DNA of 64,000 nt, from positions 124,001 to 188,000 of the forward strand of contig NZ_JACJOU010000021.1 in NCBI RefSeq assembly GCF_014695725.1. Reading direction: 5' to 3'. The DNA is from Microcoleus sp. FACHB-672. GTDB lineage: Bacteria; Cyanobacteriota; Cyanobacteriia; Cyanobacteriales; Oscillatoriaceae. How positions within the stretch are numbered: position 1 is the first letter of the stretch; the number at the start of each line of letters is the position of its first letter. This document shows, in pieces, positions 1 through 64,000 of the stretch. A program made the translations under genes and the position numbers. The notes under the pieces are model-generated. The model worked only from the letters and a program-made list of their open reading frames with translations. It searched no databases and was not told where the DNA came from.

Positions 1-1
1 T

Positions 2-289
2 ATGTATGAGGCTGAGCGGATAGGGGACTTTAACTCGCTAATGGTCATTCCCCGGCCTTTGGAGGATTTGGAGAAAACGCTGCCGGTGGCGAGTTGCTGG
101 ATCGAGCAGCACAAACCTCTCTTAATGCCAATTAATGTTAAGGAGAAAGAGAAGCAGGCAGAAAAAGAACTGGTAGAGTTACCAGATTTAGCAAAGTTGC
201 CGGCTTCTAATGACGCTGAGAAGGAACTTGTGGAACTTCCTGAGTTGAAGGAGTTACCCAAACAGAAAGAACAACAGGCAGACCCATAA
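2..289 (+). CDS. ccmO: Carboxysome shell protein CcmO, C-terminal fragment
   Basis: This is the C-terminal end of a gene that enters from the left edge; the frame is open to the window start, so the first ATG need not be the real start. The segment ERIGDFNSLMVIPRPLEDL is the end of a bacterial microcompartment (BMC) domain and matches what I recall of the second BMC domain of beta-cyanobacterial CcmO. After it comes a low-complexity tail rich in Glu, Lys, Leu and Pro with repeated ELVELP blocks, also like the CcmO tail. CcmO is a tandem-BMC protein needed for the beta-carboxysome shell that encloses Rubisco and carbonic anhydrase. The LysR regulator downstream fits a CO2-concentrating locus. 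Most of the protein lies outside the window. Confidence 0.85.
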   Translation: MYEAERIGDFNSLMVIPRPLEDLEKTLPVASCWIEQHKPLLMPINVKEKEKQAEKELVELPDLAKLPASNDAEKELVELPELKELPKQKEQQADP

Positions 290-531
290 GATTGGCCGAT
301 TTTAGTGATGAGATGAAAAAGTGTAGCACCGGCTGACTTGGTAAGGCCGCGAGGATTATCCGTGGTTGGTTCCTACAGAAAACCCACTTCAGGATAGGAG
401 TCTAAAGAAAGCTCTGCTCCTAAATCCTCACACACCAGTGCAACACCCATTGGAAGAGGAATTACGCTCGTGAGATTAATTTGATAATAACTTGCTAAAT
501 TCATAAACAGAAGTAATTGTTTGTAATTAAG

Positions 532-553
532 ATCATAGATAATATTCTATGAT
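532..553. promoter_or_regulatory. Inverted repeat upstream of the LysR gene (candidate operator)
   Basis: The arms ATCATAGA (532-539) and TCTATGAT (546-553) are perfect reverse complements around a 6-base AT spacer, ending 20 bases before the LysR start. LysR regulators often bind dyads in their own promoter region and autoregulate. The dyad is seen directly; the operator role is inference. Confidence 0.45.
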
Positions 554-573
554 TAGGTTCAGGAGTAAGTCCC

Positions 574-1503
574 TTGAAGCAGGCAACGCTTCATCAATTG
601 AAGGTTTTTGAAGCGGCTGCACGGCACGGTAGCTTTACCCGCGCAGCCGAAGAATTGTTTCTCACTCAACCCACAGTCTCGATGCAAGTGAAGCAGCTGA
701 CAAAGGCAGTCGGGTTGCCACTGTTTGAGCAGGTGGGGAAGCGGCTCTATCTCACGGATGCCGGTCGCGAACTGCTGGCCACCTGCCGAGAGGTATTTGA
801 GCGGCTCTCTCTATTTGAGATGACGGTCGCAGATATGAAGGGTCTCAAACAGGGCCAACTGCGGCTAGCCGTTGTCACGACCGCTAAATATTTTGTGCCG
901 CGTTTACTAGGCCCATTTTGCCGGCGCTATCCCGGAATTGATATCTCCCTCCAGGTGACCAACCACGAAGGCTTATTAGACCGCCTGAATGACAACCTGG
1001 ACGAGTTGCAAATTATGAGCCAACCCCCAACCAGCTTTGACGTCAGCTGCCACCCTTTTCTGGAAAATCCTTTAGAGGTGTTGGCACCGCACGATCATCC
1101 ACTGGCGGGACAAAAAAACATCCCCATAGAACGCCTCACTGGCGAACCCTTTATCATTCGTGAGCCTGGATCGGGAACGCGGGGAGCGGTGCAGAAAATG
1201 TTTGACGCACACGGCATTAAACTCAAGATCCGGCTAGAACTGGGCAGCAATGAGGCAATTAAGCAAGCGATTGCCGGCGGCTTAGGAATATCCGTTTTAT
1301 CTCGCCATGTTTTAGCCCTAGAAGGGGGCACAAGTATGCTGACAATTTTGGATGTCGAAAACTTTCCCATCCGCCAGCAGTGGTATGTCATCTATCCCAA
1401 GGGCAAACAGCTCTCGGTTGTTGCACAGGCATTTTTTGATTATCTGCTTGATGAAGGCAAGCGGGTAGCCGAAGAAACTGCCGCGCTCAAATTTAGGGAA
1501 TAA
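574..1503 (+). CDS. LysR-family regulator of the CO2-response type (NdhR/CcmR/CbbR-like)
   Basis: A 309-residue LysR-type transcription factor. The N-terminal winged helix-turn-helix (about residues 5-64, including GSFTRAAEELFLTQPTVSMQ) is followed by the two-lobed effector-binding domain, with REPGSGTR and GLGISVLSRH blocks typical of the family. I chose the TTG at 574 because an AGGAG lies about nine bases upstream and the HTH begins immediately. Length is normal. In cyanobacteria this subgroup regulates inorganic-carbon uptake, NDH-1 or Rubisco genes in response to photorespiratory metabolites. The neighbouring ccmO supports a role in carbon limitation. I cannot separate NdhR/CcmR from CmpR or RbcR by eye. 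Confidence 0.88.
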   Translation: MKQATLHQLKVFEAAARHGSFTRAAEELFLTQPTVSMQVKQLTKAVGLPLFEQVGKRLYLTDAGRELLATCREVFERLSLFEMTVADMKGLKQGQLRLAVVTTAKYFVPRLLGPFCRRYPGIDISLQVTNHEGLLDRLNDNLDELQIMSQPPTSFDVSCHPFLENPLEVLAPHDHPLAGQKNIPIERLTGEPFIIREPGSGTRGAVQKMFDAHGIKLKIRLELGSNEAIKQAIAGGLGISVLSRHVLALEGGTSMLTILDVENFPIRQQWYVIYPKGKQLSVVAQAFFDYLLDEGKRVAEETAALKFRE

Positions 1504-1959
1504 AACTCAGGCCGGATTTTCAAAGAGTAGGATGTTTAACCAGACAAGTGGGTAAGGTAAAGCCTATTTAATCTGGGCTGCCGGCAAATCAATCAACATC
1601 TTAAATTCCTCTCAATCTGAGCAAATGAACTCAGTGGAGTAGCATCCAATTGCCTCCACGGGGTTGCCCATTGGGATATCTCCTGCTCCTTTGTACGGTA
1701 ATCACGACTTGTGTTGTCAACTGTCTTAATGTTCCTTTACATTTTGTGACGGTTAACCCGACTCGCGCTTCCACCGGCACTCCTGTTAATGTTTTGTCAG
1801 ACATGAGCTGAGCAACTGTCGTTGCAACTGTAAAAGGCTTAGCTCATCTGCTTTGCTCCATTTAAACGCCTTAACTTTCATCAAGCAGTTGCCCCTATGT
1901 CTATATATCTCTACATAGAGATATAGTTTAAGCTCTTTGAAAAAGGACGGGACAAACCT
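1504..1959. other. Intergenic region with no gene recognised
   Basis: This stretch lies between the LysR gene and the glycosyltransferase. I see no convincing ORF. A 62-codon minus-strand frame at its right end overlaps the glycosyltransferase start and has no family features. The only structure is the hairpin at 1904-1925. Confidence 0.6.
1904..1925. promoter_or_regulatory. Hairpin upstream of the glycosyltransferase
   Basis: TATATCTCT and AGAGATATA form a perfect 9-bp stem with a 4-base loop, ending 34 bases before the glycosyltransferase start. It could be a leader hairpin or an operator. There is no T-run after it, so it is not an obvious terminator. Confidence 0.35.
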
Positions 1960-3030
1960 ATGAAAATCGCCCAAGTTTCACCATTGTGGGAACGAGTTCC
2001 TCCTCCTGCTTACGGCGGCATTGAATTGGTTGTCGGCCACATAACCGATGAACTGGTTCGTCGGGGCCATGAAGTGACTCTCTTTGCCTCTGGTGATTCT
2101 GAAACCTTAGCGCGGTTAGAATCTGTTCACCCCCGCGCCTTGCGTTCAGACCCGAATGTGCGAGAATCCGGGATTTATGAAATGCTGCAACTGAGCCGCG
2201 TCTACGAACAAGCAGCAGAGTTTAACATTATCCACTCCCACATGGGATGTGCTGCCCTGCCCTTTTGCAATTTGGTGAAAACCCCGACTGTCCACACGCT
2301 TCATGGCGTTTTAACACCCGAAAACCGTAAATTATTTAGCTACCACTGGCAGCAACCTTATATCAGCATCAGCGACGCCCAACGAGAACCGGGACTGAAC
2401 TACATTCGCACCGTTTACAACGGCATCGACCCTGAAGATTATCCCTTCAACCCTCACCCTCAAAACCCTACCTACCTAGCTTTTTTGGGGCGTCTTTCTC
2501 CCGAAAAAGGCCCGCAACACGCGATTGCGATTGCCCGCGCCACCGGCTGGCGTTTAAAGATGGCCGGCAAGCTGGATACCGTGGATCGGCAGTTTTATGA
2601 ACGGGAACTCGCCCCACTGATTGATGGCAAACAAATCGAATATTTAGGTGAAGTCAACCACTCCGAAAAAGTTGAACTCTTAGCCAATGCTGCCGCCACT
2701 TTATTTCCGATTAGTTGGCGCGAACCGTTTGGCCTAGTCATGATTGAATCAATGGCCGTTGGTACTCCTGTGCTTGGCATCGGGTTAGGTTCTGTCCCAG
2801 AAGTAATTGCTCACGGGACAACCGGCTTCGTTTGCCAAAGCTATGAAGAAATGGCAACTTTGATCCCCGCTGCGTTAGAAATGAACAGACAAACCTGTCG
2901 AGATCGTGTAATAAGCGACTTCAGCGTAAGCACAATGGTTGATGGATATGAGGCCACTTACCAACAACTTTTAGAAGGTCACCTATCTACTATCAATGGT
3001 CATCTCCTTGATCCCCGTGTGTCTGCTTAG
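1960..3030 (+). CDS. Glycosyltransferase family 4 (GT-B fold)
   Basis: A 356-residue group 1 glycosyltransferase. The N-terminal lobe starts MKIAQVSPLWERVPP and has the glycine-rich YGGIE acceptor-site loop. The C-terminal lobe has GRLSPEKGP and the E-x7-E region EPFGLVMIE, which binds the nucleotide-sugar donor in GT4 retaining enzymes. An AAGGACGG ribosome site precedes the ATG. Such enzymes transfer sugars from UDP- or GDP-sugars to lipids or polysaccharides in the cytoplasm or at the inner membrane face. The acceptor cannot be read from sequence. It stands alone, with a long leader carrying a hairpin. Confidence 0.88.
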   Translation: MKIAQVSPLWERVPPPAYGGIELVVGHITDELVRRGHEVTLFASGDSETLARLESVHPRALRSDPNVRESGIYEMLQLSRVYEQAAEFNIIHSHMGCAALPFCNLVKTPTVHTLHGVLTPENRKLFSYHWQQPYISISDAQREPGLNYIRTVYNGIDPEDYPFNPHPQNPTYLAFLGRLSPEKGPQHAIAIARATGWRLKMAGKLDTVDRQFYERELAPLIDGKQIEYLGEVNHSEKVELLANAAATLFPISWREPFGLVMIESMAVGTPVLGIGLGSVPEVIAHGTTGFVCQSYEEMATLIPAALEMNRQTCRDRVISDFSVSTMVDGYEATYQQLLEGHLSTINGHLLDPRVSA

Positions 3031-3061
3031 GCGAATCCTCCAGTTCATTTAATGTAAATAT

Positions 3062-3079
3062 TCAAGTTTTAAAACTTGA
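3062..3079. repeat. Perfect 18-bp palindrome after the glycosyltransferase
   Basis: TCAAGTTTTAAAACTTGA is a perfect palindrome 32 bases after the glycosyltransferase stop and 90 bases before the small zinc-ribbon gene. It has no following T-run. Terminator or binding-site roles are both possible. Confidence 0.35.
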
Positions 3080-3168
3080 GATATTCCCAGGGGAGGATTT
3101 AGAGACTGGGTCTGAACCCTTACGATTTATATCTACAGGGTTAACAAATTTTTTTAGGAGTAAAGCAG

Positions 3169-3357
3169 ATGAATATGCGAAGCATGACCTGTCCTTGTTG
3201 CGGTAGTTACGAAATGCTACGTCACATAAGACATGGTGGTATGTATTGGTTTTGCATGACCTGCCGGCAAGAAATGCCACTCCTAATTTCGAGTTTCCAG
3301 CCTCTGCATGAGAGTATCAGGCAACCGTCGCACCTTTCAGCATCTTTAGAAACATAA
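3169..3357 (+). CDS. Small zinc-ribbon protein
   Basis: A 62-residue protein with two CxxC pairs: CPCC near residue 9 and CMTC near residue 30, spaced as in a zinc ribbon, with HIRHGGMYWFC between them. The start is well supported by AGGAG about eight bases upstream of ATG; a second Met at codon 3 is an alternative. I recall similar short proteins in other filamentous cyanobacteria without assigned function. The C-terminal half is not conserved-looking. It may bind zinc and act as a small regulator or accessory factor; no function is assigned. Confidence 0.6.
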   Translation: MNMRSMTCPCCGSYEMLRHIRHGGMYWFCMTCRQEMPLLISSFQPLHESIRQPSHLSASLET

Positions 3358-3383
3358 ATTCCTATGACCTTCTTTATTTCCAG

Positions 3384-3474
3384 TCTAGAGGTTTCCAGCA
3401 AGCAAAGGCTTTGAAACCCTGTCTTTTTTCCTTTAAATCTAGAGGTTTCAAGCAAGAAAAGGCTTTGAAACCCT
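3384..3474 (+). repeat. Two tandem hairpin repeats, terminator-like
   Basis: A 37-base unit beginning TCTAGAGGTTTC and ending TTTGAAACCCT occurs at 3384-3420 and again at 3438-3474, with two mismatches. Within each copy GGTTTC and GAAACC pair to form a stem, and each copy is followed by a T-rich run (3421-3434 and 3474-3486). They look like two successive intrinsic terminators for the small zinc-ribbon gene, made by duplication. Confidence 0.6.
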
Positions 3475-3486
3475 TTTTCTTTTATT

Positions 3487-3786
3487 TTTTATTAAAAAAA
3501 GTTAGTGGAAGAGAAAAGGTAAAAAAAGGAGCCTGTATAATATTTCCTATTTTATTAATTTGTAGAAACACAGTTATAGATAGAAACGTTTAAGGTTTTT
3601 AATTATGATAAGAAAATGTAATAAAATATTTATATTTACGAAATTTATAGTATCCATCTACGGCATGATCTAAATTCTAAAAAAAGTTTAATTTCAAATA
3701 TCCACGTTAGTTTGAACCCTTATCCCTCAAATCGCAACAGTTGCCCTGATACAATCGGGGAAATCGACGGTTAGGGGCAGTTTATC
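3487..3786. other. AT-rich intergenic region, no gene seen
   Basis: Very AT-rich DNA between the hairpin repeats and the alcohol dehydrogenase. No ORF with coding character is visible. It probably holds the promoter of the dehydrogenase gene, but I cannot place -35/-10 boxes with confidence. Confidence 0.5.
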
Positions 3787-4857
3787 TTGCTAGCAGCGTT
3801 ACTCTACGGACAAGAAGACTTACGTTTAGAATCAGTCGCCGATCCTTCACCGGCTGCCGGTGAGGTGGTTGTTCAGGTGGCAGCCGCAACAACTTGCGGC
3901 ACAGACTTGAAAGTTTGGCGGCGTGGTGGCCATGCGAAAATGCTGAAACCACCTACATTATTTGGCCATGAAGCTGCCGGCGAAATTGTCGCCCTCGGAG
4001 AAGGCGTCACCGGCTGGCGTGTGGGAGATCGCGTGGTTGCGAACAACTCCGCACCCTGCTACAAGTGTTTCTTTTGCAGCCGGCAAGAATATTCGCTTTG
4101 CCCAAATTTGACCTGGAATAACGGCACCTTTGCCGAGTACCTGAAGATTCCTGCGCCAATTGTGGAGCATAATATGCTACCAGTGCCTGAAGGTTTACCA
4201 GACGCTTTGGCGTCGATGACAGAACCATTAGCGTGTGTACTTCATGGTGTGGCGAGATCGAACGTTAAAGCCGGTGATCGCGTTGTGGTGCTCGGAGATG
4301 GCGCAATTGGATTAATGTTTGTGGCAGTCTTAGCCAATCGGGATGCACAGGTAATATTATTTGGTGGCAACGACAATCGGCTAGAGATTGGTAAAAAATT
4401 GGGCGCATCTGAGGCGTTTAATTATCATCAATTACCCCATTTGCAGCAACAGGAAGATGTGGTGGAGAGTCAGGCGACCAATATTCCCGAACTCGTGCGA
4501 CAGATGACGGAAGGATGGGGTGCGGATGTCGTGATCGAAGCCACTGGAGTGCCGGCAGCGTGGGAAACAGCAATTGCGTGTGCTCGTGCCGGTGCCACTG
4601 TAAACTTATTTGGCGGTTGTCCGCGTGACACCACCATCACGGTGAATACAGAACAATTGCATTACAGCGAACTCACCCTCAAAGGAGTTTTTCACAACAC
4701 ACCGGCTTATGTTCGGGAAGCCTTATCACTTTTAGCGAGTCGCACGATTCCGTTTGAATTACTGATTAGCGAACACCGGCCTTTGAAAGATTTAGAGCGA
4801 GTGTTCCATGAAATGCGTGATCGGCAAGTCATTAAAGTCGCCATTAAACCCGGATAA
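3787..4857 (+). CDS. Zinc-dependent medium-chain alcohol dehydrogenase
   Basis: A 356-residue medium-chain dehydrogenase/reductase. The GroES-like N-terminal domain has the catalytic zinc ligands in TTCGTD and GHEAAGE, and the structural zinc loop with four cysteines in CYKCFFC plus the following C. The TEPLAC block supplies the Glu typical of the sorbitol/threonine dehydrogenase branch. The Rossmann domain has VVVLGDGAIG. The start is the TTG at 3787, preceded by AGGGGC; no ATG start fits the family N-terminus. It oxidises an alcohol or polyol with NAD(P), but the substrate is unknown. An MFS protein follows on the same strand after 122 bases. Confidence 0.87.
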   Translation: MLAALLYGQEDLRLESVADPSPAAGEVVVQVAAATTCGTDLKVWRRGGHAKMLKPPTLFGHEAAGEIVALGEGVTGWRVGDRVVANNSAPCYKCFFCSRQEYSLCPNLTWNNGTFAEYLKIPAPIVEHNMLPVPEGLPDALASMTEPLACVLHGVARSNVKAGDRVVVLGDGAIGLMFVAVLANRDAQVILFGGNDNRLEIGKKLGASEAFNYHQLPHLQQQEDVVESQATNIPELVRQMTEGWGADVVIEATGVPAAWETAIACARAGATVNLFGGCPRDTTITVNTEQLHYSELTLKGVFHNTPAYVREALSLLASRTIPFELLISEHRPLKDLERVFHEMRDRQVIKVAIKPG

Positions 4858-4979
4858 AAATAAGTGAGACATGGGAACTGATCAGAGTCATGGGGTGAAA
4901 ATTTCACCTCATCTCTTCTGTTCCTTCTCCTCACAAATGTTTAAATCAAATTCATTCAGCTTCCACCCAGCTCAATCTA

Positions 4980-6266
4980 ATGGAATCAAAAAAAGTTAAT
5001 TATCGCAATCCTTGGACTTTCATTCCCAGTCTTTATTTTATTCAAGGTCTTCCTAACGTTATCATCACTGGCGTTTTGGATATCATTTATAAAAGTCTGG
5101 GAATTCCCAACGCCCAAATTACCGCTTTCACAAGTTTACTGAATTTCCCTTGGGTACTTAAACCCTTATGGGCACCTTTTGTCGATATTTACTCAACCAA
5201 AAGAAAGTGGGTACTTTACACGCAGTTAGCCATGATTGGCTGCTTAATTTTGGCAGCCTTCTCGTTCACTCTACCGAATTTCTTTTTTCTCTCACTGCTA
5301 GCCTTTAGTGTCGCTGCATTTATCTCTGCGACTTATGACATTGCAGCAGATGGATATTATATGTTGGCATTAAGTCCAGAACAGCAAGCGCTGTTTGCCG
5401 GCATTCGCAACGTTGCATTTCGAGTCGCTTTAATTTTTGGCACTGGATTTTTAGTCGCCTTTGCCGGTCAGCTTGGCGGAACACTGGGTAATATTCCTTT
5501 AAGCTGGAGCATAACTTTAGGTCTGTCAGCTTTAATCTTTGGAGCTAGTTTTATTTATCACCAGATAATTTTACCGTTCCCTGATAGTGATTTATCCAAC
5601 GCAGGAAACAGAGAAAGCCAAGAGACAGCCCCTTTTTTAGAAGTTATCGCTTCGTACTTCCGCCAACCTAAAATTTGGGCAACATTGGCGTTTATTTTAT
5701 TGTATCGTTTTGCGGAAGTCATGCTGGGCAAAGTTGGAAAACTATTTTTGTTAGATTATCTCCAACAAAGTGGTTTAGATATAGCATCCGCGACGAAAGA
5801 GGTGGGGATAATCTATGGCACGTTTGGAGTAACTTCGCTCATCATCGGAGGCGTTTTAGGAGGATTGATCGTTTCGAGATATGGCTTAAAAAAGACCATT
5901 TGGCCGCTCGCTTTAGCCTTAAATGTCCCCGATGTATTTTATGTTTACATCGCTTCTCGTCAGCTTCCAGTCCAGTGGCTTTATCCCCTTATTTCAATCG
6001 AACAGTTCGGATATGGATTAGGCTTCACCGCTTTCATGATTTATTTAATGTACACCTCGAAGGGTAAATATAAAACTTCTCATTATGCCATCTCAACCGG
6101 CTTCATGGCTTTGGGGAAAATGGTGGCTGAATTTATCAGCGGCCCGATTCAGCAAGGAGTTGGCTATTATAACTTTTTCATTATTGTCTGCATTCTAACA
6201 ATTCCCGGAATGATAACAATTTTGTTCCTTCCTTTAAATGAAGTGGAACAGAATCAAAAAGCTTGA
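4980..6266 (+). CDS. MFS transporter, AmpG/PAT-like
   Basis: A 428-residue polytopic membrane protein with about 12 hydrophobic helices. The N-terminal pattern SLYFIQGLPNVIITGVLD and the KPLWAPFVD loop resemble the AmpG/SLC33 branch of the major facilitator superfamily, whose members import muropeptides or acetyl-CoA in other organisms. No such substrate can be assumed here. The ATG start directly follows a short AT-rich spacer with no strong ribosome site. It lies 122 bases after the alcohol dehydrogenase on the same strand, so the two may be co-transcribed. Many cyanobacterial members are simply called MFS or folate/biopterin-type carriers. Confidence 0.75.
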   Translation: MESKKVNYRNPWTFIPSLYFIQGLPNVIITGVLDIIYKSLGIPNAQITAFTSLLNFPWVLKPLWAPFVDIYSTKRKWVLYTQLAMIGCLILAAFSFTLPNFFFLSLLAFSVAAFISATYDIAADGYYMLALSPEQQALFAGIRNVAFRVALIFGTGFLVAFAGQLGGTLGNIPLSWSITLGLSALIFGASFIYHQIILPFPDSDLSNAGNRESQETAPFLEVIASYFRQPKIWATLAFILLYRFAEVMLGKVGKLFLLDYLQQSGLDIASATKEVGIIYGTFGVTSLIIGGVLGGLIVSRYGLKKTIWPLALALNVPDVFYVYIASRQLPVQWLYPLISIEQFGYGLGFTAFMIYLMYTSKGKYKTSHYAISTGFMALGKMVAEFISGPIQQGVGYYNFFIIVCILTIPGMITILFLPLNEVEQNQKA

Positions 6267-6464
6267 AAGTCTCGGAAAGCTGTTTTTTCTGAAAATCAAC
6301 ATAAGCAATATTAATTCTAGCAGTTGTTGCTTAAATACAGAGCCATCTAAACCAACTTCCAAAGTGTAACCTAAAAAAATACTCCAAAAATTGTTACAAC
6401 TTAAATTGATGGGAGTTGGTTGTCATTAAATTTGAGAAATTGAACCACTGAAGAGGGTGCATCT

Positions 6465-6956
6465 ATGACACAAAATAATAACGATTTACCTTGGAAGTTT
6501 GGGACAAAGGTTGGTTATTTTCCGATTTTCTATGAGGGGGCATTAGTCGGATTTGGCAGGCGGGAATATGTGGCAAAAATTGTTCAAGTCATGAATAATG
6601 AAGAAAAGCTACGCAAAGCCCTAGAACTCGCTTGTGCTGAGTTGCTCAAGCAGTCTGGCGGGGACAAAAGAAAACTTGATGAGCTGATCCACAAATACTT
6701 ACTCATGGCTGATCGCCCCAAATATGGAAGTAGGGCCATCGCTGTGATGCTGCGGGATCGGCAAGCCGAACTGAATGTTGGCGACCAAGAATTTGCTCGG
6801 TTCTGCGATTCTTATCGATTATCCCCTCAAGAATTGCAAGAAATTTATGCCGGCGAAGAAGTTATTAACAGTCAATTAATATCATTAGCGCGAATTCTGG
6901 GCGCAACAGTTGAGGAGTTGGTTGAGGTCAGAGATGGCCCTGCCAAACGGCAATAG
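6465..6956 (+). CDS. Conserved-looking protein with HTH-like C-terminal domain
   Basis: A 163-residue soluble protein. The last 55 residues (LNVGDQEFARFCDSYRLSP through TVEELVEV) read like a degenerate Cro/C1-type helix-turn-helix: a start helix, a turn, and the closing LARILGATVEEL helix common in XRE domains. The N-terminal half is charged and helical, without a motif I recognise. The ATG is preceded by GAGGG. It lies 120 bases upstream of the kinase start on the same strand, so a regulatory link is possible. Function not assigned. Confidence 0.6.
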   Translation: MTQNNNDLPWKFGTKVGYFPIFYEGALVGFGRREYVAKIVQVMNNEEKLRKALELACAELLKQSGGDKRKLDELIHKYLLMADRPKYGSRAIAVMLRDRQAELNVGDQEFARFCDSYRLSPQELQEIYAGEEVINSQLISLARILGATVEELVEVRDGPAKRQ

Positions 6957-7076
6957 TAACTTGCCGAAAGAAAATGCGCGATCTTCACCTGAAACACCAA
7001 TGTGTCTTGTCTTCTTCAAACACTCGCTAGAATTGATTTAGATACGTGGGGTGATCAGCACAGGGTAAGGAGCTTT

Positions 7077-8486
7077 ATGAGTGTGATTACTTGCAGCAAC
7101 GGCCATCAAAATCCGGCTACGTCACGTTTTTGCGAAAACTGCGGTGAATCTTTGCAGGGACAGAATGCCGGCATAGCAAGCGCTGGAGATTTAATGCCGG
7201 GAATGCGGTTGCGGGACAGGTACTTGATAAAAAATCCTATCGGTCAAGGGGGATTTGGTAAAACTTATTTAGCCGAAGATACGGGGCGTTTTAATGAACC
7301 TGTTGTGCTTAAAGAACTTACGCCTTCTTTGCAAGGAACGTATGCTGTTCAGAAAGCAGAGGAACTATTTCAGCGGGAAGCAGCAATGCTGCACAAACTT
7401 CAGCATCCCCAAATTCCTCGTTTTTGGGAATTTTTTCGTGAGGGAAAACGGCTGTTTTTAGTGCAAGATTTTATTGAAGGAGAAACTTATCAATCGCTGT
7501 TGGATAACCGGCAACAGCGAGGTCAAGGTTTTACCGAAGCAGAAATTGTTGAATTATTACAGCAATTGCTGCCGGTTTTAAGTTATTTACACCGGCAGGG
7601 AATTATTCACCGAGATATTGCCCCAGATAATATTATTCGCCGCGAACGAGATGGGATGCCGGTGTTAATTGATTTAGGCGGTGTTAAGCAAATTGCCAAT
7701 GAGGTTGCCGGTTCACAAGCTTCTGCGAGTGCGACACGTTTGGGTAAAATTGGTTACGCCCCAGATGAGCAAATGCAAGCCGGTATTGTTGCACCTCACA
7801 GTGATTTGTATGCTTTAGCTATGACTGCAATTGTATTAATGACCGGCAAACAGCCGCAAGACTTGATCGATTCCCATACAATGAATTGGATTTGGGAGAA
7901 GCACCTAAAAACAATCAGCCCTCAACTGAAGGGGATTCTGAAACGAATGTTAGCTTCTCAGCCGGTTGATCGGTTTCAATATGCGGAAGAAATCCAGCAA
8001 TTACTGAATAATTATTTTAATTTGCCGGCAACTCAAGTCACCCAATCTGTTGCGCCAAACCGTCTACCTACTCATCCGCCTAATTCTAAGCCGGTTGTGT
8101 CTAATAATTCTGGGCAAGGTGGGCTATTTGACAATTCTATAGAAGTGCCACAGGAAATTCTCGGCTGGAACTGGGGGGCTTTTTTGCTGCCAGGTTTCTG
8201 GTTTATTACCAATCAAGTTTGGATTGGTGCATTAGCTTGGCTAGATGTCTCAATTATTACCTTCGGTTTAGCTTTGCCAACAATGGCAATTATTTTAGGA
8301 TTGAAAGGCAATGAATGGGCATGGAAAAGCCGCCGGTGGCATAGTATTGCTGTTTTTAAAGCCCATCAAAGAGCTTGGGCAATTGCCGGCTTTATTTTCT
8401 GGGTAATTATGTTATTGATCCTTTTGGTGGTGATTGTCTGTCTTGTTTTAGGCATTGGATTCGCTGCTTTCAATTGGAAGGGTTAG
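7077..8486 (+). CDS. Serine/threonine protein kinase with N-terminal zinc ribbon and C-terminal membrane region
   Basis: A 469-residue protein counted from the ATG at 7077, chosen because AAGGAG lies just upstream and the zinc ribbon begins at once; an in-frame GTG at 7002 would add 25 unlikely residues. Residues 6-22 form a zinc ribbon (C6, C19, C22 and probably H10). The kinase domain has the glycine loop GQGGFG (56-61), Lys79, HRD (178-180) and DLG in place of DFG (199-201). The catalytic loop reads HRDIAPDN, so the usual Lys after HRD is Ala. The C-terminal part contains two or three hydrophobic segments, placing the protein in the membrane. The FHA-domain genes nearby on the other strand are candidate phosphoprotein readers. 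Confidence 0.88.
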   Translation: MSVITCSNGHQNPATSRFCENCGESLQGQNAGIASAGDLMPGMRLRDRYLIKNPIGQGGFGKTYLAEDTGRFNEPVVLKELTPSLQGTYAVQKAEELFQREAAMLHKLQHPQIPRFWEFFREGKRLFLVQDFIEGETYQSLLDNRQQRGQGFTEAEIVELLQQLLPVLSYLHRQGIIHRDIAPDNIIRRERDGMPVLIDLGGVKQIANEVAGSQASASATRLGKIGYAPDEQMQAGIVAPHSDLYALAMTAIVLMTGKQPQDLIDSHTMNWIWEKHLKTISPQLKGILKRMLASQPVDRFQYAEEIQQLLNNYFNLPATQVTQSVAPNRLPTHPPNSKPVVSNNSGQGGLFDNSIEVPQEILGWNWGAFLLPGFWFITNQVWIGALAWLDVSIITFGLALPTMAIILGLKGNEWAWKSRRWHSIAVFKAHQRAWAIAGFIFWVIMLLILLVVIVCLVLGIGFAAFNWKG

Positions 8487-8541
8487 ATTCTTGCTTAGTT
8501 TTTAATGAAAACAGCAATTTTTTTCCATTAGAATTTTATTC

Positions 8542-8586
8542 TTTTAACCTCAGATGCACGCATATAAGCGTAGATAAGGACAGGTT
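8542..8586. repeat. Copy 1 of a dispersed intergenic repeat
   Basis: This 45-base stretch contains TTTTAACC, CAGATGCACGCA and TAGATAAGGA in order. The same arrangement is seen at 13673-13717 and, with changes, at 54352-54386. It lies between the kinase and the convergent membrane protein gene. Confidence 0.55.
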
Positions 8587-8736
8587 ATTTGCATAGTTTA
8601 ATGCGTTTGATAATGGGATTTTTTTATCTAGCAACAAGTTAGTTATTAACTATTATTCATCAGTATATATTCGCCAGTCACAAGAAAATTTATAATAAAA
8701 AATCCTTATATCTTACTGCCAATCTAAGCAAAACTC

Positions 8737-9165
8737 TTACAACCACTGACCGCCTTTAAAACGCGAACGCACAAACAAAATCCGCATTAAGGATTGAGAA
8801 GCGATATAAATTCCTAACCACACAAGGCTATAATGAAGTACAAATAAAGGTAATTCAAATTGCCCTTTTGGCACACCGGGCAGACCAATTGCTATTGCTA
8901 AAATCGCTACAAAAATCCCTTCCCAAATGCCTGCGAGCAGTTGAAACACTCCGGGCCAGTCGTAATCCCAGCGAAATTTTTGTAGGTAGTTATAAAGGAC
9001 ATCCCAACCGTGGCCAAAAAATGCCAAATATCCCAGTATCCAAAAATAAATTGTGCCCGGTTTATTGCCAATCATGCCCAGAAAAAAGGGAAGAGTTAGC
9101 AACACGCCTACGGTAGCGAAGAGTAATAACCGGCTTTGCCACCGGCCTAGTAAAGTTGGAGTCAT
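8737..9165 (-). CDS. Four-helix membrane protein, last gene of the FHA operon
   Basis: A 142-residue integral membrane protein with four hydrophobic helices (about residues 12-30, 38-58, 74-98 and 106-130). The pattern FFGHGWDVLYNYLQ and its position suggest a family specific to cyanobacteria or FHA clusters, but I do not recognise a named domain. It begins 32 bases after the FHA-flavoprotein stop, so the two are very likely co-transcribed. A partner or anchor role for the flavoprotein is inference only. Confidence 0.7.
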   Translation of the reverse strand: MTPTLLGRWQSRLLLFATVGVLLTLPFFLGMIGNKPGTIYFWILGYLAFFGHGWDVLYNYLQKFRWDYDWPGVFQLLAGIWEGIFVAILAIAIGLPGVPKGQFELPLFVLHYSLVWLGIYIASQSLMRILFVRSRFKGGQWL

Positions 9166-9197
9166 GTTGATTTAAGTTTGAGAGAGAAGTTTTTTGA

Positions 9198-11162
9198 TTA
9201 AGGCGATTGATTTGCCACCCATTTTAACCACTGCCTTAAAGAAGTGAGAACATTGAGCCGGCTGATTCCAATCGCACGCGCTGCCGCTAAACTATCAACC
9301 GTGCGAAGTGCCGCATATTGTAAGCCTAAAAAGCTATCAACCGGCGCATAAGGGCCGCCCAATGTAATCGCACCGGCGGCGTACATTCGACCCCGATCTG
9401 CCCGCATTTCCACCAATTCAAAATCATTGGCAACACTCATGCGTCCCAAATGATTGAGTGGGAGATTGTAACAGTTAACCAAGTCATTTAGTAAAGGATT
9501 TGCTGTTACATGGGCATCAAGGCCGGTGGCATCAATAATAAAGTTAGCCTCTAGTTTTACTTGTCCCTTAAATCCTTTCTCCTGAATATAAGTAATAATG
9601 CCATCCTGTTCACGTTCAACGCGTTCAACTTCACCAAACGCAATCTGATACCAGCCCTGATTTAACCCTTCTTGAACAATGCGTTTCCAATCGCCGCGAT
9701 CTGCCGTTGTGCTGCCGCCCCAGTCTGCTAGTAAACGCTTTCGCTGTTCTGGAGTTGCCTGTTCTAGTATTGCCCGCATTTCTCCACCCCAACCGGCTTT
9801 CGGCCAGTTAAATGGTTGAAATTCATAGTGATTGGCAACTTGACGCTGAGCACTGCCAAATTTGTTACCTTGAGGCTTAGGAGATCGCATCAAATGTAAC
9901 AGGGAAATATTCGGATTTCGCTGCCGCGCTTCATAAATTCGCTGCACAATTCGAGAGGCTACAATACCTCGTCCACGAATTAATACAGTGCCACCTTTTT
10001 GCTCTAAATATTCATAAACGTGCTTATGATCTTCATAGGCATTCACGACTGATTTAAAATCGCCAGTTTTTTCGCGGTAATCTTGCAAATCGGGGAGAAA
10101 TTGAATCGCCGGATAGCCGGTGGCGATTTGCACATATTTGGTTAGCAGAAACGCCCGATCTCGCCGGCTGGCATCTCCCCGCGAATAAGCGATGGCATAG
10201 CGTCCATCATCGGTTTTGCGAATTGCCCGAATGCGCCCGTAGCGAAAGATGCCATCCCAACCAATCCGCGTGGCTTCTCGATCAATGGAATTAAATACAT
10301 TGCCGGCGCGAGGTGTGTAAGTTTCAGCAAAGGTTGGTTCTGCAAAGACTTGCCACAAATATTTAAAAGATGCCCCAATTTGCCCTTTAAAAAAGTCGCC
10401 CCAAGCTTCGCGCAAGGCATAACTCGGCCAACCCCATATATTATCGGGACAGGAATCTGAATTGGAACGCAACCGTTCGTGTAAAGGAATTTGGGAATTG
10501 AGGCAAAGCCGGCGATAACGGGCGTAAGGTTCTTTCTCCATGCCTAAAGCAGCTATTTGCCCAGGTTTAACCCCAAAAATCCGCAACAAATCAACCCAGA
10601 TAAAACTACCCAAGCCGGCACCAATCGCCGCATAATCGATTTCATCCACCGGCAACCCTGTTGCGTGCAAATCTTGCACCGGCACGATTTGAGAATCTAC
10701 AAATGCTTGGGGTGGAAAGCCGCTAGCAATCACCGGCGGCTGTGGTGGTTGGGTCGGATCAGGCAGATCCGTATGGGGATTAAATAAAATTGGCGAATTA
10801 CTTGCCTGTGTTGGGGCAGCGGCAGAACCGGCAAAGGAGACATTAATCTGGTAAGGGCCAACTTGCAGCGTATCGCCATTCGCCAAGGCGCAGCGCTTTT
10901 GAAGCGTCCCGTTGACAAACGTTCCATTACGGCTACCTTGATCAACAACGACTAACCCTCCCGACTCCATATCAATTAAGGCATGGAAGCGAGAAACTTG
11001 ATCGCTATTAAGCACCAAACGGGAAATGCGAGTGCCGGCAATTTCCCCAGGCATTTGAGAAAATTCTCGTCCTAGGGCAATAGGCAAACCTAGCACTGGT
11101 TCCCGCCGTTCCCCAGTCGCCGGATCGTCCCATCTTAATCGTATTTGTATAGGTGTTACCAT
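9198..11162 (-). CDS. FHA domain fused to FAD/NAD(P)-binding oxidoreductase
   Basis: A 654-residue fusion. Residues 24-108 are a forkhead-associated (phosphothreonine-binding) domain with GREFS, the VSRFHA core and SRNGTFVNG. A Pro-rich linker (about 115-165) leads to a flavoprotein part with a Rossmann motif GAGLGSF (181-187), the ATGYPA motif (347-352), a second dinucleotide site GRGIVAS (397-403), and IDATGL (543-548). The order FAD site, ATG motif, NAD(P) site resembles N-hydroxylating or lysine/ornithine monooxygenase-like flavoproteins, but the substrate is unknown. The FHA domain should recruit it to a phosphorylated partner, possibly through the nearby kinase. It is the middle gene of a tight minus-strand set. 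Confidence 0.83.
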   Translation of the reverse strand: MVTPIQIRLRWDDPATGERREPVLGLPIALGREFSQMPGEIAGTRISRLVLNSDQVSRFHALIDMESGGLVVVDQGSRNGTFVNGTLQKRCALANGDTLQVGPYQINVSFAGSAAAPTQASNSPILFNPHTDLPDPTQPPQPPVIASGFPPQAFVDSQIVPVQDLHATGLPVDEIDYAAIGAGLGSFIWVDLLRIFGVKPGQIAALGMEKEPYARYRRLCLNSQIPLHERLRSNSDSCPDNIWGWPSYALREAWGDFFKGQIGASFKYLWQVFAEPTFAETYTPRAGNVFNSIDREATRIGWDGIFRYGRIRAIRKTDDGRYAIAYSRGDASRRDRAFLLTKYVQIATGYPAIQFLPDLQDYREKTGDFKSVVNAYEDHKHVYEYLEQKGGTVLIRGRGIVASRIVQRIYEARQRNPNISLLHLMRSPKPQGNKFGSAQRQVANHYEFQPFNWPKAGWGGEMRAILEQATPEQRKRLLADWGGSTTADRGDWKRIVQEGLNQGWYQIAFGEVERVEREQDGIITYIQEKGFKGQVKLEANFIIDATGLDAHVTANPLLNDLVNCYNLPLNHLGRMSVANDFELVEMRADRGRMYAAGAITLGGPYAPVDSFLGLQYAALRTVDSLAAARAIGISRLNVLTSLRQWLKWVANQSP

Positions 11163-11206
11163 CTTAGGATTTTAGATATTAGATGTTTTGGGAATGGGGC
11201 ATTCCC

Positions 11207-11779
11207 CTAAGTACCAGGAGGCATCACAACACTAACTGCTGCTGCCAGGGAAGTGCCGCACCAAGGACAGCCCAAATCTAGCCGTTCGTAGGGGGAAATG
11301 CGGTTGCAACAGGGACACTCCAAACCGTAATTAGCATTTGGGGGGACAGTTGGGGAAATCGCTGGTTTAACCGGCTTTCCGGGGGAGGGAAATGCTGGAA
11401 TCGCTGCCAGTGGAGATGCGATAACTGTCGGCGCAACCCCGGAAGTTGCCACAGATACTGCAACAACATTGAGTTCCACTTCTCCTAAGAGAATTCTGCT
11501 GTCTGGGTGGAGAGGTAGTTCTCCCACACTCAGGCGGTGTCCATCAACAGCAGGTGGATTTGTATCGCGAAGGTTCCGCAATGAAAAGTTATTCTGCTGC
11601 CGGTTAAAAAAGATTTCGATGTGCAGCCCTGATACGGTTGGATGCGTCAATACGATATCACACCGGCTCGGATCTCGACCGATGCGGACGGTTCCCGGAT
11701 GTTTGCTGGGTTGTTGGTCTTGGATGGTTTGGGATCTGGGCTGACCGGCTTCTGACCACTCTAAAATTAGTTGATTCAT
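11207..11779 (-). CDS. FHA domain protein with C-terminal zinc ribbon
   Basis: A 190-residue protein counted from the ATG at 11779, which has a strong GGAGGAG site just upstream; the frame runs 16 codons further upstream but with no ribosome site. The FHA domain covers about residues 28-108 (VRIGRD, SGLHIEIF, and a DTNPPAV region where the usual NG loop is altered). A Pro-rich linker follows, then a zinc ribbon with CPCC and CPWC. It lies 44 bases upstream of the FHA-flavoprotein. The pair suggests a phospho-dependent scaffold. The substituted loop residues may weaken phosphothreonine specificity. Confidence 0.8.
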   Translation of the reverse strand: MNQLILEWSEAGQPRSQTIQDQQPSKHPGTVRIGRDPSRCDIVLTHPTVSGLHIEIFFNRQQNNFSLRNLRDTNPPAVDGHRLSVGELPLHPDSRILLGEVELNVVAVSVATSGVAPTVIASPLAAIPAFPSPGKPVKPAISPTVPPNANYGLECPCCNRISPYERLDLGCPWCGTSLAAAVSVVMPPGT

Positions 11780-11922
11780 CTCTCCTCCGCAGCGCTCTTT
11801 TCTGTTGTAGCATCCCGCTGGAATCAACTATTAATATTATTCAACTTTATAAGCCGGTCTTTAATATCTTGACATTGAGGATTGTTACATCTAATCAGAC
11901 TTGTTTTAAGCTAACGCCCATC

Positions 11923-13245
11923 TCATTCGGATTGTAGCCTTTGAAATCGCACGCGCAAGCCATCTTTAGGCCGGCGCGTGGGAACCTCAACGGTTTCTAA
12001 ACTTTGATCGGGTAACAACTCCCATTGATAGTGTCGTAATAATTGCGCCGCAACGATCTTCATTTCCATCTTGGCAAAGGCGATGCCAATACAAACTCTT
12101 GGCCCACCACCAAACCCGACTAAACTAAAGGGTTGTTTTTTATGTTCTTGCCGGCTGGGACTGAAACGATCTGGGTCAAATCGGTTGGGTTCGGGGTAAA
12201 TTTCTGGCAGCTTGTGAGTCATTTTGATCGAGTACAGTGCCAGCCACCCAGCCGGCACATAATAACCATTAAACTCAAACGGTTTCACCACGCCGCGAAA
12301 CCCACCTCCAACCGGCGGATGCAAGCGTTCCACCTCCAGCAGAATTTGCTCTAAATAGGGCATTTGCCCCAATTGTTCTAAATTTAGCGGCCCTTTTTCT
12401 GCTAGGGTTTGCTGTTCTGTTCTGGCGCGTTCTAATATTTCAGGATGCCGGCCTAACTCCAGACACATCCAAGTCAGCATCGACGTGGTGGTTTCATGGC
12501 CGGCAAACAGCATCAGCATTGCTTGGGCGGTGAGTTCTTTGAGGCTGAGGCTGTTGCCTTCCTCATCACGAGCTTGTAATAACAAGCTAAGTACATCGTT
12601 CTTTGGGTTTTGCTGGCGTTGCCGCACAACCCCGCTGATATGTTGCAATAGCTGGTTTCGGGCGGCAACCGATTTACCAAACTGCGTCACCGGCAAGCGC
12701 ACCGGAAATAGGGAAAATAAACCCATTGTCAGGGTAGAAAATAGCTGGCTGAGTCTAGCGACTTCAGGGCCGGCACTTGCACCCAGCAGCAACTCACTGG
12801 CAATGTCAAAGGTTAGCTGTTTAAATTCTTCAAACCAGCGGAACTCTTCTTGCTGTTCCCATTGCTGAAGATAGCGCTGCGTAATAGATTCCATTGTGGC
12901 GAGATAGCTAGTCAGCGCTGGGCCATGTAATGCCGGCATCATCAGCCGCCGGTTGCGCCGGTGTTCTTCGCCATCTTGAACAAACAGCGACTCTCCCAAC
13001 AAAATTTTAAATGTTTCAGGCCAACCCTCTCGCCAGGAAAAATGCTCGGCATGACTGGCTAAGAGAAATTCATTCGCTTCTGGGCCAATCATAAATACAG
13101 CCGGTTTGCCTAACAACCGAGTTTTAAAAATTGGCCCATACTGGGCGTAGCGATTCTTAAGATAATCCCGGTCAAAAAGAAATTGCAGAGTTTGACCGAT
13201 TCCAGGCAAACCCATCTTGCCCGGAGGAAGCCGATTGCGGTGCAT
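11923..13245 (-). CDS. Cytochrome P450, CYP120-like
   Basis: A 440-residue P450. It has the I-helix oxygen-activation motif AGHETTTS, the ExxR pair in LLEVERLHPPVGG, and the heme loop FGGGPRVCIG with the Cys thiolate ligand. The N-terminus is LPPGKMGLPGIG, a proline-rich hinge with no membrane anchor, which is normal for cyanobacterial CYP120 enzymes. CYP120A1 of Synechocystis hydroxylates retinoids; a similar isoprenoid or apocarotenoid substrate is plausible but not shown. The gene ends 143 bases upstream of the FHA-zinc ribbon gene on the same strand and may share its transcript. Confidence 0.9.
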   Translation of the reverse strand: MHRNRLPPGKMGLPGIGQTLQFLFDRDYLKNRYAQYGPIFKTRLLGKPAVFMIGPEANEFLLASHAEHFSWREGWPETFKILLGESLFVQDGEEHRRNRRLMMPALHGPALTSYLATMESITQRYLQQWEQQEEFRWFEEFKQLTFDIASELLLGASAGPEVARLSQLFSTLTMGLFSLFPVRLPVTQFGKSVAARNQLLQHISGVVRQRQQNPKNDVLSLLLQARDEEGNSLSLKELTAQAMLMLFAGHETTTSMLTWMCLELGRHPEILERARTEQQTLAEKGPLNLEQLGQMPYLEQILLEVERLHPPVGGGFRGVVKPFEFNGYYVPAGWLALYSIKMTHKLPEIYPEPNRFDPDRFSPSRQEHKKQPFSLVGFGGGPRVCIGIAFAKMEMKIVAAQLLRHYQWELLPDQSLETVEVPTRRPKDGLRVRFQRLQSE

Positions 13246-13672
13246 AAATCAACTATCAACCAATTGACCCAGCGTACCAGTTTCGGTGCCGGTTTGCACC
13301 CCTACCCCCTCAAACATAAAACCCCATCTGGCACGGAGGGCGCAAATGGGGCAAAGAACGCAGTTAGGAGGTATCTTATGATTTATAGTTAGCCACAGAA
13401 ATCTGGCTTTTCCGGAAGATTTAACAACTTCTTAAACTCTGCGTTAAGGTTTAAGCGGTTTTTCGGGGAAAATAGCCCCTATTCAGCCCCTAACGTCCTG
13501 ATCCGCTGTCTTCAGCAAAACAAAGTCTCTCGCAATTTGTCGTGCTATTGCCTTTAGCTATTTTTATTATATTTTATTGAAGATGTACTAATTTAAAATT
13601 ATACCTCCTCATCTATCCTGCTAATTTTTAAAGCCGGCATTACATCGATAGTATATTTATTGCAAAATTTGA

Positions 13673-13717
13673 TTTTTTAACCGCAGATGTACGCAAATAA
13701 ACGCAGATGAGGTTAAC
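13673..13717. repeat. Copy 2 of the dispersed intergenic repeat
   Basis: TTTTTTAACCGCAGATGTACG, split here as TTTTTTAACC and GCAGATGTACG, then AAACGCAGATGAGG. It aligns with 8542-8586 across its length, with a handful of substitutions. Confidence 0.6.
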
Positions 13718-13932
13718 AGTTTAGTGCCCAAGTTTGTGCAATTTTAATATTTTTATAAATTTCTTGAAAACGTTTCTTACAGTAACTACTATGTTTTAAT
13801 TTTAAACAATAGAAAGTTATCATAAATTTTTCATATTTATATTAATAAATTGTTCAATTTTCAGATACTTACATTTTATTAAACCCCCTAGTATTTTGTG
13901 ATACTTCTCTATTCTTCATGCCCCTTTTTATA

Positions 13933-14026
13933 GTTATTAGCTATTAGTCTTTCCGAGATTGATCATCTTTTATTTCTGAACAACAAAAGACACTTAAAAA
14001 ACAGCATCAAGCTAATAGCTAATAAC
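13933..14026 (-). repeat. 15-bp perfect inverted repeat near the prohibitin stop
   Basis: GTTATTAGCTATTAG (13933-13947) is the exact reverse complement of CTAATAGCTAATAAC (14012-14026). The 64-base loop is AT-rich. It lies just past the prohibitin stop, so it could be part of that transcript's 3' end, but the loop is too long for a standard terminator. Confidence 0.5.
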
Positions 14027-14045
14027 CTTTTTTCAAGCAAAAAAC

Positions 14046-14894
14046 TTATTGTGCGGGAGCCGCTGGAGCTGAACCAGACGACAAGTTTGACGGATTGAGA
14101 TTAATGAAAGGCAGGGTGTTGCTGCCACCCATCACCATCGGAAACTGGCCGTTCCATTTCTCAATCGCTTGTTGTTGTAGCAACTCAGCGGATATAGTTT
14201 GTCGCTGCAACCGCTGTGCTTCAGCTTGACCTCTAGCGCGGTTAACTTCTGCTTGGGCTTCCTTTTCAGCTCTCAACGCAGTAAAATCTGCGCGTTTGGC
14301 TTCTTGTTCGGCAATTTGTTTTGATTCAATTGCTTTGGCAAATTCCGGAGAAAAAGATATATCTACCAAAGACACATCATCAACTAAAATTCCGTAAGCG
14401 GCTAGACGTTCTTTGAGTGTAGTGTCAATTTCTTGTTTAAGTTCTGTGCGCTGGGTAATAATTTCTTCAGCCGTTTTTCTTGCCGTCGATGCTTTAACAA
14501 CTTCAGATACGGCAGGTGCAATAATCCGATTCAAAAGCTCGTTTTCATCACCGATGCGCTGGTAAACTTCATTCACTCGCTTGGGGTCAATATGCCAGTT
14601 GACGGCAGCCAGTGTTTTTACGTCTTGCAAGTCTTTGGACGATGCTTCTGACTGGACATCACTTTTTTGTACCTTAACGCTGATTGTTTTAACCGTGTTC
14701 ACAACCGGCACAATGGGGTGAATACCTTCATCCAAAACATTGGGCAGAACTTTGCCAAACTGCATCACAACGCCACGCTCGCCAGGATTCACAATGGCAA
14801 AAGGCTTGAATAAGATTGCCGCCAAGACGAGGACGAGTCCCCCGACAATATAAGAAATAAGGGTGGGGTTGTAAAGAAATTTTGCATCTTTCAT
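14046..14894 (-). CDS. Prohibitin/SPFH-domain membrane protein
   Basis: A 282-residue SPFH/band-7 protein. One N-terminal transmembrane helix (about residues 12-30) is followed by the prohibitin domain, with NPGERGVVMQFGKV and the helical stretch rich in Ala, Glu and Gln (about 180-235) that drives ring formation. Prohibitins form large membrane-associated rings that act as scaffolds and influence membrane proteases such as FtsH. The length and N-terminal anchor match the cyanobacterial Phb1 group. The ATG start follows a weak GAGGCGAG site. Confidence 0.9.
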   Translation of the reverse strand: MKDAKFLYNPTLISYIVGGLVLVLAAILFKPFAIVNPGERGVVMQFGKVLPNVLDEGIHPIVPVVNTVKTISVKVQKSDVQSEASSKDLQDVKTLAAVNWHIDPKRVNEVYQRIGDENELLNRIIAPAVSEVVKASTARKTAEEIITQRTELKQEIDTTLKERLAAYGILVDDVSLVDISFSPEFAKAIESKQIAEQEAKRADFTALRAEKEAQAEVNRARGQAEAQRLQRQTISAELLQQQAIEKWNGQFPMVMGGSNTLPFINLNPSNLSSGSAPAAPAQ

Positions 14895-15264
14895 AGTTCG
14901 CTCGCCTCAAGGATTTGATGATACTGAATTGTACTGCTGTAACTGGGAGAGTGGGACAAATTTAGATTGTGCCGGCTTTGATGTTTCTGAAAAAAAATAT
15001 CCTAAATTTTACGGCAAATCCTATGCTAATTATCAAGTTTAGGAATAACGCCGTCTCCAGACAAAGCTTGCTGATCCTTTATCGCAAACGTCGTCGGTGC
15101 GATTTAGGGAAGTTGATGTTGTGCGCGGCGACTAGCGCTCAAGTTGCCGGCAAGCTCGTTTTGCTTTAAGGATGCCATCAGGTTGATCGTAATCTTAGCA
15201 ATCCCTCTTTTATCATGCTGGAGAGTAAAAATGATAGGTGTCAGCCTGAATATAATATAAGAAA
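14895..15264. other. Divergent intergenic region, no gene seen
   Basis: This separates prohibitin (minus) from endonuclease V (plus) and should carry both promoters. A 66-codon plus-strand frame inside it has no ribosome site or recognisable sequence and is left out. Confidence 0.5.
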
Positions 15265-15924
15265 ATGAAGATTGACAGGACTCATGCTTGGCCTCAGACG
15301 ACTCAGGAGGCTATCGCAATTCAACAGCAACTGCGATCTCAGGTGATTGCAGAAGATCGACTGGGGGAGGTGCGCTATGTTGGCGGTGTGGATGTGGGTT
15401 ATGATCTCGCCAACTCGATAACGCGGGCGGCTGTGGTGGTTTTGAGTTTTCCAGACTTGCAATTGCACTCCTCAGCCATTGCTTTGCAACCGACAACTTT
15501 TCCTTACATTCCAGGGTTTCTTTCGTTTCGGGAAGTGCCGGCAATTTTGGATGCGTTAGAAATGCTGACGGTTGCGCCTGACTTGTTGCTGTGTGATGGG
15601 CAAGGATTAGCCCATCCCCGTCGCTTTGGTTTGGCTTGTCATTTGGGCGTTTTGGCAAATATCCCGGCAATTGGAGTTGCAAAGACGCGGTTTATTGGAG
15701 AACATGATCCGGTGCCGGCGGATCGGGGCAGTTGGCAACCGTTGCGACATCAGGGTGAAGTGATTGGGGCTGTGCTGACAACTCGTGCCGGTGCTAAGCC
15801 GATCTATGTCTCAACCGGCCATCAGATTTCCTTGGCAAGTGCAATTGATTATGTGTTGCGCTGCACCCCCAAGTACCGGCTCCCAGAGACAACTCGTTTG
15901 GCAGATCGGCTGGCATCGGGATAA
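15265..15924 (+). CDS. nfi: Endonuclease V (deoxyinosine 3'-endonuclease)
   Basis: A 219-residue DNA repair enzyme that cuts near deoxyinosine formed by adenine deamination. Family signatures are GGVDVGYD with catalytic Asp43, PYIPGFLSFREVP with the catalytic Glu, and LLCDGQGLAHPRRFG with a further acidic metal ligand and the strand-separating region, followed by IGVAKTRF. Length is normal. The ATG at 15265 gives the expected short N-terminal leader before the catalytic core. It stands alone; no other repair gene is adjacent. Confidence 0.93.
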   Translation: MKIDRTHAWPQTTQEAIAIQQQLRSQVIAEDRLGEVRYVGGVDVGYDLANSITRAAVVVLSFPDLQLHSSAIALQPTTFPYIPGFLSFREVPAILDALEMLTVAPDLLLCDGQGLAHPRRFGLACHLGVLANIPAIGVAKTRFIGEHDPVPADRGSWQPLRHQGEVIGAVLTTRAGAKPIYVSTGHQISLASAIDYVLRCTPKYRLPETTRLADRLASG

Positions 15925-16158
15925 ACAGGGATAGAGAAGATACCAATTTTGTGTTGGGATGAAATAGCAGAATTTTGGGAATTCTTTTTTTAACTACAGT
16001 GAGTTATCTCAAGTTTATTTGAGATGAAATATTTTAGATAATTTCTTAGCTATGCTTCATCAAAGGGAAACCTAGCCATTAATTTCACAATTTAAAACAT
16101 AAAAAGGCAATCAACAGTCTTTACAATTGTCAATAAATGCAATGCAGAGGTGTGACAG

Positions 16159-18360
16159 ATGCTAAGGCGAATTTGGCAACGGCTCGTTAGGTTATTTCAG
16201 CGGTTGTTGGCTATTTTTAGAAATTCGTCACCGGCATCGGCAGGGGCAGCAGTAGCGCCGGCACAAACAATTCAACCGCTGAGTGAGGCAGAGTATGAAC
16301 ACTATTTCCTGCAACTGCTGGAAGGGGTGAATCAGGGCTGGGAGTCAGTGCGGGTTGCCAGGTTTTTTGAAGGGCTAAGTGCTCGCGCTACGAATCAAGA
16401 ATGGGTGCTGTGGCTACGTCGCTTTGGCGCTAGTTTGGAAGCATCGCCCGTGCCGAATTATGAATTAGGATGCCGGTTGCTGCAATTGAGCGAAAAAGCC
16501 AGAGAAATTCCAGATATCGCAGAAATTGGCGAAAATTCTTACCAAATCGGCACTAAACTCCTCGAAAAAACCGCACAGACAAGTCCAGATCCTTCCTTTG
16601 AAGAAAAGCCAGATATTGATTTATCCGCACCCGAAAGTTTGGAATCTTCAGAAGACGCGGATGCCTGGTTTAAGCTGGGCGTAGAGCAACTAGAAGCGGA
16701 GGATAGTGAAGCCGCCCTCGTTGCCTTTAACCGCACACTCGAACTTGATGCCAGCCACCACCGCGCTTGGGTAAACCGAGGCAATGCGCTGTTTAACTTA
16801 AAGCGTCTTGAAGAAGCGCTCGGCTCCTATAATCATGCCATCACCCTTAACCCGGAATCTCGCGTCGCTTGGAATCACCGGGGCGATGTGCTGTTTGATT
16901 TAAATCGTTATGAAGAAGCGATCACCTGCTGGGATCGAACTCTGGCGCTGAAACCCGACGATGCTGAAACTTGGTACAATCGGGGGCTGGCACTAGGGAG
17001 TTTGAGCCGGTGGGAGGAAGCCGTTGCTAGCTGGGAGAAAGCCTTAGAATTCAACCCCGATGATCCTGAAACTTGGTTTAATTATGGCATTGGGTTAACG
17101 GGTTTGCAGCGCTGGGAAGAGGCGATTACTTGTTGGGATAAAGTTTTAGAATTGCAACCCAATCTTCATGACGCCTGGATAAATAAAGGCATGGCATTGC
17201 AGCAGTTAGGGCTATATGCGGAGGCAGTGGAAGCCAACAATCAAGCCATTGCCCTTAGTTCCCCAAATCGCAACCTTCAGGTTAAACCGGCAAGCAGTGA
17301 AGGGGAAGCAGCAGCTTTATACAATCAGGGCGTTGAGCAATATTATGCCGGCAATATCAATACAGCTCTAACTTTATTTAACAGCGCCCTAGAGATTCAA
17401 CCAAACTACTACGATGCCTGGAATGGGAAAGGCAATGTTCTTAGAGATCTAGGGAAAATTGAGGAAGCGCTTGATAGTTATAACCGCGCCCTCGCAATTC
17501 AACCCAATTACTATTTTGGTTGGAATGGCAAGGGTGTGACGCTGTTTTATTTAGGGCGTCCTGAAGAAGCCTTGGAGTGTTTTGATCGGGCATTGAAAAT
17601 TCAACCAGACTATCACTTTGCCTGGAATGCGAAGGGTAATGTACTTAGAGATCTAGAGCGGATTGAAGAAGCACTTTACTGCTTTAACCGGGCACTGGAA
17701 ATTCAACCGAATTTTCATGCAGCCTGGAATAATAAGGGCGCAATGCTTTCTGAGTTAGGGCACATTGAAGAAGCGTTGGAATGCTTTAACCATGCTTTGG
17801 AGATTCAACCAAAAGATAGCGTTGCCTGGAATGGGAAGGGAAACGCACTTTTTGAGTTAGGGCTTTATGAAGAAGCATTGGAAAGCTTTAACTGCTCACT
17901 GGAAATTCAACCAAATTTCCATATTACCTGGAATGATCGCAGCACTACGCTGAGAGCATTGGGGCGCGATGAGGAAGCCCTTGCCGGCTACAATCGGGCA
18001 ATTGATCTGAATCCTGATTATGAGCCAGCCTGGTATAACCGGGGAATTGTGCTGAACAATTTAGGGTGCTATGAAGAGGCAATTGCAAGTTTGGATAAGG
18101 CTTTGGAATTGAAACCTAACTTTCGAGATGCTTGGATTCGCAAAGGGGAAGCGCTTCGCAATTTAGGGCGATACCCAGAGGCAATTGAGGCGAATAATCA
18201 GGCGCTCTCGCTTTATCCTGATATGCCGGCAGCGAAAACGACTTCTCGCGAGTTTTCCCCTTTAATCAAAAGCCATTTAGAAGAACTTACCCAAAATCCA
18301 GACAATTCTTCGTCGGCAGCACCAGAGGAAACCAAGCACACAAATGTAGAGAAAGAGTAA
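16159..18360 (+). CDS. Large TPR-repeat protein (15 TPRs)
   Basis: A 733-residue protein. The basic N-terminus (LRRIWQRLVRLFQRLLAIF) could be an amphipathic membrane-binding helix. A helical region is followed from about residue 165 by 15 tetratricopeptide repeats of 34 residues: six, a short spacer (NLQVKPASSEGE), then nine. Several repeats in the second block share AWNGKGN and ALEIQPN, so they look recently duplicated. TPR arrays form superhelical scaffolds for protein binding. A GAGGTG site precedes the ATG. No partner can be named from context. Confidence 0.88.
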   Translation: MLRRIWQRLVRLFQRLLAIFRNSSPASAGAAVAPAQTIQPLSEAEYEHYFLQLLEGVNQGWESVRVARFFEGLSARATNQEWVLWLRRFGASLEASPVPNYELGCRLLQLSEKAREIPDIAEIGENSYQIGTKLLEKTAQTSPDPSFEEKPDIDLSAPESLESSEDADAWFKLGVEQLEAEDSEAALVAFNRTLELDASHHRAWVNRGNALFNLKRLEEALGSYNHAITLNPESRVAWNHRGDVLFDLNRYEEAITCWDRTLALKPDDAETWYNRGLALGSLSRWEEAVASWEKALEFNPDDPETWFNYGIGLTGLQRWEEAITCWDKVLELQPNLHDAWINKGMALQQLGLYAEAVEANNQAIALSSPNRNLQVKPASSEGEAAALYNQGVEQYYAGNINTALTLFNSALEIQPNYYDAWNGKGNVLRDLGKIEEALDSYNRALAIQPNYYFGWNGKGVTLFYLGRPEEALECFDRALKIQPDYHFAWNAKGNVLRDLERIEEALYCFNRALEIQPNFHAAWNNKGAMLSELGHIEEALECFNHALEIQPKDSVAWNGKGNALFELGLYEEALESFNCSLEIQPNFHITWNDRSTTLRALGRDEEALAGYNRAIDLNPDYEPAWYNRGIVLNNLGCYEEAIASLDKALELKPNFRDAWIRKGEALRNLGRYPEAIEANNQALSLYPDMPAAKTTSREFSPLIKSHLEELTQNPDNSSSAAPEETKHTNVEKE

Positions 18361-18445
18361 GAAAGTAAAAAGTCTTGCTATCTGATGCGAACAGTTTTGT
18401 AAGCGGCAAAATTGATAGAACCTATTACAAAACTATTCAAGGGTT

Positions 18446-18655
18446 TTATTTTTCTTGAAAGCTTTCTAGCGAGGCTATCCGTTCTGATAATCCTTCTAAT
18501 TGAGCCGTCATTTCAATCTCTTCGCGGCAATAGTAAGCGCTTCGCTCACGAATCCTTCGGGAACGAGAAGGGCGTGTGCTGCTGCCTTCCCAAGGCATTT
18601 GTAGGGGAGATTCCCCTCCTTGATGCCTGTTGAATTCCATTATTGGGCCGAGCAT
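18446..18655 (-). CDS. Small protein with helical C-terminus
   Basis: A 69-residue protein counted from the ATG at 18655, which has a strong AAAGGAG site eight bases upstream; this site is the main reason for calling it. The N-terminal half is Ser/Arg/Pro-rich. The C-terminal half (EEIEMTAQLEGLSERIASLE) has a heptad pattern and may form a coiled coil. I recognise no family. Confidence 0.5.
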   Translation of the reverse strand: MLGPIMEFNRHQGGESPLQMPWEGSSTRPSRSRRIRERSAYYCREEIEMTAQLEGLSERIASLESFQEK

Positions 18656-18853
18656 TGTTATCTCCTTTAGATATTTCCTAGGGGAGCAGGCGCGGCACTG
18701 CAGGCACCTCACTCCCCATTTTTATAATTCCCAACTTTGTAATTAAATTAGCCTTGTTGTAAAATAGCTTAATAACTAGCAGGGGTCAATTAAAGCGACA
18801 CTTCATTGTCTACTTTTTAAATTAACATTAATTATTTTAGATAAAATCTTAAT

Positions 18854-20092
18854 CTAGGCAGATTGTACCGGCTGCGTTTTGATGCTAACGGCGATACAAA
18901 CTCCGGCAGCAATGAACACAATTGTACCTTTAATAGCGGCAGAAACCGGCGTTATTTCACTTAATTGACCAAAAATGAGGGGGAATAAACTCACTGCGGT
19001 TCCTATCCCGCCAAAATACATTCCTACTCCCAATCCCGCCCGATGTGTCGGCACTTGAGATAAAGCAAAGGGAATAGCTCCGTTGTTTACCAAACTTAAA
19101 AAAGCAATCAATAGGATTGCACTAGCAATCAGAGGTAAACCACTAGGTAAAAATACTGCGAGCATTAGCAACCACAGCGCTGTTCCGGCAACTCCTATCA
19201 GCATTCCTCGCCGATTACCGAGTTGAACAGCTATTTTTCCCGCCGGCACTGCGGCTAAGGCTAAAAGTATGGAAAAGGCAAAGATAATTAACTTGATATC
19301 GGCAGCATTAAACTGGTTTTTGAGCAGCTTTGGCAGCAGCGACATGAGGAAACTTGAACCCCATGCCACAAAGATGCCGGTGCCAAAAATTAAGGCTAAA
19401 GCAGCAATCGAAACGGGCATTTTGGAACCGGCCTGCTGTCTGCTATCCTCTACCGCTGTAGCTGGGGGATGAAGCGAACGCAGCAGCGCGACTGCCGCCA
19501 GCAAAACTAAAGAGGCGAGAGTAAAGGTAACAGGCGCACCTAAACTCAGCAAAAACTGGCTAGAAATCGGACCAAACGCTGCAATTATCCCGCCGACTAA
19601 GGTTAGCAAACTCGCTGCTTGAGGTAACTCTGGCACCGATGCATATTGCCCCAACAGCGCCAGCGCCGGCGCACGAAATATTGTCATCGCCAGCGCCCAC
19701 GCCACCACAAATGCCGGTAAGAGTAATCTAAAAACGCTATCAGGTTTGACAAATATTGCAAAACAGGGGATGGCAATAAACAAAGCCGAGGATAGAATCA
19801 CCCCGACAGAGATAAACGGAAAACGTGTTCCCACCCACTGCTTCCTGCGATCAGACAGTCCCCCCATCAGCGGTTCCATCACCACAGCTAGGGCGCTTTC
19901 AACAATCAGCAGCGTTGCGGCAAGTCCTGCGGGAAAACCAAAGCCGGTTAGCAGTTTCGGCAAATACAGCTTGTAAATCACCCAAGTTAGGGTAATTGCG
20001 CCCTGCACCGCCGCTAAACCCCAAACTTGCCGCCATAAAATAAACCGGCGATCCGCTGAAGTGACCGCCGGTTGAGAGTCTGAGCTGTTCAT
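18854..20092 (-). CDS. MFS transporter
   Basis: A 412-residue permease with about 12 transmembrane helices. I placed the start at the ATG at 20092 (MNSSDSQPAV), since the longer frame to 20224 would overlap the preceding moeZ-like gene and encodes an implausible leader. The loop GGLSDRRKQWVGTRFPF is the MFS motif-A region and resembles the SLC45/GPH-like sugar carriers. Substrate unknown. It follows the moeZ-like stop by 92 bases on the same strand and may be read through from it. Confidence 0.82.
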   Translation of the reverse strand: MNSSDSQPAVTSADRRFILWRQVWGLAAVQGAITLTWVIYKLYLPKLLTGFGFPAGLAATLLIVESALAVVMEPLMGGLSDRRKQWVGTRFPFISVGVILSSALFIAIPCFAIFVKPDSVFRLLLPAFVVAWALAMTIFRAPALALLGQYASVPELPQAASLLTLVGGIIAAFGPISSQFLLSLGAPVTFTLASLVLLAAVALLRSLHPPATAVEDSRQQAGSKMPVSIAALALIFGTGIFVAWGSSFLMSLLPKLLKNQFNAADIKLIIFAFSILLALAAVPAGKIAVQLGNRRGMLIGVAGTALWLLMLAVFLPSGLPLIASAILLIAFLSLVNNGAIPFALSQVPTHRAGLGVGMYFGGIGTAVSLFPLIFGQLSEITPVSAAIKGTIVFIAAGVCIAVSIKTQPVQSA

Positions 20093-20184
20093 AAGCTTTT
20101 GTATTCCGTTGCCGGTAGTTAAGACAGAGGTTAGGGGAAGCGTTCGCGGACTGTAACAGGTGCGAACCGCCCCCACCCCCGTGT

Positions 20185-21357
20185 TTAATACTCTGGAACT
20201 GACGGATCGATTTCTCGACTCCAAGCAGTAATCCCGCCTTTGACATTCGTACCTTCAATGCCGGCTTCCTTCAAAATTCCCAGCGCCTTTGCAGAACGTC
20301 CACCCATCTTGCAGTGAGCGATCAGCCGGTGGCCATTGAGCAACTGCTTAACCTTCTCGACACCTTCGCCGCGTTCAATATCTGGTAAAGGCACCAAAAC
20401 CGCTCCTGGAATCTTAGCAATCTCATACTCATTGGGATTGCGAACATCCACCAGCACAAAGTCACTCGTACCACTGTCAATAAGTTGCTGAAGTTCCGCC
20501 ACCGTCATCTCAGAAACTTCCATCTGTTGTTTAGCCTCCTCTGCTTTGGCTTGAGTCACACCGCAGAAAAATTCGTAATCGATTAATTTATCAATTACAG
20601 GGCGCACAGGATTTGGACGCAGTTTCAGTTCCCGGAACTTCATATCCAAAGCGTTAAACAGCAGCAGCCGTCCGCTGAGAGTTGACCCTTGTTTCAGGAT
20701 GATTTTGATCGTTTCCGTTGCTTGGATAACGCCGATAATTCCTGGCAGAATCCCTAAAACGCCGCCTTCAGCACAGGAAGGCACCATCCCCGGTGGTGGG
20801 GGTTCGGGGTAAAGATCGCGGTAGTTAGGGCCACCTTCGTAGTTAAAGACGGTTGCCTGTCCCTCAAAGCGATAGATGGAACCGTAAACGTTGGGCTTAT
20901 TCAGCAACACACAAGCATCGTTAACTAAATACCGGGTGGGGAAGTTATCGGTGCCATCCACCACGATATCGTAGGGCTTCATGATATCCAGCGCGTTCTC
21001 AGATGAGAGGCGAGTTTCGTACAAGTCAACTTGGCAATTGGGGTTAATTTCCAAAATCCGGTTTTTGGCGGATTCGATTTTAGGTTTGCCTACCCAAGAG
21101 GTGCCGTGAATAACTTGCCGTTGCAAATTAGAACTGTCTACGATATCGAAGTCTACAATGCCAATTCGTCCAACACCGGCAGCTGCCAGATAGAGTAACA
21201 GCGGCGCACCGAGTCCGCCGGTGCCAATACACAGCACGCTGGCGGATTTCAGACGCTTTTGCCCCTCAAGTCCGACTTCGGGCAAGATGAGGTGGCGTGA
21301 GTAGCGTTCGTATTCGTCTTTTGTCAGCTGGATCTCATCCAGATTCGGGTTTAACAT
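20185..21357 (-). CDS. MoeZ-type adenylyltransferase/sulfurtransferase (ThiF-MoeB domain plus rhodanese)
   Basis: A 390-residue E1-like enzyme. The ThiF/MoeB domain (about 1-265) has the ATP-binding GTGGLGAPLLLYLAAAG and the active-site region PSCAEGGVLGILPG. The C-terminal rhodanese domain (about 285-388) has the persulfide-forming Cys in HCKMGGRS. It adenylates and thiolates the C-terminus of a ubiquitin-like sulfur carrier (MoaD, ThiS or CysO type). The two CxxC zinc pairs of E. coli MoeB are absent (NYRD where CYRC is expected, no pair near the domain end), as I recall for mycobacterial MoeZ. The JAMM protease gene lies 71 bases upstream. It is often annotated moeB. Confidence 0.9.
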   Translation of the reverse strand: MLNPNLDEIQLTKDEYERYSRHLILPEVGLEGQKRLKSASVLCIGTGGLGAPLLLYLAAAGVGRIGIVDFDIVDSSNLQRQVIHGTSWVGKPKIESAKNRILEINPNCQVDLYETRLSSENALDIMKPYDIVVDGTDNFPTRYLVNDACVLLNKPNVYGSIYRFEGQATVFNYEGGPNYRDLYPEPPPPGMVPSCAEGGVLGILPGIIGVIQATETIKIILKQGSTLSGRLLLFNALDMKFRELKLRPNPVRPVIDKLIDYEFFCGVTQAKAEEAKQQMEVSEMTVAELQQLIDSGTSDFVLVDVRNPNEYEIAKIPGAVLVPLPDIERGEGVEKVKQLLNGHRLIAHCKMGGRSAKALGILKEAGIEGTNVKGGITAWSREIDPSVPEY

Positions 21358-21428
21358 GGCAGTCGGTAGTGAGAAGACTAATATCTTATCTAAATCTTTC
21401 GGATCTTTGCGTTGTACAGTTTTTAAAG

Positions 21429-21905
21429 TTATTGTTCAACCGCTGTCGGTTCGCTGGTGAGGATTTCTTCTGGCTGGAACTGATGGGCATCATCAAGGCT
21501 CCAACTCTGTAGGTCTTGGGCTTTGCCTTGTTGAACAGAGACAATAATATATGAATATTGTGGCCAAGCATATTGGCGATCACACTCAGAGGGAATGGCG
21601 GGGTTGTCGGGGTGCGAGTGATAGATGCCAATAATTGACAGATCGAGGTCGCGTGCTTTCCGTTGCGCCTCGAACATAAATTGAGCGGGGATTTCATACC
21701 GGCGCTTTTTGCTAAATTCTTCCTCACCAGATACCGCTAGTGATGCTTCCGCACTCCAAGCATTTTCTGCCGGCCACACTTCTACCAAAATTTTACCGCC
21801 ATTAAAGAGCCGGCCAACGAGCAAGCCGCAGCACTCTTCTGGATAAGCGCTCATCCCATGATTGCAGATAACTTGAAGATGCTCAGGATGCACAGTTAGA
21901 ACCAT
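21429..21905 (-). CDS. JAMM/MPN+ metalloprotease, Mec-like (peptidase M67)
   Basis: A 158-residue JAB-domain protein. The zinc motif is complete: an upstream Glu in PEECCGLLVG and the HSHPDNPAIPSECD block (H-x-H-x7-S-x2-D). Family members hydrolyse bonds after ubiquitin-like proteins; Mec of Mycobacterium releases cysteine from the CysO carrier. Placement directly upstream of the MoeZ-like E1 supports the same role here. A 20-residue insertion (about residues 47-68) precedes the motif. No carrier gene lies between or next to the pair. Confidence 0.88.
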   Translation of the reverse strand: MVLTVHPEHLQVICNHGMSAYPEECCGLLVGRLFNGGKILVEVWPAENAWSAEASLAVSGEEEFSKKRRYEIPAQFMFEAQRKARDLDLSIIGIYHSHPDNPAIPSECDRQYAWPQYSYIIVSVQQGKAQDLQSWSLDDAHQFQPEEILTSEPTAVEQ

Positions 21906-22037
21906 AAAGTAAGATGCTTCTCCCGCAAGACACCAAACAAATCAGCAATACTTTATTTATATCAGTTCTCCCTCCCCTTGCTTCACAATAACCAGCCCGC
22001 CCCAATCGAGAGTCGCAAAATTCCTGTCACCAACCCT

Positions 22038-22065
22038 TAACCCATCTGCGTTTATCTGGGTTAAC
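22038..22065. repeat. Palindromic member of the dispersed repeat family
   Basis: TTAACCCATCTGCG followed by TTTATCTGGGTTAA; the ends TTAACCCA and TGGGTTAA are inverted, and the core on the minus strand reads CAGATAAACGCAGAT as in the other copies. It lies between murD and the JAMM gene. Confidence 0.5.
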
Positions 22066-22127
22066 AAATATTTAATCAGTGCATCACTGACGCACCCTAC
22101 TTTCTCATTTTTGGCAAAAGAAAGCCA

Positions 22128-23498
22128 TTATTCTGGTGGACTTTGCATCACTTCCAGACACATTTGGCGGAAATGATCACCGCGTTGCTCAAAATTTTGA
22201 TATTGATCAAAACTCGCACAAGCCGGCGAAAGCAAAACAACTTTAGCTCCCAACTGTGCTGCCAATTCAGCAGCTCTAGGAACCGCGCGTTCCATTGTTG
22301 CCACAATTTCGTAACGGGGATGATGAATTTCCTCCAGCCGTTTTGCAAAGGCACCGGCAGCGCTGCCAATGAGTAAAACGGCTGCGGCTTTCGTTTGAAT
22401 CATTTGCATCCAGCCAGTATCATCACCGGCTTTGGCTTCTCCCCCAGCGATTAAAATTGCCGGTGCTGGGACGGAGGATAGTCCAACTTGAGCAGCGTCG
22501 TAATTGGTGGCTTTACTGTCATTAATAAAGTCAATGCCGTTAAACGTGCAGATGTGTTCCAGCCGATGGGAAACGCCGGGGAAGGTGGCAATGGCGCGGG
22601 CAATGGCTTCTTTCTCAATGCCGGCTAAACGCGCTGCTGCCACCGCCATCAGCAAATTTTGCAAGTTGTGTTCCCCAACCATCCGCAACGAGGCTGCCGG
22701 CAACACAGGTTCACCCAGCGCCACAACCCAGCCATCTTCAATGTATGCTGACCAGCTAGAATCGCTGATAAATTCGGCTTGACCTTTAACACTTGTCCAG
22801 CAGATGTTTGGCCAACGTTGCGGGGTATTTTGGCGCAGGTAGGGATCGTTTCCGTTGATCACTTGCTGCTGAGATTGGTTGAGGAGATGAGCTTTGATAT
22901 TGAAGTAATTTTCTAAAGTTTTATGCCGGCTGAGGTGATCCGGGGTAAACGTTGTCCAAACTCCGATGCGAGGTGCGATTGAAGGGGAAGATTCGATTTG
23001 ATAGCTGCTAAGTTCGGCGATTACCCAATTTGGAGGCGTTTCCTGCAAAGCCAGTTCGCAGGCGGCATAACCGATGTTGCCACAGGCGGGGGCGTCGAAA
23101 CCGGCTGCTTGGAAAATAGCGGCAATTAGGGCAGTTGTAGTGGTTTTGCCGTTGGTGCCGGTGACTGCTACCCAAGGGCGCGACTGGAGATAGCGCCAAG
23201 CGAGTTCCATCTCGCCAATGGTTTCGATGCCAAGTTCTCTGGCGCGGACTAATGCCGGTGCATCCCACGGTACCCCGGGACTGACAACAACGAGCTGAGG
23301 CCGGTTGTCTGGGTTATCTGGGTCAAAAGAATAGCCCAGCAGTACAGGAATTCCATCAGGCGCAAGCTGCTGTTGCTGTTCTTGCAGGGTTTCAGAATTA
23401 CTGCGATCGCTCACCGTCACCTGCCAACCTTCCCGTTTTAGCAGTCGTGCGGCAGCAATTCCCGATTTTCCGAGTCCGATGACGTGAGCGATGGGCAT
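22128..23498 (-). CDS. murD: UDP-N-acetylmuramoyl-L-alanine--D-glutamate ligase
   Basis: A 456-residue Mur ligase that adds D-glutamate to UDP-MurNAc-L-Ala in the cytoplasm, an early peptidoglycan step. It has an N-terminal Rossmann-like domain ([14 protein letters not shown]), the ATP loop [12 protein letters not shown], the central NDSKATN block and a C-terminal domain with [11 protein letters not shown], which is diagnostic for MurD. Length is normal. The ATG at 23498 starts at the expected [10 protein letters not shown]. Confidence 0.96.
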
Positions 23499-23622
23499 AG
23501 CTAGTTTAAGGATTTCCCTGATTGAGTAAACTTTATCTTACCGTTCAGATAGCGAACAAAACCACCAAGATTCCACATCTACTCAAACAACGGCAAGATA
23601 TCAAACTAATGCAGGCAAAGTT

Positions 23623-23868
23623 TCAAGAAATGCGTCTTTCCAGATTTGTTATTTTCTCATGCAACTGAACCATTTCTTTGGCTAAAGTTGCCACAAGATA
23701 AAACTGAGAAGCAAATGTTATCAAGGTCAATACACTCAAGAAAATTAGCACAGCGCTAGTCCCAACAACTTGCCAAAGTATAATTTCCATTGAGCCGAGA
23801 AAGAGAGTACACAACAAAGTTACGACTCTTGGGTTTTTAGACAAGGTACGCATATCTTTTAGACTCAT
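23623..23868 (-). CDS. Small two-helix membrane protein
   Basis: An 81-residue protein with two hydrophobic helices (about 15-37 and 39-62) and a polar helical tail (AKEMVQLHEKITNLERRI) that may form a coiled coil. AGGTGGAG precedes the ATG. It lies 48 bases after the glyS start-side neighbour's end on the same strand and could be co-transcribed with glyS and murD. Function not recognised. Confidence 0.6.
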   Translation of the reverse strand: MSLKDMRTLSKNPRVVTLLCTLFLGSMEIILWQVVGTSAVLIFLSVLTLITFASQFYLVATLAKEMVQLHEKITNLERRIS

Positions 23869-23916
23869 CTTTCTCCACCTTTTTAGAACATTAAGAAACG
23901 GTACAGAAAACTTGCC

Positions 23917-26082
23917 TTAGCCTTTGACGATTGCGCCAAAATCTGCTAAGACACGAGCATGATTTCGCAACAATCCTAACAGATTTAATCGATTACCCCG
24001 GATGTCTAAATTTTCATCCATGACTAATACACTTTCCGGGCCATCAAAGAAGGTGCTGACGGTAGGTGTAATGGCAGCGATGGCGTTTACAAGCTGCTGA
24101 TAATTGCGCGTTTCTTGAGATGCTTTTGTTTCTGGAACAAGCTGAGTGATTGCATCATAAAAGGTTTGCTCGGAGGGTTTTTGGAACAGTTCTGGACGGA
24201 CAACAGGTGCCGGTTCCAGTTGAGCGGTATCTAAAATACCTTGCTTGGCAAGACGGGCGGAACGGTTGACCGTTTCATAAATTTCATCTAGCTTGCCGTT
24301 GTTCCGAATTTCTTGGAGGAAAAGAGCACGATCTCGCACATCTAATAAATCTGTTAACGCCCTTTCTGTATATTCTGGGTCATTTTCTCCCAAAACAGCA
24401 TTCACCAAGTCGTAATCGATTCCCCGTTCTTCTTGCAGTAAAGTGCGGATGCGCTGAATAAAGAACTCTTGCAATTGTTCGATTAATTCTGTCGGGGAAG
24501 CTTTGGGATGATCGGCAGCGAAATTACTGGCCGTTTGTTCTAGCAATTGCTGCAAATTGATCGTTAAATCGGCTGTCCAAGTAATGTTAATGATGCCATT
24601 GGCAGCACGGCGCAGGGCAAAGGGATCTGAGGAGCCGGTGGGGAGCATTCCTAAGCCAAAAATGCTGACTAATGTATCGAGCCGGTCTGCGATTCCGACA
24701 GTTTGGCCTGTGAGGGTTTCCGGTAAAATATCGTTAGCACCTCTGGGCAAATAATGTTCAAAAATGGCTTTGGCAACCGCTTCAGATTCACCACCGGCAC
24801 GGGCGTATTTTTCCCCGATAATCCCTTGCAATTCGGGAAATTCATAGACCATTTGGGTGACGAGGTCGGCTTTACACAGCAAAGCAGCCCGTTGAATATT
24901 CTTGCATTCATCATCTGTGAGTTGCAGGTGTTCAGCAATTAAATCAGCAATCTTGCTAAATCGCTCAACTTTATAGCGCACTGAACCCAAATCTTCTTGG
25001 AAGGTGACGGTTTCTAGCTGCGGTACATAGCTTTCTAACGGTTCGGCCAGGTCGCTTTTATAGAAAAACTGACCATCTGCTAATCTTGCCCGAATCACTC
25101 GCTCGTTGCCGGTGGCAATGATGTCTGATTTCGCCGGATCGCCGTTAGAAATGGTGATGAAGTAGGGCAGTAATTCCGTAGAATCTTTGCTTTTTAGCAC
25201 AGGAAAATAACGCTGATGTGTGACCATAACAGTGGTGATCACTTCCGCCGGCAGGATTAAAAAGTCATCATCAAACTTGCCGATAACTGCTGTCGGCCAT
25301 TCAACTAAATTGGTGACTTCTTGCAATAAGTTCGGGGAAATCTCTGCCTCTCCTCCAACTTTTTGAGCGGCGGCTTCTACTTGCTCTTGGATTTTAGCAA
25401 CCCGCTGATTTGGATCAACTTCAACGTATGCAGAACGCAGGCATTCAACGTAATCACTTGCTTGAGTAATTTCAATTTTGCCTTTGTTCTCTGGCGAGGC
25501 GTGCAAAACTCTATGACCCCAAGAGATCCGATCACTTTTCACCGGCTGCGAATTGTTCACCAATTCAATCGGCAAAACCACCTCATCCAGGAGTGCCACC
25601 AACCAGCGAATCGGGCGCGGAAATCTCAAATCTCCATCTGCCCAGCGCATCAGGCGTTTGCCTTCTAAACTGGTAATCCACTGCAAAGCTAGTTCCTTGA
25701 GAATATCTGCTGTGGGGCGTCCGGGGATGCTTTTGCGGACAAACACAAAATCGCCTTTTTCCGTAGGGCGAACTTCCAAGGCATCGAGTTCGACACCTTG
25801 CTTTTTGGCAAATCCTGCGGCTGTCGGCGTCGGTTTGCCATCTTTGAAGGCTGCGGCTGCCGGCGGCCCTTTGACCTCTTCTTCTCGGTCTGCTTGTTGT
25901 GCCGGCAGTCCTTTGATCAATACGGCTAAGCGCCGGGGTGTTGCATACACATCAATCGAATCATTTGTTAAGAAATGTTCAGTGAGACTCGCAGGAATGC
26001 GCGATTGCCACTGTTCAATAGCATTACCGACAAAGGTTGCGGGCAATTCTTCTGTACCGACTTCTAATAAAAATGCTGGCAT
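23917..26082 (-). CDS. glyS: Glycyl-tRNA synthetase beta subunit
   Basis: A 721-residue beta chain of the bacterial alpha2beta2 glycyl-tRNA synthetase. I placed the start at the ATG at 26082, where the protein begins with the family hallmark [15 protein letters not shown]; the 20 codons upstream are not conserved. Other family blocks are [14 protein letters not shown] and the HD-like region around [17 protein letters not shown]. The C-terminal domain resembles the anticodon-binding domain of arginyl-tRNA synthetase. The alpha chain (glyQ) is not in the window. Confidence 0.96.
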
Positions 26083-26777
26083 AGCGCACGATTTCAGGAA
26101 TGCAAGATGTTTAAGCGATTGTAGCGGTAGCATCACCGGCAAACCGCGTCAGCAAGGAAGGGTTTGTGGGGTGTGCGAGGCACATAGAATCCGCCTGCAG
26201 GAACAGCCGGTTAAAACAGTTTACCGCGTTGGGATGTTTCTCATCTAAACCTGTTCAAAGTTGCACCGCAATCGATAAGCTGTTAAAAGGCAAAGGTGTC
26301 AGTGGGGAGAAAAGTGCCGGCCTCCTAAAGCTAGAATTTAGAAGTCGGTGGTTGATCTTTCAATATCTGCGATCCAGAGGAAGTGAAACAGTTGTTTCGA
26401 GATGTACAGCAGATTTGGATAACGGGAACCTCCTCTTGTGCTGCCTGTAAAATCCTTGGGAAGAATACCTGATGGCATTTTTAAAATTATACCGATTGAA
26501 ACCGGCTGCCGGTGAGCGCGGCAGGTTAGAAATTATAACTTTTCTATCGGAAGATAAAAACAACAAAAAATCTTGACTGAATTCATTTCCGTTTTAATGA
26601 AACTATAGGAGATGGCAACGCAGTTTTAGCTTTTCTGGATTACCAAACCATGAAATGACGTTTTTTTTAAATCCCAACCAGTCGCGGTGAAATACCCTGA
26701 CTGAAATAATTCTCAACTAGCGTTCAGCATCAAATCAATCTGCTCTAATAGAACATTTTCTAAAAGCACACACCTCC
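26083..26777. other. Intergenic region, nothing recognised
   Basis: Nearly 700 bases between divergent glyS and the TPR gene. I looked for tRNA arms, a T-box or other leader structure expected upstream of a synthetase gene, and found none. A plus-strand frame covering part of it is an antisense shadow of glyS. Confidence 0.5.
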
Positions 26778-27248
26778 ATGAATGAATCATCTATCGCTCA
26801 GTTACTTGAAGACTTGAAAAATCCTGATGAACAGATTCGTGATCAAGCCACCCAAGAATTCTGGCATCGCTGGTTTATGCAAAAGGGGATGTATGGGTGG
26901 GAACTACTTCAACGTAGTCAAAAGTTGCTCGAAGCGGGACAAATTGCTGAAGCGGAAGATTTGCTTACAGACTTGATTGGCGATCAGCCAGATTTTGCAG
27001 AAGCTTGGAACCGGCGGGCTGTGCTTTACTATATGCAAGGGCATTACAAGCAGTCTATCAGCGACTGCCGGCAAGTTATAAAGCTCAACCCCATTCATTT
27101 TGGCGCACTTCACGGTTTGGGGTTATGTTATGCAGCTTTAGGAGATTATCCAACTGCGATTCAAGCATTTCGACAAGCGCTAGAAATTCAGCCTCACGCG
27201 CTGATCAATCAAAAGTTGATTTTGGAATGTACCGCGCGATTGAGCTAA
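26778..27248 (+). CDS. Small TPR protein
   Basis: A 156-residue protein with a helical N-terminus containing the block EFWHRWFMQKG, then three tetratricopeptide repeats (about residues 41-74, 75-108 and 109-142; for example AEAWNRRAVLYYMQGHYKQS and ALHGLGLCYAALGDYPTA). The N-terminal block recurs in plant chloroplast and cyanobacterial TPR proteins as I recall. It likely mediates protein binding. AAAGCACACACCTCC precedes ATG, so the ribosome site is unclear. Confidence 0.8.
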   Translation: MNESSIAQLLEDLKNPDEQIRDQATQEFWHRWFMQKGMYGWELLQRSQKLLEAGQIAEAEDLLTDLIGDQPDFAEAWNRRAVLYYMQGHYKQSISDCRQVIKLNPIHFGALHGLGLCYAALGDYPTAIQAFRQALEIQPHALINQKLILECTARLS

Positions 27249-27381
27249 CTTTGTATTCTGCCGGTGATTTGCTTTATTGTATAACTTGATTTGCCGGCAG
27301 AACGAATTTAATAGTTTCGATTTTACCATTTTGTAAAAGTTATTTGGAATGGTAAAATTGTTTAATAAAAGGAGTTTCTTG

Positions 27382-27666
27382 ATGTCTGAACAAATTACGC
27401 CTGAAGTAAGCGAACGTATTTGCGCCCACATGAACGAAGATCATGCAAATGCTGTCGTTCTCTACGCTCAAGCATTTGGCGGTTCTCCGGAGGCGACAGC
27501 GGCAGAAATGGTTTCAATTGATCCGCATGGCATGAATTTAACCGCACAAGTCAATGATACGCCTGTGCCGGTGCGAGTTGAGTTTGATCACGTTTTAGAA
27601 AGTGCTGAAGATGCTCACCATACTCTTATTGAAATGGTTAAACAGGCACGAGCAAAATCAAAATAG
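27382..27666 (+). CDS. DUF2470-domain protein
   Basis: A 94-residue protein counted from the ATG at 27382, which has AAAGGAG upstream; the frame extends 11 codons further without a site. The ICAHMNEDHANAVVLYAQAF block and the IDPHGMNL block are the DUF2470 signature. This domain is the C-terminal part of HugZ-type heme-binding and pyridoxamine-oxidase-like proteins and, alone, occurs in cyanobacteria and plastids, possibly linked to heme or chlorophyll metabolism. That link is family knowledge, not shown here. Confidence 0.85.
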   Translation: MSEQITPEVSERICAHMNEDHANAVVLYAQAFGGSPEATAAEMVSIDPHGMNLTAQVNDTPVPVRVEFDHVLESAEDAHHTLIEMVKQARAKSK

Positions 27667-27673
27667 TCAGAGA

Positions 27674-27736
27674 TGCCGGTGAGTCTTCTCAATAACAACC
27701 CCATGCTGTAAGACAAGATTGAGCAGCTCACCGGCA
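27674..27736 (+). terminator. Inverted repeat after the DUF2470 gene
   Basis: TGCCGGTGAG (27674-27683) and CTCACCGGCA (27727-27736) are perfect complements, with a second inner pairing of TCTCAA and TTGAG. It starts eight bases after the stop. There is no clear T-run, so the terminator role is tentative. Confidence 0.35.
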
Positions 27737-27829
27737 ACCTTGATTTCTAAAATTAAGTTTTAACTGCGAAACCCTCTATCTCTTTATTTCTATTTGTTTT
27801 AAAAAGGATAAAACTCCTTAATTTCGCTC

Positions 27830-28300
27830 TTAAATCTCAAAACCTGAACTGGCTTTAGAACGATCAAGCCCTTGCTTTATCCAGTGAATACACTCAGATT
27901 CCGTTGCAAAAATTTTAGGTGCTGCAACATTATTTAAACTGTCTGGCTTATAATGGTCGTAAAAATATTTATCGGCTAATTGGTAAACAATGATTAAATT
28001 ATCTTGATAAGTATATCGAAATTTAAAAATATCAATATTACTTTTTACATCTGAGTTGGTTTCAAGATGTTCTTTGGCAACATCAATAATACTTTCAATG
28101 CTATCAGAATAGATGCCGGCAGGATTTTGAAATTTATGAAATTGACCTTTGTATCCCAATTCCGAAAGTAAGGTGTAGGAGTAGATCCCTAGTCCATCAG
28201 CTACCCCAAAAATAAACGGGATAATTAGATGTCCTTGGTATGAAACTGAATTCTCGTATAATAATCGATTCATTTCCACTTTCGCTGTTTCTATCCTCAC
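27830..28300 (-). CDS. Uncharacterised protein
   Basis: A protein of 156 residues from the GTG at 28300, or 147 from the ATG at 28273 (MNRLLYENSV); the start is uncertain. The sequence is rich in aromatic and Ile/Asp residues, with no motif I recognise. AT-rich codon use differs somewhat from its neighbours, which might mean an accessory origin. No function can be offered. Confidence 0.55.
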   Translation of the reverse strand: MRIETAKVEMNRLLYENSVSYQGHLIIPFIFGVADGLGIYSYTLLSELGYKGQFHKFQNPAGIYSDSIESIIDVAKEHLETNSDVKSNIDIFKFRYTYQDNLIIVYQLADKYFYDHYKPDSLNNVAAPKIFATESECIHWIKQGLDRSKASSGFEI

Positions 28301-28359
28301 TTCAATTTTTTATTCAAAAAACTGCGTTCATTTTATAATTAAAGTTTCCAAAACTCACA

Positions 28360-28701
28360 TTACTCAACAGACTCTTTATCGGCTTTATAATAAAGAGACG
28401 CTTTATATAAAACTTGTTCTTGGTGAGTTTCCAGCGTGCAATCTGAAAGAGGGTACGCCACACAAGTAATCGTATAACCGGCTTCTATTTCAGATGGACG
28501 CAAGAACTTTTGTTCACTTTGGTCAACTTTACCACTGATCAATTTTGCAACACAGGCAGAACATTCACCTTGTTTGCATCCAGCCGGCAAACGGATGCCG
28601 GCGTCTTCAGCCATATCAAGGATGTATTGATCGTCTGGTACAGAGATCGTGCGATCAAGTTTGAGTGCAGGATTAATAAGGCGGACTTGATAAACTGCCA
28701 T
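28360..28701 (-). CDS. 2Fe-2S ferredoxin
   Basis: A 113-residue plant-type ferredoxin counted from the ATG at 28701 (MAVYQVRLIN). The cluster ligands are in CKQGECSAC (C-x4-C-x2-C) and the later Cys in TITCVAYP. The C-terminus is about 15 residues longer than photosynthetic PetF, ending in a charged tail. It transfers single electrons in the cytoplasm. It lies 257 bases downstream of a carotenoid-desaturase-like flavoprotein on the same strand, so it could be that enzyme's electron partner, though this is inference. Confidence 0.92.
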   Translation of the reverse strand: MAVYQVRLINPALKLDRTISVPDDQYILDMAEDAGIRLPAGCKQGECSACVAKLISGKVDQSEQKFLRPSEIEAGYTITCVAYPLSDCTLETHQEQVLYKASLYYKADKESVE

Positions 28702-28958
28702 TTCAGGAAAACATCTGAACAACCTATCTCTTTACTAGCATAACTCTCAAATGCCACAAGTGCAGCTAACAGAATTGCTTAAGAAATTGTGAATCTGAAT
28801 TTAGAGTAATCAGGAAGCAGTTTTAATTACATTTCTCCAACACTTGTAGCGTTTATCAGTTTTGTCATTCTAGGCAAAATATTCCTCAAAAGTGTAAATT
28901 TTTTGAATTTGTGCTTCAAGCATCGCAATCCCCTCTACGGGGGTGAGTTTGATTAGTT

Positions 28959-30470
28959 CTAGGGTAGCCAAAATTTTGGTAAAACACTTTGACCTAAATC
29001 CCGTACCGTTTTGTTAAGGGTTCGAGCAAACTGAATGTGTGGTTCATCAACTTCCACCGGCACAATTTTTGCCTCTCTTCCAATCCCAAACTTATCGATT
29101 ACCAAATTAGCGGCTTCTAACCCCGTCACATACGCTTTTTCCTGTGACCACGAACCGTGACGAGTGACAACCCAATCTCCACTCATAAACACATTATCAA
29201 AACTTGTGAGTGCCGGCAGCAAATACTGATAACTCCCTGGAAAGAAATGAGTCACGGCTTGCCGCAATCGAATGGCACTGCTATCGATAACTTTCGCCTC
29301 AGAAAATTCCGGAATACAAGTCGTTAAATACCGCTGCACCCTGGACACAATTTCCTCATCACTCAGTGATAGAAATTGATTAGCATGGTAGAAATCAGCC
29401 TCAATAACCGTTCCAGGTTCATCCCGAAACTCATCATGCAGGGTATTCAAATCAAAAAATGTCCAGCCTGTGGTTGTATCGAACCCGAAACAAGCATTTG
29501 AAGGACGAGGAATGTGAATTTTGCGGTCAAACCACAGCCGAGTTGCTAATACATCAATTCCATTTAAATTGCTAAGATTTTGGAATTCTGGCCGACTTTG
29601 TAAAGTACGACTGCCGGCGACAATTTTTTTCATGCCGGTGATGCCTACTGAAAAAATAACTGCATCCGCCTCAAATACCTCATCGCCGCAAACCACACCC
29701 GTTACATTGCCGGCATCATCAACGGTGAGATCACTCACGCGCCGTTCAGTTAAAATCCGCCCACCGGCACCCTCAATACGCTCACGCCAGGGGCGAAAAA
29801 TCTTTTCTCCCACCGTTCCTCGGCACCACACGACATCAAAATCGGGTTGGTGAGCCAAAATGAAGTAATAAAGCATTCCCAGGGCAGCAGCAGCCGAACA
29901 TTGCTCGCCGGGGGCAAATAAACCGACCAAAAGCATCGGTTCAAACGAATCGTGATAAAGTCTGGCAGAAACCCCAAACTGCTTAAATAATTCACGGGCA
30001 GTAACGGCATCGTAACGCCGCCAAGCCTCATCAGAATTGTCAAAATCCACCACCGCGTACAGTAACGGCAGCGCCGAAAGCCGGTCAACCAGGGGCAACC
30101 GCTTAAACTGGGTATAAAGAAAAGTTCCTAGCGGCGTCGGCAGTCGCGGTTCATTTTGGAAAATTGGCGACTCAACCTCTAAACCTGCCGGTGAATATTG
30201 GGCGGAACGAGTCCAAGGCGTAAAAGGATCTAGTCCTAATTCTTCAACCAGACTAAAAATATTTTTGTAGGGATACCAAAAACCGTGAATGCCGGCTTCC
30301 ACAGAACGCCCACCGGCAGTCTTCCAGCCGGCAACCAATCCCCCCGGATAAGCACCGGCTTCCAGCAGCGTCACATTATAACCTTGTCTGGCTAAATGGT
30401 AACTTGCCCCCAAACCCGCCCAGCCGGCACCTACGACAACAACCCGTGGCTTTTGTGATTCCCCTGGCAT
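28959..30470 (-). CDS. FAD-dependent oxidoreductase of the phytoene/zeta-carotene desaturase-like family
   Basis: A 503-residue flavoprotein. The N-terminal FAD site is VVVVGAGWAGLGASYHLARQG followed by the Glu that binds ribose in LLEAGAYPGG, here given in two parts of a longer stretch. The C-terminal FAD motif is VFMSGDWV with a following GLEAANLV helix. The pattern matches amine-oxidase/zeta-carotene-desaturase-like enzymes found in cyanobacteria and plastids. Candidate substrates are carotenoids or other isoprenoids. It is not canonical CrtP or CrtQ. GUN4 and ferredoxin genes flank it on the same strand. Confidence 0.82.
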   Translation of the reverse strand: MPGESQKPRVVVVGAGWAGLGASYHLARQGYNVTLLEAGAYPGGLVAGWKTAGGRSVEAGIHGFWYPYKNIFSLVEELGLDPFTPWTRSAQYSPAGLEVESPIFQNEPRLPTPLGTFLYTQFKRLPLVDRLSALPLLYAVVDFDNSDEAWRRYDAVTARELFKQFGVSARLYHDSFEPMLLVGLFAPGEQCSAAAALGMLYYFILAHQPDFDVVWCRGTVGEKIFRPWRERIEGAGGRILTERRVSDLTVDDAGNVTGVVCGDEVFEADAVIFSVGITGMKKIVAGSRTLQSRPEFQNLSNLNGIDVLATRLWFDRKIHIPRPSNACFGFDTTTGWTFFDLNTLHDEFRDEPGTVIEADFYHANQFLSLSDEEIVSRVQRYLTTCIPEFSEAKVIDSSAIRLRQAVTHFFPGSYQYLLPALTSFDNVFMSGDWVVTRHGSWSQEKAYVTGLEAANLVIDKFGIGREAKIVPVEVDEPHIQFARTLNKTVRDLGQSVLPKFWLP

Positions 30471-30576
30471 AGTGATCCTCCCAATTCTTTGTTCAGGATC
30501 TCACTATTTGGGCAATTCAGCATTTGAAAACTCAAAAACTCAATTTCTGCAACCAGCGTAAATCAGGCAGCCGGTG

Positions 30577-31059
30577 CTAACAAATTTGACATTCCGCAAC
30601 TCTATGGGCAAGTGCAGCATAATTCGCTTCAACCCATCTCGTCCAACGCTTGTAGCCAACTCCACCCGATGGCAAATGGCCGGCAGGTGCGGCAAGATCG
30701 AAACGACGTTCAGAATAATCTAACCAGCGATCAACGACTCGCCATCCCACGAGATCGCCTAATTTTCCGAAATCTTCTCCCACCTCAAAATAGAGCCGCG
30801 TTTGCACGCTAAAGCCAAAATGCCCGCTACTGTATTTCACCCATAACTGGTCAACAATATTCAAGTCTTCCCAGGGAAAATTTTTCAGACATTCAGAATT
30901 GCACCAGCCTTCTAATTCTCGACCGGCAGCCTTCAACATCACCGCACTCGTCTCTAAATCTGCTTCCTTCCAATTCTCCGCAGCCAGCAAGTCACGCAGC
31001 ACAGAATAGTCAGTCTCAATCGTTGAGATCAGTTCATCTTGCTTCAGCATCTCAAGCAC
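30577..31059 (-). CDS. GUN4-domain protein
   Basis: A 160-residue protein consisting mainly of a GUN4 domain: DLLAAENWKEADLETSAVML at the N-terminal helices, then FPWEDLNIVDQLWVKYS and the GHLPSG loop near the C-terminus. GUN4 binds protoporphyrin IX and Mg-protoporphyrin and stimulates magnesium chelatase at the entry to chlorophyll synthesis. Cyanobacteria carry several GUN4-domain proteins; this one lacks the usual longer N-terminal helical domain seen in the main GUN4, so it may be a paralogue. Start alternatives are Met1 or Met4. Confidence 0.85.
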   Translation of the reverse strand: MLEMLKQDELISTIETDYSVLRDLLAAENWKEADLETSAVMLKAAGRELEGWCNSECLKNFPWEDLNIVDQLWVKYSSGHFGFSVQTRLYFEVGEDFGKLGDLVGWRVVDRWLDYSERRFDLAAPAGHLPSGGVGYKRWTRWVEANYAALAHRVAECQIC

Positions 31060-31539
31060 CTTCCTGTTGTAGTTGCACCCATATCCCCATTGCAGACACT
31101 TGGGAATTTTTTGCCTGATCGGCGGTTAAGTATCAGATGTTTTTGACACCCATAAAACCTTTTATCTTGCAAAACCGGTAGATTGTGCCGGTGCTGCACT
31201 CCTATCATTCCCAAAAACCGACCCAACATTCTTCTTTTGGCATCAAAGCTATCACTTTGACCGCGATGGCTCACCGGCATTGTGGTATTTTGCAGAAACC
31301 CCGCCCGGTATTCTACGCTCGAAATTCAATATTTTTCTAGAATTTTCTACCCTTACATCTAAAATCTAAAGTATAAAATGTAGAACTGGGTTTGCTTGAG
31401 CAGGAAGGGTGTTCTGGGCGTTTAGGGTGGCGGGAAAGCACTATTTCATCCCTCACATTTCCCATAATGCTCTTGTCAAACAGCTTCCTCGTTAGAAGAT
31501 ATATAGAGATTTCTGCTACTTCTCTGGGCTAATCAACTC
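31060..31539. other. Divergent intergenic region, no gene seen
   Basis: Between GUN4 (minus) and WD40 (plus). It should hold both promoters. I see a TTGTCA at 31473-31478 but no well-spaced -10 box, so I do not call a promoter. Confidence 0.45.
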
Positions 31540-32562
31540 ATGACTTTAAAGCAAACGTCCTGGAATCGTGTCATCGCCTTAGCAACCGCAGCAACCGCGA
31601 TCACCACTCTCGCCCCCACACTCAAATCCATATCCGCGCCGGCAACCATCCGGGACGCCACCCCAATCACCGCACAAAACACCCCATTACTCCGAACCTT
31701 TGGAGACAAAGCCTTTGCAGTGTTTGGCGTTGCCTTCAGCCCGGATGGGCAAGTTGTCGCCAGCGCCAGCATTGAGGACACCATCAAGCTGTGGAACGCC
31801 AACACCGGCGAATTGCGTTACACCCTTTCCGTGCATTTAGGGGATGTCAATTCCGTTGCCACCAGTCCTGATGGAGAAATCCTTGCCAGCGGCAGTGACG
31901 ATACAACTGTCAACCTCTGGAATTTAAAAACCGGCCAATTGCGCCACACACTGTTCCGGCATACCGCGTCGGTCGAATCCGTCGCCATTAGCCCCAATGG
32001 CCAGATTGTTGCCAGCGGCAGTTGGGACAACACCATCATCCTGTGGAACCTCCAAACTGGCGGCTACATCCGCACCTTATCTGGACACACAGATGGCGTT
32101 AATAGTGTTGCCTTTAGTCCTGATGGCAGAACGCTCGCCAGTGGCAGTATTGACAAAAGCGTGAAGTTGTGGGACGTAGGAACCGGCAGCCTGCTAGACA
32201 CCTTCACCGGCCATTCCGACTGGGTGAGTTCCGTTGTCTTCAGTCCCGATAGCCGCACTTTAGCGAGTGGAAGCTTTGATAAAACAATCAAACTGTGGGA
32301 TGTCAATGAGCGCAGACTGCTGAATACCCTTACAGGTCATAGCTTTGCTGTTCATGCGCTCGCAATCAGCCCCGATGGCCGCACCTTAGCGAGTGGCAGT
32401 GATGACACAACCGTGAAGTTGTGGAATTTGCGAAACGGAAGGCTGCTGCGTACCTTAAGTGATCATACAAAAACCGTGTTTGCGGTTGCCTTCAGCCCGG
32501 ACGGGCGAACCCTTGCCAGTGGCAGCAATGACTTAAGCATAAAAATTTGGCAGGTGCCCTAG
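31540..32562 (+). CDS. WD40-repeat protein, single seven-bladed propeller
   Basis: A 340-residue protein. The first 45 residues contain a hydrophobic Ala-rich stretch after a Lys/Arg start (NRVIALATAATAITTLAP), consistent with a signal peptide or anchor. Seven WD repeats follow, each with the FSPDG-x-LASGS-D-x-x-x-KLW pattern, enough for one closed beta-propeller. Such proteins act as interaction platforms. With an export signal it may work outside the cytoplasm. The last repeat ends at the C-terminus (IKIWQVP), so nothing is truncated. Confidence 0.9.
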   Translation: MTLKQTSWNRVIALATAATAITTLAPTLKSISAPATIRDATPITAQNTPLLRTFGDKAFAVFGVAFSPDGQVVASASIEDTIKLWNANTGELRYTLSVHLGDVNSVATSPDGEILASGSDDTTVNLWNLKTGQLRHTLFRHTASVESVAISPNGQIVASGSWDNTIILWNLQTGGYIRTLSGHTDGVNSVAFSPDGRTLASGSIDKSVKLWDVGTGSLLDTFTGHSDWVSSVVFSPDSRTLASGSFDKTIKLWDVNERRLLNTLTGHSFAVHALAISPDGRTLASGSDDTTVKLWNLRNGRLLRTLSDHTKTVFAVAFSPDGRTLASGSNDLSIKIWQVP

Positions 32563-32656
32563 TGGGGCATGGGGCAAGGCTTGGTTAACAAGAACACTAG
32601 GGGCAGAGTGAATAAATAACAGAAAATACTCTTCCCATGCCCCATCCCCCATTCCC

Positions 32657-33961
32657 CTAAACAGTCGGTCGCAGTACCACAACGCCGTATGCATCTGGGG
32701 ATAAGTAACGCTGTGCTGTCTGTTGCAAATCCGCTGCATCAAGGGCTTGAATTCGGGAGGGATAAGTGAGTGCCGGCGCGAGTTCTCCCACCATAGAACG
32801 GTAGTAGCCATACAAGCCGGCGCGATCGCTAGGCGTTTCATTCCCAAAAATAAACCGATTCGCCACTTGGGTACGAACGCGAGCGATTTCTGCCTCTGTG
32901 GTTAATTCGGTTTGCAATTTGCGGATGTGCTCCGCGATCGCTGCTTCCACCGGCTCTAAATTTTCCACCGGCAACTGGGCTGAAATATAAAACAACCCTT
33001 GCAGCCGGTGAGTCATATTGCTGGCAGAAATATGAGAAACCAATGCCCGTTCTTCGCGCAATTCTTGAACCAGCCGCGATGTGCGTCCATGTCCTAAAAT
33101 TGTTGCCAATACATCTAGCCCGTAAGTTTCCTGCAGCCGGTCAAGTCCTGGCACCCGCCAAACCATCACTAACCGTGCTTGCTGTAGGCTTTCATCTATA
33201 AACTCTTGACGGACGATATTTGTAAAAGCCGGTTCTTCTGAAGGGAGAATTGATTCTGAGTTTTGAGTCTTAATTTCACCGTCACGCTGGCTGAATGCTT
33301 CTGTAAAGCCGGCTCCCACAATCTCAATTAATTCTTCCACCGGCAGATTGCCCACTGCTACCGCCGTCATGGCTGAAGGTTGATAGTGGCTGCGATGAAA
33401 ATCACGCATTTGCTGGGGTTTGAGCTGTTCGATCACAGATGCAGGCCCTAACACAGGACGCCGGTAAGGCAGCACCTCAAATGCCGTTTCCATTGAGCGG
33501 TAATACGTGCGCCGGCGAGGATTATCTTCTGATCGGCGAATTTCTTCAAGCACCACAAATCGCTCTCGCTCAAACGCCTCATCTGGAATGCTGGGGTTGA
33601 TCGCCACATCCATTTGCAGCGGTGCCAGTTCGGCAAAATCTTGGGGTGCGCTGGTGATGTAAAAGTGGGTGTAATCTTGGCTGGTTGCGGCGTTAGTGAC
33701 AGCGCCTCTTTCCTCGATCCGGCGCTCAAATTCACCGCTTTGCAGCTTTTGAGTGCCCTTAAACACCATGTGTTCTAAAAAATGGGCCATGCCATTAATC
33801 GCATTTGACTCAACGGCAGAGCCAACGTTAACCCATAAGCTGAGGTTAACTGCATCAACGGGTATTTGTTCTGCAATGATCGTCAACCCGTTAGGCATCT
33901 GGTGCAGCGTGGGGGCGTTGAGACGAGGGACAACAGAAGACTTGAGTAGGGTTGAAGTCAT
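32657..33961 (-). CDS. M16-family zinc peptidase
   Basis: A 434-residue M16 (insulinase/mitochondrial processing peptidase-like) protein. The inverted zinc motif is HFLEHMVFKGT (HxxEH) at about residues 62-66, and the distal Glu lies about 75 residues later. The second, inactive M16 domain follows, with the characteristic LGHGRTSRLVQELRE. Cyanobacterial genomes often have two adjacent M16 genes; here only one is present. It degrades or processes peptides. It is convergent with the WD40 gene. Confidence 0.92.
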   Translation of the reverse strand: MTSTLLKSSVVPRLNAPTLHQMPNGLTIIAEQIPVDAVNLSLWVNVGSAVESNAINGMAHFLEHMVFKGTQKLQSGEFERRIEERGAVTNAATSQDYTHFYITSAPQDFAELAPLQMDVAINPSIPDEAFERERFVVLEEIRRSEDNPRRRTYYRSMETAFEVLPYRRPVLGPASVIEQLKPQQMRDFHRSHYQPSAMTAVAVGNLPVEELIEIVGAGFTEAFSQRDGEIKTQNSESILPSEEPAFTNIVRQEFIDESLQQARLVMVWRVPGLDRLQETYGLDVLATILGHGRTSRLVQELREERALVSHISASNMTHRLQGLFYISAQLPVENLEPVEAAIAEHIRKLQTELTTEAEIARVRTQVANRFIFGNETPSDRAGLYGYYRSMVGELAPALTYPSRIQALDAADLQQTAQRYLSPDAYGVVVLRPTV

Positions 33962-34325
33962 GAATTACTTTGGCTTAGTGATTCTCAAGTAGGGCAGGCT
34001 TAGTGATTCCTACTCATATCTTAATAATTATTTACGGCTGTTGTCGGTTAAGCCGGCAACCTTATCAACTTATCATGCCATTTTTGCATTAGCCCGGTGG
34101 GAAAGGCTGTGATTTAGGGGAGAACAAACCGCAATCCTTCTGTAAATGACCCAACATCATTTTTTTTGTTTCATGCTGCATATCACTCGCTAGAGAGGAA
34201 AAATCTTATATCGAGGTCATTTATCGTTGCATCTGGATGCGGAAAGCCGCGCATTGCATCGCCTATTTAAAACAAATGATCTAAAATTATGAATAATTGT
34301 ATTAAGAAATGTAAAGTATTCGTTT
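33962..34325. other. Divergent intergenic region, no gene seen
   Basis: This separates the M16 peptidase (minus) and crtD (plus). AT-rich, no ORF or structure recognised; probably both promoters. Confidence 0.5.
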
Positions 34326-35879
34326 ATGGGAAGCGCCCGCGCAACGTTCAGCAAATCCCGTGTGATCATCGTCGGTGCCGGCATTGGGGGTTTGACAGCC
34401 GGTGCACTACTAGCCAAGCGAGGCTATTCAGTGCTGATTTTAGACCAAGCGATTGTACCGGGCGGATGCGCTTCCACCTTTAAGCGGCGAGGCTTTACGT
34501 TTGATGTGGGGGCGACTCAGGTTGCCGGTTTAGAACCGGGTGGCGTTCATCACCGCATTTTTTCAGAATTAGAGGTTGAAGTGCCGGCGGCAATCCCCTG
34601 CGATCCGGCTTGTGCAGTATTTTTACCAGGGGAACCCGAACCAATTAAGGTTTGGCGCGATCCAGAAAGATGGAAAGCGGAACGCAACCGGCAGTTTCCC
34701 GGCAGCGAACCCTTATGGCAGCTATTTGCGACGTTATTCCGCGCTAGCTGGGCATTTCAAGCCCGTGAGCCGGTTTTGCCTCCTCGTAACCTCTGGGATT
34801 TGTGGCAGCTAGCCAAAGCAGTGCGTCTGGATACGTTGATCACCGTTCCCTTTACGTTATGGACGGTGGGGGATGCACTGCGCTTTTATGGATTAGCGGA
34901 TAATCTGCGCCTCAGAACATTTTTAGATTTACAACTTAAGCTTTATTCCCAAGTCGATGCAGAAGAAACTGCATTACTTTATGCGGCAACCGCTTTAAGC
35001 GTTTCTCAAGAACCTCAAGGCTTGTATCACCTGAAAGGCAGTATGCAGGTGTTAAGCGATTGCTTGGTGGAAGCGCTGGAAAAGTACGGCGGCAAGCTTT
35101 TGATGCGCCACACGGTTGAAAAAATTAATGTTGAAAATTCAGGCGTTTCAGGTGTTGTGATTCGCAATCAAAAAACAGGGGAAGTTTGGACAGAACCCGC
35201 TGATCTGATTGTCGCAAATGTGCCGGTGCAAAATCTAGTGAAATTGTTGCAATCTGAGAAAGGGCAAGTAGAGAATAAAGAACACCGAATGCCGGCAGTT
35301 AACATCCCAGGCTACCGCAACCGCGTGGAAAAACTGCCACCGGCATCGGGTGCGTTTGTGGTGTATTTAGGCGTAAAAGATAGCGCAATTCCTTCTGAAT
35401 GTCCTCCACACTTGCAATTTCTCTACGATTATGAGGGCGAAATTGGGGAGAATAATTCTTTATTTGTCTCAGTCAGTCATCCAGGCGATGGACGTGCGCC
35501 GGCAGGTTATGCCACGATTACGGCATCTTCGTTTACGGATACACGAATTTGGTTCAATTGTGAAGATTATGAAGCGTTAAAACAACGTTACACAGAGGAA
35601 GCAATCGTACGTCTTTCCTCCTATTTCAACCTGAAACCGACAACCATTGTGTATCAAGAAGCTGCGACGCCCCGCAGCTTTGAGCGGTTTACAGGGCGTG
35701 ATCGCGGCGTTGTTGGCGGAATTGGTCAGCGAGTGCCGACTTTTGGCCCATTTGGGTTTGCAACTCGAACGCCGGTGAAGCATCTTTGGCTAGTGGGAGA
35801 TTCAACACATCCAGGGGAAGGAACTGCCGGTGTCAGTTATTCGGCACTTACAGCCGTTCGACAAATTGAAAAGAGTTAA
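34326..35879 (+). CDS. crtD: Carotenoid C-3',4' desaturase
   Basis: A 517-residue CrtI-type flavoprotein. The FAD site is VIIVGAGIGGLTAGALLAKRG, continued by the PGGCASTFKRRGFTFDVGAT block, both given here in part. The C-terminal motif is HLWLVGDSTHPGEGTAGV. The block GLEPGGVHHRIF is what I recall for cyanobacterial CrtD, which inserts the 3',4' double bond during myxol glycoside (myxoxanthophyll) synthesis in the membrane. CrtO and CrtH are relatives and the main alternatives. It stands alone. Confidence 0.82.
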   Translation: MGSARATFSKSRVIIVGAGIGGLTAGALLAKRGYSVLILDQAIVPGGCASTFKRRGFTFDVGATQVAGLEPGGVHHRIFSELEVEVPAAIPCDPACAVFLPGEPEPIKVWRDPERWKAERNRQFPGSEPLWQLFATLFRASWAFQAREPVLPPRNLWDLWQLAKAVRLDTLITVPFTLWTVGDALRFYGLADNLRLRTFLDLQLKLYSQVDAEETALLYAATALSVSQEPQGLYHLKGSMQVLSDCLVEALEKYGGKLLMRHTVEKINVENSGVSGVVIRNQKTGEVWTEPADLIVANVPVQNLVKLLQSEKGQVENKEHRMPAVNIPGYRNRVEKLPPASGAFVVYLGVKDSAIPSECPPHLQFLYDYEGEIGENNSLFVSVSHPGDGRAPAGYATITASSFTDTRIWFNCEDYEALKQRYTEEAIVRLSSYFNLKPTTIVYQEAATPRSFERFTGRDRGVVGGIGQRVPTFGPFGFATRTPVKHLWLVGDSTHPGEGTAGVSYSALTAVRQIEKS

Positions 35880-36021
35880 TCATTAATGGTTAATGGCTAG
35901 TTGCTAGCTTTGCTCATTAGTGAGTAGGCATTTTAGATTTATCAAAAATTTCAAATCATTTTCAATAACTCTAATTTTAATTAGATGTTGCTTGGGTTAA
36001 TCACCCTCCGTTTCACTTCCT

Positions 36022-36192
36022 CCCCCCAGCGTAGAGTTAGGAATTTGGCAAGGATATTATCAAAATATGGAATTGCCTTGGCTCCACTGGTGGAGTTCAC
36101 AAGGCAATCTGTTGCTGACAAATAAAGAGCGACAAAGGGCTAACCGCTTGGTGGCTAGATTGAGGAAAATGGGCATAAATCCGGATGAATGA
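36022..36192 (+). pseudogene. Remnant of a Uma2-family (DUF820) endonuclease, C-terminal end only
   Basis: An open stretch without a normal start encodes LGIWQGYYQN, ELPWLHWWSSQGNLLLT and RLRKMGINPDE in order before a TGA. This is the C-terminal tail of Uma2 nucleases, which are common in multiple copies in cyanobacteria. The catalytic PD-(D/E)xK core is missing; an in-frame stop lies at 35998-36000. An ATG at 36067 with AAGGAT upstream could still give a 41-residue peptide, but a decayed gene is the simpler reading. Confidence 0.7.
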
Positions 36193-36206
36193 TCCGTGTT
36201 AGCTTT

Positions 36207-36578
36207 TTACAGTTTTAACTCTAGAGGCTCGCAAAAATCATTCACACCTTGCTTGGTTATATACATTAGAACCGGCGCAACTAATATCACGGGTAAAATC
36301 TGATTTTCTGTCAAATATTCAACAACAGCCGCTAATTCTCCATTTAACAAATTCTCTCTTAGTGCTTGCTCACACAGCGCGGGACGATATCGCTTGGCAA
36401 ACCCATCTAACCAAACTGCACTGTCAGGTTGCTGTCCAACCTCAATCGCCAGTACAAGGGCGGCATCTTCCAAATCTCCATCACAATCTTCAATGACCTC
36501 AAGGGCTTTCAAGATATCAGGATAAGTGGCTAATTTAGAGCGGAAATGCGAGATTTCTTCCAGGGTAACTGAAGCCAT
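36207..36578 (-). CDS. Conserved-looking small soluble protein
   Basis: A 123-residue, mainly helical acidic protein. It begins MASVTLEEISHFRSKLATYP and ends near LEPCELKL-like charged residues. I recall related proteins in other cyanobacteria with no function. The ATG lies at a good position, but I see only a weak ribosome site. It is convergent with the Uma2 remnant and follows the terminator region of the large repeat protein. Confidence 0.65.
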   Translation of the reverse strand: MASVTLEEISHFRSKLATYPDILKALEVIEDCDGDLEDAALVLAIEVGQQPDSAVWLDGFAKRYRPALCEQALRENLLNGELAAVVEYLTENQILPVILVAPVLMYITKQGVNDFCEPLELKL

Positions 36579-36688
36579 AAAACAAGATCACATCCACTGA
36601 ATTACGATTAATTTTTAATAGATTCGCCCCTACATAAAAGCGAATCTGCTTATAAATTCTAACAGTTTCTCCGAATCTTAAATTGGAA

Positions 36689-36728
36689 ATAAAAAGATGC
36701 CGGCATCCAACTGTGGTTGATGCCGGCA
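36689..36728 (-). terminator. Rho-independent terminator of the repeat-protein gene
   Basis: On the minus strand TGCCGGCAT, CAAC, a CACA loop, GTTG and ATGCCGGCA form a long stem (36698-36728), followed by TCTTTTTATTT. It lies 33 bases after the stop of the 759-residue protein gene. This is the best intrinsic terminator in the window, and it is built from the abundant TGCCGGCA word. Confidence 0.85.
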
Positions 36729-36760
36729 CACTTTAGCCAGAGAAAACACCGCTTTCTGTG

Positions 36761-39040
36761 CTAGGGAGCGGCGGGAGGTGGAGGGGCGGGGGCTGCTGAA
36801 GGAACCGGCGCGGGGGCTACGGCGGAAGGAGCCGGCGCGGGATTTAACTGTTGTTGCCAACTCTCTATCTGTCGTTGAGCCGCCGAAAACGCCCCGGCAT
36901 AGGAAGGGATCTTCTGGGCAATTTCAATCGCGCCAGGTAAGTCAGATGCTGCCCGTTCTCTGGCAATGGCCAAGATTTGCTGGCTCCATTGCTCGATCAG
37001 CCCATCTGCCTCCGCCCGTAACAAGCTAGAATCTGACACTTGATTAGCTGTACGAATCGCAGACGCCAGAGTTTCTGGATTGCCCGAATTTGCGTAGCGA
37101 TAGGCATCCTCAATATCTTGCTTGGCACGAATTTCATCTCGCCAGGTTTTGATTGCCTCTTGAGCACTCTCATACAGAGCACGTCCTGGTTGAATTCTTT
37201 CTGCAGCCGCAATTGCGTCAGACAGCCGGCCCATATCTGCCATCTGCCGCGCTCGGTCGAGGTAGGGCTGATCTTCCTGCTGCTGTTGTTGCCATTTCCA
37301 CTCCTGAATTTTATCCTGAGCTTCCTCGTAAAGCGCCCGTCCGCTGCTAATCTTACGGGCTTCATTAATCGCCGCTTGCAGTGAGCCGGTGTTACCAGAG
37401 CGGGCCAGTTGCATGGCCATTTCGAGGGCAGGCCGGTCTTCCTGAGTTTGTATCTCTCGATTCCAACCCTGAATTTTGTTCTGAGCTTCCTCGTAAAGCG
37501 CCCGTCCTCCGCCAATCATATTGGCCTGATTAATTGCCGCTTGCAGAGCGCTAACACTTCCGGATCTGGCTAACATCTCAGCCTTGTCCAAATAGGGCCG
37601 GTCTTCCTGAGTCTCTATTTGGCCTCTCCAGCGTTTTATTTCGGCTTGAGCTTCGTCCCAGCGCGGTTTAGAGCTGGAGACGAGCTGCGCTTGAGAGATG
37701 GCCTCTTTTAAGTCACTAATCACGCCACCTTTAGCCAGTGCACGCGCTCGCTCTAAATAGGCCAGACCTTCAAGGCTTTGCTGCCACTGGCTGATCAATC
37801 GCTGGGCTTTGCTATAAAGAGGGCGTTTGCGGTTAATCTTTTGGGCTGCGGTAATAGCCGATTCGATCCCTTCAACAGTGTCTGGCCAACTTTGGGCTTC
37901 TGCCCTTGCTAGATCAATAAAGTCTTGAACTTCGTCCTTGAGATTTACGCTCTCAGGAATTTGGCGCACGATGGAGATTGCCGCTTGCAAATCGCGCTTT
38001 TCTAGGGTCTCCTCAGCCAAATCCATCAGCTTGCTGCTAAATTTTCTGAGAGCCTCCTGGGCGTCCCGATAAACATGACTTTTTGGGTCAATGGACTGTG
38101 CGAGTTTAATCGCCTGTAGCAAGTTCTCTAACCCGCCTTGCTCGGCGCTGTTGTAAGCTTTGCCGAGCTTATTGCCATCTTCTCGCGCCGACTTCATCAG
38201 CAGCGTGAGTTCTTCATACTTGGTGGTTGCCCAGTAGTTATTGCCCACATCCAACAGACGTACAGCTTCCCGAAATGCCTGTGGCCAGTTTTGCTTACGC
38301 AGTTCGGCTTCAGCTTTTTTATAAATTTCTTCGGCTTCCGCCCAAGTAGCCTTCCAGCGATCAATCCGCTCCTCTACTAATCGGTAGGCCGGCACGTTTG
38401 AAGGAACTTTGCGGGCCATTTCGATGGCTTGATCCAGCTTGCCGGCTTGGAAGGTGTTGTCACACAAATCCAGAACCTGCTGCGACCACTGTTCGATGTT
38501 GCGGTTGATTTCCTCGCGCATTGGGTGATCGTTTGGCAGGTCATTAACCAGCTCGATCGCCGATAGCAAGTCATCGACAGTTTCTTTGTTCGCTGCCAGT
38601 TGAGCGCAATAAATGCGTAAGCTCGCTGAAGCAGTTGGCCAAAAGATAGCTGGGCAGTTGGGGAGTGCCGGCAGCCGCAACAACAGGGCGATTGCCATAA
38701 ATCCGCTTCCGCCAAACACGATAGCTGCTGTCACGCACCAAAACAGCCAGCTATTTAGCAGATTTTGCAGCCCCTGAGAGGGCTTGAAAGTATTTTTTAA
38801 GGCGTTTCGCGAGCGCTTAGATCGGCGCGTCTCAGAATCCGCTTTAGCCCCTAATCCGTTGGGTTGTAGGGGTGCCGCTCGCACACCATTACTCGCCTCC
38901 CATTCTGGAGTGGGCTGACGCACCGGCTCCCCGGCGCTCGTGCTAGGTAAAGCTGGAAACACACGAAATTGGTTGTCCTCAACTGGCTTTGAAGACCTAG
39001 CGACACGCCGCCGGTCTCGACCTTTGCGATCTCTAGTCAT
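36761..39040 (-). CDS. Membrane-anchored repeat protein with Trp-containing helical repeats
   Basis: A 759-residue protein counted from the ATG at 39040 (MTRDRKGRDRRR); the upstream 15 codons look like leader. A basic, disordered N-terminal segment (1-96) leads to one transmembrane helix (about 97-121). A Cys-containing segment (C129, C145) comes next, then about ten helical repeats of 55-65 residues with a recurring pattern of Ala-rich helix, ALYEEAQ-like block and W near the end. The C-terminus is Pro/Ala-rich. Such proteins are sometimes labelled chromosome-segregation ATPase-like, but I see no ATPase motif. The repeats probably form a rod in the periplasm or cytoplasm. Confidence 0.75.
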   Translation of the reverse strand: MTRDRKGRDRRRVARSSKPVEDNQFRVFPALPSTSAGEPVRQPTPEWEASNGVRAAPLQPNGLGAKADSETRRSKRSRNALKNTFKPSQGLQNLLNSWLFWCVTAAIVFGGSGFMAIALLLRLPALPNCPAIFWPTASASLRIYCAQLAANKETVDDLLSAIELVNDLPNDHPMREEINRNIEQWSQQVLDLCDNTFQAGKLDQAIEMARKVPSNVPAYRLVEERIDRWKATWAEAEEIYKKAEAELRKQNWPQAFREAVRLLDVGNNYWATTKYEELTLLMKSAREDGNKLGKAYNSAEQGGLENLLQAIKLAQSIDPKSHVYRDAQEALRKFSSKLMDLAEETLEKRDLQAAISIVRQIPESVNLKDEVQDFIDLARAEAQSWPDTVEGIESAITAAQKINRKRPLYSKAQRLISQWQQSLEGLAYLERARALAKGGVISDLKEAISQAQLVSSSKPRWDEAQAEIKRWRGQIETQEDRPYLDKAEMLARSGSVSALQAAINQANMIGGGRALYEEAQNKIQGWNREIQTQEDRPALEMAMQLARSGNTGSLQAAINEARKISSGRALYEEAQDKIQEWKWQQQQQEDQPYLDRARQMADMGRLSDAIAAAERIQPGRALYESAQEAIKTWRDEIRAKQDIEDAYRYANSGNPETLASAIRTANQVSDSSLLRAEADGLIEQWSQQILAIARERAASDLPGAIEIAQKIPSYAGAFSAAQRQIESWQQQLNPAPAPSAVAPAPVPSAAPAPPPPAAP

Positions 39041-39330
39041 ATCCCACACCAACAGTAAAGCAGCGGTCTTGGCTACTGCAAACAAGCAGTCGTTGCTATC
39101 GTATCTCTCAACTCACCAAAAGCCAAATTTTATTTCAAATAACAGTGCCTGGATGAAGGGTGAAGTAGCCTGGGCGGAATTAAAGTTTGCCCGCCAAACG
39201 TAGAAGAATCAAGGGTGAAAGTCTTTTATCTTCTCTTTTTTCTAGGGCGCAAACGTAAATCGTCCAGACTCTTCAATTTCTTTTGCCCAATTCGCACGTT
39301 GCTTTTGATTCGTTTTTGCCCTAGTTGAAA

Positions 39331-40227
39331 TTAGGAGCCGGCTTTGAGGTCGCCAATCAGCTGGGCTAGTTCGTCACGACTCGCTTGGTAAACTTCACCA
39401 CAGAAATGGCAAGTTGCTTCAGCGCCATCATCCTTTTCTATCATGTCTAGCAGCTCGGCTTCACCCAATATTTTCAACGCTCCCAGAAAGCGATCCGGAG
39501 AACAGCTACAGTGAAATCGTACCATTTGAATTTCTGGCAGAATTTGCAGTCCCATGTCTCCTAGCAACTGCTCAAAAATTTCTGCCAGTGTCTTACCGGC
39601 TTGCAACAGGGGGGTAAATCCTGTCAGGGATGCGATGCGAGATTCCAAGGTTTGAACGAGTGCTTCGTCTGATGCAGCCTTCGGCAGCACTTGCAATAAA
39701 ATCCCTCCCGATGCGGTAACGCCCTGCGCCCCTACAAATACCCCGACCACTAAGGCAGAAGGTGTTTGTTCGGAAGTCATCAGGTAATGAGCCACATCCT
39801 CTCCAATTTCACCTGAAACAAGTTCGACGGTACTGGAGTAAGGGTAGCCGTATCCCACATCACGGACGACGTAGAGGTAACCGTCGCTGCCCACAGCCCC
39901 ACCCACATCGAGCTTACCCTTGCTATTGGGGGGCAGTTCGACTTCAGGATTATCGACGTAACCGCGCACTGTGCCATCTAAGCCGGCATCTACAAGAATC
40001 CCACCTAAAGGCCCACTGCCGATAATGCGAATATTCACTCTGGACTCGGCACGTTTCATGTTGGAGGCGAGCAAAAGCCCAGATGACATAGTCCGCCCTA
40101 AGGCAGCTGTGGCAACGTAGGAAAGTTTATGCCGCTGCCTTGCTTCTTCTACAAGGCGCGTGGTGATCACTCCAACCGCCCGAATGCCACCCTCAGCTGC
40201 TGTTGCTCGAATTAACTGATCAGCCAT
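39331..40227 (-). CDS. hslO: Redox-regulated chaperone Hsp33
   Basis: A 298-residue Hsp33. The C-terminal zinc switch has the four cysteines in CSCSPDR and CHFCGEVY (CxC and CxxC), which release zinc and form disulfides under oxidative stress to activate holdase activity. The N-terminal domain starts MADQLIRATAAEGGIRAVGV, as in the family. Length is normal. It is a cytoplasmic ATP-independent chaperone. No operon partner is close. Confidence 0.96.
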   Translation of the reverse strand: MADQLIRATAAEGGIRAVGVITTRLVEEARQRHKLSYVATAALGRTMSSGLLLASNMKRAESRVNIRIIGSGPLGGILVDAGLDGTVRGYVDNPEVELPPNSKGKLDVGGAVGSDGYLYVVRDVGYGYPYSSTVELVSGEIGEDVAHYLMTSEQTPSALVVGVFVGAQGVTASGGILLQVLPKAASDEALVQTLESRIASLTGFTPLLQAGKTLAEIFEQLLGDMGLQILPEIQMVRFHCSCSPDRFLGALKILGEAELLDMIEKDDGAEATCHFCGEVYQASRDELAQLIGDLKAGS

Positions 40228-40821
40228 GAGAAATCCTAACGTTTCTTAACAATTCCCGCTTTCTTTATTTTAAAGGTTGGTTTGATGGGAAGTGGAAGGA
40301 GAGGGGAACGGTAATAAGTGAAACGTGAAAATTAGAAATTTTAGGGATTTTTCCCTTAAAAATAAGATTTTTTATGATGGAAAGTGTTGGCCTGTGTGGA
40401 AGAGCGGCAATCTTGGCAAATATGAATATCAGCGGCAAAGGTATCAACCTCGGAAATCCTGGCAAATATGAATATCAGCGGCAAAGGTATCAACCTCGGA
40501 CTGTCGCGTAGAGCTAAAGGTTCAATCGTCAACGCCGATACCACAAATGCCGGCCAGAATATTTTTAGGAAACATATAAGCAAGCAGGATAAGTTAATCA
40601 GAAAGTTTAGGGCGGTGCTGACTCAACCTTTGAGAGGGAAATCTCTTAACAATTTCCATCCCTATGGCTAAGCTAAAATACATTTAATTCGCATTTTCTA
40701 GAGACAATTCCAAATCTTTTATTCCTCTCTCCCTCTCTCTTTCTTACGCTCTCCTCCCAAATCGAAGTAAAAAATTAAATGCATATCAGCTTAACACCAC
40801 GCTGCGCTATCAGCGCGGAGA
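40228..40821. other. Intergenic region with a 46-bp tandem duplication
   Basis: About 600 bases between hslO and the SRPBCC gene. Apart from the duplication at 40409-40500 I see nothing I can support; short frames on both strands cover the repeat but have no ribosome sites. Confidence 0.5.
40409..40500. repeat. Tandem duplication, 2 x 46 bp
   Basis: The unit AATC(T/C)TGGCAAATATGAA... occurs at 40409-40454 and directly again at 40455-40500, with a single base difference at position 5. A recent local duplication. Confidence 0.9.
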
Positions 40822-40863
40822 GTGTCAAACTGGAAGGATGACTCTAAAAAGCGCAAATTCTTT

Positions 40864-41268
40864 ATGCTAGGGACTTTTCAACAAACCCACTTGCGAATTG
40901 AGGTGGAAGCACCGGCATCGACTATTGGGGATAGTCTGCTCCGTCCTGCTTTGCTACAGCAGTGGTTGTGGCCCCAACGTTTTACCCCAGGACTGCCCGA
41001 ACAGTTTCATTCTGGTTTGACGTTTACCAGTTCCATAGGGCCGGTGGTAATTCAACACCTGGTAGATGTTGCGGAACCTAACTGTCTGCGTCTGTTATTA
41101 AGTCAGGGAATTGACGGATTTCACGAGTGGTATTGGGGCGATGGTTGGGTGCAGTCCCGTCTCGAAGGGATCTCTTTGCTGCCACTCAATTTAGGCCAAA
41201 CTTTCAACTTGCTTCGTTTGCGGGAATTTCTGGCAGTCCAAGGGAAAAGCGTTTCATCATTTTCTTAA
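40864..41268 (+). CDS. SRPBCC-like (START/Bet v1 fold) protein
   Basis: A 134-residue protein from the ATG at 40864 (MLGTFQQTHLRIEVEAP), or 148 from the GTG at 40822. The alternation of short strands around ASTIGDSLLRPALLQQWLWP and the FHEWYWGDGWVQSRLEG segment resembles the SRPBCC ligand-binding fold, whose first strand carries an L-x-x-P-x-E-x-V-like pattern. Function not assigned. The fold call is a judgement from pattern, so I keep confidence moderate. Confidence 0.6.
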   Translation: MLGTFQQTHLRIEVEAPASTIGDSLLRPALLQQWLWPQRFTPGLPEQFHSGLTFTSSIGPVVIQHLVDVAEPNCLRLLLSQGIDGFHEWYWGDGWVQSRLEGISLLPLNLGQTFNLLRLREFLAVQGKSVSSFS

Positions 41269-41468
41269 CGCCTATCGGCTATTTGGTTGTGACTCAGACA
41301 AGTTATGTGCAGCCAGCTTGTCTGTGGCCACCTCCAAATTGGGTCAACCTTTTCGCTCACAGGTTCACGCTGGTTCCTGATCGCTTGTGTTGCTGCATTT
41401 GAGGATCAACCGTCAGCACCGGGCAAGATTGGCTAGAGGCGCGATGATGACGGCTGTGCTGAGATAGC

Positions 41469-42512
41469 TTAGGAGTCATTGGACGCTGATTTTCGCCCTT
41501 TTTTGCTCCGGCTGCTTTGAGAAGTTTTTTTGCTTTTAGTGGTTTTGGTGGTTTTTTTGCCTTTGGTGGTTTGGGTGCCAGTTTTGCCTTTTGTTGTCTT
41601 AGCAGCTGTGGTTTTAGGTTCGGCTACACCGGCATCTGATGATGCGGGTTCAGATGGGATCTCAAGGTTAGGGATAATTTCTGGAGACAGAACTTGCTCG
41701 TCGGGTGGCTGTTTCGCCGGCTCCTCTATTTGAGCCACCTGCACTTCTGGTTCGGATTGTGGGGCAACTGCTGCTTCTGGGACTATTTCAGATTCAGTCG
41801 TTACACTGGCATCAATCTCTGGCATTTTTTCGTGTTGAGCAGCCGACTCATCTAAGATTTCTGCCACTGCCTCTGGAGTTGTTTGAGATTCAGCCGTTAC
41901 ACCGGCATCAATCTCTGGCACTTCTTCATGTTGAGCAGCCGGTTCATCTACGATTTCTGCCACTGCCTCTGGTTCCGCAGTTGTTTGAGATTCAGCCGTT
42001 ACACTGGCATCAATCTCTGGCAGTTCTTCGTGTTGAGCAGCCGGTTCATCTACGATTTCTGCCACTGCCTCCGGTTCTACAGTTGTATCAGATTCAGCCG
42101 TTACATTGGCATCGATCTCTGGCGGTTCTTCGTGTTGAGCAGCCGGCTCATCAGCAATGTCTATCACTGCCTCTGGTTCTGGAGTTGCCTCTGATGTTGG
42201 TGCCGATGCCTCCTCCAGATGTTCAGAGGGGGCTTCTGCTAGGCTGCTGGGTGCCTCTTCTACCATTGGCTGAGCGGAATATGCAGCCGGCTCAACGACT
42301 TGAAGAGATGATTCCAGCTTGACACTAGCAATATGACCCCCCATGCGGCTGATTCGCTGGATGGTCTGAGACAGCCGGCTGTAAGGAACTTTTAGTGTAT
42401 AGTGGCTGGTTCGCATCATGTCGTGATCCGCGCCCCCCTTCACCTCTATAAACACAACGCGGTTGTTATAGTCACTTAAAGCCGAAATCCCTGTGGTTGT
42501 CGTACCCAACAT
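41469..42512 (-). CDS. CpcD-domain protein with acidic repeats and basic tail
   Basis: A 347-residue protein counted from the ATG at 42512; GAGG lies about 13 bases upstream and the protein then begins MLGTTTTGIS. Residues 16-66 form a CpcD-type domain (VVFIEVKGG, the KVPYSRLSQTIQRISRMGG core, IASVKLES) as in phycobilisome rod-capping linkers and PetH. Residues 112-244 contain four repeats of 32-34 residues (EPEAVAEIVDEPAAQHEE and PEIDASVTAES), strongly acidic. The last 49 residues are basic, rich in Lys, Thr and Ser (KGKKTTKTTKSKK). The CpcD domain suggests docking to a phycobilisome or thylakoid partner; the rest should be disordered. Function unknown. Confidence 0.8.
   Translation of the reverse strand: MLGTTTTGISALSDYNNRVVFIEVKGGADHDMMRTSHYTLKVPYSRLSQTIQRISRMGGHIASVKLESSLQVVEPAAYSAQPMVEEAPSSLAEAPSEHLEEASAPTSEATPEPEAVIDIADEPAAQHEEPPEIDANVTAESDTTVEPEAVAEIVDEPAAQHEELPEIDASVTAESQTTAEPEAVAEIVDEPAAQHEEVPEIDAGVTAESQTTPEAVAEILDESAAQHEKMPEIDASVTTESEIVPEAAVAPQSEPEVQVAQIEEPAKQPPDEQVLSPEIIPNLEIPSEPASSDAGVAEPKTTAAKTTKGKTGTQTTKGKKTTKTTKSKKTSQSSRSKKGRKSASNDS
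41781..42179 (-). repeat. Four in-gene repeats of about 100 bp
   Basis: DNA encoding residues 112-145, 146-179, 180-212 and 213-244 of the CpcD-domain protein. The units share long identical blocks such as GAGCAGCCGGTTCATCTACG. They keep the reading frame, and they also leave an open but spurious antisense frame. Confidence 0.85.
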
Positions 42513-42595
42513 ATATAAATACCTCGAATTCAGCAATTAAAAGAGCAAGACTTTAACCCACCCTCTGCAACCCAACCCTGTTTGGAATTTAACTT

Positions 42596-42679
42596 TCAAA
42601 ACCCCTTCACCTCTATGAGCACGGTGCGGTTGTCGCAGCCAGCCGCGCCGATCATGCCGGTCGTTGTTATACCCAACAT
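42596..42679 (-). pseudogene. Truncated copy of the CpcD-protein 5' end
   Basis: A 27-codon frame MLGITTTGMIGAAGCDNRTV then LIEVKGF and TGA. It aligns with residues 1-26 of the downstream CpcD-domain protein, including MLG-TTTG, DNR and IEVKG. The leader is also shared (CGAGGTGCTTTTCC before this ATG, CGAGGTATTTATAT before the full-length ATG). Homology ends at KG; the rest of the domain is absent. It is either a truncated duplicate or a short upstream peptide gene. Confidence 0.75.
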
Positions 42680-43597
42680 GGAAAAGCACCTCGAAGAAAC
42701 AGATAAACAGAGGGGAGAGTTTGTGTTTTTAACACCCAATGTCGCTTTTGTCCAGAATTTTAAATTTTGTAGAGGCGGGTTTACCGACTATTTGGATTTT
42801 CTTACCGGCATTTTGATTAAACCCGCTCATACAAAGTTTTGAATTCAGTAGAGCAACATCTATAAAATCCACTAAAAACCTAACCCTCTAACCGCCTTGT
42901 AACGGGGATAGAGAATAGTTTTTCATCAGGTCGGGGTTTGGGTAGGGATCTAATATTTTACGTTTAATTTGACCTGCTATTACTCCAGCATTTGATAGAT
43001 TTCACTGAAAATGACTGAAGTCCAAATTCAACGGCTGAAGCTGCTTTTACCATCTGGGTTTCTCCTAACTTTTTTAATTGCTAAAAACCTTGCCAAGCAA
43101 AATGTTTGTCTAAAGTTGCCTAATTTAAAGGTAGTTAGGATAGCATGATTTCTGATTTTTGATGCGACAACTTTACGAATTATTGTTACATCGCTACTTT
43201 GGCAGGGGGTGTGTGTTGAAAGAAGCCGCTGCTTAATTAGGAAGTCGATTCAAAAGTCATTAAAACTATCTCCTGGGTATAAACAAACTCTACTCAGAAA
43301 AATATTTGAAAAATGTAAATAAACTTAACAAAATTTCTCGCCTTTCGGCCCTAGCCGGTTAAGGAAGCTTTAGCTTGCAGGAGTTTGATTCTTTGAGTTT
43401 TTTACATCTTTGCAAATTATTTATACAATGCTGCACTAACGGGGATCATGAAGAATTGTAAATTTTAATCAGACTGGCCGGTAAAAACTTGCCATCTTCT
43501 CAGAATCGTAGGCGTAAGCAGTGCCGGCATAAACAGCGAAAACACACCTCAAAGGCATTTCACAGGATGACCTTTGAGGTGCGATAACCACTCACTG
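42680..43597. other. Intergenic region upstream of the CpcD copies
   Basis: About 900 bases, AT-rich, between the truncated CpcD copy and the CpcS-type gene. No ORF with coding character. It probably contains the promoter for the CpcD protein. The cpcS terminator lies at its right end. Confidence 0.5.
43545..43581 (-). terminator. Intrinsic terminator of the CpcS-type gene
   Basis: CACCTCAAAGG (43545-43555) and CCTTTGAGGTG (43571-43581) form a perfect 11-bp stem with a 15-base loop, 16 bases after the gene's stop. The minus strand continues TGTTTTCG. Confidence 0.7.
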
Positions 43598-44152
43598 CTA
43601 GACAGCTTTCTGTTCGACGCCAAAGCCAACTAAGACAACGTTTTCCAAAGGCTTGCCTTCGGCGGGTCGTTGATAGTTGACAATCTTACGGATTCTCAAC
43701 TCAGGGTTGATTAGCGTAATCGAATCGACGGAGACGACTCGAGTGTAGTGAGTTGTCATTAACAGCTCTTGGGTTTTGGTGTCGAAGCGAAAATGGGCCA
43801 CGATGGGTTTGGCTTCTTCGTAAGCTCTATCCCGCAAGTAATCTCCTTGTAAAACCGGCGAATCGCTATCAGTGGGCACAAATAGCATATTCAGCTGTTG
43901 AGAGACTTGTTCCCCCTTCTCAGATATGGTCTGAAAACCTAGATGGTATCCCGGCAGTTGAGCTAAATTGGAAGGCGGTGTGCGCCCGTTATCCGCTAGC
44001 ACCTTGACTTTGAGATCGAAAATTAGGGGTTGGATGGTAAATTCGGTGCGTGAGCGCTCTACTTCCTGGTGAGTCAGGTAGTGGTAGGTGCGTTCTGTTT
44101 TCCATGTGCCGACGCAACAGTCAAAAAATTGTTGAAACTTATGTAGAGACAT
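43598..44152 (-). CDS. cpcS: Phycobiliprotein chromophore lyase, CpcS/CpeS family
   Basis: A 184-residue lipocalin-fold lyase. The family N-terminus FFDCCVGTWKTERTYHYL and the following EVERSRTEF are clear. CpcS-type lyases attach phycocyanobilin or related bilins to conserved cysteines (beta-84 or allophycocyanin positions) of phycobiliproteins. Length is normal. It lies about 920 bases from the CpcD-domain protein on the same strand, which supports a light-harvesting neighbourhood. CpeS and CpcU-like members cannot be separated by eye. Confidence 0.9.
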   Translation of the reverse strand: MSLHKFQQFFDCCVGTWKTERTYHYLTHQEVERSRTEFTIQPLIFDLKVKVLADNGRTPPSNLAQLPGYHLGFQTISEKGEQVSQQLNMLFVPTDSDSPVLQGDYLRDRAYEEAKPIVAHFRFDTKTQELLMTTHYTRVVSVDSITLINPELRIRKIVNYQRPAEGKPLENVVLVGFGVEQKAV

Positions 44153-44663
44153 GACTTTTTATCCTTTGTCCGCTGTCAGTTGCTCCTGACGTTTGATTTT
44201 TCTTGAGAGCCGGCCCCCAGCATAAATACTTAGGAAGGCCACCAAAATCAATTCAATGATGAATTGCTCGCTGTCGGCTTGTTAGCTCTTTGGTTCAAAT
44301 TTGCAAAGATTCTGACAACAGTATTACCTGATTTTTCGGTGGTCGTAGATCGGGTGTATCTGAATGACAATTTTTGCAGACTTATGCATTTAACTTGCTT
44401 GGGTAAGATTTAATCATAAACACAGATATCTTTTTATATCGTATGTTAAAAAATATTTTATAAGAAAATAGATGTAAATTAAGTGCAAGCTTCTAGACTT
44501 GTAAAACTGTTAATACGGCCCAGATGGGTGAAATGCCGGTATCAAGAGTGTGTGCTGTTCCGCCCCAGTTCCACCTTAGCTAGCAAGTTAGCGCTGGCAA
44601 AAAATTCTATAGTGATCCCCAACCTTGGTAGCATCAAAAACATCAGTGTAAGCAGCAGCCAGA
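44153..44663. other. Divergent intergenic region, no gene seen
   Basis: Between the lyase (minus) and the metallo-hydrolase (plus). No conserved ORF or RNA recognised; probably carries both promoters. Confidence 0.45.
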
Positions 44664-46448
44664 TTGAGAATGCTCTGTCATGAGCTGCCATCGACTTTCA
44701 TATCTACAAACGAGAACTTAGATTTGGCTCCGGTGAAGCTGCGCTGGAACGTTTGCCGAAGACTGAATGTTCTCCAGGGGAGAGGTGTCGCGAACGTGAT
44801 AGAACTCGAATGTTTACCCTATGGGGTTGGTCATGCAGATGAAGGGGTTTGCTTGTTGGTGCGGATGGGTCCATACCGCATCTTACTCGACTGTGGATTA
44901 GAAGATATCTCACCCTTGGTGTCGGAGCGTAACCTGCCGCTACCGGCAGATTTGGTGCTGTGTACACACGCTCATCCCGATCATGCCAGGGGTTTGCTCG
45001 CACTCCACCAGGCATACCCAAAGTTGCCGATTTACGGCACTGAGGTAACGACTCAGCTATTGCCACTAAATTGGCCAGATGTGGAGCCGGCAGAAAAACT
45101 ATTCTTCTGTCAGGCGCTGCCTTGGCGATCGCCAGTAGAGTTCCGCACCGGACTGGGTGCTCAACTCTACCCTGCCGGCCATTTGCCCGGAGGCGCAGCA
45201 ATTTTGCTCACCTACACCGCGCCGCAGCGAACTTACTCATTGCTGTATACCGGCGACTGTTTTTTATCGAACTCGCGGTTAGTGGACGGGTTGCCTTTAG
45301 AGGAATTACGGGGGTTAGGGCCGGATGTACTAATTTTAGAAGGCAGTTACGGCACAGCTCGCTATCCTCACCGGCGCAACCAAGAAAACCAGCTGGCGGA
45401 GCGAATTAATCAGGCAATTGCCCAGCGGCGCTGCGTCCTGCTGCCGACATCGGCACTAGGTTTAGGGCAAGAAATGCTGATGCTGCTGCGGAGTCACCAT
45501 CACTTCACAGGGCGCGATATGGATATCTGGGTGGATGGTGCGGTGGCCACCGGCTGTGATGCGTATTTGGAGCTTTTGCCCCAGTTACCCACATCGGTAC
45601 AAAATTTTGCGCGACACCAACCTTTGTTTTGGGATGAGCGAGTGCGTCCGCGTGTGCGCCGGCTGAGTCCAGAACAGCGCAATTCCATCGGCAAGTCTCC
45701 CTGTATCGTGATTACCGACGATACTGCTGATTTGAGCGAGTTCTGCCAACCAGACACCGGCCCTTGGTTGGTATTAATGCCTGAACATCCGGGTCAGCCA
45801 CTCGTTAACCATCAACCGCTGACTTGGCACCCCCAACCCCCAAACTCGATTACGGTCGAAACGTATTTACTAGCTCAGCACTGTGATGGCCCTGCTACGA
45901 CCCAGCTGATCCATAATTTGCGCCCCCAGCACGTCATTTTTGTTCACGGATCTCCAAATTACTTGGCTGATCTGACAAATTTGGATGAGTTGCGTAACCG
46001 CTACCAGTTGCATTTGCCCGCTGCCGGCACGCTTGTGGAACTTCCCATTGGGGAGACGTTTATGCAGCCAGAGGTGGCGGATACGCACTATGAAGGGGAG
46101 CTGACGGAACAGGGGACGGTGGTGACGATTACCTTCCCGGAGGCGATCGCCGCTGATCCACGCTGGCCGCATTTTGCGGATACGGGTTTGGTGGAGGCCC
46201 GCTGGCAGGGTGAGGAATTGGTATTGCGGGGGCTATCGCAGCGGGAGTTGCTGAGTCAGGCTACCGAACGCGATGTGCCGGTTGACATTGAGTGCTGCGG
46301 CAACTGCCGGCACTACCGGGGACAGCGCTGTTGGAACCAAGCTTCACCGCTTTTTGGGTTCAAGGTGACTAGCGATGGCTATTGTCCTGTTTTTGAGCCA
46401 ATTCAAGCACCCCCACCGGCACAAGCTGAGGATGACGATGAGGAATAG
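44664..46448 (+). CDS. Beta-CASP metallo-beta-lactamase-fold hydrolase with Cys-rich C-terminus
   Basis: A protein of up to 594 residues. The metallo-beta-lactamase motifs are CTHAHPDHARG, PAGHLPGGA and LYTGDCF, with a beta-CASP region (ILEGSYG, IFVHGSP) typical of RNA-processing nucleases of the RNase J/CPSF-73 superfamily. The start is uncertain: TTG 44664, ATG 44670 or GTG 44796 (VIELECLPYG), the last fitting the domain best. The C-terminal 55 residues carry a Cys cluster (ECCGNC, RCWN, GYCPVF) that could bind zinc or Fe-S, followed by an acidic tail. Likely a cytoplasmic RNA-processing or degrading enzyme. Confidence 0.82.
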   Translation: MRMLCHELPSTFISTNENLDLAPVKLRWNVCRRLNVLQGRGVANVIELECLPYGVGHADEGVCLLVRMGPYRILLDCGLEDISPLVSERNLPLPADLVLCTHAHPDHARGLLALHQAYPKLPIYGTEVTTQLLPLNWPDVEPAEKLFFCQALPWRSPVEFRTGLGAQLYPAGHLPGGAAILLTYTAPQRTYSLLYTGDCFLSNSRLVDGLPLEELRGLGPDVLILEGSYGTARYPHRRNQENQLAERINQAIAQRRCVLLPTSALGLGQEMLMLLRSHHHFTGRDMDIWVDGAVATGCDAYLELLPQLPTSVQNFARHQPLFWDERVRPRVRRLSPEQRNSIGKSPCIVITDDTADLSEFCQPDTGPWLVLMPEHPGQPLVNHQPLTWHPQPPNSITVETYLLAQHCDGPATTQLIHNLRPQHVIFVHGSPNYLADLTNLDELRNRYQLHLPAAGTLVELPIGETFMQPEVADTHYEGELTEQGTVVTITFPEAIAADPRWPHFADTGLVEARWQGEELVLRGLSQRELLSQATERDVPVDIECCGNCRHYRGQRCWNQASPLFGFKVTSDGYCPVFEPIQAPPPAQAEDDDEE

Positions 46449-46751
46449 TTATTTAATTTTCTTTTAAACGCTCGCTTAATCAAAAAAAGTTAATAAACGA
46501 TTGAGATTTAACTAGGTTGCTGCTGGTTAAACAGGGCGATTTTTGATTAACAATGCCTAATTAAACGTATATCATATTATTTTAAAGCCCTAGCAATTCG
46601 ACGAACCCTATAAAAAAGCAACAGTTCCAGTTCGACGCCGATAGTCTCCCACGTCAATCTGAAACTGTTTTGCTAGCAGGAAAAAAAGAAGAGGATCAGG
46701 GGCGAGGGCGAGTCCTGCTTTCACCGTTCACCGTTTCCCCTTCTCGGCTTT

Positions 46752-47060
46752 TTAGTCTTGATTGGAGTCTGAAGGGTTGCGAATTTGTTCGGCTTCCGGA
46801 CAATCGTCGGAAACTAGGGGTTCAACGTTGCCGCGTGGGACTGAAGCTAGTTTCTGGGTAATCGCACCAATACTTTCTAAGCGAACCATCTCTTCCCATG
46901 AACAGACTTCGTCTTCTTCGTCGGTTTCATAGCGCATCGTTACCAAATCCCCTTCAATGTCAATGATACGAGCGCGTTCAATCCAACGTTGCTGATCCCG
47001 CAAGAAAACACAGATTTCACGACCATCGCAACAGAGTTGATAGATCTTGCGGTTTAGCAT
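46752..47060 (-). CDS. Small conserved cyanobacterial protein (DUF6679-like)
   Basis: A 102-residue protein counted from the ATG at 47060, with CAGGAG upstream; the frame extends 16 codons further without a site. MLNRKIYQLCCDGREICVFL and the SWEEMVRLESIG block are what I recall from a protein family restricted to cyanobacteria, apparently DUF6679. No function is known to me. It is followed by long gene-free DNA on its 5' side. Confidence 0.75.
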   Translation of the reverse strand: MLNRKIYQLCCDGREICVFLRDQQRWIERARIIDIEGDLVTMRYETDEEDEVCSWEEMVRLESIGAITQKLASVPRGNVEPLVSDDCPEAEQIRNPSDSNQD

Positions 47061-48031
47061 AGGTGACTTCTCCTGAGGAGGTAACTTTTCAAATGCTTTG
47101 TGAATCATTCTCAGACCTAATGGGGGGTTGATGCGAGTCTCTTACCCCATTTAAATGTGACTGATCAGTCTCGCGTACAGGGTTCAGAGGGATTCAGTCA
47201 TCAACTGTCTCTTTCTTCAATTTTCATTGCCTCCGAACTGTGCTTATTTTTCGCTCTTGCTCTGACAGTTTAGCTTGAAAAGGGCTAAATATCGACCGAG
47301 TGCATCCACTATAACAGGCAAGGGTTCGGCTAGATTTTCGGGCTGGTTCACGTTTGTTCAAAAGTTTTATCTATGCGCTCATTGTACTCTGCCGGCACAA
47401 CAACTGGCAGGATTTTAGAGAATCTCCACTGGGAGGCTTGTAACAGCGGCAGGGGAGATGATCGCCACAGGTTTGGGATTATGTGTCAAGAGGTGATTTA
47501 CTGAAGTCTCTTTCGTGTTGTCAACGAGCCGACGCATCTATTTTGCTTGCTATCAGGGGTTTTAATCGGTCAATGAATTCCTTGGAATCCGCCTGTATCT
47601 GGGTCAAGCAAGCGGTTGGCAATCTTGTGTAGCACGATGCAAAAGCTATACAATTGCTATTCAAAACCTCTTTGGTAACAGCCGGCAACGATGCGGCAAA
47701 GTGAATTTATCACTGTGTTTATCCGCTCAGCCTCAGCTTGAATAGTGGCTTTACACTCTTGTATCAAATCGGAAGCTTACCGATATCTTTACTTGATTCT
47801 GTCAATCTTTACACTAACTTCACAGCCATTTAAATAAGCCTATTAATATTTTACACCAATTTTTGATATTGATATTCAGTGAAGCGTGAAGGGAGAACAG
47901 TTGTTGATGTCTCCTTTCACGCTTTACCCTTTGGAACAAAACGAGCGCCAATAGTCCAGGGCTGAGGCATATCGTCGCTTTACTTAATGTAAGCGATGAT
48001 ACGTTTGGGAAAAGAATAAAGATGAGTTTGG
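47061..48031. other. Long intergenic region, nothing recognised
   Basis: Nearly 1 kb. I looked for tRNA arms, 6S, SRP and RNase P landmarks and found none that hold together. Composition is similar to other intergenic regions. It may include long leaders or small RNAs I cannot see by eye. Confidence 0.5.
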
Positions 48032-49594
48032 TTAAGAAGGAGATGAAGTTAGCAAGGGTTTTGAAGCAGATTCACCGGCTTTCCGTAGCTGTCGCGTCAA
48101 TTGCAGACTTAACAAGGATATAACAGTCAACTGACCGAGGAAGGCCAGAAAAACGGACATGGCAGATGCGTATTGTAAAGCTGGCCAAGCGCCGGTAGAC
48201 AGCAGCCACACCACGCTCTGCACTTTAGGATCAATTGACAGCAGGATTAAAAGAAGTGGTGGCGCTAAAATGGCAAACGCGACAGCATTAAACGCGAGCA
48301 TTGCCCGTTTTTTAGTTTTTAACAACAGCATGAGTTGGGCGATTAGCGAATATATCAAGATTAAACTTAAGCTCAGGACAAAACTTGTAATCGCCCGGAA
48401 TTTGCCGGTATCAGCCGGCCACATCAGAATCCAAGGTAAATAAATAGCAGCCGTGATCGCTAAGTTGATGCCAATTGCCACAACTGCCGGACTTTTTTCT
48501 CCCCAAATCAAATCTTGGCATACAGAAGGCATCTGGAGCCTGAAATTAGAATTCAAAACTTCTTCTGGACTCTGACTTCTCACGTCTGTATTCTGCTTGT
48601 GCCGGTAGCGAGACCAATCTTGCAAAGCCTGCCGGTGGGGTGATAAAGCCGCGATTAAAAATAGAAACCACATCAAATTGATAAAAATCAGCGCCAAAAG
48701 AATTACTTGCAACTCTCCTTTAAATTCATTGCTGCCAGAAGTGGATCTTTCTATGACGAAAAATCCGACTAGCCACATTTCTAAACAAGCAACCGACCAA
48801 TAACTTTGCTGCTTGCTGATTAGCGTGGTATTGGGGCTGCGAAAGCGGCGATTTAAAGAGTTCCAAATCAAGTAAGTCCAAAGACAAAGGCTAAGGATGA
48901 TAAAACCGTGAACAGTTGCAACATTCCTACCAATTGGCAAATGAAACCATTGCCATTCGTGTATCGGTGATTGATAGAAAAAACTGCTCCAATGCAAATA
49001 GGAGAACATGGTGCCCAGAGACATTACTGTACACAGCCCCGTAAGGACGCAGCCGGCCCAAGCTTGGGGTTGATCCCAAGCTTGTGATCCTTTTACAAAA
49101 ATATTAAGCAACGCCAAACTATAAAAGAAACAGCAAGCAACTCCGATTAGCAAATAAAAGCTGAAAAGAAAGCTCAAAGGAACACCGGCACCAAGGGCAG
49201 ACACTAAATGCAATGGGATAGCTAAAGCAACTCCTAAATAGATTAAAGCCGGCACTCCTAACATTTTGCCGATTAAAATACTTTCGCTTGACTCAGGGCT
49301 TAGGCGAATAAAATTGAGCGTACCCCGGCGTTCTTCTTTTGCCATGTCAGCAATGAGCATCCCAACTCCGCCAACGAGTAAGATTAACAATAAAATCCAG
49401 CTCATAACTTGAAACAGATGTAACCACCATTCCTGCCAGTTATTCCTCTCCCTGTAGAACAACACTAAACCTCCTTGAAAAATTAGAGAGGTAGCAATGG
49501 TATGCGCTAAATTTTGTGGTTTAAATTGGCCTTTGAGTTCACGAAACAATTGAGGGTTCCAGCCACTCAACCGATTAATTAAAGCTAAAATCAT
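48032..49594 (-). CDS. ABC-2 type permease (paralogue B)
   Basis: A 520-residue membrane protein with about 12 hydrophobic segments. The N-terminus NPQLFRELKGQFKP and the AKEERRGTLNFIRLSPESS region are shared with the upstream gene 49671-51476, so the two are tandem paralogues. It is the last of three minus-strand genes with an ABC ATPase. Together they should form a heteromeric ABC-2 exporter. Substrate unknown. The 76-base gap from the previous gene fits an operon. Confidence 0.78.
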   Translation of the reverse strand: MILALINRLSGWNPQLFRELKGQFKPQNLAHTIATSLIFQGGLVLFYRERNNWQEWWLHLFQVMSWILLLILLVGGVGMLIADMAKEERRGTLNFIRLSPESSESILIGKMLGVPALIYLGVALAIPLHLVSALGAGVPLSFLFSFYLLIGVACCFFYSLALLNIFVKGSQAWDQPQAWAGCVLTGLCTVMSLGTMFSYLHWSSFFYQSPIHEWQWFHLPIGRNVATVHGFIILSLCLWTYLIWNSLNRRFRSPNTTLISKQQSYWSVACLEMWLVGFFVIERSTSGSNEFKGELQVILLALIFINLMWFLFLIAALSPHRQALQDWSRYRHKQNTDVRSQSPEEVLNSNFRLQMPSVCQDLIWGEKSPAVVAIGINLAITAAIYLPWILMWPADTGKFRAITSFVLSLSLILIYSLIAQLMLLLKTKKRAMLAFNAVAFAILAPPLLLILLSIDPKVQSVVWLLSTGAWPALQYASAMSVFLAFLGQLTVISLLSLQLTRQLRKAGESASKPLLTSSPS

Positions 49595-49670
49595 GGTAGT
49601 TTTCCTGAATTAAAAAATGGGGTGGGATGATTGTTTCCCACCCCTCAGACAAGTGATCAATAATTGGCTT

Positions 49671-51476
49671 CTAACTCTTTCCTACTAGCAGCGCTTTTGA
49701 GGCAGATTCACCGGCTTTGCGAAGTTGCTTAGTCAGTTGCCAATTTAGTAAGCCTAAGAAAGTCCATTGAACCAAAAGCACTTGAAAAACAAGCGTTTCG
49801 GATGCATATTTAACTGCACCCCACGAAAAAGCTGTTAGCAACCACAAACTTCCGCCATCCGATCCAGGATTCACAGATAGCACGCTTAAAATAAACGGCG
49901 GCAAGAAAATTGCGCTGCCGGCTACGCCTGCCGCCCAAAGTGCCCGCTTCGGAGTTTTCATCAACAGCATGAGTTGAAAAATAGAAGCACAGAGAATGAT
50001 GAAACTCACCGTTAATGCAACACTTGAAAGGGCTTCCATTTTGTGTTCAGAACCTACAGGACAAAGCAGAATCCAGCAAACAACTGGTGTGGCGGTGATC
50101 AGTAAATTAATTGTGATCGCCACAACTGATGGACTCTTTTCACCCCAAATTAAACCTTGCCAACCTGAATGATTAATTTTGCCTTCCCCTTTCTGCTTGA
50201 GATCTTTGAAGTAACGCGCCCAATCTTGCAAAGTTTGTCGCTGAGGTGATAAAGCTGCAATCAGACAAATAAACAGCAGTCCCATCAACATGAGCAGAGC
50301 ATGGAGATTAGAGACAAACTGTGAGGAGAGCCATTGTCTGGGAGGTTGCAGGGCAAAACCTAAAGTTACAAGGGTAAAGCAAGCTGTTACCAAGTAACTT
50401 TGTTTTTTGCTGAGCATGGTAGCTTGATCAGAGCGAAAGCGTCGGCTGAGTGATTGCCCGACCCAGTAAGTCCATAAACTGTAATTGAGCAGTAAGAAAA
50501 TTCCCATGCCGACACCCGTTGCACCTACGGGTAAGTAGAACCATTCCAAGTTTTGAACCAGCCCGTGACAAAATGGAAGATCTAAATAAGTTGAACCCGT
50601 TCGATCGAGGAGATAGGCTAGGAGAAAAGAAGGATTAAACAGATTTAGCCAATCAAACGGACTCTGGTCTATGCCTCTGTAATTGAATGCCATTAAGTAA
50701 ATTAAAATTGTGCCGGCACCCAACCAAGATTGAAACCCGCCTAGCCAAGCGCTACTCAAACCAAAGAGCAGTGCGGCGCTGTAGAAAAAGGCACAGCTAG
50801 CCATTACAACTGCGTAGAAGCTGAATATTTCGCCGGCAGGAATGCTTGCAAAAAGCCCAGCCCATAAGTGGAACGGAAGGGCTACAAGTGCAGCAAGATA
50901 AAGTAAAACCGGCACGCCCAGCATTTTGCCAATCAATACGCTTCGAGAAGATTGGGGACTAAGACGGATAAAGTTGAGGGTGCCGCGACGTTCTTCTTTT
51001 GCTAAGTCATCAATCAGCATATATGCGCCCACCCCTAACAGGATGAAGAACGCAAACATACTCAAGCAAATGAATATGCGGGGCCATTGATCTAGCCACC
51101 ACTGCTGGAAGTTAATTTGATCAATTGGGCAGTTATCGTTTATTAGTTGTTGCAGCTCTTTGAATCTTGCTTGCAATTCCTGTGTTTTTTCCGGGCTGAG
51201 TTTGGGTTTGACCTGAGTATAAGGTGAAATTTGGCGTTGGACTTGGTAATACTCTCTTTGATAAAGTTGATAAGTTGGCTGAAGTCGGCAGTATTTTTCA
51301 AGAGCCTGATATTTTTCCGTCGGAATATGCCTTGCAAAAGACATAAAAATGAGTAGCTGTCCGACTAAGGATAGTGCTACTGCTATCAAAATATTGCGAG
51401 GTTTAAGCCGGCCCTTGAGTTCTCGAAATATTTGGGGGTTTCCCTCGTTTAGCCAGTTTAACTGGTTAATTCTCAT
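49671..51476 (-). CDS. ABC-2 type permease (paralogue A)
   Basis: A 601-residue polytopic membrane protein counted from the ATG at 51476, with GGAG upstream; a TTG five codons earlier is less likely. It differs from its paralogue mainly by an extra soluble segment (about residues 42-120) between the first two membrane helices, probably a periplasmic or cytoplasmic loop. The block AKEERRGTLNFIRLSPQSS is nearly identical in both. It starts 90 bases after the ATPase gene. Confidence 0.78.
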   Translation of the reverse strand: MRINQLNWLNEGNPQIFRELKGRLKPRNILIAVALSLVGQLLIFMSFARHIPTEKYQALEKYCRLQPTYQLYQREYYQVQRQISPYTQVKPKLSPEKTQELQARFKELQQLINDNCPIDQINFQQWWLDQWPRIFICLSMFAFFILLGVGAYMLIDDLAKEERRGTLNFIRLSPQSSRSVLIGKMLGVPVLLYLAALVALPFHLWAGLFASIPAGEIFSFYAVVMASCAFFYSAALLFGLSSAWLGGFQSWLGAGTILIYLMAFNYRGIDQSPFDWLNLFNPSFLLAYLLDRTGSTYLDLPFCHGLVQNLEWFYLPVGATGVGMGIFLLLNYSLWTYWVGQSLSRRFRSDQATMLSKKQSYLVTACFTLVTLGFALQPPRQWLSSQFVSNLHALLMLMGLLFICLIAALSPQRQTLQDWARYFKDLKQKGEGKINHSGWQGLIWGEKSPSVVAITINLLITATPVVCWILLCPVGSEHKMEALSSVALTVSFIILCASIFQLMLLMKTPKRALWAAGVAGSAIFLPPFILSVLSVNPGSDGGSLWLLTAFSWGAVKYASETLVFQVLLVQWTFLGLLNWQLTKQLRKAGESASKALLVGKS

Positions 51477-51566
51477 GATCAGTTTCTCCAAAAAAAGCGA
51501 TTATATGAGCGGAGATTGACACACTAAAGCTTCAGATTATTTTTTGAAATCTAAGCTTTAAAATTA

Positions 51567-52517
51567 TTAAGATGCTTGTTGATGCCCCATCTTCAGGAAA
51601 ATCGTTTCTAAGTCTTCTTGGGTACAGTGAAATTCTGAAAGCGGAACACCGGCTTCCACCAGGGATCTCAGTAAGGTGGCGCTTTCTTCAGGATTTCCTG
51701 AAAAATGAACCCGCAAATTTGTTGTGCCGGTGACGACTTCCCACCCTTCAACTTTAGGATGATTTTTCAGTTCAGCCTGTAAACTATCTAAATTACCCAA
51801 AGTTGACATCAAAATTTGTTGCCGGCTGAGACGCTTGTACAGTTCTTCTAGTGATGCACTTTCTACTAGATAACCCAATTCCATGATGCCAACAGAAGTG
51901 CAAAGTTCCGCCAAATCGCTCAGAACATGAGATGAAATTACAATTGTCATCCCCGCTTCTCGCAACGTCTTAATAATTTCACGAAACTGCATCCGTGCAA
52001 GCGGATCTAAACCAGAAACCGGCTCATCAAGTAACAACAAAATCGGTTCGTGAATAATTGTTCTGGCAAGGCTGAGGCGCTGTTTCATCCCCCTGGAAAG
52101 CGTTGATATTTGGCTGTTGCGCTTATTCGTTAACTGCGCCAGTTCCAACACTTCATAAAGGCGCTGACTGCGATGGGGTTCTTTGAGGTGATAAAGCCGT
52201 GCAAAATAGTCGAGGTAATCCCAGACCACTAAATCGTCATAAAGCGGAAAATCATCTGGTAAATAGCCAAGCCGACGCTTCAGAGTAGAGTTATTCCGAT
52301 CCCTGAGTAAACGTTCACCACTGAGATAAATTTCGCCGGTGGTTGGTTCTTCGGCGGTTGCCAGCATCCGAATCAGCGTTGTTTTTCCCGCACCATTCGG
52401 GCCAATCAATCCGTAAACTTCACCCGTTGCGACTTGTAGATCCACATCGTTGACAGCAATGTGCCGGTCAAATTGCTTAGTCAGTCCGCGCGTATCAATT
52501 GCTAGTTCTTTTGCCAT
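51567..52517 (-). CDS. ABC transporter ATP-binding protein
   Basis: A 316-residue ATPase. Walker A is GPNGAGKTT, the Q-loop lies near YLPDDFPLYDDL, the signature is LSRGMKQR, and Walker B is LLLLDEP followed by VSGLD. The last 90 residues form a small extra domain, as in CcmA/NatA-type ABC-2 ATPases. It powers the two membrane proteins encoded just downstream. First gene of the operon. Confidence 0.93.
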   Translation of the reverse strand: MAKELAIDTRGLTKQFDRHIAVNDVDLQVATGEVYGLIGPNGAGKTTLIRMLATAEEPTTGEIYLSGERLLRDRNNSTLKRRLGYLPDDFPLYDDLVVWDYLDYFARLYHLKEPHRSQRLYEVLELAQLTNKRNSQISTLSRGMKQRLSLARTIIHEPILLLLDEPVSGLDPLARMQFREIIKTLREAGMTIVISSHVLSDLAELCTSVGIMELGYLVESASLEELYKRLSRQQILMSTLGNLDSLQAELKNHPKVEGWEVVTGTTNLRVHFSGNPEESATLLRSLVEAGVPLSEFHCTQEDLETIFLKMGHQQAS

Positions 52518-52681
52518 AGCTGTAGAGGTTTGGACAGTTGAGATGGCTTGGTTTTGCCTAGCCTAGCCTCTACCTACAGCATTCGTCAGTAGGTTTACGG
52601 AAATTGTAACGACGTCTCCATATTCTGTATTCTGTGCCATCATCTGTCCCCTTCTATTCGCCAGCGATATTGTATTTTTTT

Positions 52682-53161
52682 TTAACCGGCAACTTCTGTG
52701 CCGCGCACAATCATCACAGAACAGTGGGTATGATGAACCACATAATTGCTCACACTTCCCAGCACAAGCTCAGCCAGTTTAGATCGTCCGCGCCGGCCTA
52801 TCACGACTAAATCCGCATCCCAACTCACAGCAATCTCACGAATCCAAAACCCAGCATCCCCCAGTTGATACTCTAATTGCGCTTGCACTCCCAGCGCCAA
52901 CGCCTGCTGGAGATAAGTCTGCAACCAGGCTTCTACTTCTGCAACTTCTTGTTGCAGCCTCTCCTGTTGTTTTTGTGCGGCACCGTTTAACCCCTCTCCA
53001 TAAAGATCCATGCGGGACGCAATTGGCACGGGTGGCACAGGTATGCAGTGAAACACTTTTAAATAAGCTCGCTCTCTTTTTGCTAACAGCAGCGCTTTCT
53101 GAAAAACTGCATCTGCTTGAGTGGAACGGTCAATTCCTACCAGAATTCTTTGGAACTCCAT
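52682..53161 (-). CDS. Universal stress protein, UspA family
   Basis: A 159-residue UspA protein counted from the ATG at 53161 (MEFQRILVGIDRS), with AAGGAA upstream; the long frame to 53266 overlaps leuB on the other strand. The nucleotide-binding motif is GRRGRSKLAELVLGSVSNYV (G-2x-G-9x-GS), so it should bind ATP. An extra helical segment (about residues 50-80) rich in Gln and Glu is present. It is divergent from leuB with only 93 bases between starts. Confidence 0.9.
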   Translation of the reverse strand: MEFQRILVGIDRSTQADAVFQKALLLAKRERAYLKVFHCIPVPPVPIASRMDLYGEGLNGAAQKQQERLQQEVAEVEAWLQTYLQQALALGVQAQLEYQLGDAGFWIREIAVSWDADLVVIGRRGRSKLAELVLGSVSNYVVHHTHCSVMIVRGTEVAG

Positions 53162-53254
53162 TGTTTTATTTCCTTGAGATATTCTTCTATTCAACTGTCT
53201 TTTGGGGACATTTCCCAGGTATGATAAATAGCTTGCAAGAATTTCTGTAGAACT

Positions 53255-54349
53255 ATGACCCAGCACTACCGCATTACTCTGTTACCCGGCGATGGCATTG
53301 GCCCTGAAATTATGGCAGTCGCGGTAGATGTCCTTAAACTGGTTGGCCAACAACTCGACCTCAGCTTTGAATTTCAAGAAGCCCTTGTTGGCGGTTCGGC
53401 AATTGACACCACCGGCAGTCCCCTCCCCGACGAAACATTGCAGATTTGCCGCAACAGTGAGGCGGTACTGCTAGCAGCAATTGGCGGTTATAAGTGGGAT
53501 AATTTACCCCGCCACCAGCGGCCAGAAACCGGATTATTAGGACTTCGCGCCGGCTTAGAATTATTTGCCAATTTGCGACCGGCAAAAATTTTACCGCAAC
53601 TGATTGACGCCTCATCTCTCAAGCGCGAAGTGGTTGAAGGTGTCGATATTATGGTGGTGCGAGAACTCACCGGCGGCATTTACTTTGGTAAACCCAGAGG
53701 CATTTTTGAAACAGAAACCGGCGAAAAGCGTGGCGTCAATACAATGGCTTACACCGAGTCAGAAATTGACCGCATTGGACGAGTGGCTTTTGAAACTGCA
53801 CGTAAGCGCGGCAGTAAACTATGTTCAGTTGATAAAGCTAATGTTTTAGATGTGTCGCAATTATGGCGAGATCACATCATTGAATTGTCAAAAGAATATG
53901 CCGATGTAGAGTTATCTCATCTTTATGTAGACAACGCCGCCATGCAGTTGCTGCGCTGGCCAAAACAGTTTGATACGATTGTCACCGGCAACCTTTTTGG
54001 TGATATTCTTTCCGACGCTGCAGCGATGCTTACTGGCAGTATTGGAATGCTACCTTCTGCTAGTTTAGGCGCATCAGGCCCTGGAGTATTTGAGCCGGTT
54101 CATGGTTCTGCACCCGATATTGCCGGTCAAGATAAAGCAAATCCCATTGCTCAAGTTCTGAGTGCGGCAATGATGCTTCGCTATGGTTTAAATCAATCGG
54201 CTGCTGCAGATAAAATTGAGCAAGCAGTCTTGGAAGTTTTAGATGCCGGTTATCGCACCGGCGATATCATGTCAGAAGGAATGAAGCCGGTGGGTTGCCG
54301 TGCAATGGGTGATGCTTTGCTTGAGGCGTTAGCGCAAGATAGGAGATAA
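53255..54349 (+). CDS. leuB: 3-isopropylmalate dehydrogenase
   Basis: A 364-residue enzyme of leucine synthesis that oxidatively decarboxylates 3-isopropylmalate with NAD+. Signatures are [12 protein letters not shown] at the N-terminus, [10 protein letters not shown] at the active site, and the [19 protein letters not shown] block that binds metal and substrate. Length is normal. Start ATG at 53255 gives [12 protein letters not shown]. It shares a short divergent promoter region with the UspA gene. Confidence 0.97.
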
Positions 54350-54438
54350 AGAAACCACAGATGCACACAGATAAACGCAGATATCTGTCTATGCCTATCG
54401 GCACGCTGCGCTATTATCTGTGTTTATCTACGGTTAAA
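54350..54438. repeat. MITE-like member of the dispersed repeat family
   Basis: The left part (AACCACAGATGCACACAGAT) and the right part (ATCTGTGTTTATCTACGGTT) are in inverted orientation around a 25-30 base centre. It fills the gap between leuB and the fructosamine kinase. Related half-copies lie at 8542, 13673, 22038 and 56681. Confidence 0.6.
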
Positions 54439-54462
54439 AATCAAATTAATTAAACACTAACC

Positions 54463-55356
54463 ATGTGGGATCAAATTGCCGCACATATCTCCGAAGTCAC
54501 CGTAGAAAAATTTCAAATAAAGAACAGGCGATCGGTCAGTGGCGGCTGTATCAATCAAGGGTATGCCATTTCATCAAATAATCGCACCTACTTTGTGAAA
54601 CTCAACCGCGCTACTGAGCTTGCCATGTTCGAGGCAGAAGCGCAGGGAGTGCAACAAATGTGGGATACCCAAACGATTCGTGTCCCGCGCCCAATTTGCT
54701 GGGGAACTGAAGGAGATTCTGCCTATTTAGTCTTAGAATGGCTGGATCTAGGAGGACGTGCCGAGGAACGCGCTTCGGAAGAAATGGGGCGCAAGCTAGC
54801 AGCAATGCACCGCTGGAGTCCTCCAGAAGGATATCCTGCTCATCCGACAAGCGGTGAGTTTGGTTGGGAAATTAATAATACAATTGGCTCAACAACGCAG
54901 ATTAATACGTGGACAGCAAACTGGGCAGAATTTTGGACAAAACACCGCATCGGCTGTCAATTAAAGCTAGGAAAACGTCGCGGCGGACAGTTTAGCCAGG
55001 GAGAGCGTTTATTAGAAGCCATTCCAGAATTACTTGCCGGCTATCAGCCGAAACCTTCCCTAGTCCACGGGGATTTATGGGGAGGAAATGCTTCTTGTAC
55101 TTCAGCAGGCGAGCCAGTAATATTTGACCCGGCAACCTATTTTGGTGATCGCGAAGTTGATATTGCAATGACCGAACTTTTCGGTGGCTTTTCTGCTGCA
55201 TTTTATCGAGGTTATAGCGAGGTTTGGCCGCTGGATGCCGGCTACTCCCAGAGAAAAACGCTTTATAACCTTTATCACGTTTTAAATCACTTTAATTTGT
55301 TCGGGGGCAGTTATGAATCCCAAGCAAATCGCATGATTCAGCAACTTCTTTCTTAG
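54463..55356 (+). CDS. Fructosamine/ketosamine-3-kinase family protein
   Basis: A 297-residue FN3K-like kinase. It has the ATP-binding Lys in YFVKLN, the aminoglycoside-phosphotransferase-like catalytic block LVHGDLWGGNAS and the metal-binding FDPATYFGDREVD. Family members phosphorylate sugars attached to protein amines and so reverse early glycation. Length is typical. The ATG at 54463 gives MWDQIAAHISE. It follows leuB on the same strand, separated by a repeat element. Confidence 0.92.
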   Translation: MWDQIAAHISEVTVEKFQIKNRRSVSGGCINQGYAISSNNRTYFVKLNRATELAMFEAEAQGVQQMWDTQTIRVPRPICWGTEGDSAYLVLEWLDLGGRAEERASEEMGRKLAAMHRWSPPEGYPAHPTSGEFGWEINNTIGSTTQINTWTANWAEFWTKHRIGCQLKLGKRRGGQFSQGERLLEAIPELLAGYQPKPSLVHGDLWGGNASCTSAGEPVIFDPATYFGDREVDIAMTELFGGFSAAFYRGYSEVWPLDAGYSQRKTLYNLYHVLNHFNLFGGSYESQANRMIQQLLS

Positions 55357-55590
55357 CGGCTTCACTAAAGTTTTAGTAAAAGCCAGGTATCCTATCTATA
55401 TCAGGGATAAACCTACCAGATAAAATATAGCTTTCAGCTATAAATTAGAAACAAGTTTTTAAGTTTTCTATCTGCCAAGGATCGTAGGCAGATATATAAA
55501 GTTACCCCACCCTAGCAGCCGGTGAAGGATGTTCTTTTGAAAACATCTGGGTATTCAACTCAAGTTCACAAGCAATTTATAGGTGCGTGA

Positions 55591-56499
55591 TTACTTCTTT
55601 TTATGCCCTGATTTCTTAAGCACTTTTTTCACAAGGTCGGGGATTTGAGAAGCACGTTGTGCCACCGGCACTTTTGCTTGCTTAAAAGCGGCCATTTTGC
55701 TTTCTGCGGTGCCAACATCCGCCCCTAAGTCCGCTAACCCGGCAGTAATAATTGCGCCGGCGTGCCCCAAGCGCCTGCCTTTGGGGGCGTGGTGGCCGGC
55801 TATATAAGCAATCACCGGCTTATCAATTGCCTCATCAATATACCGTGCGGCAGCTTCTTCACTTGCGCCGCCAATCTCCCCAACTAAAACAATCACCTCG
55901 GTTGCGTCATCTTCCTCTAAAATTTGCAACCATTGCTGGAAGGAAGAACCAACAATTGCATCGCCCCCAATGCCAACACAAGTAGATTGACCTAAACCGG
56001 ATCGGGTTAACTCGCGGGCAATTTCATAGGTCAGAGTGCCGCTGCGACTGATCAAACCGACAGGGCCAGGGATATAAAATTCACTGGGATGGGTTCCTAG
56101 CAGAACTTTTCCCGGTACGATCACACCCGGACAACTGGGGCCAATTACTAGCGTGTCGGTGGCTTCAGCTTTTGCTACTAAGCGAACCATATCTAGTGGT
56201 GGCACACCCTCGGTGATAATAATAATTTGTCGAATGCCGGCGGCGATCGCTTCTAAGGCGGCATCGAGTACCAAGTAAGCCGGCGCAAAAATCGCGGTGA
56301 TATCCACTGGGCCAACCACCGGCAGCGCCTGATCCACCATATCGAATACGGGAATGTCGTGCAGCGTTTGCCCTCCTTTGCCGGCGCTAACACCCGCAAC
56401 TACATTAGTGCCATAAGCCTTCATCAAAGCTGCATGAGTTGAACCCAGCGTTTGCGCGATGCCCTGTATCAAAACCTTACTGTCTGCTTTAAAACTCAT
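55591..56499 (-). CDS. sucD: Succinyl-CoA ligase (ADP-forming) alpha subunit
   Basis: A 302-residue SucD counted from the ATG at 56499, with CAGGAG upstream; the 28 codons before it are not conserved. The phosphohistidine lies in GHAGAIIT, and the CoA-binding N-terminal domain and IGPSCPGVI block are present. It interconverts succinyl-CoA and succinate with nucleotide phosphorylation. The sucC gene is 257 bases upstream on the same strand, a wide gap for this pair. Confidence 0.93.
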   Translation of the reverse strand: MSFKADSKVLIQGIAQTLGSTHAALMKAYGTNVVAGVSAGKGGQTLHDIPVFDMVDQALPVVGPVDITAIFAPAYLVLDAALEAIAAGIRQIIIITEGVPPLDMVRLVAKAEATDTLVIGPSCPGVIVPGKVLLGTHPSEFYIPGPVGLISRSGTLTYEIARELTRSGLGQSTCVGIGGDAIVGSSFQQWLQILEEDDATEVIVLVGEIGGASEEAAARYIDEAIDKPVIAYIAGHHAPKGRRLGHAGAIITAGLADLGADVGTAESKMAAFKQAKVPVAQRASQIPDLVKKVLKKSGHKKK

Positions 56500-56680
56500 A
56501 AAATCTCCTGCCAGCTTTTTTTTGTCTTTTGTTTTTTGTCCTATATTTGGTATCAGTAATTGCTGGCGCGTTGTTTTTTTCACGACCCGCTAACTCCTGA
56601 CTTTATGACAAATAACCGAACCATTCATCAACCTCGTACCAAAGTCTCCAACTGCCAATTTCTCTATCACCTCAACCATT

Positions 56681-56739
56681 TACACATCTGTATTTCTCTG
56701 TCTATACCTGTCGTTCAGGCTATTATCTGCGGTTAAAAA
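56681..56739. repeat. Partial member of the dispersed repeat family
   Basis: ACACATCTGTATTTCTCTGT, then TCTATACCTG and ATTATCTGCGGTTAAAA. The right half matches the right half of the element at 54350-54438, including TCTAT-CCT and ATTATCTG-G-TTA. It lies between sucC and sucD. Confidence 0.5.
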
Positions 56740-56756
56740 ATGCCTTTCGGAAAAAT

Positions 56757-57974
56757 CTAATACCCAACTACTGCTTTTGCTTTATCCACGGCTTTCGCCA
56801 CTGCCTCTTCCAAATCCTCAACCAAGGGCACTTTAATTGCAGACAAGCGCTGTTTAGCTGCAGAAAGATTGCCCCCAACAAGGCGGACAATAAAATGAAG
56901 CACACTGCGCGTCCGAGAAGAACTCTCTCGTCGTTTCAAATAAGTTTCAATCGCTACAGCCGTCTCCTCACACAGCGTCACACTGCCGAGAATATTGACG
57001 AGGACAACCTTCACATTTTTGTTTTGAGTCGCCAGTTCCAGGGCTTGTTCTAAGTATTCGTTCCAGCCTTCAACCTCTTTCGGAAGTGGGTTTCCAGGAA
57101 TTGAATCATAGGAGGCTACCCCCCAACCGGCCTCATTAGATAGGGGCGAAATATTGAGAAAATTCGCTGGCTGGCCGCCGGTAAAGCAGACTAAATCTAA
57201 AGTGGCCATTGTCAAACCGGCCCCATTGCAAATAATGGCAATATTTCCATCTAGCTGAACAAAATTCTGGTTTGCGAGTGCCGGTGGGATTTCCTCGTCT
57301 TTGGCGCGTTTAGACATTTTGGACGCAAGCGTAGCCAGTTCCGGATGACGCCCCAAAGCTTCATCGTTGGCACTCACTTTGCCATCCAGTGCCATGACTT
57401 GGCCGGTGGCACTAATGCCAAGGGGATTAATTTCCACTAAATCCAAGTCTTTTTGAATAAACAACTGGTACATTTTCTGGACAATGCCGCTAACTGATTC
57501 AATCAGTTCGCCCTGCAATCCCATCTTCAAAGCCAAACGCCGAGCGTAGAATGGGGAAAATTCCTCATCCACGCTAACCAGCTGGATGTATTCGAGGGTT
57601 GCTTCGGCATCAATGCCTCCCTTAATAGAACCCAAAAGCACAGGCCGGCGGGCGGCGCGATCAAGAATGACTGCCAGATAAAATTCTTGGTCAGCGTCGT
57701 ATTTTGACTCTGCCAGAACGACTTGCGGATATTCTCCCATGATGGGCAAATGAAAGATTGCCTGGGCAGCAGCGACAGCATCAATGGTGTTTTCTACAAA
57801 CTTGACCCCGCCAGCTTTACCGCGTCCGCCGACGCGAACTTGAGATTTGAGCGCAATTGGATAGGGAATTCTTAATCCCTTAAGATCGCTGGGATGGTCA
57901 ATGCGTTGCGAGGGCAAAACGGGAATGCCCATTTCACGAAATAATTCTTTGGCTTGGTATTCTAGCAAGTCCAT
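56757..57974 (-). CDS. sucC: Succinyl-CoA ligase (ADP-forming) beta subunit
   Basis: A 405-residue SucC counted from the ATG at 57974 (MDLLEYQAKELFREMG), the family start, though no strong ribosome site precedes it; a further 12 codons upstream are open. ATP-grasp features include KSQVRVGGRGKAGGV and EINPLG. The C-terminal ligase domain has NGAGLTMATLD and NILGSVTLCEE, diverged from the usual NIFGGI. Presence of sucCD indicates a succinyl-CoA step in this organism's TCA-related metabolism. Confidence 0.93.
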   Translation of the reverse strand: MDLLEYQAKELFREMGIPVLPSQRIDHPSDLKGLRIPYPIALKSQVRVGGRGKAGGVKFVENTIDAVAAAQAIFHLPIMGEYPQVVLAESKYDADQEFYLAVILDRAARRPVLLGSIKGGIDAEATLEYIQLVSVDEEFSPFYARRLALKMGLQGELIESVSGIVQKMYQLFIQKDLDLVEINPLGISATGQVMALDGKVSANDEALGRHPELATLASKMSKRAKDEEIPPALANQNFVQLDGNIAIICNGAGLTMATLDLVCFTGGQPANFLNISPLSNEAGWGVASYDSIPGNPLPKEVEGWNEYLEQALELATQNKNVKVVLVNILGSVTLCEETAVAIETYLKRRESSSRTRSVLHFIVRLVGGNLSAAKQRLSAIKVPLVEDLEEAVAKAVDKAKAVVGY

Positions 57975-58177
57975 ATTAACTATCAGTTTAGTGTAAGGTG
58001 ATACCGGCATGGCCGTGCCACGCCCTTCCTTGAGTTCGGAATCAAGGATGAAAGATCAAGGATAAAATTGCCATCCAAAAATTGCGGTGACTTCCCACCA
58101 CAAAAACCCGATGTCCAGTGTTCTAAGCAATAAGTCATAAATTAGATGCGCCATCCCCTATTAACCATCACCCATTC

Positions 58178-58765
58178 CTAATTCGCACTTTTGCCACATT
58201 TGTGACGGTATTGGGGAAGCAATTCTACCCTTTCATTTGCCACATTTAAAAAATTAGAATTTACCGACTCCGGTTCAATAATGCTGACAGAGAGATTGAC
58301 CTGGGCCAGTTGGATTCTCAAGGCGTTACTTAGTCTTGCTAGGGCAATTTTAAAAGCGTAGTCAACTCCCGCTAAGGGAAAAGCGAGCCGTCTCCAGAAA
58401 AATCGCATCACCGGCATTAACGCCCCGATCCCGACAATCTGCCGGCAGAACTCGGATATGCAAATGTGCTTGACTAGCGTTATCGGCCTGTAGCCGGCGC
58501 TACTAGCTGTCCTAAAATGGCTCATCGTTTCTTCCGCCAAGGCTTCTACTCGTTTGATGCTGATGATCTCGCTGGCAGCCCAAAGCATGCCGGCACCGGC
58601 TCCGTGACAGAGGACGGTTGCCAGAGCGAGCGGTTGGCGGCAAGGTAGCACGAAGGGGATGCGGAGGAATCGTTGGGCGAACAGCTGGGCGAGTGCTGCG
58701 CCAATTCCAGAAGATGTGCCGGTCATCAAAACCACTTGTTCATCTAGTGGAATGCTAGGAGACAT
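58178..58765 (-). pseudogene. Decayed short-chain dehydrogenase/reductase
   Basis: A 195-codon frame from the ATG at 58765. The N-terminal cofactor motif TGTSSGIG (residues 15-22) is intact, and the C-terminal parts FPLAGVDYAFK and VNLSVSIIEPE are SDR-like. However, the NNAG motif and the catalytic Ser region are gone, and the YxxxK signature is damaged (Asp at the Tyr position). The total length is about 70 residues below the family norm. It is probably inactive, though a folded remnant cannot be excluded. Confidence 0.7.
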
Positions 58766-59210
58766 TATGAATGCTTGAACACCTAAAATTACGGGGGATT
58801 CTACTACCATATCAGGGTTGACCCTTACAATAGCGTGCTATTTGAACCGACTGTGGCGCTCATTCACGATATATCTGTTTCCGTGGGTGTTGTCGGTGAG
58901 AAGGTGTTCGCCCCACGCCAGTTTAAAATCTCAAATATACCGGCCTCGACGTTAGCAAAAATCATAACTTTTACACAGTTATGTGCTATAATTATCACCG
59001 ATTTAAATAGCGCGACCCAAATCATTGCGAAGTGCTAAAAGTTAATTGTTAAGTTTTTTATCGCAGCGTTGGGCGCCAGCGAAGAGACAAAAGGCAAGTA
59101 AGGCCAGAGCCAAGTATAGTGAATGATGTATTTGAGTAACGGCTCAGCCAAGCCAAATTATGGTAAAACCTGCTTCAGTCGTTAAATAACAAAACAGGTG
59201 GAATGGCCCT
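58766..59210. other. Divergent intergenic region, no gene seen
   Basis: Between the decayed SDR and the second repeat protein. A 67-codon plus-strand frame has no ribosome site and no family features. Nothing else is recognised. Confidence 0.45.
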
Positions 59211-61049
59211 ATGACAACAGCAGTACGGCAGGGTGACTTACAAATTCTAGGACAGCTGTTAGAAGAACGCTTGCAGTTGAAATTCTTCTCAAATGGCCCA
59301 CTTCGAGTACAGTGCAGTCGCCAAGCAGAAACTTTAACGGTTGTGAGCCAGCACCCAGATGTGGTGGTACCCGATCCGCAACAGGTATTCAACACTTTAG
59401 AACAAGCTATTAGAGGCTTGCAGCCTGAATTGACGAACAAGGTACAGCTATACCTGCGACGGGCGAGTAACAAACAGCCTTATGCGTCCCACGCCTTTAT
59501 GATGAAGCCGCAGACCGGCTCGGCTGTAGAGCAAGAGTCAACGGCAACGCGGCTACAGGAGGCGGCACGGGTGGGAAGCCGGGTTGAAAAGCCAGCAAAC
59601 AAGGCCGGTGTAGCTGAGATCGAAGATATCTGGAATTTACCGGAGGGTTGGGAGTTCTCAGAACCGGCCATCAAAGCGGAACCAGCAAGTGAGTCCTCGG
59701 AAACCCCGGTATCCGAACAGCAGAACCCGCCGAAACCTGCGCCCGCAAAGCCTTCATCAGCCAGCCACAGCCTGCCGATGCTGCTGGCCGGTACGGGAGT
59801 GGCGCTGTTCCTGCTAGGTGCCATTGTTTACCCCCTGAGCCGTCCCTGTGTGCTCGGTACGTGTCAGGAGATGAAAACAGCGAAGCAGCTGAGCGGGGAA
59901 GCGGCAAAAACCCTAGAGCAGGCAAAATCTGTCACTGCGCCGGCGGAAGCCCAAAATCAACTTGCTAAGGCAAGAGGGCTGTTGAGAACGATTCCTTTCT
60001 GGTCTTTTTATTACCATGAAGCGCAGGAATTGTTAGATACCTATAAAATGCAGTCTGAGCGACTGGATGACATTATAGAGATCCAAAAGAAGGCAACAAC
60101 GGCAGCGCAAAAAAGCCAAAATCCCCCGCATCCGGTGAAAACTTGGCTAGAAATTCAGTCGCTTTGGCGAGAAGCGATCGCTCAGATCGAACAAATTCCT
60201 GAAGACAGTCAGGTTTACCCCTGGCGAGAGCGCAAATTAAAAGAGTATCGCGCTAATTTAGCGGTGATCAACCAACGAGTGAAGGCAGAGCAACAGGCTG
60301 CGAGTAAGCTGAGAGCCGGCAAGAGTGCGGCTCAAATTGCCGAAGCGCGCCAAGGTGTGGCCCAGTCGTTGGAAAGTTGGCAGCAGGTTTACTCCACTTG
60401 GCAAACAGCAATTCAGGTGGTGCAGCAAGTTCCGAAGGGAACTGTGGCGCATCAGGAAACACAGCCCCTGTTAGATAGCTACCGGGTACAACTAGCACAG
60501 GCGCAGGAACGCAAAACCAGCGAGGAAATCTCGGCGTCTTCTTACAATCAAGCGCTGCGTTATGCTGGAAGCGCGAAAATTGCTGAACAGAGAAATCAGT
60601 GGTCGCAAGCGGTGGCTTATTGGCGTCAAGCTTTGGCTAACACCCAGCAGGTACCGAATGGAACAAATTACTACAATCAGGCTCTACCACTGCGCGAGTC
60701 TTACAGCAATGCCCTACAGGAGGCGCAAGTCAAACTCCAATCCGCCGTTGCTTTACAAAAAGCCCGTGCGGATTTAAGAAAGACGTGTAGCGGTAAACCG
60801 AAAATCTGCGATTACACAGTCACCAACGACATGATGACTGTTTACATTACGCCAGAATACCAAAAAACTGTCAGGCAGACGGCAATTACAGCAGATCGTA
60901 AGAAGGACAACAAGAGCCGGCGAAGTGTGAGCAATCATATTAAAACGTTACAAACTGCTTTGGAAGCTATTAGCAACAACGCAAGCATTCCCATTCAGGT
61001 ATACGACCCTACCGGCTCTCAAATTGGCGCTCACAATCCACGCGGATAA
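59211..61049 (+). CDS. Membrane-anchored coiled-coil repeat protein
   Basis: A 612-residue protein. Residues 1-95 form a small folded domain (DLQILGQLLEERLQL). An acidic Pro-rich linker (100-185) leads to one transmembrane helix (188-209), followed by a short Cys pair (CVLGTC, 213-218) and long helical repeats with recurring QQVP and W residues. The C-terminal domain (about 530-612) contains ICDYTVTNDMMTVYITPEY. The layout mirrors the 759-residue protein at 36761-39040. The ATG start has GTGGAATGG upstream. Function unknown; a scaffold at the membrane is likely. Confidence 0.75.
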   Translation: MTTAVRQGDLQILGQLLEERLQLKFFSNGPLRVQCSRQAETLTVVSQHPDVVVPDPQQVFNTLEQAIRGLQPELTNKVQLYLRRASNKQPYASHAFMMKPQTGSAVEQESTATRLQEAARVGSRVEKPANKAGVAEIEDIWNLPEGWEFSEPAIKAEPASESSETPVSEQQNPPKPAPAKPSSASHSLPMLLAGTGVALFLLGAIVYPLSRPCVLGTCQEMKTAKQLSGEAAKTLEQAKSVTAPAEAQNQLAKARGLLRTIPFWSFYYHEAQELLDTYKMQSERLDDIIEIQKKATTAAQKSQNPPHPVKTWLEIQSLWREAIAQIEQIPEDSQVYPWRERKLKEYRANLAVINQRVKAEQQAASKLRAGKSAAQIAEARQGVAQSLESWQQVYSTWQTAIQVVQQVPKGTVAHQETQPLLDSYRVQLAQAQERKTSEEISASSYNQALRYAGSAKIAEQRNQWSQAVAYWRQALANTQQVPNGTNYYNQALPLRESYSNALQEAQVKLQSAVALQKARADLRKTCSGKPKICDYTVTNDMMTVYITPEYQKTVRQTAITADRKKDNKSRRSVSNHIKTLQTALEAISNNASIPIQVYDPTGSQIGAHNPRG

Positions 61050-61125
61050 AGTGAGATGTGGAAATGGGGCATGGGGCATTATTAAGGAAGAATTTTCCTT
61101 CGCTCTTATGCTCCTGCTTCCTCTA

Positions 61126-61902
61126 TTAAAACTTTTGTAATTGAGCGGCTTGATTAAAAAACTGCCGGCACAATCCTTGGGTGACGAGGAGGGTGGTTGT
61201 TATAGTTGTGAGCGCCAGCATGAACATAATCAGCATTTGATAGGCTGCGGCATCAATCGGTCTGACCCCACTGAGTAATTGGCCTGTGATAATTCCTGGC
61301 AGTGTGACTACGCCGACAACCATCATGGTGTTGATGGTGGGAATCATGCCGGCTTTGATCGCTTCTTTACGATAAGATGCGACGGCGTGTTGTGGAGTAG
61401 CTCCCAAAGATAGGTGGGTTTCAATTTCTAGTTGGCTGCTATTAATGCTGCTGACAAGACGTTCGCCGGCAATTGCAGCACCGTTCATGGCGTTTCCCAA
61501 TACTATGCCGGCCAATGGGATGATATATTGCGGTTCGTACCAAGTTGCCGGTCGAATTATTAATAAGTTTGTATAAGCTAAGGTAAGGGCACTACTAACT
61601 AGAATTGACCCCCACACAACTAGCAACACTTGGGGAATTTTCTTGCTAATGCGGTTACGGGCAACAATAGAGGCAATCGTCAGCATCGCGATAACGACTG
61701 CCAGCACAACCCAAGGATTATTTAACGCGAATACGGCTTCTAAGAAATAGCCAACCACTAGCAGTTGCACGGCGGTGCGCCCTGTTGCCAGGGTTAATTG
61801 CCCTTCTAATCCTATTTTTTGCCATGCTGACAAGCCAATAGCAATTGCCATTAAACCTAGCGCCCAAACTAAATCTGCTATTTCTAATCGAATTAAATCC
61901 AC
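61126..61902 (-). CDS. FetB/UPF0014-type ABC permease
   Basis: A 258-residue membrane protein with about seven hydrophobic helices. The blocks PLAGIVLGNAMNG and LSLGATPQHAV, and MMVVGVVTLPGIITGQLLSG, are the UPF0014 (YbbM/FetB) signature. E. coli FetAB is linked to iron export and peroxide resistance. No FetA ATPase gene lies next to it, so the ATPase must be elsewhere or the protein works differently here. Start at ATG 61902. Confidence 0.9.
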   Translation of the reverse strand: MDLIRLEIADLVWALGLMAIAIGLSAWQKIGLEGQLTLATGRTAVQLLVVGYFLEAVFALNNPWVVLAVVIAMLTIASIVARNRISKKIPQVLLVVWGSILVSSALTLAYTNLLIIRPATWYEPQYIIPLAGIVLGNAMNGAAIAGERLVSSINSSQLEIETHLSLGATPQHAVASYRKEAIKAGMIPTINTMMVVGVVTLPGIITGQLLSGVRPIDAAAYQMLIMFMLALTTITTTLLVTQGLCRQFFNQAAQLQKF

Positions 61903-62078
61903 AATTGCTCCCTAATAAATAATATAAAGTTTGCTCCCACAAAATAGTTTAAGCTGATGGGTATTAAATTTGCAGTGATTAATGTAGGGGAGAAAGATAA
62001 TTTTTTTTGTTTGCTACAAAAATCGGTAAGTTATAGGCTAATTAAATTACTTTGAGCCACTGGTTGTCTGATAAAGCA

Positions 62079-62113
62079 AAAGGCAAAAGAGTGAATAGTT
62101 CTCTTTTGCCTTT
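62079..62113 (-). terminator. Intrinsic terminator of the QueD-like gene
   Basis: AAAGGCAAAAGAG (62079-62091) and CTCTTTTGCCTTT (62101-62113) form a perfect 13-bp stem with a 9-base loop. On the minus strand it is followed by TGCTTTAT. It sits 35 bases after the stop of the 6-carboxytetrahydropterin synthase gene. Confidence 0.75.
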
Positions 62114-62148
62114 GAAGTTTTTAGGGTTCACATTTTTACTAAGTGAAC

Positions 62149-63021
62149 TTACACCGGCATCAAAACCGACTCGTTTTTTTGATTGCTAGCATCAGCCGGT
62201 TCTAAGTCGGCGGCGTAGATTTCACAAGAATTATTTGGGCTTTCAATCAGCTTCACTTTATGCAGTTGAGCACCCATATCGCGGATCGGTTGCTTGAGTA
62301 GGTTGGCGATGTGGGCGGCAATATTTTCAGCAGTGGGAACGACTTCGGCAAAGTAAGGAATATCTTTATTTAAGAAGGTGTGATCGAACGGTTCCACCAC
62401 ATGATCTTCGATGGCTTTTTGTAAAGCAACTAATTCAACAATCATGCCGGTGCGCGGGTCAATTTCTCCTTTAACTGTCACTTCTAAATGGTAGTTATGA
62501 CCGTGGCCGTTGGGACGAGCGCACTTACCATATATCTCACAGTTATCTTCATAACTGAGATCGGGACGGGCGAGGCGGTGAGCAGCACTAAAGTGAGTAG
62601 CAATTGTGAGATAAGCTTCCATTCCGTTTCCTAGATAGTCGGCCCAAAGTTGAGGGTGTTCAAATAGCTGAATGCGGATAAGGGGCAAGTGATCGGCAAG
62701 CCGATGCCAAATTACCCGCGCGATGTTTTCCGTTGTGGGTAGAGTTTGCTGAAATTCTGGCCAAGCGTCGTTGAGATAGGAAAAGTCAAGCTGGCTAGTG
62801 ACTTCTTTCTTGATAACGTGTTTGACGTCAGATAAGTTAAGTACCATGCCATATTCATCGAGTTCGCCGGCCATAGAGACAAACAAGACGTAGTTATGAC
62901 CGTGTCCGGGAGTGCGGGTACATACGTCAAACCGCTGCCAATTTTCCGCTTCGCTTAATTCTGGCAGCCAGTATCGGTGGCTTGCTGAAAACTGAGCTTT
63001 GCGATTAATGATGCATTTCAT
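62149..63021 (-). CDS. Two-domain 6-carboxytetrahydropterin synthase-like protein
   Basis: A 290-residue protein with two fused QueD/PTPS domains. Domain 2 (about 137-275) is complete: zinc His148, His173 and His175 (GHGHNY), Cys167, and the Asp213-His214 pair in FDHTFLN. Domain 1 (about 1-125) keeps His15, His40, His42 and Cys34, but LDF replaces LDH (Phe80), so its catalytic His is missing. QueD converts dihydroneopterin triphosphate to 6-carboxytetrahydropterin in queuosine and deazapurine synthesis. The single domain is normally about 120-140 residues. A similar fusion may be common in cyanobacteria; I cannot confirm. Confidence 0.88.
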   Translation of the reverse strand: MKCIINRKAQFSASHRYWLPELSEAENWQRFDVCTRTPGHGHNYVLFVSMAGELDEYGMVLNLSDVKHVIKKEVTSQLDFSYLNDAWPEFQQTLPTTENIARVIWHRLADHLPLIRIQLFEHPQLWADYLGNGMEAYLTIATHFSAAHRLARPDLSYEDNCEIYGKCARPNGHGHNYHLEVTVKGEIDPRTGMIVELVALQKAIEDHVVEPFDHTFLNKDIPYFAEVVPTAENIAAHIANLLKQPIRDMGAQLHKVKLIESPNNSCEIYAADLEPADASNQKNESVLMPV

Positions 63022-63095
63022 TAGTAAATGTAAAGTTAAGTAAACCTACGCTAATTCCAGCATAAACCAAATCCCAAATCTGGGCATTGGGATGA

Positions 63096-63788
63096 TTAAA
63101 TATCTCGAATAGCGACTTGAGCTTCTCGGCGCAAGCCGGCGGCAATTCGGAAAAGTTCTTGACCTGTGTGCAGGTAGTAGTCATCGTAGTTGAGGGTGAA
63201 GAACTCTAACTCGTCGATGCCATCCCCCACTTGATTAAGGCAGTAGTAGAGATGAGCAGCGACACCAGCAACCGGCGCTGGATTGGGCATCGAGCGAAAA
63301 CACTGCTGAGCTTGGTTAAGGAACTCGCGGCAGGTGTTTAAGTAAGTTTGAAAGGCTTCTAAGAGTTCATCGTCAAAGGGATCGGCGGATAGCTTGTCGA
63401 TTTGAGCTGTTAAGGGATTGAGAATGCGAGCGAGCATTTGATTGACCGGCTTATAAACTTGAGTCAGCCATTGCTGGAGTTGCTCGTCGGTATCGTGTCC
63501 TGTTTGCCGCTGCCGGGATTGAGTTTGGGTGGATGCCGTGCGCCCTTGCCGGCTGCTGGGGGCTGTTGTTGAGTGCTTGTGCATCTGCCGATCGTAAGAC
63601 TGCCGACGCTGAGTGTCCCCCAAAATTTCGTAGGCGGCGTTAAGGCGAACAATCTCTTCGTGACCGGCTGTTTCAGAATTACTGTCTGGATGAAAAAGTT
63701 TCACCAAACGCCGATAAGCTTGCTTGATCTCCGATTGAGTTGCCTTTGAGCTTACCTGAAGGGTCTCATAGTGGTTGGAATGTGCCAT
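63096..63788 (-). CDS. J-domain (DnaJ-like) protein
   Basis: A 230-residue protein. The J domain (about 5-68) has HPD at 33-35 and the flanking YRRLVKLFHPD and NAAYEILGD helices. A Ser/Gln/Arg-rich linker (72-100) follows, and then a helical C-terminal domain without zinc-finger or G/F regions. It is therefore a type III J protein that recruits an Hsp70 (DnaK) to a specific client. Client unknown. The ATG lies at 63788. Confidence 0.9.
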   Translation of the reverse strand: MAHSNHYETLQVSSKATQSEIKQAYRRLVKLFHPDSNSETAGHEEIVRLNAAYEILGDTQRRQSYDRQMHKHSTTAPSSRQGRTASTQTQSRQRQTGHDTDEQLQQWLTQVYKPVNQMLARILNPLTAQIDKLSADPFDDELLEAFQTYLNTCREFLNQAQQCFRSMPNPAPVAGVAAHLYYCLNQVGDGIDELEFFTLNYDDYYLHTGQELFRIAAGLRREAQVAIRDI

Positions 63789-63802
63789 AAAACTAATTGA
63801 GT

Positions 63803-63847
63803 GAAGTCAGAAGTCAGAAGTGATGTAAGGGTTCTGGCTTCTGGCTT
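63803..63847. terminator. Imperfect inverted repeat between cysK and the J-protein gene
   Basis: AAGTCAGAAGTCAGAA (63804-63819) pairs with TTCTGGCTTCTGGCTT (63832-63847) over 14 of 16 positions. It is directly after the cysK stop. The T-run is on the plus strand side, so its direction does not match cysK; the role is uncertain. Confidence 0.4.
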
Positions 63848-63854
63848 TTTGCGC

Positions 63855-64000
63855 TTAACCCACAACTGCTGGGACGCTGAGTTCGGCTTCTTGGAACAAA
63901 GGGGTACTCAAGTAGCGCTCTCCGAAGCTGGGCTGAACCATCACAATTAATTTTCCTTTATTTTCAGGGCGCTTGCCAACCGCAATGGCGGCGCAAAGGG
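63855..64000 (-). CDS. cysK: Cysteine synthase A, C-terminal fragment
   Basis: The gene runs off the right edge; only the last 47 codons and the TAA are present. The residues [19 protein letters not shown] and ERYLSTPLF are the C-terminal end of O-acetylserine sulfhydrylase (CysK), the PLP enzyme that makes cysteine from O-acetylserine and sulfide. The frame is open to the window edge. Its N-terminal part and active-site Lys cannot be seen. Confidence 0.92.

Follow-up and report, generated by a model that had tools for sequence, protein, structure and literature searches.

Locus and gene calls

The window, a stretch of 64,000 nucleotides from Microcoleus sp. FACHB-672, carries three closely spaced minus-strand genes that encode an FHA-zinc ribbon protein (FHA-ZnR), a protein in which an FHA domain is joined to a flavoprotein domain, and a small membrane protein (Table 1). 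The gaps between these genes are 32 and 44 bases. A Ser/Thr kinase gene is convergent with the three-gene operon, and a cytochrome P450 gene is situated 143 bases upstream of it on the same strand. The open reading frames, strands and gaps given in a first-pass annotation were all reproduced. Pfam bears out its FHA domains, at 2.1e-13 and 5.8e-13 for the two larger products, and structure prediction agrees with the two-Rossmann flavoprotein and the four-helix membrane protein that it had proposed.

Table 1. Coordinates of the three-gene operon, its neighbours and their sequence features in the window
Feature	Position	Strand	Basis
Ser/Thr kinase; zinc-ribbon-like motif at the N-terminal end, hydrophobic stretches at the C-terminal end	7002..8486	+	PF00069, 8.5e-35
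Four-helix membrane protein, 142 aa	8737..9165	-	near-obligate partner of the flavoprotein
Near-invariant predicted cytosolic N-terminus of the membrane protein, MTPTLLGRWQSR	9130..9165	-	conservation and positive-inside pattern
FHA-flavoprotein, 654 aa	9198..11162	-	open reading frame and Pfam FHA
Two-dinucleotide flavoprotein domain, ~residues 170-637	9252..10655	-	motif GxGxGS, a second Rossmann motif GxGIxA, ATG motif twice, VDSFLGLQ at the C-terminus
FHA domain of the flavoprotein, ~residues 28-110	10833..11081	-	Pfam and conserved phosphothreonine-binding residues
FHA-ZnR, 190 aa	11207..11779	-	open reading frame and Pfam FHA
Zinc ribbon of FHA-ZnR, CPCC...CPWC	11255..11317	-	alignment
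Cytochrome P450, lineage-specific neighbour	11923..13245	-	PF00067, 1e-81

The start of FHA-ZnR is placed at the ATG at 11779, which is preceded by a clear ribosome-binding site, GGAGGAGAG; the open frame begins earlier, with a TTG at 11827. The kinase open frame, taken from the GTG at 7002, is probably too long, and related kinases begin 75 bases further in (~7077), at MSVITCSNGHQ. Promoter and terminator scans gave matches at about the level of shuffled sequence.

FHA domains

FHA domains bind phosphothreonine. Both domains of the operon score above the curated cut-off of PF00498 and display the Gly-Arg, Ser-x-x-His and Asn residues. In the flavoprotein, G31, R32, R58, H60 and N84 are found in 115/115 homologues and S57 in 113/115; in FHA-ZnR, the alignment has G50, R51, S66, H69 and N90 invariant (numbering of the 206-residue frame). 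With these residues in place, both domains are likely to be competent phosphothreonine readers. The best PDB sequence matches are the FHA domains of GarA and OdhI. The zinc ribbon of FHA-ZnR is partly lost in three divergent members.

The flavoprotein domain

The predicted structure of the flavoprotein has a mean pLDDT of 79 and a pTM of 0.70, and residues 170-637 are modelled well apart from poorly predicted loops. Foldseek places the ornithine and lysine N-hydroxylases SidA, PvdA, KtzI and relatives as the best matches (SidA, E 1.2e-15 and TM 0.65; PvdA, TM 0.71; TM by target length). A second structure aligner, VIA, gives PvdA a Z of about 22, over at least 380 residues, and YpdA, PvdA and flavin monooxygenases all fall within about two Z units. 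The model thus points to the two-dinucleotide NAD(P)H flavoprotein class and singles out no one reaction; equally high scores are reached by further members of this class.

No sequence method ties the domain to any named family. Pfam has no match in the flavoprotein outside the FHA domain; the flavoprotein domain itself is matched by sequence neither in Pfam nor in NCBIfam nor in the PDB, and a profile search of the PDB gave nothing meaningful. Membership of PF13434, Pyr_redox, Trp_halogenase or LodB was rejected, as matches were sub-threshold only. For PF13434, the window protein has no match and two of 29 members match at E 0.23 or worse, while hhalign against a cyanobacterial NMO returns a probability of 0.3%. 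The likeness to lysine/ornithine N-monooxygenases that the first-pass annotation had suspected thus holds for the fold, including an FAD Rossmann motif followed by one for NADPH over ~residues 170-637, but not for the sequence. The protein further differs from SidA, PvdA and KtzI in its FAD motif, its FHA fusion and its membrane partner. A match to a well-characterised housekeeping enzyme, named beforehand as grounds for setting the redox reading aside, did not emerge; the flavoprotein is no recognisable housekeeping enzyme.

The motifs GxGxGS, RGxGIxA, GY and D-x-TG show essentially no variation among 115 homologues. An arginine that follows the second Rossmann strand, Arg426, is kept in 113/115 and suggests that NADPH is the reductant used. 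The bacillithiol disulfide reductase YpdA/Bdr and thioredoxin-reductase-like flavoproteins share this two-dinucleotide fold (Z 23.9 and rmsd 2.9 over 314 aligned residues). A role as thioredoxin or disulfide reductase is nevertheless disfavoured, because a CxxC motif was sought in the window flavoprotein and is absent, and because its only conserved cysteine, Cys238, kept in 114/115 cyanobacterial homologues, is Arg in the homologue of the actinomycete Nonomuraea gerenzanensis.

This Nonomuraea homologue (L177 14941-16458) is a stand-alone flavoprotein domain of 505 residues without FHA, with 36% identity over 490 residues. An alignment of all 108 sequences, the Nonomuraea protein included, has 69 invariant residues. 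Inspection of its neighbourhood by eye revealed no recognisable membrane partner and no clue to a substrate.

The membrane protein

The membrane protein matches no known Pfam or other family, and a Foldseek search with its model returned nothing significant (best E 2.7). The model places helices, at moderate confidence (pLDDT 75), at residues 5-28, 39-62, 70-92 and 105-130, and the positive-inside charge distribution puts both ends in the cytosol by prediction. The most conserved stretch is residues 1-12, MTPTLxGRWQ[TS]R, with a mean conservation of 0.95 vs 0.69 elsewhere; Thr2 is present in 72/72 sequences and Thr4 in 71/72. In this MTPTL N-terminus we infer a candidate phosphothreonine docking site. 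Two invariant acidic residues, D55 and E82, are located inside predicted helices and suggest that the protein is more than an anchor.

Gene order across cyanobacteria

A search of 60 relatives of the window's genome yielded 28 full-length FHA-flavoprotein orthologues outside that genome, at 45-97% identity. The order FHA-ZnR, FHA-flavoprotein, membrane protein is kept in most of these 28 genomes, and in several the flavoprotein and membrane protein genes overlap. Loss of gene order in other genomes, which the first-pass annotation had taken as decisive against its reading, is therefore not what is seen. A wider scan of species genomes turned up 372 relatives, and the 80 retained are all cyanobacterial. 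FHA-ZnR is the same-strand upstream neighbour of the flavoprotein in 104/108 loci. The membrane protein gene is near the flavoprotein in 57/108 loci, 56 of them on the same strand. The three genes also stand in this sequence in G214 (L156), which belongs to a different order of the class. This arrangement is far beyond chance and recurs in dozens of genera. Counting against a single module, many Nostocales have the membrane protein gene 1-3 kb off or elsewhere.

The gene for the repair enzyme endonuclease V (EndoV) is a neighbour in 85/108 flavoprotein loci and in most related loci is found upstream of FHA-ZnR on the same strand; in the window, it is at 15265-15924, on the opposite strand and 3.5 kb away. 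This adjacency is probably ancestral synteny.

Several loci depart from the common arrangement. In G037 of family f31, a different FHA protein (L066 7497-7925), which resembles the flavoprotein's own FHA domain, takes the place of FHA-ZnR directly upstream of the flavoprotein. G364 has two tandem FHA-ZnR-like genes before the flavoprotein (L165 2121-2900 and 3263-3895), in a genome without the membrane protein. G289, which has the full set elsewhere, carries a second copy (L153 2983-5190) in which a flavoprotein that is ~134 residues short at its C-terminal end continues, without a change of frame, into a membrane protein of full length. This 735-residue frame is either a fusion or a decaying paralogue, and a WD40 kinase is encoded 676 bases downstream.

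Co-inheritance of the flavoprotein and the membrane protein

Among 149 relatives, 62 carry the flavoprotein, 61 the membrane protein and 61 both. The hypergeometric probability of this overlap is 1.5e-41 (2e-22 at genus level), values that are too small because genomes are treated as independent, uncorrected for phylogeny. A phylum sample of 292 genomes gives 47, 46 and 46, respectively. Neither sample has a genome with the membrane protein and without the flavoprotein, and only G364 and G312 carry the flavoprotein without the membrane protein. Both are present even where the genes are far apart (e.g. G027, G053, G347, G116), and copy numbers are equal, two and two, in G211, G289 and G318.

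FHA-ZnR is found in 61/149 relatives at E 1e-20, and 54 of these share it with the pair. The flavoprotein and the membrane protein are a core pair from which FHA-ZnR is separable, because the pair occurs without FHA-ZnR in family f31 and in G104, and FHA-ZnR without either member of the pair in several genomes of family f9. In three f9 genomes (G339, G362, G374), FHA-ZnR is within ~1 kb of EndoV and the core pair is absent, which is consistent with its joint loss. As a control gene, EndoV occurs in 102/149 relatives, many of them without the flavoprotein, and is not tied to the pair. In a mirror-tree comparison, the distance correlation of flavoprotein and membrane protein was no better than with this unrelated control.

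Neighbouring kinases and cytochrome P450

The genome of the window has 69 kinase-domain matches, and for that reason a single kinase neighbour means little. Kinases are nevertheless found within 3 kb of the operon in 7/23 genera, vs 0.96 expected from the kinase density of each genome (P 6e-5, or 2.5e-4 without the window's genus, at a 3-kb threshold picked after the data had been seen). Six of the seven are downstream; in G020, for example, a TPR kinase is 515 bases downstream. The nearby kinases are not orthologous, and most flavoprotein carriers have none close by. The kinases look independently recruited, because their accessory domains differ: zinc ribbon with hydrophobic tail, WD40, DUF4189 and TPR, with MORN in Nostoc. 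The association with a kinase drawn from the window alone is thus upheld in part: kinases recur nearby above expectation, but the window's own kinase is not a conserved partner. Similarly, the P450 is indeed upstream on the same strand, but it occurs only in the window's genus and in a second genus from that family. An operon that includes the P450 or the window's kinase was rejected, neither being conserved in related loci, and the P450 does not belong to the module.

A known anti-phage defence system was also considered and rejected, as none of the three module proteins has a PADLOC match. The defence-system kinase models PD-T4-6 and mad6 do match the kinase, as they would any kinase domain.

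Interpretation

The three genes may be read as one module, a phosphothreonine-gated, membrane-docked NADPH-flavoenzyme with a dedicated membrane protein, to which we give about an even chance (roughly 0.5). This reading builds directly on gene order, co-occurrence of the pair, FHA binding residues, dinucleotide motifs and predicted fold. The mechanism that we infer from these, comprising NADPH use, phosphorylation, docking site and substrate class, would be as follows. A flavoenzyme with the fold class of N-hydroxylating monooxygenases and thioredoxin reductase, joined to an FHA reader, would act with the small membrane protein, and FHA-ZnR would serve as adaptor or regulator. A Hanks-type kinase would phosphorylate a threonine on a module partner, the best candidate being the MTPTL N-terminus, and FHA binding would then dock or switch the flavoenzyme at the membrane. 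The substrate may be a membrane-associated small molecule that is oxygenated or reduced. The earlier idea of a path from kinase to redox enzyme is plausible, and the kinase counts lend it statistical support of an indirect kind. Its most specific form, in which a Ser/Thr kinase phosphorylates the MTPTL tail and the FHA domain of the flavoenzyme docks there to give a phospho-gated membrane redox enzyme, would be a new mechanism and is put forward tentatively.

A constitutive membrane flavoenzyme complex, in which the FHA domains hold constitutively phosphorylated or unphosphorylated partners and there is no kinase switch, is less likely than the module reading. The near-perfect co-occurrence of the core pair with no conserved cognate kinase would fit it, as would the FHA-less actinomycete homologue, from which it follows that catalysis need not depend on FHA; the full or nearly full conservation of the phosphothreonine-binding residues, the second FHA protein in the operon and the recurrence of kinases nearby speak against it. 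It is rather unlikely that the flavoprotein is a signal sensor that yields no metabolic product and whose redox state steers the FHA domains and thereby a kinase network: the presence of two FHA proteins in the operon and of kinases close to it could be so explained, but the 69 invariant residues shared with the FHA-less Nonomuraea homologue are what an enzyme would be expected to show. It is quite improbable that the protein is a true N-hydroxylating monooxygenase whose hydroxylated amine goes into a siderophore or secondary metabolite, in a pathway to which the P450 would also belong, since the Foldseek ranking of SidA, PvdA, KtzI and relatives is set against the lack of sequence relation to PF13434 or cyanobacterial NMOs, a P450 that is not conserved and the absence of conserved biosynthetic genes nearby.

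Relation to known systems and significance

The FHA proteins OdhI and GarA, which regulate a metabolic enzyme, exemplify how a Ser/Thr kinase, an FHA domain and a redox enzyme can be linked. The present module differs in that the FHA domain is part of the enzyme's own chain and the co-inherited partner is a membrane protein. Rv1747, an FHA-containing ABC transporter, is described as forming an operon with its own kinase, PknF (PMC3908365); it is a transporter rather than a flavoenzyme. The literature on FHA with flavoprotein, flavin, monooxygenase or FraH yielded no paper on an FHA-flavoprotein. The module is real and conserved, and is apparently undescribed and new in composition.

Two families without Pfam models, the flavoprotein family and the membrane protein family, are added here and are inherited together. 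Cyanobacteria carry tens of Ser/Thr kinases, yet the list of their known targets is, to our knowledge, short. FHA readers go unmentioned in a 2025 review of Ser/Thr phosphorylation in cyanobacteria (PMC11863333). The module represents a defined, conserved reader set with a likely enzymatic output and a directly testable candidate phosphosite.
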